Assembly: GCA_026415505.1 (NCBI GenBank)
Contig: JAOAGY010000030.1
Span: 1 to 34,718, forward strand
Direction of reading: 5' to 3'
Origin: Chlorobiota bacterium
Lineage (GTDB): Bacteria > Bacteroidota > Ignavibacteria > Kapaibacteriales > NICIL-2
DNA length: 34,718 nt
The position numbers were made by a program, and so were the translations under genes. Within the stretch, counting starts at the first letter, position 1, and every line of letters starts with the position of its first letter. This document shows positions 1-34,718 of the stretch, piece after piece. The notes under the pieces were generated by a model. That model saw only the letters and a program-made list of their open reading frames with translations. It had not been told where the DNA came from and made no database searches.

Positions 1-1098
1 AAGGCGATAAAGCTGCTCTAAGTCGGGAGCGTTCTGGTAGAGTTCCTGGAGCATCTCCTGCGCCGACATCCGACCCCATTTGACTGCTCGGCGTAGCAAG
101 TACGGCACAGGACTATGTGGCTCGATCGTGCCGAGAAAGTCTGCGATGCGTTCGAGTGCACGATACGCATCCTCGCGGCTCTGCAGCGCACCACCGACAC
201 CCGCAACCTGTACCCCCGCCACCGCGGCGTTCTGGCTCGATTCCGGTTCTGCTTCCTCTGCTGTCACGCTCTGCCCGATGCCGCGCTCTTTGCAGATTCG
301 TTGGACAAATTGAAGCACTAAAGCGACTGCCTCTTTGCTTTTGCCCAGAGAAAAATCTGCATCGCTGGGTTCCTCCAGAAATGGGCGGAGTTGCTCACAC
401 TGCTGTCGGACAATGCTTTCCACGTCGTCGAGAAGCGATACTCCCTGGTCGAGTTGTTCAGCCAGTGCTGCGTAGAATTCGTCGGGAGTGTCGCGCAAGG
501 ACGCAGTGAACATGTCGCTTGTCGGCCGACCGTCTTCGATCGCTCGGCGTTTATCTTCTTCGTCGAGCCGATCGATGTGCGATGCATCCAGATAATCGCC
601 CCATCGGTATGAGCGAAGCTCGGAATTCTGTGGTGCAGTCATCGAAATGTGTCTCAGCCGCTCGTCGAGTTTCCCGAAAAACTTCGTCAATACATTGGTG
701 CGGCGATAGAGCATGTTCGGCTCCTCCAATTGTGGATGGAGCTGCTCCCAATACTGTGCACAGAGTGCGCCGAGCAATTGTAATCCATCGTTGAAACCCT
801 CCAGACCATGATTGCGGAGCAACGCTTCGCACAGCCAGACAGCAACCTGCAAATCTTTAGACTTTGTTTCGAGTATGTCCTCACAGAGCTGCTGGACCTT
901 GCTCCAATCTGCCGTGCGCACTTCCTCCCATGCCTCGCGCTGAATGGCGGGGTCGTCTTCGCGCATCGCTTCGGTGATCTGCAAGTACTGCGGCGAGGCG
1001 CTTTGGTCGCTGCCTGCGGGTTCGTCGTCGCTGATCGGCTGGAGCAAAAGCTCGAGATCAATCACTGGCATTGCAGCACCATCGTGGGCGTTCGACAT
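1..1098 (-). CDS. tssA: TssA (ImpA-type) type VI secretion protein, 3' end cut by window edge
   Basis: Reading leftwards from an ATG at 1098, the minus strand stays open for 366 codons to the window edge with no stop. The N-terminal part holds the ImpA_N pattern (LELLLQPISDDEPAG, then ADWSKVQQLCEDILETKSKD and LRNHGLEGFNDGL). The visible end holds the TssA C-terminal signature SREDAYRALERIADF ... EPHSPVPYLLRRAVKWGRM, so few residues should be missing. TssA proteins cap or prime the T6SS sheath and contact the baseplate in the cytoplasm. The start lies 3 bases after the tssM stop, so it is the last visible gene of the tssK-L-M-A run. A second in-frame ATG ten codons on (MPVIDLELL) could be the true start, and neither has a clear ribosome site. 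The family call is firm; the start is not. Confidence 0.9.
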   Translation of the reverse strand, partial: MSNAHDGAAMPVIDLELLLQPISDDEPAGSDQSASPQYLQITEAMREDDPAIQREAWEEVRTADWSKVQQLCEDILETKSKDLQVAVWLCEALLRNHGLEGFNDGLQLLGALCAQYWEQLHPQLEEPNMLYRRTNVLTKFFGKLDERLRHISMTAPQNSELRSYRWGDYLDASHIDRLDEEDKRRAIEDGRPTSDMFTASLRDTPDEFYAALAEQLDQGVSLLDDVESIVRQQCEQLRPFLEEPSDADFSLGKSKEAVALVLQFVQRICKERGIGQSVTAEEAEPESSQNAAVAGVQVAGVGGALQSREDAYRALERIADFLGTIEPHSPVPYLLRRAVKWGRMSAQEMLQELYQNAPDLEQLYRL

Positions 1099-1101
1099 GT
1101 T

Positions 1102-4100
1102 CTATCGCGGTGCGGGCAGCGTACCGATGAACGGGATTTGAAGTATCCCGTCGCTGCTCGATGGACTGATGTCAACATCAAAATACAACACCATCGTCGG
1201 TTCTTGGGTCGTTGTGCCAGTGACAGGTGCCGATGCCAGAACACGAAACATCAAGCGCAACTTGCTGCTGGCGTCGTTGGTGCTGTGATTGGCTATCATT
1301 CTCAGCAGGGACCACATCCCTCCCCAGCGAAACGAAGCTGTCCGTGGGTCTGTCAGTTGATACTTGCCTTCGATCCACTGAACCGGCACTATCCCGGATT
1401 CCTTCGCCCAGCGAATATCAACGCTGAGTTGGTCGCCCGGACGCCATTGCAACGTCGCCTGCTCACCGGGAGTGAAGAGCAGCTTGCCCGTTTCTTGACC
1501 GTTCGGTGATTGGACGGAGACTTTCGTGTACACCGCTGCAGCGTTCTGTTCCGATGCGGCGTTCGTTCGATATGTCATCGTTATCGTGTATGCTCCGCTG
1601 GTTGGGTCCGATGCGAAGGTGACGGGACGGAAAAATTCCTGTGCCCGCGCCAGTTGCGCGAGAATCTGAGAGTGATTGTCCGGAATCGAGCCACCGAGTG
1701 CGGTCAGCAATCGTGCGAATGCGAGCTCGTTCGAAATGCTCGTCAGGTAACTGCGTACTGTTGCTGGATCGGCGTCCTGGTTGGATAAACCGAAGGGGAA
1801 ATAGCGCTGAATAGCGGTCGTCGCTTGATAAATGCTGCGGTAATCCTCGTGAAAGCGGCGGTCGGCATTGGCGATAATGCCGCGACGAATATCGGTGGCG
1901 ATCTCGCGAATTTTTCGTGCGAAGTAATCTTCCTGCGAGTGCGCTCCGCGCTGGATGACTGCTTTTTGGAGTTCCAATGGCGTCTGCAGTGTGATATTTC
2001 CCAAACTCACGATGAACTCTTCGAGTTTAGCGAGCGAATTGTTCGGTGCCTTTGTTGTGTAGCCTTCGAGCGTTCGGGCAATCAACATCCACTGGCGTAT
2101 TGTCGAACTATTTTGCGTACTCAACGATGCTTGAGGAGCAATTCCAGAAGAGCTGTAGAAATTCAACAACGGCAAAACGTACTGCTTGCACCATTGCTCG
2201 ATCGGTTCACGTTGACGTGCGAGATACTCTTGTGCCTCTTCGGTCGTCTGAACATCGAACGCCAGTGAGAGGACCGATTGATTCGGCTTCCACTGTAAGA
2301 GTTTGGTGTCGGTAATCGAAACCGAGTAGAGCGATCGTTCGGCGAGCCAGCTCGACATGATGCTCAGCAAACCAGCAACCTGCCGCGCCAGGATCGTTGC
2401 CAGTTGGTGTCCGCTGCCATCGCTACTTGTGCTCAGCTGGCGGAGCGCTGCGATCAGGTGGGGGGCGGCTTCCTGGAGAGATTGTGCTTCCATGCTGAAA
2501 TCATCCTCGCCCATGCGTCCGGAAATCGTCTGCACCGATGCCGCTCGTACGACGATGTCTTGAATTGTCCGTTGCAAGCCGCGCTGGAGAACACGCTCGG
2601 CAGGCACCTGCAGCTCGGTCGGGAATAAGTTCATTTGGTCGTTGAGAAACTTCACGTATGCTTCGATCGTGGGCGTGACGATTTTCAACGATGTCGCGTT
2701 CCAAATGATGTGTTGGGACGGACCGAGTTGGCTTTGCAGACTGCTGAGTTGTTGCCGTGACCCGTCGAGCACAGCGAAGGGTTGCTTACGCCATTCGACG
2801 AAGGCGGCAGCGGTTTTTTCCATCGGCGGTGTCAGTTGGAATCGCTTGGTTTCGGGATGAAGGTAAACGACCGCGGTCGAGTCGGATGATTCGTTCCGCA
2901 TCCCAACGGTGGTATTGACCAGTTGCAGTCGCATGACGGTGAAAAGCGAATCCATTCGTCGTTCGAACACCGCGCGAATCGTCCCGCCGAGCAGCCGAGA
3001 CACAGCCACTCGTTCGAGGAGTTTTTTCGTCGTTGCATCGGGTACAAACACTTCACGCGACATCCATTCGGTGTTGGGGTGCTTCAATGCAGCCGCCAGC
3101 CGATCGAGCGAGACTGCCAGTCGCGTAAATGCTGCGACGATTTCGTCGTCTGTGGTGTTGGAACGTACTGTTGCATAGGCGGTCGTGAGTGCGGCGACAG
3201 ATGACGTAACGGCATTACCGAGCGTGGCGTGCTCGGTACATTGCTCGACCATGCGAAGCGCCTTTTCTGCAAACCGCTGACGAAGTTGATCTATCAGTAC
3301 GGGCTCGACACGCACTCGTTCCATGAGGCGGTAGTCGGACTCGATGAGTTGGGCGACGTCGTCCTCGATGCGCGCCTGGTAGAGGTAGTCAATCACCTTT
3401 GCCAGTCGCTGATCGCGGTGGGGGACTGCCAGCGCGTTGTACAATCCCGCATGGTACTCGAATTCGGCGACTGCTTGAACGTAGCGCGCGAAGGCAACAT
3501 ACTCGGGGGTCGTCGCCAGATCGAACCGCCGCAAGTTCAACGTATCGGCTGGCAAATACGTCGCATTCGGATCGGTGATCAACTGCGCGCGACGAAGAAA
3601 TTCCTCCTTCATGCCCGTCATGACGACCTCGCGCAAGCTTTGCGCCAGGACCGAGCGAAGACGGTTGTGCAGTGCACCGATCCACGAGGGTGGTAATCCG
3701 TACGAGAAGAGCCTGTTGTGCTCCAGCGTGGCAAAGTATGCCAAATACTGCCGCGTTTTGTCGGCGTAATAGTACGGGTTCTGCAGCTTTTCACGTTCGT
3801 ATCGGAAGCTTTTTCGGTCGTCACGGATTTGTTCGAGGACCTGCTGCAAAGTATCGGCTCGACGCCGAAGTTCTTTCCACTGGACTGCTGTCGCAGTGAT
3901 CATCCCGACGACGATTGCTGCCGTTGCGACGTGGGCGGCAACGGAAGCATAGCTCCGTCGGACCAGGTGACGGCGTTTGGGGCGCGCAACAGCTGGCTCG
4001 CGGAAAATTTTTGTCCGGAACAGATCGCCGACAAAACATAGGTCAGCGGTTGTACCCGTCGAACTTTCTGTCGGTACGGAAGGAGTCGGTGTTGCGCCGA

Positions 4101-5058
4101 CAAAGTAGATGCCGCGCAGTGCCAGCCAAGGAGAGCGCTTGTCTCTGTTGAAAAGGACATCGAGCCATTGCCCAACTGGCTCGATTATTTGTTCGAAAGA
4201 ATGCTGCAGTCCGAACAATGTAGCGGGTGATCGGCTCCGACCGAGGAGGTCGAATTGGAGTGCATCGAGCTGCGCGATCACTGAGCCGATGGCTTGTTCA
4301 GCCCACGTATCATCGAAGAGTGTCTCCGGTGCGTAAGGCGAATTCCAGCCGAGAATCGAGTGTCGTTGCTCTGCCGGGAGCGCATCTACAAACGCACCGA
4401 AGCCGCCCAACTGGTCTGCATGCGTGACGACTACATAGACCGGCAACACCATTCCAATTCGACGGCAGAGCTCGGTGAGCCGGTCCGCAAGCAGACGCGC
4501 CTGCTGCTGCTGACCCTCTTCGAACTGGGCAATGTCGCTGAGCGGAAGCACGACGACAATCCCGTCGAGCGGTCGTCGCTCGCGATGATAGAGCAGGAGC
4601 CGTCGGAACGCTTTCCACACTCGGCGCCGATAGGTGTACCAAGCAGGTTGGTCCGCAGGGATGCTGTAGGTGCCGGCAAGATCGAGAACGACGCCGTCAC
4701 GAAAAATTCCCCAGTTGAGCATGCCGCTGTCGGCGATCGGATTCGGACTGGTCAGGCTCCGCAGCATCGCTGTCTTGCCAGCGCCGGCTGGACCGATCAT
4801 TACGTACCACGGGCGATCGTAACGGAACGTTCGCTTACCGATCGCGTGACGGAGTGCAGCGACTCCCTCTCGCATCGAGCGACGCAAATCCAACAGCAAC
4901 AGATTCCGCAGCCATTGCCGCAGTTCGCTCCACACTCCCGCGCTCGTCTGGCTTATCCGCCGAGCGACTGCGATCCGTGTGCGAAGCAGGGCAATCGCTG
5001 CAACCGCAATCGCGACGAATGCAATCGAACCGATCAGAATCAAGACCAGCGGAGACAT
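1102..5058 (-). CDS. tssM: TssM/IcmF inner-membrane protein of the type VI secretion system
   Basis: This 1318-residue protein is the large inner-membrane component of the T6SS trans-envelope complex. A hydrophobic segment lies at residues 4-25. It is followed by a cytoplasmic NTPase domain with Walker A GPAGAGKT (89-96) and a VVLDLAGTY stretch like the IcmF G-domain. A second membrane segment lies near residue 372 (HVATAAIVVGMITATAV). The rest is the long periplasmic IcmF-related region, ending in the C-terminal beta domain that binds TssJ in characterised systems. Length (about 1100-1300 usual) and motifs fit a functional ATPase-type TssM. Only one N-terminal membrane helix is obvious, where many TssM have a pair. 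The gene starts 3 bases after tssL ends and stops 3 bases before tssA, so translation is probably coupled. Confidence 0.95.
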   Translation of the reverse strand: MSPLVLILIGSIAFVAIAVAAIALLRTRIAVARRISQTSAGVWSELRQWLRNLLLLDLRRSMREGVAALRHAIGKRTFRYDRPWYVMIGPAGAGKTAMLRSLTSPNPIADSGMLNWGIFRDGVVLDLAGTYSIPADQPAWYTYRRRVWKAFRRLLLYHRERRPLDGIVVVLPLSDIAQFEEGQQQQARLLADRLTELCRRIGMVLPVYVVVTHADQLGGFGAFVDALPAEQRHSILGWNSPYAPETLFDDTWAEQAIGSVIAQLDALQFDLLGRSRSPATLFGLQHSFEQIIEPVGQWLDVLFNRDKRSPWLALRGIYFVGATPTPSVPTESSTGTTADLCFVGDLFRTKIFREPAVARPKRRHLVRRSYASVAAHVATAAIVVGMITATAVQWKELRRRADTLQQVLEQIRDDRKSFRYEREKLQNPYYYADKTRQYLAYFATLEHNRLFSYGLPPSWIGALHNRLRSVLAQSLREVVMTGMKEEFLRRAQLITDPNATYLPADTLNLRRFDLATTPEYVAFARYVQAVAEFEYHAGLYNALAVPHRDQRLAKVIDYLYQARIEDDVAQLIESDYRLMERVRVEPVLIDQLRQRFAEKALRMVEQCTEHATLGNAVTSSVAALTTAYATVRSNTTDDEIVAAFTRLAVSLDRLAAALKHPNTEWMSREVFVPDATTKKLLERVAVSRLLGGTIRAVFERRMDSLFTVMRLQLVNTTVGMRNESSDSTAVVYLHPETKRFQLTPPMEKTAAAFVEWRKQPFAVLDGSRQQLSSLQSQLGPSQHIIWNATSLKIVTPTIEAYVKFLNDQMNLFPTELQVPAERVLQRGLQRTIQDIVVRAASVQTISGRMGEDDFSMEAQSLQEAAPHLIAALRQLSTSSDGSGHQLATILARQVAGLLSIMSSWLAERSLYSVSITDTKLLQWKPNQSVLSLAFDVQTTEEAQEYLARQREPIEQWCKQYVLPLLNFYSSSGIAPQASLSTQNSSTIRQWMLIARTLEGYTTKAPNNSLAKLEEFIVSLGNITLQTPLELQKAVIQRGAHSQEDYFARKIREIATDIRRGIIANADRRFHEDYRSIYQATTAIQRYFPFGLSNQDADPATVRSYLTSISNELAFARLLTALGGSIPDNHSQILAQLARAQEFFRPVTFASDPTSGAYTITMTYRTNAASEQNAAAVYTKVSVQSPNGQETGKLLFTPGEQATLQWRPGDQLSVDIRWAKESGIVPVQWIEGKYQLTDPRTASFRWGGMWSLLRMIANHSTNDASSKLRLMFRVLASAPVTGTTTQEPTMVLYFDVDISPSSSDGILQIPFIGTLPAPR

Positions 5059-5061
5059 CGG

Positions 5062-6423
5062 TTACCTACGTGATAAAACAACTTCGACACGACGGTTCGC
5101 AGCGCGCCCCTCATCGGTCGTATTTGGAGCACGCGGATTGCGGGACCCCATCCCAATCGCTCGCAGACGTTCGAGCGGCGTGCCATGCTGCATCAGGTAC
5201 GTTACAACTCGTTCAGCGCGCATCGTCGACAGTCGCAGATTCGACTCGGTATTGCCTCTCGAGTCGGTGTAACCATACACCGTGATGGCAAGGGACGTGT
5301 CCGAGCCCAATGCACGCGAGAGGGCTTCGAGCCATGGTTCCGAGTGCATTGTCAAGTCTGCACTACCTGCTTCGAATGATACCCGATCGAGCACAATGGG
5401 ACGCCCGACCAGCGTTGCGAGTCGCTCGAGTACAATGGTCCGACGGATGAGCGATGTGTCGTCGCTTCTGAGCGTGTCGAGAACAGGGAAGCAGCCTGCT
5501 GCTTCGCATATCAGTGCGAGTGTGCGCCGAGGTGGCAATGCGATACGAGCCTCGCCGGCCAGTACAATCGCGGTGTCGGCGATTACTTCCCATCGCGTCG
5601 CATCGTAGAGGCGTAGGATGGCAGGACCCGATGCAGATGCCGTGATAGTGAGAGCTAATTCGGGATGGGTCCGCGGTGGTGTCCGCTGAACCTGTCCGAA
5701 CACGATTGCCGGCGATTCTTCGATCTCGTCAGCGGCACGCCGAAGCGGCGCGGTCAGGATGAACCATACAACCATGGATGCCAGGACCGTCGCAACGATC
5801 GAAGCTGCCAACATCACGTAGCGGCGGTACGATGGAGCAAAGTATTCGATATCTCCGCCGCTGAATAATCGCAGATCGGATGTCCCCGCCATGTGTACGG
5901 TAACGACACCCGGCATATAGGGACGGTTGCACACGACTTCATAGAGTTGCGCGGTGAGCTGTTCGATTGGGGTGTCTGTCTGGCTGCCTCGCCACTTGCC
6001 GCGAAATCCCAGCAACAGTGACAAAAGGTACACCTTCGCAACCTCGACCGCGTGAGCATTTTGTCGCTCGCCGATGATGCGTACGGCTCGGTTGAAAAAT
6101 TCTTCGCCAGCGATATAGGTCCCCACGACGGCCACTTCGAGCAAATTCTGCTGCCACCACAGCTGGTGGGTCCATGGAGTAGTAATGAGCAATTCGTCGG
6201 CAACGGCGACCATCGCATACCGAACATCTCCATATGCGTCGAGAAAGCTTCCGCCGATCCGAGTGGCTCGGCGATCGTATTCGGCGATGTGTTCGACCAA
6301 TCGGCGTTGGATGTGCTCCGGCGGGAGTGTCGCCGACGTTTCGTCGCTGGCAATGTCCCGAACTATGAGAAAAACCTCTCGAAACCAGCGAACAAGCAAC
6401 GACTGTCCAAAACGACCGAGCAT
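5062..6423 (-). CDS. tssL: TssL (DotU) with C-terminal OmpA-like peptidoglycan-binding domain
   Basis: The protein has 453 residues. Residues 1-195 are a DotU/TssL cytoplasmic domain (FLDAYGDVRYAMVAVADELL, then TTPWTHQLWWQQNLLE, then VYLLSLLLGFRGKWRG). One membrane helix follows at about 203-223 (VMLAASIVATVLASMVVWFI). After a periplasmic linker there is an OmpA-C domain at about 340-453 with YGYTDSRGNTESNLRLSTMR AERV and a final NRRVEVVLS. The Asp and Arg that bind diaminopimelate in this family are present. TssL anchors the TssJLM complex, and versions with an OmpA extension bind the cell wall directly. The gene lies 4 bases after tssK and 3 before tssM. It is an unambiguous evolved TssL. 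Confidence 0.94.
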   Translation of the reverse strand: MLGRFGQSLLVRWFREVFLIVRDIASDETSATLPPEHIQRRLVEHIAEYDRRATRIGGSFLDAYGDVRYAMVAVADELLITTPWTHQLWWQQNLLEVAVVGTYIAGEEFFNRAVRIIGERQNAHAVEVAKVYLLSLLLGFRGKWRGSQTDTPIEQLTAQLYEVVCNRPYMPGVVTVHMAGTSDLRLFSGGDIEYFAPSYRRYVMLAASIVATVLASMVVWFILTAPLRRAADEIEESPAIVFGQVQRTPPRTHPELALTITASASGPAILRLYDATRWEVIADTAIVLAGEARIALPPRRTLALICEAAGCFPVLDTLRSDDTSLIRRTIVLERLATLVGRPIVLDRVSFEAGSADLTMHSEPWLEALSRALGSDTSLAITVYGYTDSRGNTESNLRLSTMRAERVVTYLMQHGTPLERLRAIGMGSRNPRAPNTTDEGRAANRRVEVVLSRR

Positions 6424-6427
6424 CGGT

Positions 6428-7762
6428 TCACACCTTGACTTTGACGTACAGACTCAGCTCCGCTGGTGCATGGTCGCTGCGCTCACGGAGATGGTTCTCG
6501 ATGCAGAGGTGTTCGCCGAAGATGGCACAATCGTCGTCGAGAATGATCTCGTAGAGAACAGTGCCGCGGCTGACGACGACTTCCGGGATGCGTTCGACAA
6601 GACGCCGTCCTGCACCTAACACACGCCGGAGCTTCAAGCTCGGCAGCAAACTGACGGTGCCGATAACGGCATGTTCAATCCAACCCTGCAAATCCGATTG
6701 AGACACGGCAGGTTTGGGATGAGCTGCAACAATGAATGTGCTGCCACGCCACTGCTGTTTGAGTTCAGCTTTGAAGACCGTTCCTTCGAGCTGGAACGGG
6801 ATTCGGAGGTAGGTCTCGATGGCTGCCTCTGTTACCATGCGCAGGATATAGCGGCGTAGCTGGTCGAAACTGGCGTACACGTCGCTATGGTTGTACGGGC
6901 GAAACAGTGGCGGTATGCGTTCTGTCCCCAGCGCGGCGACATTGCCGGCAACGAGCGCCAGTACGTTGAAGAGTACCCACGGATGCGTCGTGTTCGAGGC
7001 AAGCAATGTTTCCAGCAATGGCAGTTGGGCGGTAAGCGAAGCGACATAGAACTTGAATTCATCTATGACCAATTCGCTGATCCCAGGCTGTGGATTGTTG
7101 ATACGGTTGACCAACTGCTGTGCTTTTTCACGAAGGCGAAGGATGATACTCTCGATGATTCCGCCCAGCGGCGAATCCAGCTCCACATGCAACAGTGGAG
7201 GAAGGTACGACGTCAATGCGAGTCCTTCGTGCTCCCATGCGACTTCTGCGATCGGAATGCCGACGAGTCGCGCGGGCAATGCATCCGCCAAAACAAGCTG
7301 CACACGAGGTTGGAGAATCGTTACCTCGCTCGACTCTTGTCCGTGTTCGCCGTACGTGAGGACGTCGCGTTGACCAAGCCGATAGCGCCGATACCCAGTT
7401 GAAAGTTCTTCTTCGTCGCTGGCTGCCAGAGCAAGCCAAATGCGACTGGGTCGCTCACGGAGCTGCTCAGCGCTGCTGCGAAGGTCCAACTGGAGCGGTT
7501 CCTGGCTGTCTGTTGCCGAGTAGGCAATGACCGTTCCGTCGGGGAAGATCCCCTCCACGTGCGAGACTTCGATGAACCCTGTCGTTAGTGCAGCCATATT
7601 GAACCGCAGACGGAGTATGCCCCAACTGTATGGGTTCAGCACCATTGCACGGTAGTGCGTCAATGCGTCGTTGCGGCTGAAGCTGTAGCGGAAATGCTCC
7701 GGTAGCAACAACATCCCGTCGTACCAGTGGAGCGGCGGGGGTGGCGTGGGCAATTGTTCCAT
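6428..7762 (-). CDS. tssK: TssK, type VI secretion baseplate adaptor
   Basis: TssK trimers join the T6SS baseplate wedges to the TssJLM membrane complex. The N-terminus (HWYDGMLLLPEHFRYSFSRND) is the TssK hallmark, followed by the NPYSWGILRLRFN and VEGIFPDGTVIAY stretches of the shoulder domain and a C-terminal receptor-binding region. I chose the ATG at 7762 because it puts the hallmark about 14 residues from the start and gives 444 residues, the family's normal size. The frame stays open to a GTG at 7894, which would add 44 residues with no family match. It is the first gene of the minus-strand run tssK-tssL-tssM-tssA. Its promoter should lie in the roughly 250-base divergent gap shared with the lipoprotein gene at 8014. 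Confidence 0.93.
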   Translation of the reverse strand: MEQLPTPPPPLHWYDGMLLLPEHFRYSFSRNDALTHYRAMVLNPYSWGILRLRFNMAALTTGFIEVSHVEGIFPDGTVIAYSATDSQEPLQLDLRSSAEQLRERPSRIWLALAASDEEELSTGYRRYRLGQRDVLTYGEHGQESSEVTILQPRVQLVLADALPARLVGIPIAEVAWEHEGLALTSYLPPLLHVELDSPLGGIIESIILRLREKAQQLVNRINNPQPGISELVIDEFKFYVASLTAQLPLLETLLASNTTHPWVLFNVLALVAGNVAALGTERIPPLFRPYNHSDVYASFDQLRRYILRMVTEAAIETYLRIPFQLEGTVFKAELKQQWRGSTFIVAAHPKPAVSQSDLQGWIEHAVIGTVSLLPSLKLRRVLGAGRRLVERIPEVVVSRGTVLYEIILDDDCAIFGEHLCIENHLRERSDHAPAELSLYVKVKV

Positions 7763-7935
7763 AACCTGACCCGTTGTGGCAGTTGTACGAGTCTGCGCCG
7801 ATGCGAGCGATCGAACAGCCTCGTGCTGAGCCTGTAGCGCAAGCACTATGCCAACCAGTGCCGGAACTCGGCTGAAGCGACAGAATCGCTGCACCAGGTG
7901 ACGCGGACAAACTTAGCACGGGCGCGCTACACCTG

Positions 7936-7957
7936 GAATCCGAAGTTTTACGGATTC
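7936..7957. promoter_or_regulatory. Inverted repeat in the tssK / tssJ-like divergent gap
   Basis: GAATCCG (7936-7942) is mirrored by CGGATTC (7951-7957) across an 8-base AT-rich loop. It lies in the gap between two divergent T6SS genes, so it could be an operator or the 5' hairpin of a transcript. No T-run follows on either strand, which argues against a terminator. I could not define -35/-10 boxes with confidence. The rest of the 7763-8013 gap shows nothing else recognisable. Confidence 0.3.
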
Positions 7958-8013
7958 GTCGTTGCCGAGCGTCGTACGTAAGTTTGGCACAGCTATTGAC
8001 AGGTGATGATACT

Positions 8014-8433
8014 ATGAAGTGGCTTGCAGTCGGCTTGTTGCTCTTTGCCGGGTGTGCATCGAGTATCTATCTCGGCGTCGAGTCGGAAAACAACGCAAAC
8101 TTCGGCGCTCCTGTCCAGGTAGATTTCGTTTTTGTGCGCGATGCCGACCTGGAGCGTCAGCTTATAACGTTATCAGCGCAGGAGTGGTTCGCGAAACGAA
8201 CGCAAGTTGAACGCGATTACCCCGACAAAGGCGTGCTCGACGTCGTCTCGTTCGAGTTCATTCCTGGTCAAAAAATCCCTCAGATGAAGGTCAAGGGCAA
8301 CGGTGCCGATCACGCCATCGTGTTCGTCAACTTCGGTCGCTCGACAGGCACCGGTCGTGCGCGGGTACCGGTCGGCTCGACCGTGTCGTTGCGGCTGGGA
8401 GAAACTGCATACCACCTCGATGTTCAGGATTAG
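8014..8433 (+). CDS. Small outer-membrane lipoprotein, probably TssJ-like
   Basis: The protein has 139 residues with a type II signal peptide (MKWLAVGLLLFAGC, lipidated Cys14). The mature part reads as a small beta-rich domain: a PVQVDFVFV strand, a helix with LSAQEWFAKRTQVERDYP, a FIPGQ turn and a HAIVFVNF strand. This order (paired strand, helix, PGQ turn, late VF-A/N-F strand) resembles T6SS TssJ lipoproteins, which tether TssM to the outer membrane. No TssJ is otherwise seen here, and the gene is divergent from tssK-L-M-A, which supports the role. The start is set by AGGTGA at 8001-8006, 7 bases before the ATG. Sequence identity to classic TssJ is not obvious, so the assignment rests on context and fold-like pattern. 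It could be an unrelated T6SS-linked lipoprotein. Confidence 0.6.
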   Translation: MKWLAVGLLLFAGCASSIYLGVESENNANFGAPVQVDFVFVRDADLERQLITLSAQEWFAKRTQVERDYPDKGVLDVVSFEFIPGQKIPQMKVKGNGADHAIVFVNFGRSTGTGRARVPVGSTVSLRLGETAYHLDVQD

Positions 8434-8468
8434 CATCTGCTGGCGCCGATATGGCTCGATACCTCCGT

Positions 8469-9773
8469 TCAGACTGCGGCGGCGAGTTTCCTCATAACGG
8501 CGAGAGTTTGTTCGAGCGACGAATAATCCCCCTTCCCTTGCCGCAAAAAGTCGAGAATCGCCGGGCGTGAAGCGATGGCTCGATCGAGTGCAGGATTGGT
8601 TCCGGCTTGATATGCGCCGACAGCGATCAAATCCTCGGCGTCGGCATAGAGTGCCATTGCGTGCTTGATAGTGCGTGCTGCGTGCTGGTGATCGGGCGAA
8701 ACGATATCGTCCATGATACGGCTGATACTTTGGAGCACGTCAATGGCGGGGTAGTGCCCTTGCTGGGCGAGCTTGCGAGTCAGAACGATATGTCCGTCGA
8801 GGATGCCGCGTGCTGCGTCGGCGATCGGCTCGTTCATGTCGTCGCCCTCGACGAGCACGGTGTACAGTGCCGTGATTGTGCCGATGTCCGATGTGCCGGC
8901 ACGCTCCATGACGCTGTGGAGAAGGGCGAAAACCGATGGCGTATAACCCTTCGTCGTCGGTGGCTCGCCGACAGCCAATCCGACTTCGCGTTGCGCCATC
9001 GCGAGCCGGGTGACCGAATCCATCATCAGAAGCACGTCGAGTCCTTGATCGCGGAAGTATTCGGCAATCGTCGTGGCGACCAGTGCCGCTTTGATGCGAA
9101 TGAGCGCTGGCTGATCGCTGGTGGCACAGACGACGACCGAGCGTGCCAATCCATCGGGTCCTAAGTCTTTTTCCAAAAACTCGCGCACTTCGCGTCCGCG
9201 TTCGCCGATGAGCGCAATGACATTGACATCGGCACTGGTATGACGCGCGAGCATGCCGAGCAACGTGGATTTGCCGACACCCGACCCAGCGAAAATGCCC
9301 ATGCGCTGACCCTTCCCGAGCGTGAGCATTCCATCGATAGCGCGAACTCCAGTCTGCAATGGCGATGTAATTCGCTGGCGAGTCAACGGCGATGGAGCAG
9401 TCGCATATACCGTGCGAGTTTCGACTGCTGGTGGTGTGGGCTTGCCATCGAGCGGGCGACCCAATCCGTCGAGAACACGACCCAACAACATCGGTCCGAG
9501 TTCGACTTCCAACGCGCGTCCTGTTGCAACGAGCTTCATGCCGGGCATGAGTCGGTGTGTTTCGCCCAGCACCATCGCGATGATGCGGCGATCGCGAAAG
9601 CCTACCACTTCACATTCGGCGACCTTTTCGCCCGATGGTGCGCATAAATGCAGTAACTCGCCGATCGCTGCTTGAGGACCGATGCTCTCGATTGTGACGC
9701 CAATGACATTCGCAATAGTGCCGGCATGCTCGATGAGTGCATGCTTGGGAAGTACGATGCGATCAGTCCGCAT
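8469..9773 (-). CDS. fliI: FliI-family flagellar/type III export ATPase
   Basis: This 434-residue F1-beta-like hexameric ATPase energises or unfolds flagellar export substrates at the inner face of the export gate. It has LLGRVLDGLGRPLDG (97-110), Walker A GSGVGKST (163-170), the LIGERGREVREFL segment, a Walker B-like DVLLMMDSVTR, and the GEPPTTKGYTPSVF stretch of FliI/YscN proteins. Length is normal. Its start overlaps the end of fliH by 11 bases, so the two are co-translated. It converges on the TssJ-like gene with 35 bases between stops. No rod, hook or basal-body genes are visible in this window. Distinguishing FliI from a type III injectisome ATPase rests on the FliH partner. Confidence 0.92.
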   Translation of the reverse strand: MRTDRIVLPKHALIEHAGTIANVIGVTIESIGPQAAIGELLHLCAPSGEKVAECEVVGFRDRRIIAMVLGETHRLMPGMKLVATGRALEVELGPMLLGRVLDGLGRPLDGKPTPPAVETRTVYATAPSPLTRQRITSPLQTGVRAIDGMLTLGKGQRMGIFAGSGVGKSTLLGMLARHTSADVNVIALIGERGREVREFLEKDLGPDGLARSVVVCATSDQPALIRIKAALVATTIAEYFRDQGLDVLLMMDSVTRLAMAQREVGLAVGEPPTTKGYTPSVFALLHSVMERAGTSDIGTITALYTVLVEGDDMNEPIADAARGILDGHIVLTRKLAQQGHYPAIDVLQSISRIMDDIVSPDHQHAARTIKHAMALYADAEDLIAVGAYQAGTNPALDRAIASRPAILDFLRQGKGDYSSLEQTLAVMRKLAAAV

Positions 9774-10512
9774 CGCTTACCTCGTCGGAATGTGAACGGC
9801 TCTGGTGGCGCTCCAGCAATTGACGTGCTCGCGCCAGTTGAGTCGAAAGCTGAGCATCGAACGTGCCAAGCGCCGTTTCCAGGATGCAACCACCCGGTTC
9901 GACCGAGCTGTCGGCAACGAAAGCGATCGATTGGGAGCTATGCTCAGCAGTGATCGGATTCCCCACCTCCTGGAGCAGTCGTAGCGAGTCGGGATGAAGC
10001 CGTATCGTCACGGCATCTTTGCCGTGGTATTGCTCCAATGCCGACCGCGCTTGTGCGAGGATGCATTCGACGCTGTGCTCGGCTTCGTAGCCGAGAATCG
10101 CCCTGGCGATCGTCACAGCGAGATCGAGCGCGATGGTCTCCGATCGTGCGATCGCTTCGGCATACTGCGTTTGCAGGTGAACAATTGCGTCGCTGAGGTT
10201 GCGCACTCGCTCGGTTGTCGTCCTCAATTCCGTTTCGAGAATTGCAGAAGCAACCTCCTGTCCTTCGGCAAAACCGCGCTCGTAGGCTGCTTGCACTTCC
10301 TGTTGCACTTGTTCGATCGTGAATGTCGGCTCTGAAGGCGGGACTTCCACTGTTGCGGGCGCCTCATGCGGCTGCTCGTCTCGATCGGCAATCGGTTCAT
10401 CGCTCGAAAAATCCTCCAACGCCAGTGGTTCTGTCTCGATCGGTTGCCGATCGCGAAGGACTCTAACCCGTGCTGGTACGCGGTAGAGCGGAACGACGAT
10501 ACGAGTGGTCAT
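9763..10512 (-). CDS. fliH: FliH-like export ATPase regulator
   Basis: FliH binds the N-terminus of FliI as a dimer, like the peripheral stalk of F-ATPase, and docks it at the flagellar C-ring. This 249-residue protein has an acidic, Pro-rich N-terminal third. A heptad/Ala-Gly rich helix follows (VQQEVQAAYERGFAEGQEVA, typical of FliH), and then a C-terminal FliH/HrpE domain with IRLHPDSLRLLQ, FVADSSVEPGGCILET and LGTFDAQLSTQLARARQLLE. I start at the ATG at 10512 (MTTRIVVPLY). An upstream in-frame start at 10566 would add 18 unsupported residues. It overlaps fliI by 11 bases and starts 57 bases after the stop of the FGE-like lipoprotein gene, so all three may share a transcript. Confidence 0.85.
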   Translation of the reverse strand: MTTRIVVPLYRVPARVRVLRDRQPIETEPLALEDFSSDEPIADRDEQPHEAPATVEVPPSEPTFTIEQVQQEVQAAYERGFAEGQEVASAILETELRTTTERVRNLSDAIVHLQTQYAEAIARSETIALDLAVTIARAILGYEAEHSVECILAQARSALEQYHGKDAVTIRLHPDSLRLLQEVGNPITAEHSSQSIAFVADSSVEPGGCILETALGTFDAQLSTQLARARQLLERHQSRSHSDEVSDAD

Positions 10513-10569
10513 TGCATCCGTGCAGTCGGTATTGAGTTCACCCCGTCGCTGCAACGATTGTGCCAAGCA

Positions 10570-11691
10570 TTACGGCATCCGCCGCACAAGGCGAATACCG
10601 CTGTCAACCTTGCGGCGCGTCGGATAAAACGACGATGTTCGCGCAGCTGCACGGTTTTCGTGGGCACCTTCAAGAAAGCTCCCTCCGCGAATATGGCGAA
10701 GGAGTCCAGTCGCCGGTCCGCGCGGATCGAGTGTGTCAGATGGCGAATACTGCGTGCCGCTGTCTCGATCCCAGACGAACTCCGAGACGTTCCCGATCAT
10801 ATCGTAAAGTCCCCATGCGTTCGGCTGTTTTTGCCCGATCGGATGGAGTATGCCGTCGGAGTTCTTGCAATACCACGCGATGCGATCGAGAACAGGGTCG
10901 AGTGTGTCGCTCGCCAAGCATCCAGCGAAAGGATCGGCAAGGTCGCCAGCATAGGTGTCGGTCGTCGTGCCGGCGCGGGCGGCGTACTCCCATTCGGCTT
11001 CGGTCGGCAGACGAAATCCGCTGGCATTCCAATCGCACTCGACCGTATCGCCGCGGATGCTGTAACACGGTTGCAAGCCGAGTCGAATCGAAAGACGATT
11101 GCAAAAATCCACCGCGTCCATCCACGTGATGTTCGACACCGGCAGATCGTCGCCGCGGTAGTAGGCGGGACTGGTGCCCATCACGCGTTCCCATTGAGCT
11201 TGCGTGATTTCGTAGGCGCTCACCAGCAAAGGCGTCGAAACGGTGACTGCGACGACGGGCTGTTCCCATTGACTCACGCGCGTCGAACCCCGCAGAAAAC
11301 GTCCCGCCGGGATGGCGACCATCGGTATGTCGGGCGGCTGGGTGCGTATGTTGACCAGTAACTGAGCACTGCCGATAGCTGTTCGGTTGCGATACACCGT
11401 GACGGTCACGCCGTACCAACCGATGGCGTCGAAGGTGTGAACGACGCTGTCGCTCGACGTGCGCACGCGCGCGGTGTCGAAATCCCACAGGTACTCGATC
11501 GTGCCGTCGCGTCGGGCATGCTCGGCGCGAAACGTATAGGCGATGCCGGGCAATCCTTCGGTGTTGCCGGGCATCGTCGTCACAATGCGAACGGCGAGCG
11601 GTTCGTCCGTAGGCACCGGTTCGGTCGGCGCCGACCGGCAGCCGCCGAGCAATGCCACCGCAACGATGTACCACCACGCACGAGCGATCAT
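10570..11691 (-). CDS. Lipoprotein with PKD-like and FGE/SUMF1-like domains
   Basis: The protein has 373 residues and a lipoprotein signal (MIARAWWYIVAVALLGGC, Cys18). A PKD-like beta domain follows (YLWDFDTARVRT ... HTFDAIGWYGVTVTV). From about residue 118 there is a formylglycine-generating-enzyme-like domain: MVAIPAGRFLRG, YEITQAQWERVMG, PVSNITWMDAVDFCNRLS, FRLPTEAEWEYAARAG, GLYDMIGNVSEFVWD and IRGGSF. The paired cysteines that aerobic FGE uses are absent from the region after RGGSF, so it is unlikely to activate sulfatases. It is probably a structural or ligand-binding envelope lipoprotein. FGE-like lipoproteins also occur in type IX secretion (GldJ/GldK), but the PKD domain is not typical of those. 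Its ATG overlaps that of bcp on the other strand by two bases. Confidence 0.85.
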   Translation of the reverse strand: MIARAWWYIVAVALLGGCRSAPTEPVPTDEPLAVRIVTTMPGNTEGLPGIAYTFRAEHARRDGTIEYLWDFDTARVRTSSDSVVHTFDAIGWYGVTVTVYRNRTAIGSAQLLVNIRTQPPDIPMVAIPAGRFLRGSTRVSQWEQPVVAVTVSTPLLVSAYEITQAQWERVMGTSPAYYRGDDLPVSNITWMDAVDFCNRLSIRLGLQPCYSIRGDTVECDWNASGFRLPTEAEWEYAARAGTTTDTYAGDLADPFAGCLASDTLDPVLDRIAWYCKNSDGILHPIGQKQPNAWGLYDMIGNVSEFVWDRDSGTQYSPSDTLDPRGPATGLLRHIRGGSFLEGAHENRAAARTSSFYPTRRKVDSGIRLVRRMP

Positions 11692-12166
11692 GCCACTGGA
11701 GATCGGAAAACAAGCGCCCGAATTTACAGCTCCCGATCAAGACGGACAGCCCCTTGCTCTCGGCGACTACGCCGGCAAATGGGTCGTGCTGTACTTCTAT
11801 CCAAAAGACCACACCAGCGGGTGCACGCGCCAGGCGTGCGAGTTCCGCGATGCGATGGAACGTTTGGCTCGTCACGATGCGGTCGTCATCGGCGTCAGTC
11901 CCGATTCGGTTCGCTCGCACCGAAGCTTCGCCGACAAGCACAACCTGCCCTTCCGGTTGGTCGCCGATACCGATCACCGCATCGCCGAGTCGTATCAAGT
12001 CTGGAAGCAGAAAAAGCTCTACGGTCGGACGTACTACGGCATCGAGCGCACGACCTACATCATCGCGCCGGATGGACGTATCGCTGCAGTGTTCGAGAAA
12101 GTCCGACCCGACGGGCATGCCGACGAGGTCCTTCGAAAGTTGAACGAGCTTCGGGCTGCCGGATGA
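11690..12166 (+). CDS. bcp: Bcp/PrxQ thiol peroxidase
   Basis: This 158-residue thioredoxin-fold protein reduces hydroperoxides. It has IGKQAPEFTAPDQDG, FYPKDHTSGCTRQAC with the peroxidatic Cys45 and a resolving Cys50 five residues later as in Bcp/PrxQ, and VIGVSPDSVRSHRSFADKHN. The ATG at 11690 places the family's N-terminal motif immediately after the start. An upstream in-frame ATG at 11666 would add 8 residues and is less likely. The TGA stop overlaps the der start (ATGA at 12163-12166). No strong ribosome site is visible upstream. It is cytoplasmic. Confidence 0.93.
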   Translation: MPLEIGKQAPEFTAPDQDGQPLALGDYAGKWVVLYFYPKDHTSGCTRQACEFRDAMERLARHDAVVIGVSPDSVRSHRSFADKHNLPFRLVADTDHRIAESYQVWKQKKLYGRTYYGIERTTYIIAPDGRIAAVFEKVRPDGHADEVLRKLNELRAAG

Positions 12167-13464
12167 ACACTGTTGCGATCGTCGGGCGTCCGAACGTCGG
12201 CAAATCGACGCTGTTCAATCGTATTCTCGAGCGCCGCGAGGCGATCGTCGAGGAGCGCCCCGGCGTCACACGCGACCGGCTCTACGGCGATGCCGAGTGG
12301 AACGGCGTGCACTTTCACCTGGTGGATACCGGCGGGATCGTTCCCGATAGCGACGACGTCTTCGAGCGTGCGATCCGCGAACAAGCTGCCATCGCGATTG
12401 CAGAGGCGGATGTCATCGTGTTCGTTGTGGATGCAAGCAGCGGCATCACGCCGCTCGACGAATCGGTGGCTGCGATTCTGCGCGGCGCTGGGAAGCCTGT
12501 CATCGTCGCGGTGAACAAGTGCGACCATCCCCAGCACGATGCCGCCATCGCCGATGCGTATCGGCTCGGCTTCGATCAGGTGTTCGGCATTTCGGCGATG
12601 AGCGGGCGGCAAACGGGCGATCTGCTCGATGCGATCACGAGCTACCTCGAGCCGAGCCAGCAACCGAGCACCGACGAGCGACTCAAAATCGCCATCGTCG
12701 GGCGTCCGAACGTCGGCAAATCCTCGATTGTCAATGCGCTGTTGGGAGAGCAGCGGATGGTCGTCACACCGATCGCCGGCACAACGCGCGATGCTGTCGA
12801 CAGCGTCCTGCGGTATTACGGGCGGGAGATCGTGCTCGTCGATACTGCCGGCTTGCGTCGGCGCAGTGCGATCGCCGAGTCGGTCGAACTCTACAGCGTC
12901 ATTCGCACGCAGCGAGCCATCGAGCGGTGCGATGTCGCCGTCGTCGTGCTCGATGCGACGCGCGGTCTGGAGCACCAGGACAAGCAGATCATCGCCGATG
13001 TGGTCGCGGCGCGGAAAGGCATCGTCATCGCCGTCAACAAGTGGGACGCGGTCGAAAAAGATTCCAAGACTGCCGATCTCTATGCCGAGCGCATTCGCAG
13101 CGAACTACCGACTGCCGATTTCGCGCCGATCGTGTTTACCTCGGCAGTGACCAAACAGCGGCTGGTGACGCTCATCGAGAAAGCCGAAGAGATCCAAGCG
13201 CGTCGCTTGCAACGCATCCCGACGGCGCAGCTCAACGAGCTGCTCCTGCCGGAGCTGGAGCGCACACCGCCGCCTGCTGTGCGCGGACGCGACCTGCGAA
13301 TCAACTACGTGACGCAAACAGGAGTGGCACCACCGCTGTTTGTGTTTTTCACGAACTTTCCGGACCTGGTGCCCGATCACTACAAGCGCTTCATCGAGCG
13401 CACGCTCCGGCGGCTTGTGCCACTGGAGGGCGTGCCGGTGTCGCTTCTGTTTCGGCGGAAGTGA
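12163..13464 (+). CDS. der: Der (EngA) tandem GTPase for 50S ribosome assembly
   Basis: The protein has 433 residues with two successive Era-type G domains, each starting with GRPNVGKS (P-loops near residues 7-15 and near 180-190). The first has DTGG and NKCD; the second has DTAG and NKWD. The C-terminal KH-like domain reads LLLPELERTPPPAVRGR, then FFTNFPDLVPDHYKRFIERTLR. Der is essential in most bacteria and acts late in large-subunit assembly. The ATG overlaps the bcp stop as ATGA, so the real start is 12163, although the frame stays open far upstream. It ends two bases from the stop of the convergent gene at 13467. Confidence 0.97.
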   Translation: MNTVAIVGRPNVGKSTLFNRILERREAIVEERPGVTRDRLYGDAEWNGVHFHLVDTGGIVPDSDDVFERAIREQAAIAIAEADVIVFVVDASSGITPLDESVAAILRGAGKPVIVAVNKCDHPQHDAAIADAYRLGFDQVFGISAMSGRQTGDLLDAITSYLEPSQQPSTDERLKIAIVGRPNVGKSSIVNALLGEQRMVVTPIAGTTRDAVDSVLRYYGREIVLVDTAGLRRRSAIAESVELYSVIRTQRAIERCDVAVVVLDATRGLEHQDKQIIADVVAARKGIVIAVNKWDAVEKDSKTADLYAERIRSELPTADFAPIVFTSAVTKQRLVTLIEKAEEIQARRLQRIPTAQLNELLLPELERTPPPAVRGRDLRINYVTQTGVAPPLFVFFTNFPDLVPDHYKRFIERTLRRLVPLEGVPVSLLFRRK

Positions 13465-13466
13465 GC

Positions 13467-14171
13467 TCAAAGAACGTTGCTGAGGCTTGCTTTTTGTACT
13501 TCTACTTCGTACCGACGTCCCAGCTCTTCGTAATTGAGGAATTGAACGCGGTCACGAATCGGGGTAAATGCATCGAATGAGGCGACACGGTCAAACTGTT
13601 TTTTGCGCTTCTCATCGGCAACGATGTACATGCGGGCTGCGAAATCCTGCAACTCGACGAATTTCACAAGTGAGTCGCGGAAATCGGTCGTGTGTTCGAT
13701 CTCAAAAAAACTCTCTGGCATCTTGCGGCAATTGAACCACACGACATCCACGTGGCTCATAATCTTGACAAAGTGGGGATAGCTGCACGCTGGTATTCTA
13801 ACGAGCGTGGTGTATTCTTTGAGCGGTCGGCGCGCGAAGTATTTGCTGCGATCACTGGGTGGAATGTATATGTCGAGTCCTTTCCATTTGCCTATGGATG
13901 CGAGTATTCCTTGGTAGTAAGCGTGCACATCAAGAAGGGATTGCCGTGATCTCAGGCTGTCCTTCCCTCGTCTTTCTCGAAGTGCCCATAAACCTGGACG
14001 GATGCGCACAAATTCGTGCCGTGTCTGAAGAATCCTTCGAATCGAAGCCATTGGGGTACGTGTCCCCCACACGCACTCTTTGATGTCCATGACAGCAGAA
14101 TACAACTCCGCTAATGTCGCTTCGCCACCGAGCTTCTCCAGCGCCTGAACTACGGCTTCCCACTGCTTCAT
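13467..14171 (-). CDS. Winged-helix (HARE-HTH-like) protein with a restriction-endonuclease-like C-terminal domain
   Basis: The protein has 234 residues and no membrane segment. Residues 1-66 look like a HARE-type winged helix (WEAVVQALEKLGGEATLAEL, then SIRRILQTRHEFVRIRPGLW), a domain often fused to restriction enzymes and chromatin factors. Residues 95-225 hold D142-VVWF followed 15 residues later by FFEIEHTTDF, that is D...E157-x-E159. This spacing resembles a PD-(D/E)xK nuclease site in which Glu replaces the final Lys. The module is followed by FVELQDFAARMYIVADE. The gene sits alone between two housekeeping genes, convergent with der and 21 bases downstream of ahcY's stop. I infer a DNA-binding protein that may cleave or sense DNA. 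The catalytic reading is tentative. Confidence 0.6.
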   Translation of the reverse strand: MKQWEAVVQALEKLGGEATLAELYSAVMDIKECVWGTRTPMASIRRILQTRHEFVRIRPGLWALRERRGKDSLRSRQSLLDVHAYYQGILASIGKWKGLDIYIPPSDRSKYFARRPLKEYTTLVRIPACSYPHFVKIMSHVDVVWFNCRKMPESFFEIEHTTDFRDSLVKFVELQDFAARMYIVADEKRKKQFDRVASFDAFTPIRDRVQFLNYEELGRRYEVEVQKASLSNVL

Positions 14172-14192
14172 GCTTGCATTCCGCTCTTGTGC

Positions 14193-15554
14193 TCAATACC
14201 GGTAATACTCCGGCTTGTAGGGTCCTTCGATCGGAACGCCGATGTAGGCAGCTTGCTTGGGTGTGAGCACGTCGAGCTGCGCACCGAGCTTGGCAAGATG
14301 GAGCCGAGCGACCTCTTCGTCCAAATGCTTCGGCAGCGTATAGACGCCCGGTTCGTATTTGCCGGGATTGCTCCACAGCTCGATTTGCGCCAGTGTTTGA
14401 TTGGTGAACGACGCCGACATGACAAATGACGGATGCCCGGTTGCGCAGCCGAGATTCATCAGCCGCCCTTCGGCGAGCACGATGATCTCTTTGCCCTCGA
14501 TGTTGTACATGTCCACCAGCGGCTTGATCTGCACGCGCGTGTGACCGTAGTTGCGCTCGAGCCACTCCATGTCGATTTCGTTGTCGAAGTGCCCGATGTT
14601 GCCGACGATCGTTTTGTCTTTCATGAGCATGAAAATCTCGCCCGTGACCACGTCGCAGTTGCCCGTTGCGGTGATAACGATGTCCGCTTCGGGAACGGCA
14701 TCGCGCATGCGACGCACCTCGTAGCCGTCCATGACGGCTTGCAGCGCGCAGATGGGGTCGATTTCGGTGACGATGACGCGCGCACCGGCACCGCGGAGCG
14801 ATGCCGCCGAACCTTTGCCGACGTCGCCATAGCCAGCGACGACAGCGACCTTGCCAGCGATCATGATGTCGGTGGCGCGGCGAATCGCATCCACGCACGA
14901 TTCGCGGCAGCCGTACTTGTTGTCGAACTTCGATTTGGTGACCGAGTCGTTGACGTTGATGGCGGGAATGGGGAGCCGACCTTCTTTCATCCGTTCGTAG
15001 AGTCGCCGCACGCCGGTGGTGGTTTCTTCGGTGATGCCGCGGATGTGACGAACCAGCTCCGGGTATTCGTCGAGCACCAGGTTGGTCAGATCGCCGCCGT
15101 CGTCGAGAATCATCGTCAGCGGACGATCGGGCGAACCGAAAAAGAGCGTCTGTTCGATGCACCAGCGGTATTCGTCTTCGGTCTCGCCTTTCCAGGCAAA
15201 GACCGGAATGCCGCGTGCTGCGATCGCGGCGGCGGCGTGGTCTTGCGTCGAGAAAATGTTGCACGATGACCAGCGGACTTCGGCGCCAAGCTCGACGAGC
15301 GTTTCGATGAGCACTGCTGTCTGGATGGTCATGTGGAGGCAGCCAGCGATGCGCGCGCCGGCGAGTGGCTTTGCGTCGCGGTAGCGCTCGCGAATCGCCA
15401 TCAGTCCCGGCATCTCCGCTTCGGCAAGGTGAATTTCTCGGCGTCCCCACTCGGCAAGCGACAGATCGCGCACGCAGTACTGTCCGGGTTTGTACGCCAG
15501 TTCACCGCGGGCGACGCGTTCGGGCGTTGCAGTGCGAAGGACGGTTCCAGCCAT
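14193..15554 (-). CDS. ahcY: S-adenosylhomocysteinase
   Basis: It hydrolyses S-adenosylhomocysteine to adenosine and homocysteine, clearing the inhibitory product of methyltransferases. The 453 residues carry the family landmarks: [65 protein letters not shown], the NAD-binding [18 protein letters not shown], and the C-terminal YKPEYYRY ending with the Lys-x-x-x-Tyr pattern that reaches the NAD of the neighbouring subunit. I use the ATG at 15554 ([12 protein letters not shown]). The open frame continues to 15668, but those residues do not match the family. It lies 46 bases after the stop of the M28 peptidase on the same strand. It is cytoplasmic and tetrameric in known cases. Confidence 0.97.
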
Positions 15555-15600
15555 CGTCAGTCTGTCGGATTGTGAAACGGATGCAAAATTACCAGCGCCG

Positions 15601-17439
15601 TCAGCGACGCGCTTCGAAGACGACGTGCAAGGTGACGCGTTCGTTTTCCTGCGATCCGCGCAAGACAATGACGTCGGCTTCCTCGCCCGGCTCGGCGCGC
15701 GAGAGCACGTCCATGAGGTCGTAGATCGAGCGAATCGGTGTCGAGCCGATTTGGACGATCACATCACCATCGCGCAGCCCCGCGCGCTGAGCAGGAGAGT
15801 CATCCACGACACCGCTGATGCGAAGACCCTTCGGATGGTCGGCATAGTCGGGCATGACACCGAAGCGCACTTTTGCTGCGCCCATGCCCATACGCCCTTG
15901 CGCCGACGAGGCGACTTTGGTGAAGCCTGGTCGCTCCGCCAGTGCTGCGATGCGCTCGATGGTTCGGCGGACGAGTTCCACCACGCGCGCCTGCGCCGAG
16001 TAGTCGAGCTTGTCCCATGTGTCGGTGGGACGGTGATAATCGCTGTGCAAACCGGTGAAGAAAAACAGCACCGGCACACCGCGCGTGTAGAACGAGGCGT
16101 GGTCGCTCGGACCGATGCCGTCCTCGGTGTAGCTCGGTTCGAAGCCAGCGGCGGTCGCCAAGCTGTCCACCAGCGGCTTCCACAGCGGCGAGGAACCGAC
16201 GCCCTGAATGTTGAGCCGTTTGCCTTGCAGCCGACCGATCATGTCGAGATTGATCATCGCCACTGTTTTTTCGAGCGGCACGGCGGGATTGCGCGTGTAG
16301 TACGCCGAACCGAGCAAACCGCGCTCTTCGGCATTGAACGCGCAGAAGACCACCGAGCGTGGCAGCGGCTGTGCAGCGATCGCGCGCGCCAGTTCGAGCA
16401 GTCCTGCTGTTCCCGATGCGTTGTCGTCGGCGCCGGGATGAATACGGCGCTCGACGCCTGTGTAGAGCGAATTGTCGTCGCCCCAACCGAGGTGGTCGAA
16501 GTGCGCGCCGACGGCGATGTATTCGTCGCGCAGTGTCGGGTCGGTGCCGCGCACGATGCCGACGACGTTGGCGATCGTTGTGCTATCGGTGCGATGCTCG
16601 ACGCGGATGGTCATTTCGACGTCGGGCAGCACGAAACTCTGCGGCGCTTTGGTCTTGACGATTTCCTGCTCGCGGGTGAACAGCGATTGCTCGCGGGGGA
16701 AAAGACGTGCTGCGATGCTGCGTTTGACGTGGATCGCCAGCACGCCACCGATCGGTGCGCGTCCGTCGTAGCGCAGCGGCATGAGCACTTCGCTCGAATC
16801 GCCTTGAGGATGAACGAACACCACCGCACGTGCGCCGGCTCGCCGTGCGCGGAGCGCTTTCCGGCGAAGCTCGCTGTAGTTGACGCGGAACGGCTCGTGA
16901 GGGTTGTAGTGATCGGGATCGCCGGTCAAAATCACCGCGATTTTGCCCCCCAACTCGACGCCGGCGAAATCGCTGGGACCGCCGGATTGCTGCCGACCGA
17001 AACCGCAGAACACCACCGGTGCTGTCACCGTGCCCGTATCGCTGATGCCGAGCGGAACGTAGTCCTGAAGCGGCTTCCAGGAAATCTGCACGGGTTTGAG
17101 TGCGCTGCGCGGAATGCCTGGTCGCTCCAACAGCATGCGGACACGGACTTCGTTGGTGCCCACCAGCGAGATGCTCGAAGCGATCGGGAAACGCTGGAAG
17201 TAGTCGGTGCCGAGTGGCTCGATACCGAACAAGCGAAATTGCTCGGCGATGTAATCGGCGGCGCGCTCGTTGCCTGCAGTGCCCGGCTCGCGTCCTTCCA
17301 ATTGCGGCGACGCTAAAAATTTCACGTGCGCACGCAGTCGCTCTGCCAGCGATTGTTGCTGCGCCCGTGCAGGGACAAGCGGCAGCAGCGACAGAAGCGC
17401 CAGTGTCCAAGCAAAACGAAAGATGAGCCGAAGCTTCAT
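15601..17439 (-). CDS. Exported M28-family metallopeptidase with PA insert and C-terminal PDZ domain
   Basis: The protein has 612 residues with a signal peptide ([20 protein letters not shown], then an ARA-Q cleavage site near residue 26). A protease-associated domain lies at about 120-275. The M28 catalytic core holds all zinc ligands: H313 in GAHFDHLG, D338 in GADDNASG, the E371/E372 pair in [12 protein letters not shown]399 in INLDMIG and H469 in [14 protein letters not shown] domain follows at about 515-600 ([16 protein letters not shown]). Such enzymes are periplasmic or surface aminopeptidases, and the PDZ domain probably helps recruit substrate. The catalytic residues look intact. It is divergent from the CAP-domain gene across 142 bases. 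Confidence 0.94.
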
Positions 17440-17519
17440 TGCACCGGACCGTGACGAAAAAACTTACCGACTGCAAATTACCACGCAGGGCGATCGGCTC
17501 CGACGGAAGAAAGTTCTTT

Positions 17520-17537
17520 GCGAGAAAATTTTTTCGC
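17520..17537. promoter_or_regulatory. AT-rich near-palindrome in the divergent peptidase / CAP-protein gap
   Basis: The 18 bases from 17520 to 17537 form GCGA-x-AAAA / TTTT-x-TCGC with one symmetrical mismatch pair. They lie 45-62 bases upstream of the CAP gene's ATG, in the only gap between two divergent exported-protein genes. This is where a shared operator would be expected. A regulatory role is inferred from position and symmetry only. Confidence 0.25.
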
Positions 17538-17581
17538 TGTAATTTTACGCCTGCACTTGTTTCCGAAACAATATCGAAGCA

Positions 17582-19405
17582 ATGCGAGCGACGATCGTTA
17601 CAGCGTGTGTCAGTATTGTCGTTGCTGCCGGCTTGTGGGCGCAGCACGCACCGGCGCCGAATCCACCGTATGCGGTTCCTTCGGGTAGCGACGCCGTTCG
17701 CCCGGCGCTACCGCAGGCGCAGCAGCTCTACAGCCACGGCGATCCGACGCCGGAAGAACAGCTCATGCTCGAATACATCAACCGTGCGCGCGCCAATCCT
17801 CCTGCCGAAGGCGATCGGCTTGCGACGACGACCGATCCGGATGTCCGCCAGTCGTACCAATATTTCAGCGTGGATCTGAACAAGGTGCGATCGGATTTTC
17901 AAGGTTATCCGGCGCGTCCACCGCTGGCGTTCCATCCGCAGCTCATTCAAGCGGCGCGGCTCCACAGCCAGGACATGCAGCGCAACGACTTTCAAGACCA
18001 CATTGGCTCCGACGGCAGCACACCCGGACAGCGACTCCAACGTGTTGGTTACACCGCCAGTTCGTATGGCGAGAACGTCTTTGCGTATGCCAACAGCATG
18101 TGGCATGCGCACTGCGGCTTCAACGTGGATTGGGGCGCCGACAACCAACAAACGCTCGGTCATCGGCGCAACATCATGAACTTCGACGGCTCGGTCATCT
18201 ACACCGAAATCGGTATCGGGGTCGTTCAGGACAACAATCCCTCGACGAGGGTCGGCCCGTACATCGTCACACAGGATTTCGGTCGGGGAAGCCAGGTGTA
18301 CATCCTCGGCGTGGTCTATCGCGACCGCAATGGCAACGGTTTCTACGACATCGGCGAGGGACTCGCTGGCGTGACGATCACGCCGTCGCGTGGCAACTAC
18401 TACGCCGTGACCTCTACATCGGGTGGATATGCGATTCCGGTCACAGGGCTGACCGGTTCGATCACGCTTACGGCGCAAGGTGCCGGTATTGTCGCATCGA
18501 AGACGGTGACGCTCTCGGGCGTCAACGTGAAGGTGGATTTTACGCAAGACGTCGCGCCCGTGCCACTGCCGCTTTCGCCTGATTATGCGACGACCATTGG
18601 CGACACAACGGCTGTTCAGCTTGTCTGGCGAAGCATTCCGCAGGCGCAGCGCTATCACTTGCAAGTCTCGAGCGATTCGTCGTTTTCAACGCTGATTGTC
18701 AATGATACAACCCTTCGCGATACCTCATACACTCTCCGCTCGCTGCGGAATCGGCAGTCGTACTACTGGCGCGTGCGCGGTCGGCATGCGACGCTCGGCT
18801 GGAGCGATTTCTCCGCAGCGATGCGTTTCGATGTAGCGCTGCCACTCCAGGTGCCGACGCTCTACGAGCCTGGCGATACGGTTGCGCTCGATGGCGGTCC
18901 GATTCGCTTCCGCTGGTCATCGGTCGGCGAGGAGGTCGATTCCTACTGGATCGAGGTCGTCAGCGACACCGACACCTACGAACTCGTCTTCGATTCGACC
19001 GCCGACACCGATACCGTGCTCGTTGTACAGAACCCTCAGCAATACTTCGAAGTGGGGCGTACGTACTATTGGCATGTGACGGTGTACGCATTGACAGGCT
19101 TTGTTACGACGCCGTGGAAACGGTTTCTCACGATTCGTTCGGCAAGTGTTGCCGGCGACGAACGCCGTATTCCGAGCCGTGTGTGGTACGATGCCGCACG
19201 CGATGCGATCGTTGTCGCTACATCGCCCGATACCAGCCCGGTAACAGTCTCCATCTACGACATTTGTGGTGCAGTGCGATTGCGGTCGAGTAGTGCCGAT
19301 ACTAACGCCATCGTGCCAGCACAGCAATTACCCGCTGGGGTCTATACTGTCGTCATCGCTGGAAGCGGTGGCATCGAGCGATGCCCGATCATCATCGTCC
19401 GGTGA
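17582..19405 (+). CDS. Secreted CAP (SCP/PR-1)-domain protein with SdrD-like and FN3 domains and a type IX-like sorting tail
   Basis: The protein has 607 residues with a signal peptide (MRATIVTACVSIVVAAGLWA-Q). The CAP domain covers about 55-230: EEQLMLEYINRARANP, RLHSQDMQRNDFQDHIG, SYGENVFAY and LGHRRNIMN, so the His and Glu residues typical of the CAP cavity are present. A carboxypeptidase-regulatory/SdrD-like domain follows (GVVYRDRNGNGFYDIGEGLA), then two FN3-like repeats (YYWRVRGR and YYWHVTVYA). The last 75 residues (VSIYDICGAVRLRS, then LPAGVYTVVIAG, then PIIIVR) match the pattern of type IX secretion C-terminal sorting domains. I infer an extracellular or surface-attached protein; its substrate is unknown. 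The start at 17582 gives a good signal peptide; no strong ribosome site is seen. Confidence 0.85.
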   Translation: MRATIVTACVSIVVAAGLWAQHAPAPNPPYAVPSGSDAVRPALPQAQQLYSHGDPTPEEQLMLEYINRARANPPAEGDRLATTTDPDVRQSYQYFSVDLNKVRSDFQGYPARPPLAFHPQLIQAARLHSQDMQRNDFQDHIGSDGSTPGQRLQRVGYTASSYGENVFAYANSMWHAHCGFNVDWGADNQQTLGHRRNIMNFDGSVIYTEIGIGVVQDNNPSTRVGPYIVTQDFGRGSQVYILGVVYRDRNGNGFYDIGEGLAGVTITPSRGNYYAVTSTSGGYAIPVTGLTGSITLTAQGAGIVASKTVTLSGVNVKVDFTQDVAPVPLPLSPDYATTIGDTTAVQLVWRSIPQAQRYHLQVSSDSSFSTLIVNDTTLRDTSYTLRSLRNRQSYYWRVRGRHATLGWSDFSAAMRFDVALPLQVPTLYEPGDTVALDGGPIRFRWSSVGEEVDSYWIEVVSDTDTYELVFDSTADTDTVLVVQNPQQYFEVGRTYYWHVTVYALTGFVTTPWKRFLTIRSASVAGDERRIPSRVWYDAARDAIVVATSPDTSPVTVSIYDICGAVRLRSSSADTNAIVPAQQLPAGVYTVVIAGSGGIERCPIIIVR

Positions 19406-19589
19406 TCCGGTGGTGAATCTCAGTGGCGACGTCAGCGCAGACGGCGTTGTAGCGGAGGTAGAATGCATCTGCATCGAACACTCCCCGACACAATGCCGAT
19501 GCGAAGAGCTTATGCTATGTCGAATGCGAGGCATTGATTTGGCGACTCAGCAGAGCGAGTCCATGTTTCATTTCATCAGGTGACGTACT

Positions 19590-22313
19590 ATGCAAACGCG
19601 ATACACGGTGACGTTCTTTTCCATCGCAGTTCTTGCTACGCTGCTTGCCACCACAGGCGGCGCAGCATTTGCTTCGTCCGATGTTCGCTCGCCGTCATCG
19701 AGCAGCGAGCGCAAATCCGTTCAGCTCTACCTCTATGCCGCGACAATTGCCGACGGCGACGAGGATGCGGGCATCGATCTGACCAGTCCGGAGGCAGTCA
19801 AAAAGATTCGCATCATCAATCTCGGTCCGGTAGTCAATACACGGTCGTTGGACTACGCACCGACGGTAACCGCCGATGGCAAGACGCTCTATTTCGTGTC
19901 GGATCGCCCGGGGAGTACACCGAACAAGGATGGCGATCCATCCCACGACTTCTGGGCGGCAAAAAAACTGGAAAATCTCGACACGAACTTCTTCCCGCCG
20001 TTCAACATCGATACGCTCCACACCTACGGATTGGAATTGAGCGTCAACACGATCTACAACGAAGGGGTCGCCTCGATCGCAGCCGACCGGCAAACGCTCG
20101 TGTTCACCGGCTGCAACCGTCCCGATGGTTTCGGCGATTGCGACCTCTACATCGTGGACATCGAAGGGGATCGCTGGGGCAAGCCGCGCAACTTGGGTCG
20201 GCAAGTCAACTCCGAATTCTGGGATTCTCAACCCTCTATCACCAGCGACAAATCGCGCATCTATTTTGCCTCGAACCGACCCGGACCCAATGGTGAAGGA
20301 AACATCGACATTTGGTACACCGACTTCGACGAAGAAACCAACCAATGGAAACCCGCACAGAATTTGACAGCGATCAACACACCGGGTACAGATTGGTCGC
20401 CGTTCATCGCGCCGGATAACATCACGCTCTTTTTTGCCTCCAACGGACACAAACCGAATATCGGTGGACTCGATTTCTACTTTGTCAAAAAAACCGGCGT
20501 CGGTGCCGACGGCAAAGACACGTGGTCGAAGCCCGTTCATCTTCCGGCTCCACTGAACACACCAGGTGACGAAAGCTTCCTTTCGATGCCCGCATCGGGC
20601 GATGTGATGTACTTTGCCTCGACGCGGACAGATTTGCCCGGCTACCAGGGTAAACTCGATTTGTTCATGGCGTTCGTGCCGACGTTCTTCCGCGCTGTTC
20701 AGGTGCGCGTGCAAGTCGTCGACGAATGCTCCGGCGAGAACATCCCTGCCACGCTGACCATTCGCAATCCGCTCACCGGACGCGTCGTGCGCGATAGCGT
20801 CACGTTCACCGAGAAAATCAAAGATTTCGTCTTCGGCAACGAGGCGTTCGGCACGAGCAAAGACCCCAATGTGACGATTGACTTGGAGATCGAAGCATCC
20901 AATCCGCAGTACGGCTCGAAAAAAGTGACGCAGCGCATCAGCAAACCGAAAATCACCCGCGATCGCGATGCAGCATCGAAGCCCGACGAATACGACGTCG
21001 TCATTCGCATGGGGCAGCGTCCGGTGCTCGACGCCGACATCGCTCAATCGCAGTACGCCAAGCAGAATCCCAACGATCCGGAGATGCAAAACTTCCGCGG
21101 TTTGGTCATGCGCCAGATCGCGACGATCACGCTCTATCCGCTGCTCAACTACGTGTTCTTCGATGTCGGCTCCAGTGAGATTCCCAAACGCTACATTCTC
21201 TTCCGCAGCCCCGATCAAACAGCAACCTTCACCGACGAACGGATCCCCGGCGGGACGCTCGAAAAGTACTACCACATCCTGAACATCTTCGGCTACCGCA
21301 TGCGGAAGCACCCGAACACGACCATCGAGATCGTCGGCACGACCGACGACATCAATCCGGAAGAAAAACAAGGCGGACTCAAGCTCGCCGAAGCGCGCGC
21401 ACGCAAGGTGTTCAACTACCTGCGCGACATCTGGGGCATCAGCGAAAACCGCATGAAACTGACCTTCCTGACCAGACCGAAACGCCCCTCGAACATGAAA
21501 GATTCGATGGGCATCGAGGAAAATCGTCGCGTGGAAATTCTCTCGGAAGACTGGGAATTGATCAAGCCAATCCTGGACAAAGACCCCAAAGTGGTGCCGC
21601 AACCGGAAACGATGACGTTCGTGCTCAAAAACGGCATCGAGGATAAACTCGTCGCCAAGCGTCGCATCGAAATCAAACGCGGTGACAAGTCGTGGAAGAC
21701 CATCACTACCAAAGGCACGACCGAACCGACCGCCGAATGGGATTGGCAGAACGAAGACGGCGAATATCCCGATTCGACCAGCCGCGTCGGAACGCCCGGT
21801 CCGAAAGTCTCTACGCTCGTGCCGTTCACTGCCAAGCTAATCGTCACCAGCACCAGCGGTCGCGAGTGCGAATCCGATCCGATCACGATTCCGGTCAAGT
21901 ACGTCTCGACCGCCTCGCTCGGTGCCGAGTACGGCGAAGAAAAAACGCTCGAAAAGTACAACCTCATCCTCTTCCCGTTCGATAGTTACGACGCCGGTCC
22001 GCGCAACGAGCGCATTTTGAACGAGTACGTCTTGCCGCGCAGTTTCCCCTCGTCGGAAGTCGAAGTGGTCGGGCATACCGACGTCGTCGGCATGTACGAA
22101 CACAACAAGAAGCTCTCGACGAACCGCGCTGCGACGGTCGAGCGTGCGATCAAGACACGCACACGCGGTGTCAAAACGCTCGTCTCGCGCGGTGTCGGCG
22201 AGGACGATCCGCTCTACGACAACAACTTGCCCGAAGGGCGGTTCTACAACCGTACCGTGCAGATCGTCATCCAAACGCCGCTCAAAGATGCGCAGTTGGA
22301 GTTGACGCGGTAG
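19590..22313 (+). CDS. Exported PD40 beta-propeller protein with two OmpA-like domains
   Basis: The protein has 907 residues with a signal peptide (TVTFFSIAVLATLLATTGGA). Five PD40/WD40-like repeats occupy about 80-360, each with a (T/A)xDxxTLYFxSxRPG-like core, for example TADGKTLYFVSDRPG and TSDKSRIYFASNRPG. A Cna-B-like segment follows near 370. A first OmpA-like domain lies at about 515-650 (YVFFDVGSSEIP ... ENRRVEILSED) and a second at about 790-905 (LFPFDSYDAGPRNE ... VVGHTDVVGM ... NRTVQIVIQ). OmpA-C domains bind peptidoglycan, so I infer an outer-membrane-associated protein gripping the cell wall twice. PD40-OmpA proteins accompany type IX secretion (PorE-like) in this group. The start is set by AGGTGA at 19578-19583, 6 bases before the ATG. 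A terminator follows at 22339. Confidence 0.87.
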   Translation: MQTRYTVTFFSIAVLATLLATTGGAAFASSDVRSPSSSSERKSVQLYLYAATIADGDEDAGIDLTSPEAVKKIRIINLGPVVNTRSLDYAPTVTADGKTLYFVSDRPGSTPNKDGDPSHDFWAAKKLENLDTNFFPPFNIDTLHTYGLELSVNTIYNEGVASIAADRQTLVFTGCNRPDGFGDCDLYIVDIEGDRWGKPRNLGRQVNSEFWDSQPSITSDKSRIYFASNRPGPNGEGNIDIWYTDFDEETNQWKPAQNLTAINTPGTDWSPFIAPDNITLFFASNGHKPNIGGLDFYFVKKTGVGADGKDTWSKPVHLPAPLNTPGDESFLSMPASGDVMYFASTRTDLPGYQGKLDLFMAFVPTFFRAVQVRVQVVDECSGENIPATLTIRNPLTGRVVRDSVTFTEKIKDFVFGNEAFGTSKDPNVTIDLEIEASNPQYGSKKVTQRISKPKITRDRDAASKPDEYDVVIRMGQRPVLDADIAQSQYAKQNPNDPEMQNFRGLVMRQIATITLYPLLNYVFFDVGSSEIPKRYILFRSPDQTATFTDERIPGGTLEKYYHILNIFGYRMRKHPNTTIEIVGTTDDINPEEKQGGLKLAEARARKVFNYLRDIWGISENRMKLTFLTRPKRPSNMKDSMGIEENRRVEILSEDWELIKPILDKDPKVVPQPETMTFVLKNGIEDKLVAKRRIEIKRGDKSWKTITTKGTTEPTAEWDWQNEDGEYPDSTSRVGTPGPKVSTLVPFTAKLIVTSTSGRECESDPITIPVKYVSTASLGAEYGEEKTLEKYNLILFPFDSYDAGPRNERILNEYVLPRSFPSSEVEVVGHTDVVGMYEHNKKLSTNRAATVERAIKTRTRGVKTLVSRGVGEDDPLYDNNLPEGRFYNRTVQIVIQTPLKDAQLELTR

Positions 22314-22338
22314 CGATCGGAGAACGCAAGCAGTTTCG

Positions 22339-22379
22339 GGCACCGGTTCGCCGCACGTGCGTCCGGTGCCATGTTTTTT
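22339..22379 (+). terminator. Intrinsic terminator after the PD40/OmpA gene
   Basis: GGCACCGG (22339-22346) pairs with CCGGTGCC (22363-22370). The 16-base loop contains its own palindrome CGCACGTGCG, and ATGTTTTTT follows directly. It begins 26 bases after the stop of the upstream gene and ends 21 bases before the next ATG, so it should separate the two transcripts at least partly. Confidence 0.8.
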
Positions 22380-22400
22380 CACTCATTCATCGGAGGAACG

Positions 22401-22916
22401 ATGAACGCATTTCCACGGATGCTCGCAGCGATTGCTGCTGCGGCTATTGTTTCGACGGTCGGTGCATGGGCGCAGGTGGGAACGTCCGGCGCCGAAAAAG
22501 GCAAGCCCGATCCGCGCATCAAAGCAGCGCTCGACGAGGCGGAGATCAAGTACTCGATCGACAAAGATGGCGATTACCGCGTCATCAATCGCATCGACAG
22601 CAACCGCACGCAATTGGCATGGGTGGTGTCGCGCACGTCGAGCTTCGGCAAAATCGAGGTGCGCGATGTGCTCTCGATCGCCTACAAAACGAGCGGCGAA
22701 CTGCCGCCGCGCTTGATGCAACGCTTGCTCGAAGCGAACAATCGTACCAAGATCGGTGCGTGGGCAGTGCAGCGCGAGGGCGACCAAACGATCGTGCTGT
22801 TCAGAACGCAAGTCTCAGCCGATGCCGGCGCGCTGCCGCTGCTGCACGCGATTCTGGCAGTGACGATCACTGCCGATGCGCTCGAAAACGAGCTGCTCGG
22901 CAGCGACGACTACTAA
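22401..22916 (+). CDS. Exported YbjN-like (type III chaperone-fold) protein
   Basis: The protein has 171 residues with a signal peptide (MNAFPRMLAAIAAAAIVSTVGAWAQ). The mature part resembles YbjN/type III secretion chaperone-like domains: EAEIKYSIDKDGDYRVI, a middle hydrophobic strand, LPPRLMQRLLEANNRTKIGAW, then REGDQTIVLFRTQV and a final helix with ITADALENELLG. YbjN-family proteins are usually cytoplasmic, so export is unusual. Function is unknown. GGAGG at 22392-22396 sits 4 bases before the ATG and fixes the start. It follows the terminator at 22339 and ends 63 bases before the helicase gene, so it may form its own unit or lead into the defence island. Confidence 0.65.
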   Translation: MNAFPRMLAAIAAAAIVSTVGAWAQVGTSGAEKGKPDPRIKAALDEAEIKYSIDKDGDYRVINRIDSNRTQLAWVVSRTSSFGKIEVRDVLSIAYKTSGELPPRLMQRLLEANNRTKIGAWAVQREGDQTIVLFRTQVSADAGALPLLHAILAVTITADALENELLGSDDY

Positions 22917-22979
22917 AGGAAACTCGCTGCCGTACCATCGTTGCTTGTCGTTGACTGTCGCACCGTGTACACCGATGCC

Positions 22980-25900
22980 ATGACAGAGTTTCCGTTTGCC
23001 GTTGGCGATGTGCTCGCCGGCGACTTCTGGCCTGAACCGGTGCGGGTGGTCGCCATCCACCCCATCGGCGACGGTGTGAAGATCGAAGCAGTCGGCATTG
23101 AGCACAGACAGTTTTACGAACGCTGCCTCGACCCGTCGGATGTAGCCCGCGTGCGCCGTGTCACGCTCCAGCAGCGCGATTTCGCCGGCAACGCGGAAGC
23201 GTTTTTCCTTGCTGTCGAAGCCCAGCGCATTCGCAACGCCCATCAGTTCGATCCGCTGCTGGCGGTCAACATTTCGCAGGTGGACCCCTTGCCGCACCAG
23301 ATCGAGGCGGTCTATCACGTCATGCTCAAGCGCTCTCCCTTGCGCTTTTTGCTCGCCGACGACCCCGGCGCCGGCAAAACCATCATGACCGGCTTGCTGC
23401 TCAAGGAGCTCAAATACCGCGGCCTTGTCGAACGCACGCTCATCGTCGTGCCCGGTCATCTCAAAGACCAATGGCTGCGCGAAATGAAAGAACGCTTCGG
23501 CGAAACCTTCGCGATCGCCGATCGCAGCATGGTCAATGCCAACTGGGGGCACAACATCTGGAACGACCAGCCGCAACTGATCACCTCGATGGATTTCGCC
23601 AAACAAAAAGAAGTCCGCGACATCCTCGAAACCGTTCACTGGGACCTGGTCATCGTTGACGAAGCGCACAAGCTGGCTGCCTGGAGCTACGGGCGCGACA
23701 TCAAAAAAACCGACCGCTACCGCCTCGGCGAAGTGCTCTCCCGAACGAGCGCCTTTTTGCTTTTCCTGACCGCCACGCCGCACCGTGGCGATACGGAAAA
23801 CTTCCGCCTCTTTCTCGACCTGCTCCAACCGGGCATGTTCGCCACTGCCGAGCTGCTCGGTGAATCGCTCCAGAACCGCGACAACCCGCTCTTGCTGCGC
23901 CGACTCAAAGAAGACCTCAAGGATTTCCACGGGCGACCGCTCTTCCCGCCGCGGCGTGTCGTCACGCGAATCTACCGACTCAACGACGCCGAAAAACAGC
24001 TCTACAACGAGGTGACCGCATACGTCGAGCAATACTACAACAAAGCGCTGACGACCGACAAACGCAACGTCGCCTTTGCGCTGCTCATCCTGCAGCGCCG
24101 CATGGCATCGAGCGTCCGCGCAGTGCGCCGCTCGCTCGAACGCCGCAAAAAACGACTCGAAGAACTGCTCCAGATCGGCACGTGGATGGCGGAAGGAGGG
24201 CAATTCGACGAAGACGCCCTCGAGGACGCACCCGAAGCCGAACGCCTCGCCAAAGAACAAGAGCTGCTCGAACGCCTCACCGCCGCCGAAACGCGCGAGG
24301 AACTGCAAGCAGAAATCGAAAAGCTCGACAAGCTCATCGCCCTGGCACGCCAGGCTGAACGCGGAGAAATCGAAACCAAACTCAACGAACTCCGCGCCGT
24401 CATCAGCGACGAGCGCATCCAGCAAACGGGCGAAAAAATGCTCGTCTTCACCGAATCCAAAGACACGCTCGACTACCTGGCTGAAAAACTCCGCGCCTGG
24501 GGCTATTCGGTGGTCACTCTCCACGGAGGCATGAACCTCGACGACCGCATCCGCTCCGAACACGACTTTCGCCACAACGCCCAAGTGATGATCTCCACCG
24601 AAGCCGGTGGCGAAGGCATCAATTTGCAGTTCTGCTCGCTGATGGTCAACTACGACCTGCCGTGGAATCCCAATCGGCTCGAACAACGCATGGGACGCAT
24701 CCACCGCTACGGACAGCAAAAACAAGTGCACATCTACAACCTCGTCGCACGCGACACGCGCGAAGGCATGGTCCTCACAGCATTGTTCGATAAGCTCGAA
24801 CGCATTCGAGAGGCTTACGGAACCGATCGCGTCTTCGACGTCGTCGGTCAGGTGTTGGCAGGGCGAAGCCTCAAAGACCTCATCGTGGATGCTATCGCCA
24901 ACCGCCGCAGTATGGATGAAATCGTCCGAGACATCGAAGCAGTACCCGACAAGGACGCAATCGAGAAAGTGCGCCAGGCGTCGCTCGAAGCACTCGCCAC
25001 ACGACACATCGACCTCACCCGCATCCTCGGCGAAGACCGACGCGCCCGCGAACAACGGCTCGTGCCCGAATACATCGAAAGCTTCGTCCAGCGCGCATGC
25101 ACGTATCTCGACGTTACCATCCAACAGCGTACCGATGGCTTCTGGCGCATAGCCTCGATCCCCTCCTGGCTCCGAAACGTCCCGAAAGACTTCGAACACC
25201 GCTACGGTCCGGTTCATTCTGCCTACACCAAAATCGCCTTCGACAAAACCGCCGCACGCCGCGCACAAGCGGAGTTCGTCGCGCCCGGACATCCCCTGCT
25301 CGAAGCAATCGTCGAGCATATATCGAACCACTGCAGCGCCGATCTCCAGCGCGGCGCCACTTTTGCCGATCCCGGCGGTCGCTACGACGGTCTGCTCTGG
25401 TTCGTCCTCGGCGAGATTCGCGACGGCTGGGATCGGATCGCCGGTCGGCGCCTGTTCTGCCTCTATCAGCCTGCCGACGGCAGCCCCATCACCGCACTCG
25501 ATAGCAGCGTGCTGTGGGACCTGAAACCGACCGACAACCCGATGCCGCAACCCACGACCGCCTCCGAAGACGAGCTGACTTCCTTCGTCCTCGATCGCCT
25601 CCTTTTGCCCTACCGTGAGCAACTGCTCCAGCAACGCCAGCGCGAAGCCGAGATCATACGCAAGTACGGATTGCGCTCGCTCGATCAAGCAATCGCTGAA
25701 TCGGAATCGAAACTCCTCGACTACGAGACCCGCCGCGCCAAAGGCGAATCGCTGCCCGATGTCGAACTCAACAACGAACAACACCGAAAACAAAAACTGC
25801 TCGCCCGCAAAGAGGCTCTCGAGAAAGACATCCGCCTGCGAACGAGCCTCCTGCGGATTCCCCCGACTATTCTCGGCGTGGCGCGTGTGGTCCCCGACGA

Positions 25901-26297
25901 GGTGCCGACGCCGGAGATGCGCTCCGATGCCGAAATCGAAGCCGTCGGCATGCGCGTGGCGATGGACTACGAACGCCAGCAGGGACGCACTCCGCTCGAT
26001 GTCTCCAAAGAAAATCTCGGCTACGACATCCGCTCGACCGCGCCCGATGGCTCGGTGCGCTACATCGAGGTCAAAGCCCGTGCAACGACCGGCTCGATCG
26101 CTCTGACTCCCAACGAGTGGTATATGGCGCAACGCTTCGGCGATGAATACTGGCTCTACGTCGTCGAACATGCCGCCACCACCCCGCAGCTCTACACCAT
26201 CGAAAATCCGAGCCAGAATCTCCAGGCGCAACCCGTCTTCGATCTGGTACGCTACGTCGTGACCGACTGGAAAGAAACTTCTCGCCCCTCATCGTAG
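22980..26297 (+). CDS. SNF2/RapA-type helicase with C-terminal DUF3883 domain (defence island)
   Basis: The protein has 1105 residues. The superfamily 2 core begins with PHQIEAVYHVM. Walker A is DPGAGKT (128-134, the usual 'DE-GLGKT' here being DDPGAGKT), followed by DEAH (227-230) and TATPHRGD (264-271). A charged coiled coil covers about 370-470, and the second RecA domain ends in RMGRIHRYGQ (about 570-579). Near 1014 a DUF3883 domain starts (GYDIRSTAPDGSVRYIEVKA, then NEWYMAQRFGDEYWLYVV). Its E1030-x-K1032 could be part of a nuclease-like fold. Related large helicases (DrmD in DISARM class 1) translocate on phage DNA in defence systems. The gene is followed 126 bases later by the DUF1156 methylase. 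I start at the ATG at 22980; a TTG at 22941 is less likely. Confidence 0.88.
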   Translation: MTEFPFAVGDVLAGDFWPEPVRVVAIHPIGDGVKIEAVGIEHRQFYERCLDPSDVARVRRVTLQQRDFAGNAEAFFLAVEAQRIRNAHQFDPLLAVNISQVDPLPHQIEAVYHVMLKRSPLRFLLADDPGAGKTIMTGLLLKELKYRGLVERTLIVVPGHLKDQWLREMKERFGETFAIADRSMVNANWGHNIWNDQPQLITSMDFAKQKEVRDILETVHWDLVIVDEAHKLAAWSYGRDIKKTDRYRLGEVLSRTSAFLLFLTATPHRGDTENFRLFLDLLQPGMFATAELLGESLQNRDNPLLLRRLKEDLKDFHGRPLFPPRRVVTRIYRLNDAEKQLYNEVTAYVEQYYNKALTTDKRNVAFALLILQRRMASSVRAVRRSLERRKKRLEELLQIGTWMAEGGQFDEDALEDAPEAERLAKEQELLERLTAAETREELQAEIEKLDKLIALARQAERGEIETKLNELRAVISDERIQQTGEKMLVFTESKDTLDYLAEKLRAWGYSVVTLHGGMNLDDRIRSEHDFRHNAQVMISTEAGGEGINLQFCSLMVNYDLPWNPNRLEQRMGRIHRYGQQKQVHIYNLVARDTREGMVLTALFDKLERIREAYGTDRVFDVVGQVLAGRSLKDLIVDAIANRRSMDEIVRDIEAVPDKDAIEKVRQASLEALATRHIDLTRILGEDRRAREQRLVPEYIESFVQRACTYLDVTIQQRTDGFWRIASIPSWLRNVPKDFEHRYGPVHSAYTKIAFDKTAARRAQAEFVAPGHPLLEAIVEHISNHCSADLQRGATFADPGGRYDGLLWFVLGEIRDGWDRIAGRRLFCLYQPADGSPITALDSSVLWDLKPTDNPMPQPTTASEDELTSFVLDRLLLPYREQLLQQRQREAEIIRKYGLRSLDQAIAESESKLLDYETRRAKGESLPDVELNNEQHRKQKLLARKEALEKDIRLRTSLLRIPPTILGVARVVPDEVPTPEMRSDAEIEAVGMRVAMDYERQQGRTPLDVSKENLGYDIRSTAPDGSVRYIEVKARATTGSIALTPNEWYMAQRFGDEYWLYVVEHAATTPQLYTIENPSQNLQAQPVFDLVRYVVTDWKETSRPSS

Positions 26298-26308
26298 CAG
26301 CGCGCTCG

Positions 26309-26343
26309 TTTGTAATTTGTGATTTGTGCAATTTGTAATTTGC
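26309..26343. repeat. AT-rich TTTGTaA / TTTGTgA reiterated repeat
   Basis: The 35 bases between the helicase stop and the methylase start repeat the unit (A)ATTTGT(A/G) four times with small changes, in otherwise G+C-rich surroundings. Nothing coding is visible here. It may be part of a dispersed intergenic repeat, or an AT-rich promoter element for the methylase gene. Confidence 0.5.
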
Positions 26344-26423
26344 AGCAGTGGGAAAGCGTGCACACGCATTGCATGCGCCCTGCGGTCGGTTTCTTCACTG
26401 CACACGCTCCAACATCGAAAACC

Positions 26424-29186
26424 ATGACGCCACGCCTGATCGAAGCGGACTTCCCGCTGCGCATCGTCTCCGAAGAATCCGTGCGTGAAAAAAATATCCG
26501 CCACGGGCACATCTCCACGCTGCACATCTGGTGGGCACGACGGCCGCTGGCGGCATCGCGTACTACGGCGCTGGCGGCGCTCGTGCCCGATGACCCTGAC
26601 CGCCGCGAGGAACTGCTGCGTCTTGTGGCGCAAATCTCGCCGTGGGAAGCGGTCAATGGCAGCGATGCATGGAGCGAAATCCTGCTTGAGAAAGCCCGCG
26701 CTCTGATCCGCCAGGCTTACGGCGGAAGTGCCCCGCGCGTGCTCGACTGTTTTGCCGGTGGCTGTAACATCGCCCTGGAAAACCTGCGCCTCGGATGCGA
26801 AAGCCACGCACTCGACATCAACCCCGTTGCGGTGCTGTTGGGCAAAGCCGTGCTCGAACTGCCGCAGCGCTTCGGCAAACCCGGCGCTGTTGCCACCGTG
26901 CCGCTGCCGCCATCGCACCGACGGAAACGCGACATGTTCGACGTCGAAGACGATCGAAACGCCTCGCCCCTGCTGGTCGCGGTCAAAGCGTGGGGCGAGT
27001 GGGTGCTCGAGGAAGCCCGCCGCGAGCTGGAGCGCTTCTATCCGAAGGACGAAGATGGCTCCATCCCAGTGGGCTACATTTGGGCGCGCACGCTGCCATG
27101 CCAGAACCCGGGTTGCGGCGCGGAAATCCCGCTCATGCGCCAAACGTGGCTCGCAAAGAAGGCAAACAAACAGGTCGCGCTGCGCCTGGTGCCCAACCAC
27201 GCCGCCCGGCGCATTGACGCCGAGATCGTCGGGCAAAACGGCGAAGCGTTAGATTTCGACCCCGACGAGGGCACCGTCGCCCGCGCCAACGTGCGCTGCC
27301 CCTTGTGCGGCGGCACGATTGACGACAAAACCACCCGCCGCCTCTTCCGCGAGGGCAAAGCAAGCCAGCGCATGATGGCGGTGGTGCTGCACACCCCTCG
27401 CCCGCAGCGCGGGAGAGGGGCTGGGGGTGAGGGCAAACGCTACCGCCTGCCCACCGCGCGCGACCTCGACGCCTACCGCGCCGCCGAAGAAGCGCTTGTA
27501 GGGGCAAGGCGCCGCCTTGCCCAATCCTGGGGCATCGAACCCGTGCCGGATGAGCCGCTGCCAGCAGTGGAAACGCTTGGCTTCCGTGTGCAACGCTACG
27601 GCATGACCCGCTGGGGCGACCTGTTCAACAGCCGGCAGAAACTGGCGCTGATCACCTTTGCCGATGCGGTGCGCCGCGCCCATGCCGAGATGCGCGCCCA
27701 GGGCGCCGACCCCGAATTCGCCAAAGCGGTGGTGACGTATTTGGGGTTTGTGGTGGACATGACTGCTGCGTTTTGCAATGTACTGGCTCGGTGGGAGAAC
27801 ACATCCGAAGCCATCAAACAATTGTTCTCACGCCAAGCACTGCCGATGCTCTGGGACTATGCAGAGCTGAACCCGTTCAGCGGCTCAACAGGAAGTAGCG
27901 AGGCAGGCTGGGAATACTACGAGAAAGTGCTTAGCCATTTGGTCGCCATCGGAAACAATGCTGTCGCTGGCTGCGCCCACCACGGCACCGCCACGGCGCT
28001 GCCCTGGGAGGACAACTTCTTCGACGCGGTGCTGACCGATCCGCCCTACTACGACAACGTGCCCTACAGTGACCTTTCGGACTTTTTCTACGTCTGGCTC
28101 AAGCGCACGCTGGGCGACTTGTATCCGGAGCTTTTTGCCACGCCGCTCACGCCCAAGTCGCAGGAAATGGTTGCCGATGCCAGCAAGGCTGGCGGGATGG
28201 AAGAAGCCAAACGTCGCTTCGAGGAAATGCTCACGCAGGCGTTCCGTGAGATCGCCCGCGTGCTCAAGCCCGACGGTATTGCCGTCATCGTCTTTGCCCA
28301 CAAGACCACCGAAGCTTGGGAAACGGTCATCAACGCGTTGCTGGAAGCTGGGTTGTACATGACCGCTTCGTGGCCCATCCACACCGAGATGCGGTCGCGC
28401 CTTCGGGCGCAGGAGTCGGCGGCGCTGGCGTCGAGCATCTACATGGTCTGCCGCAAGCGCACCACAAACGAAATCGGCGAGTTCCCCACCGTGCGGCGCG
28501 AGATCGAAGCGCGTGTGCGGGCAAAGCTTGCGCAGTTTTGGGACGAAGGCATCCGCGGGGCGGACTTTTTTATGAGCGCCATCGGTCCGGCGGTGGAGGC
28601 GTTCGGCAAATACGTCCGCGTCGAGAAACTCTCCGGCGAGCCGGTCGGCGTAGCGGAGCTTTTGGAGCATGTGCGGCGTGTGGTGGCGGAATTTGCCCTC
28701 GAGCGCATTGTGCAGAGCGCGCAGCTCGGCGGCGTGGATGCGCTGACGCGCTTTTATCTGCTCTGGCGCTGGACCTACAACCACGCCAAGGTGCCGTTCG
28801 ACGAGGCGCGCAAGCTGGCTTCGGGCGTCGGCGTGGAGCTCACCGAGCATTGGGGACCGGGCGGGCTGGTGCGCAAGGAAAAAGAGTTCGTTCGGCTCCT
28901 GGCGCCGCAGGAACGCGCGGGCGATGAGCGTTTTGCGCAGCAAGAAGAGTTCGCGACGATGATCGAGGCGCTTCAGCGGGCGTGTCTGCTGTGGGAGCGC
29001 AGTCGCACCAAAGAGCTCGATGAGCACTTGAGCGCAACCTTTGGAGCGAACGAAGCCTTCTGGCAGGTGGCGCAGGCAATCAGCGAAGTGCTGCCCGACG
29101 GCGACAAAGAAAAGCAACTGCTGCAAGGCTTGCTCTACGGGCGCAAGCGCTACGGGCAGCCGCAGCAGGGCACATTTGACATGTGA
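26424..29186 (+). CDS. DUF1156 adenine-specific DNA methylase with Zn-ribbon (COG1743-like)
   Basis: The protein has 920 residues. The DUF1156 start is textbook: [19 protein letters not shown], then [23 protein letters not shown] motif I is [18 protein letters not shown] (107-124) with D131 next. A Zn-ribbon is formed by C226/C231 (CQNPGC) and C292/C295 (CPLCGG). The catalytic motif is DPPYYD at 539-544, followed by [15 protein letters not shown]. The expected product is N6-methyladenine, marking host DNA or acting in defence beside the helicase and DUF499 ATPase. The ATG at 26424 gives the family N-terminus. Residues 324-337 and 359-368 are encoded by palindromic repeats inserted in frame in the linker between the Zn-ribbon and the C-terminal methylase half. 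Confidence 0.93.
27394..27420. repeat. G+C-rich palindromic repeat inside the DUF1156 methylase gene
   Basis: CCCCTC-G-CCCGC (27394-27405) mirrors GCGGG-A-GAGGGG (27409-27420) around an AGC loop, and the unit continues as GCTGGGGGTGAGGG. This resembles a dispersed repeat seen between genes in many bacterial and metagenomic genomes (read as spurious '[13 protein letters not shown]' peptides on the other strand). Here it is translated in frame as [14 protein letters not shown]. Confidence 0.8.
27502..27522. repeat. Second palindromic repeat inside the DUF1156 methylase gene
   Basis: GGGCAAGGC and GCCTTGCCC form a perfect 9-base stem around a GCC loop, preceded by GTAG. It is of a different sequence family from the repeat 81 bases upstream. 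It is translated in frame as [10 protein letters not shown] (from 27498). Confidence 0.75.
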
Positions 29187-29195
29187 ACATGACCG

Positions 29196-29305
29196 GACCC
29201 TGAACCGAGTTCAGGGTGACAGGCTTTTGTCGAGTGTACGTCCACTGCCTGTCATGCTGAACTTGTTTCAGCATCTTGGAGACCCTGAACCGAGTTCAGG
29301 GTGAC
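29196..29305. repeat. Compound palindromic repeat between the DUF1156 methylase and MNT genes
   Basis: An identical 25-base unit occurs at 29196-29220 and 29281-29305. Each copy is a hairpin (CCCTGAAC-CGA-GTTCAGGG flanked by GA and TGAC). Between them, 29254-29274 is another perfect hairpin, ATGCTGAA-CTTGT-TTCAGCAT. The modules resemble a dispersed intergenic repeat common in environmental genomes that gives spurious 'MLKQVQHD'/'MLNLFQH' peptides. The rest of the 29187-29393 gap holds nothing coding that I can recognise. Confidence 0.85.
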
Positions 29306-29393
29306 GGTGAGGTGATAGTGTTCGAGTGTTGAGAACGCATCACGGTTACGATTGGAAGGCGCAGGTGCCACGTTGAAATTCGGCGAGGAAGCC

Positions 29394-29738
29394 ATGAACG
29401 AGCAAACGAAAGACAAGACAATGAAGCATTCGCGCTCGCGGCGCACGTTGTCGCTGGCGGAGGTTTTGGCGATCCTTCGCGATCTTGAGCAAGAAGCGCG
29501 TGAGCGCTACCGGGCTGAGATCGTCGGCGTGTTTGGTTCCTATGCTCGCGGCGAGCAGCGCCGCCGTAGCGACATAGATGTGCTGGTTCGCTTTCTCGAT
29601 GGCGCTTCGCTCTTTGACCTTGTGAGATTAGCGGATATGCTCGAAGAGCGGCTCCGATGCAAGGTGGATGTTGTTTCGGAGCGCGGAATCCGTCCGGAGC
29701 TGCGCGAGCGGATTCTCAGCGAGGTTGTGCAACTATGA
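29394..29738 (+). CDS. mntA: MNT-type nucleotidyltransferase (MntA-like antitoxin)
   Basis: The protein has 114 residues with the minimal nucleotidyltransferase signature G48-S49-Y-A-R-G-E ... S59-D60-I-D62-V and a third acidic residue at D92 in KVDVVS. Paired with a HEPN protein, such enzymes neutralise the toxin by AMPylating a tyrosine near its active site, using ATP. The ATG at 29394 is preceded by GAGGA (29385-29389); MKHSRSRR at 29421 is an alternative start. The stop overlaps the HEPN start as ATGA, the usual arrangement for this toxin-antitoxin family. The catalytic residues look intact, so the antitoxin should be active even though its partner is shortened. Confidence 0.9.
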   Translation: MNEQTKDKTMKHSRSRRTLSLAEVLAILRDLEQEARERYRAEIVGVFGSYARGEQRRRSDIDVLVRFLDGASLFDLVRLADMLEERLRCKVDVVSERGIRPELRERILSEVVQL

Positions 29739-30010
29739 AACGCGACTGGCGGCTATTCTTGCGAGACATCCTCGAAGCAATGGACGCCATCGAGCGTTTT
29801 GTGGAAGGAATGAGCTTGGAGGACCTCTATCGAGACGACAAAACAGCCAGTGCTGTTATCCGAAAATTCGAGATCATTGGCGAAGCTGCTCGCCACGTTC
29901 CTTCGCATCTACGCCGAGCGTATCCGGACATCCCGTGGAAAGAAATGGCTGGAATGCGAGACCGACTGATTCACGGTTACTTTGGCATATCAACGGAGTC
30001 AAATTTATGA
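29735..30010 (+). CDS. hepT: HEPN (DUF86, HepT-like) toxin, C-terminally truncated
   Basis: The protein has 91 residues, against roughly 110-140 for the family. The fold starts normally (WRLFLRDILEAMDAIERFVEGM, then TASAVIRKFEIIGEAARHVP, then PDIPWKEMAGMRDRLIHGYF). The R75-x4-H80-x-Y82 motif, which carries the RNase active site and the AMPylated tyrosine in HepT, is complete. After HGYFGI the usual DxxxVW... helix is replaced by STESNL and a stop, and the following methyltransferase gene starts within that stop (ATGA). I see no remnant of the missing helix in the next gaps. I infer truncation by insertion of the R-M cassette. Toxicity may be lost or altered. Confidence 0.85.
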   Translation: MKRDWRLFLRDILEAMDAIERFVEGMSLEDLYRDDKTASAVIRKFEIIGEAARHVPSHLRRAYPDIPWKEMAGMRDRLIHGYFGISTESNL

Positions 30011-30999
30011 GCGCGTCATTGTTGCTTCCACGTTATAAGTCCATCGAAACAAGCTTCAGACCAGATGCTGAGATTGTCCTTTTTTCTGGCGATGTGGGTG
30101 AATTCATTGCCCAGGTCCCCGATAATTCGGTTGCACTTGTTGTGACTTCGCCTCCTTACAATTTGGGTAAACAATACGAAAATCGGGTTTCAATCGAACG
30201 ATATTTGAAAGCGCAGGCGCACTTGATCACTCAGCTTTATCGAATCTTGCGAGAAGATGGCAGCATCTGTTGGCAAGTAGGCAATTTTGTCGAAGACGGA
30301 GAGGTTTATCCTCTCGACATTCTGTATTATCCGATTTTCAAAGAATTGGGAATGAGGTTGCGCAATCGAATTGTCTGGAAGTTCGGACACGGGTTACATG
30401 CCTCTAAGCGTTTTTCAGGGCGCTACGAGACCATTTTATGGTTTACAAAATCCGATCGCTACATCTTCAATCTGGATGCCGTTCGCGTGCCAGCAAAATA
30501 TCCCGGCAAGCGGCACTTTAAGGGGCCAAACAAAGGTAAGCCCTCCGGGAATCCCTTAGGAAAGAATCCCTCGGATGTATGGGAAATCTTGGTACAGGAC
30601 TGGGAAGACTTAGTTTGGGATATTCCCAACGTCAAGTCCAACCATCCCGAGAAGACCATCCACCCTTGCCAATTCCCTATTGAGTTGGTTGAGCGCTGTG
30701 TCCTTGCCCTGACCAATGAAGGCGATTGGGTATTTGACCCCTACATGGGTGTTGGTTCGGCTCTCATCGCGGCTTTGATGCATAACCGGCGGGCAATGGG
30801 TTGCGAGAAAGAAGTTGCGTATGTGGAGATAGCCCGCCAACGCATTTTGGATTACTTTAATGGGGTGCTTCGATACCGCCCTATGGGAAAACCGGTTTAT
30901 CAACCTACAGGCAAGGAGAAGGTAACTCAGATTCCTAACGAATGGAAAGAATCATCCCAGCCGCGGCTATTGGAACAACAACAAGGTGAATACAAATGA
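30007..30999 (+). CDS. SPPY-class DNA methyltransferase of a type II R-M pair (probably N4-cytosine)
   Basis: The protein has 330 residues in beta-class order. The catalytic motif TSPPYN (47-52) comes first, then a target-recognition region (about 120-215), then SAM motif I DPYMGVGSALIAALMHNRRA (244-263) with the acidic E267 after it. The SPPY form is common in N4-cytosine enzymes, which suits the BglII-like partner; N6-adenine is possible. GGAG at 29994-29997 lies 9 bases before the ATG. The start overlaps the HEPN stop and the stop overlaps the endonuclease start, both as ATGA. Base composition drops here: hand counts of 60-base lines give 26/60 G+C at 30181-30240, against 37/60 at 32041-32100. 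This points to recent transfer. Confidence 0.92.
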   Translation: MSASLLLPRYKSIETSFRPDAEIVLFSGDVGEFIAQVPDNSVALVVTSPPYNLGKQYENRVSIERYLKAQAHLITQLYRILREDGSICWQVGNFVEDGEVYPLDILYYPIFKELGMRLRNRIVWKFGHGLHASKRFSGRYETILWFTKSDRYIFNLDAVRVPAKYPGKRHFKGPNKGKPSGNPLGKNPSDVWEILVQDWEDLVWDIPNVKSNHPEKTIHPCQFPIELVERCVLALTNEGDWVFDPYMGVGSALIAALMHNRRAMGCEKEVAYVEIARQRILDYFNGVLRYRPMGKPVYQPTGKEKVTQIPNEWKESSQPRLLEQQQGEYK

Positions 31000-31583
31000 T
31001 CATCGCAGGCATTTACTCTTTCAATGGTGGTGAAGAAGTTATCACTTCCCAATATCCAACAGAACTTGAAGAAGTGAAACAAGTGATTGCTGCCGTTGAC
31101 AGTGCGAAATGTAAAACAAAAACCAGTCGGGAAAAGACCATGCCTGGTAGAACACTCTACAGCCCTCGTGATTTGAACAGGGCTTTTAGAGAAGAGTTCA
31201 AATTACGCGGATGGAAAGGTCATAAAGTTCAGTGTGACTATTCCACCGAGTATTATGTACCTGGATTCACTCCCAATACTTCACCTAAAGGAGCTTTTCG
31301 GGAGATGGATTTTGTCAAGAACCGGGTAGGTGTCGAGGTTCAATTCGGCAAGTATGCTTTCATGGTCTACAATGTTTGTGCAAAGATGACCATTTTTCAT
31401 AAACTGGGAGTGATAGACGTGGGCATTGAGATTGTGCCGATCAAATGCTTCGCAGAAGAAATGTCCACAGGTGTTTCATACTATGAACAGTTCGTTTGGG
31501 ATTTGGAGCATCGTGGCGTTGCGGATATTGATATTCCTGTGCTTGTTCTGGGAGTGACCGGCTTGAAGTATGAAGCGAATTGA
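30996..31583 (+). CDS. BglII/BstYI-like type II restriction endonuclease
   Basis: The protein has 195 residues. The core FREMDFVKNRVGVEVQFGKY gives D105-x8-E114-x-Q116, the same spacing as the BglII active site (D84, E93, Q95), where Gln stands in for the usual Lys. The following AFMVYNVCAKMTIFHKLGVIDVGIEIVP matches the BglII/BstYI fold family. Known members cut within GATC-containing sites (AGATCT, RGATCY), so a related site is plausible but unproven. It is translationally coupled to the methyltransferase by an ATGA overlap at 30996-30999. Hand count gives 23/60 G+C at 31021-31080, far below its neighbours. No frameshift is seen. Confidence 0.85.
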   Translation: MIIAGIYSFNGGEEVITSQYPTELEEVKQVIAAVDSAKCKTKTSREKTMPGRTLYSPRDLNRAFREEFKLRGWKGHKVQCDYSTEYYVPGFTPNTSPKGAFREMDFVKNRVGVEVQFGKYAFMVYNVCAKMTIFHKLGVIDVGIEIVPIKCFAEEMSTGVSYYEQFVWDLEHRGVADIDIPVLVLGVTGLKYEAN

Positions 31584-31819
31584 CGTTCGCTCGTATGCTA
31601 ACACCGGTTCATTACAAAAGCAGCGTGCGTGTCCTTAATTGAGAAAGAGCAAACCGAATAAAAAATCGTGATACGCGTAGTAGGACGTTTGACAAGAACT
31701 AAGCATTTCTATGAACAGCGTAAGCCACCAGCAAAGGGTGCGGACATCGGAACATCACCCATTTCAACACGCTTGCCGACACCTCGGCAAGGAGCGTTGG
31801 ATCATTTGAGGATTAGCAT
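31584..31819. other. 236-base gap with an 8-bp hairpin before the DUF499 gene
   Basis: No gene is visible. CTTGCCGA (31772-31779) pairs perfectly with TCGGCAAG (31784-31791) around CACC, ending 28 bases before the DUF499 ATG. No T-run follows, so it is more likely an operator or leader hairpin than a terminator. TTGACA at 31689-31694 with TATGAA at 31710-31715 is a weak promoter candidate with a short 15-base spacer. I looked for the lost end of the HEPN gene here and did not find it. Confidence 0.4.
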
Positions 31820-34465
31820 ATGAACACACAACCCTGGATACACGTCGTTACGCCGCACGAAGACATCCGCCGCGGGCGGCTCGATGAATCGGTCTTTGCG
31901 GCAGACCTGTCGGACGTCGTCGCCGATCGCGGTCCGCTCGAATATCGCGATGCGGCGCTGTTTTTTCGTAAGACCTATCCGACGCAAGGTCTGGTAGAGT
32001 TGCTCTCTGCCGTGCTCGGTCGGCTTTCGGGCAAAGACTCGGGCGAAGGCGTCATCCAGATTCAAACGCCGTTCGGCGGCGGCAAAACGCACAGCCTGAT
32101 CGCTCTGTATCACATCGTCGCGCATGGGCGCGACTTGGGCGATGAGGTGGCAGAGATACTCAAGCGCGCCGGACTCGACCGCGTTCCCGAAGCGCGCGTG
32201 GCGACATTCGTCGGCACCGCTGCCGATGCGCTCAAAGGGAAGACGCCGTGGGGCGAGCTGGCGGCGCAATTGGGACGCTATGAGCTGCTTGCCGATCACG
32301 ACCAGAAGCGCCGCGCGCCGGGGAAAGACCTGCTGCACAAACTCTTGAGCGAAGCACCGACGCTCATCCTGATGGACGAGGTCGCCGAGTATGCCGTCAA
32401 AGCGCGCGACTTCCGCGATCAGCTCGTGGCGTTCTATCAAGAGCTGACCGAAACGGTCAAGGTGCTGCCGCAGTGTGTGTTGGTAGTGACGCTACCATCG
32501 AGCGCGCCGTATGGCGAAGAGGGCGAGCGGTCGCTGCACGAACTCCAGCAGGTGTTCAAGCGCGTGGAGACTATCCGCACGCCAGTCGAAGGCGAGGAGG
32601 TGTACCAGGTCATCCGTCGGCGGCTGTTCGAGACCATCGGGAGCGATCGCGACATCAAGCGCACCGCCGATGCGTTCGTGGCGCTGTATCAGCAGATCGG
32701 CGACGACCTGCCGCGGGAAGTTCGCGAGCCAGCGTATCGCGACCGCATGATGAAAGCCTATCCGTTCCACCCGGAAATCATTGATGTTCTCTTCGAGCGG
32801 TGGAGCACGTTTCCCGATTTTCAGCGCACGCGCGGTGTGCTCCGGCTATTGGCGAACCTCGTCAGCGAGTTGTATCAGAAGCGCCATTCGGCGCCGCTCA
32901 TTTTGCCGGCGCATTGGAACCTGGCAAATCCCGCTGTGCGCGGCGAGTTCTTGCGCCACATCGGCAGCGAGTATCAGGGCGTCATCGCCAGCGACATCGC
33001 CGCAAGCGGCAATGCCAAAGCCGAGCAGATAGACCGGCAGCTCGGCTCGGAATATGCGCGATTCGAGGTCGCCAAGGGACTGGCGACGGTGATCTTTTTC
33101 GGCTCGTTCAGCGGCAGCGAGCGGCAAGGAGTCGGCATCCAGCGGTTGCGGCTGGCGCTGTTGCAGCCCGAGCTACCGCCGGCGATCGTCGGCGATGCGC
33201 TCCGGCGGCTGGAAGAGGAGCTGTGGTATGTGCACGCCGAGCAGGGAATCTATCGCTTTTCCACCAAGCCCAATCTCAACCGCGTCATCGTCGAAAAAGA
33301 AGAGGCGGTTCGTCCCGAGCAAATCGCCGAAGAGCTTCGCGATCGTTTGGCAAAGCTTGCCGGGCGCGAGCTGCAGGTGGTGCTTTGTCCCCGAACACCA
33401 CAGGACGTTGCAGACACGCGCGAGCTGAAGCTTGCCGTGCTCGATCCCGACCGCATGCGCACCGCAAACGACACGGAAACGTTCGTGCGCGAGCTTTTGG
33501 AAAAGTGCGGGCAGACGTTTCGCGTCTGGCGCAATGCGATCGTGGTGCTGGTGGCTGACGGGGGCGAACTTGCCGGTTTGCGGCAGCTTGTCAAGCGCTT
33601 TTTGGCGTATCGCGCCATCGGCGAAGACAAAGCGCTGATGAAGCAGCTCTCGGACGAAAGCCGCCGCACGGTCGAGGGCAAAATCAAGGAGCTGGAAGGC
33701 GGCATCGCGCACCGCATCATGAGCACCTATCGGCATTTGGCAAAAGCTGCCGAAGGCGGCGTGCAGTGGTTCGACATGGGATTGCCCACGGTCGGCGCCG
33801 AGCGGACGCTGGCTGGGCGCGTCGTGAGCTACTTGAAGGGGGAAGACCTGTTGCTCGGCAAAATTTCGCCGCAGCGCGTGGTGCAGAAAGCCATGCGGGC
33901 GGACGAGGCGGAAAAGACGGTCGCCGACATCTGGGATGCGTTCTTGCGCTATCCGAGCATGCCGATGCTGGAAAGTTTTGCCGTGCTGCAAGCAGCGCTG
34001 GCAGACGGCGTGCGCGAAGGCGCCTTCGGGCTGCGCATCGGCGATCGGACCTACTTCCGTGAATCGCTCGCGCCGGATCGCATCGAGCGGGAAGCAGTGA
34101 TCGTGCGCGATGTGGCGGAGCCAGCAGCGCACACAACCGAGCTGGCAGCAGTCGCTGAAGCGGTAACGTCGCAGCAAATCACAGCGGATGCGATGCCGAG
34201 CGTGCAGAGCCTTGCTGCGCCGGCGGCATCATCGAGCATGGGGCGTCGCGTTCAGCAGTATCGTCTAACGGCACAAATCCCCTGGGATCAGCAGTCGCAT
34301 TTCTTCAGTGGGGTGGTGGTGCCGTTGCAACGCGAGAGCGCAGAGCTGCGGATCGTGATCACACTCGAAGCACGCGGTGCTATCGCTGAAACGACGCTCA
34401 GACACCAGGTGCGCGAAACGTTGCAGCAGATCGGAGCTAACGTTCTGCGCGAGGAAACCGAGTGA
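31820..34465 (+). CDS. DUF499 AAA+ ATPase (COG1483-like) of the defence island
   Basis: The protein has 881 residues and no membrane segment. After an N-terminal region (DLSDVVADRGPLEYRDAALF), Walker A reads TPFGGGKTHS (83-92) and Walker B LILMDEVAEY (182-191), as in DUF499 proteins. A helical region with FHPEIIDVLFERWSTFPDFQ follows (RTRGVLRLLANLV after it), the conserved second half of the ATPase module. DUF499 ATPases recur next to DUF1156 methylases and large helicases in defence islands; the mechanism is not established. GAGG at 31808-31811 precedes the ATG by 8 bases. G+C returns to the level of the helicase and methylase genes (37/60 at 32041-32100). It ends 9 bases from the stop of the convergent ndh gene. 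Confidence 0.9.
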   Translation: MNTQPWIHVVTPHEDIRRGRLDESVFAADLSDVVADRGPLEYRDAALFFRKTYPTQGLVELLSAVLGRLSGKDSGEGVIQIQTPFGGGKTHSLIALYHIVAHGRDLGDEVAEILKRAGLDRVPEARVATFVGTAADALKGKTPWGELAAQLGRYELLADHDQKRRAPGKDLLHKLLSEAPTLILMDEVAEYAVKARDFRDQLVAFYQELTETVKVLPQCVLVVTLPSSAPYGEEGERSLHELQQVFKRVETIRTPVEGEEVYQVIRRRLFETIGSDRDIKRTADAFVALYQQIGDDLPREVREPAYRDRMMKAYPFHPEIIDVLFERWSTFPDFQRTRGVLRLLANLVSELYQKRHSAPLILPAHWNLANPAVRGEFLRHIGSEYQGVIASDIAASGNAKAEQIDRQLGSEYARFEVAKGLATVIFFGSFSGSERQGVGIQRLRLALLQPELPPAIVGDALRRLEEELWYVHAEQGIYRFSTKPNLNRVIVEKEEAVRPEQIAEELRDRLAKLAGRELQVVLCPRTPQDVADTRELKLAVLDPDRMRTANDTETFVRELLEKCGQTFRVWRNAIVVLVADGGELAGLRQLVKRFLAYRAIGEDKALMKQLSDESRRTVEGKIKELEGGIAHRIMSTYRHLAKAAEGGVQWFDMGLPTVGAERTLAGRVVSYLKGEDLLLGKISPQRVVQKAMRADEAEKTVADIWDAFLRYPSMPMLESFAVLQAALADGVREGAFGLRIGDRTYFRESLAPDRIEREAVIVRDVAEPAAHTTELAAVAEAVTSQQITADAMPSVQSLAAPAASSSMGRRVQQYRLTAQIPWDQQSHFFSGVVVPLQRESAELRIVITLEARGAIAETTLRHQVRETLQQIGANVLREETE

Positions 34466-34474
34466 GTTCTCCCC

Positions 34475-34718
34475 TCACCGCTCGATGAGCAATCGTGCGC
34501 CGGGCTGATAGGTCAGGTAGTACCACAGCCATTCGCTGAGCACGGCAAACCGGTTGCGGAACCGAATCAAAAACGCGATGTGAACAGCAGCCCAGAGCAG
34601 CCACGCCACCAGCCCATCCACACGAATGCCCGGCGGCAACGCAGCGACTGCTTTTGCGCGTCCGATTGTCGCGAGAATGCCTTTGTCACGGTAGCGAAAC
34701 TGCGGACGCTTGTTCGGA
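34475..34718 (-). CDS. ndh: Type II NADH dehydrogenase (NDH-2), C-terminal end only
   Basis: The last 80 codons are visible, from the right window edge to a TGA at 34477-34475. The segment FRYRDKGILATIGRAKAVA, then VDGLVAWLLWAAVHIAFLI, then FRNRFAVLSEWLWYYLTYQ, is the characteristic C-terminus of NDH-2, with the amphipathic/hydrophobic part that holds the flavoenzyme on the inner membrane. NDH-2 passes electrons from NADH to quinone without pumping protons. The FAD and NADH-binding parts lie outside the window. The gene converges on the DUF499 gene and marks the chromosomal edge of the defence island. Confidence 0.88.
   Translation of the reverse strand, partial: PNKRPQFRYRDKGILATIGRAKAVAALPPGIRVDGLVAWLLWAAVHIAFLIRFRNRFAVLSEWLWYYLTYQPGARLLIER

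Follow-up and report, generated by a model that had tools for sequence, protein, structure and literature searches.

The window analyzed here, a stretch of 34,718 nucleotides, carries hmaA, hmaB and hmaC on its forward strand. The hmaB gene (26319..29186) encodes a DUF1156 adenine methylase (Pfam PF06634, 7.7e-20; PADLOC HmaB, 5.9e-135) and is an ORF of 955 codons, in which homology begins at the ATG at 26424. Since its neighbors match HmaA (22941..26297, an SNF2/DEAD helicase; PADLOC, 6e-219) and HmaC (31820..34465, a DUF499 ATPase; PADLOC, 2.2e-153), so that all three models find their match, the operon can be identified as an Hma defence system, into which a BglII-like pair of a methylase and a restriction enzyme is inserted between hmaB and hmaC, at 29668-31583. 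In motif I of HmaB (residues ~145-155), the sequence is DCFAGGCN, where every other homologue covering the site keeps FxGGG, mostly as DPFAGGG; this change may make the enzyme weaker or unusual.

Within hmaB, the structure of the two hairpins agrees to the base with the original prediction, which described hairpins of 27 and 21 bases, 81 bases apart, in the hmaB frame and without stops. The first, which we designate R1 (27394..27420, forward strand), reads CCCCTCGCCCGC-AGC-GCGGGAGAGGGG, with 12-bp arms containing one mismatch and a 3-nt AGC loop, and is part of the translated peptide PRPQRGRG. It is followed by a one-sided tag, CTGGGGGTGAGGG (27421..27433, forward strand). A conserved stretch of HmaB that aligns with homologues without gaps (27435..27496, forward strand) separates R1 from the second palindrome, R2 (27498..27522, forward strand), which reads GTAGGGGCAAGGCGCCGCCTTGCCC and is translated as VGARRRLA. 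Its hairpin (GGGCAAGGCG-C-CGCCTTGCCC, 27502-27522) has perfect 10-bp arms and a 1-nt loop, and is directly preceded on its 5' side by GTAG (27498-27501), giving GTAGGGGCAAGGCG-C-CGCCTTGCCC. The original prediction mentioned neither the one-sided tag of R1 nor the GTAG of R2.

Alignment with homologous methylases, 57-68% identical to HmaB of the window, reveals that the two hairpins differ in their effect on the length of the gene. Between conserved flanks, the R1 site spans 42 nt in the window versus 18 in L012 (peptide HHPGRTGKTY), a net gain over L011 and L012 of 24 nt, or eight residues. In contrast, at R2 a block running from GTA to TCC stands in for 10 codons and the homologues are of equal length, which rules out an insertion; over these 30 nt, nucleotide identity to four homologues is 23-30%, versus a median of 77% for the gene. 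The 14 and 10 residues that had been suspected of being insertions are thus reduced to eight added by R1 and a 10-codon replacement by R2, with a net change of zero. In a structure model of HmaB (mean pLDDT of 78), the residues of R1 (362-370, pLDDT below 50) form a disordered β-turn between two strands, while R2 lies inside a helix (380-404) with a pLDDT of ~90. As modeled, both hairpins are probably neutral to the fold of the enzyme, R1 being a disordered turn and R2 preserving the helix.

The linker was also proposed to be a landing site for repeats, and the homologues bear this out, since R1-type units are found in this region of the gene in three methylases. Besides the window, L014 (from a Chloroflexi MAG) has a related tag-hairpin-tag repeat at the R1 site, adding 17 residues in another frame, and in L017 (from a myxobacterial MAG) an R1-type repeat stands alone ~20 residues upstream of the site used in the window. 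Moreover, the same L017 ORF, in which PF06634 is accompanied by PF04480, holds a complete DUF559 domain with R1-type units on both sides, which shows that an hmaB-type gene can host such an element. In a tree, the window, L011 and L014/L015 form one clade whose internal branching order is not separated. The copies in the window and L014, which differ in frame and length, may therefore be two insertions, or one old insertion since remodeled, as the tree does not split them from L011. The DUF1156 homologues on plasmids that we examined have other inserts and no R1. Those of Geminocystis (L148) and Annamia (L151) plasmids have long in-frame inserts or unusually long frames, L148 containing a different repeat, MANGDGVMADGDDVMA, while on plasmid pAQ6 of Picosynechococcus PCC 7002 (L152) a stand-alone DUF559 gene is directly upstream of the DUF1156 gene. 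In L011, the final 29 HmaB residues are repeated ~1.7 kb downstream, a possible trace of an insertion like that of the BglII-like pair between hmaB and hmaC in the window.

Pattern searches of the draft genome show that both families are of low copy number. With up to three mismatches over the whole element, R1 and R2 are each found once. A relaxed core pattern brings the known R1-type units to four (the one in hmaB and three on contig C16), and GTAGGGGC palindromes of the R2 type are also four, on C10, C11, C16 and C28, i.e., three beyond R2 itself (C10, C11, and C16). The suspected resemblance to dispersed intergenic repeats is thereby lost, such low numbers ruling out abundant repeats of that kind, but the proposal of two different palindrome families that are mobile and translated in frame is supported, and both families recur in the genome. 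Exact matches to the tag in L043, L045, L046, L051, L052, L055 and L057 come with no hairpin, and we treated them as chance.

As for R2, its features point to a REP of the GTAG type. It is a short, GC-rich palindrome tagged at one end with GTAG, and it is repeated in the genome, although at low copy. RAYT-like genes, for which a search had been recommended, are present as well: the GTAGGGGC palindrome on C11 lies inside a RAYT-like ORF, with a Y1_Tnp match of 30.6 bits with neighbors in frame, and the one on C16 lies inside an ORF that shares this HxH and C-terminal sequence, as identified by reading only. Because these two palindromes are located in RAYT-like ORFs, the best reading of the sequence is that R2 would be a low-copy GTAG-type REP of a RAYT (HUH tyrosine transposase) system whose transposase is present. 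Elsewhere, RAYT (Y1) domains are embedded in frame in RecG (L142 and L145) and in Eco57I-type restriction-modification methylases (L143 and L146). A 1,288-residue frame around a RAYT in G043 was not accepted as a real gene, being a long frame in GC-rich DNA.

R1 has a different affiliation, with DUF559 nuclease elements rather than RAYTs, which the original prediction missed. The hsdS gene on C16 contains a DUF559 (Vsr-like nuclease) domain, fused in frame, with one R1-type unit on either side of it. Both units share sequence with the window: 24 nt of R1 and its tag, GGGAGAGGGGCTGGGGGTGAGGGC (27411-27434), are identical to the unit on the right of this domain, and the unit on its left carries the left arm of R1, CCCCTCGCCC, unchanged. 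R1 thus has the same hairpin and tag as units that flank DUF559, which is why we consider it a candidate end of a DUF559 element. The third C16 unit (L137, ~1916-1960) is in frame near the start of hsdR, next to both the fusion of hsdS with DUF559 and a RAYT-like ORF, within which a GTAG palindrome lies. Within hmaB of the window, a Pfam domain search found no DUF559 at the R1 copy. We have therefore classified R1 as a solo end or a deletion derivative rather than an element and, since no remnant of the domain is left, a solo insertion and an insertion followed by deletion look the same at this site.

The association between R1-type units and DUF559 extends across the phylum. When a single hairpin-plus-tag detector was applied to loci picked for strong DUF559 matches, it found 41 units in the 16.8 kb within 200 bp of DUF559 and 10 in the 185 kb of these loci that lie more than 1 kb away, so that units are 45-fold enriched near the domain (binomial p ~3e-35). 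The same detector found five units in 142 kb at 36 RAYT loci. This shows that R1-type units are a feature of DUF559 loci and not of RAYT loci, and R1 as a RAYT-linked repeat is not supported. With strict detection, units are present on both sides of eight of the 24 embedded and four of the 18 stand-alone DUF559 copies, and on one side of six and three, respectively. Their orientation is mixed, outward in many elements (e.g., in leucyl-tRNA synthetase L119) and inward at the hsdS copy.

In the phylum sample, 25 of ~145 DUF559 matches are in open frames of at least 350 residues, and the hosts of the 24 that we read include leucyl-tRNA synthetase (LeuRS, at two sites), RecG, methionine synthase (MetH), the β subunit of phenylalanyl-tRNA synthetase (PheT), HsdR, HsdM, and Eco57I-type and ISP-type enzymes. 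Comparison with known structures delimits the additions. RecG L125 aligns with 1gm5 over 109-515 and 519-762, residues 425-573 being extra, and in MetH L139 residues 739-901 are extra relative to 9ssp. All 24 embedded domains keep the motif DF...E-x-DG-(x)-H, and no Hint/intein family is found around them among Pfam matches at E 1e-8. Since the frame is also open throughout, the embedded DUF559 domain appears, from its sequence, to stay in the mature protein. An in-frame R1-type unit, NPSPLPSDTPLPRERGRGEG, also occurs in a UvrA (L047), uvrA being a reported host of in-gene palindromes (PMC3733652).

Close relatives provide empty sites. The LeuRS proteins of G186 and G049 share 92% identity over the query, but the one of G186 is devoid of the 148-residue insert, and DNA alignment places the ends of the element at inverted tags CCTCGCCCC and GGGGATGAGG. 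In one order, at least 14 of 143 MetH frames reach 1,365 residues or more, versus the usual 1,225-1,255. L154 is empty and 85% identical to L153. In L180 and L159, DUF559 is missing, with parts of the end repeats still present; a member of the genus of L180, L171, has the complete insert. Since the same sites (in LeuRS, MetH, RecG and the methylases) harbor both R1-type scars and complete copies, gain, loss and scarring should be traceable in close strains.

Together, these findings lead us to conclude that R1 probably represents a mobile DUF559 element that inserts in frame into loops, in the form of either a solo end or a copy with an internal deletion, and R2 a REP of the GTAG/RAYT type. 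For R1, this reading follows from the match of arms and tag with the units around the hsdS DUF559, the enrichment of such units beside DUF559, the in-frame hosts with empty sites in close relatives, the remnant copies in MetH and the whole element in the methylase L017. The complete element would consist of a DUF559 nuclease between hairpin-plus-tag repeats, inserted in frame into surface loops of genes. We infer that the nuclease would cut the empty target site, that repair would copy the element into the cut, as in homing, and that the only survivors would be copies that are in frame and located in loops. If the nuclease core were later deleted, a short translated scar such as R1 would be left, in this case in a tolerant turn of hmaB. 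We know of no biochemical activity of DUF559 in mobility; it is the conservation of the motif together with the empty sites that suggests that the nuclease drives its own copying. Whether selfish elements built around DUF559 form a separate class that lives inside proteins (in frame, with hairpin-plus-tag ends, in loops of essential and defence genes, unspliced, copied by their nuclease and leaving R1-like scars upon its loss) is to us an evenly balanced question. If they do, the origin of some translated palindromic peptides would be explained, and a Pfam family of unknown function would gain a role as an in-frame mobile nuclease. Literature searches that paired DUF559 with palindromic repeats or with LeuRS inserts yielded no relevant paper, the titles and abstracts of the papers found to mention DUF559 deal with other matters, and none of these searches gave a description of it as an in-frame element.

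Other explanations account for part of these observations. R1 could, like R2, be a REP/TIR-type miniature element that depends on a Y1 (RAYT/TIRYT) transposase in trans, DUF559 being cargo between its ends. Its anatomy, a hairpin with a one-sided tag, is that of a REP, and the tag GGGGTGAG fits the GGGGWSAS motif of the TIRs of TIRYT genes (PMC3733652). Furthermore, the site used by the RAYT elements in RecG (L142/L145) is the very site of DUF559 in L125/L126. However, these RAYT elements bear other palindromes, L142 being flanked on both sides by its own GTAGCACAGAC copies, and it is at DUF559 loci, not at the RAYT loci, that R1-type units are enriched, which makes this scenario unlikely. We are also doubtful that R1 and R2 are simply two independent solo repeats of the classical intragenic REP/RPE kind in a tolerant linker, with a link to DUF559 that is coincidental to this copy. 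While palindromes inside genes have been described from Rickettsia conorii as well as other genomes (PMC3733652), and R2 fits this description fully, R1 shares its arms and an identical 24-nt stretch with the repeats at the hsdS DUF559 of its own genome, and a homologue of the same gene, L017, holds a complete element.

Least of all do we favor chance hairpins in a GC-rich gene, which seem very improbable. Perfect arms of 10 bp or more appear in five of 60 synonymous-codon shuffles of the gene (~8%), which makes the palindromy of R2 weak evidence when taken alone. Nevertheless, both hairpins come from families recurring in this genome, and R1 is a clean addition of 24 nt. In the case of R2, chance is unlikely because of the GTAG tag, the recurrence, and the fall in identity to a random level within an otherwise conserved region.

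In-gene palindromes were already known, as RPEs and as intragenic REPs (PMC3733652), and comparison with established systems shows where R1 and R2 depart from them. The likeness to the in-gene palindromes of Rickettsia (RPEs) that had been proposed holds for R1, an in-frame insertion of eight residues relative to homologues, but not for R2, which brings no net insertion. As with RPEs, palindromic repeats are translated in frame in genes that are probably still functional. However, R1 is unrelated to them in sequence, occurs for the most part next to an embedded nuclease, and also exists in a complete form that encodes a protein; to our knowledge, RPEs have no such partner. With GTAG REPs/REPINs and their RAYTs (PMC3733652, PMC3116915), R2 shares the GTAG tag, the GC-rich stem with a short loop and the presence of similar palindromes in RAYT-like genes of its own genome, and R1 shares the hairpin-plus-tag plan. 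In contrast to these, R1 is without GTAG and goes with DUF559, both repeats are translated rather than extragenic, and R2 has replaced codons at equal length. TIRtrons (PMC3733652) have the TIR motif that the R1 tag fits, but the gene enclosed by R1-type units is DUF559, not a tyrosine transposase, and sits in the frame of a host gene. A further parallel is offered by inteins and by the homing endonucleases of introns, some of them Vsr-like: these place a nuclease in frame, or inside conserved genes, at sites that are themselves conserved, and DUF559 likewise occupies conserved sites that are empty in close relatives. Unlike inteins, DUF559 elements gave no Hint domain among the Pfam matches, keep the frame open throughout and end in a hairpin and tag; if our reading is correct, they would represent, alongside inteins, another way for a nuclease to reside inside essential enzymes.
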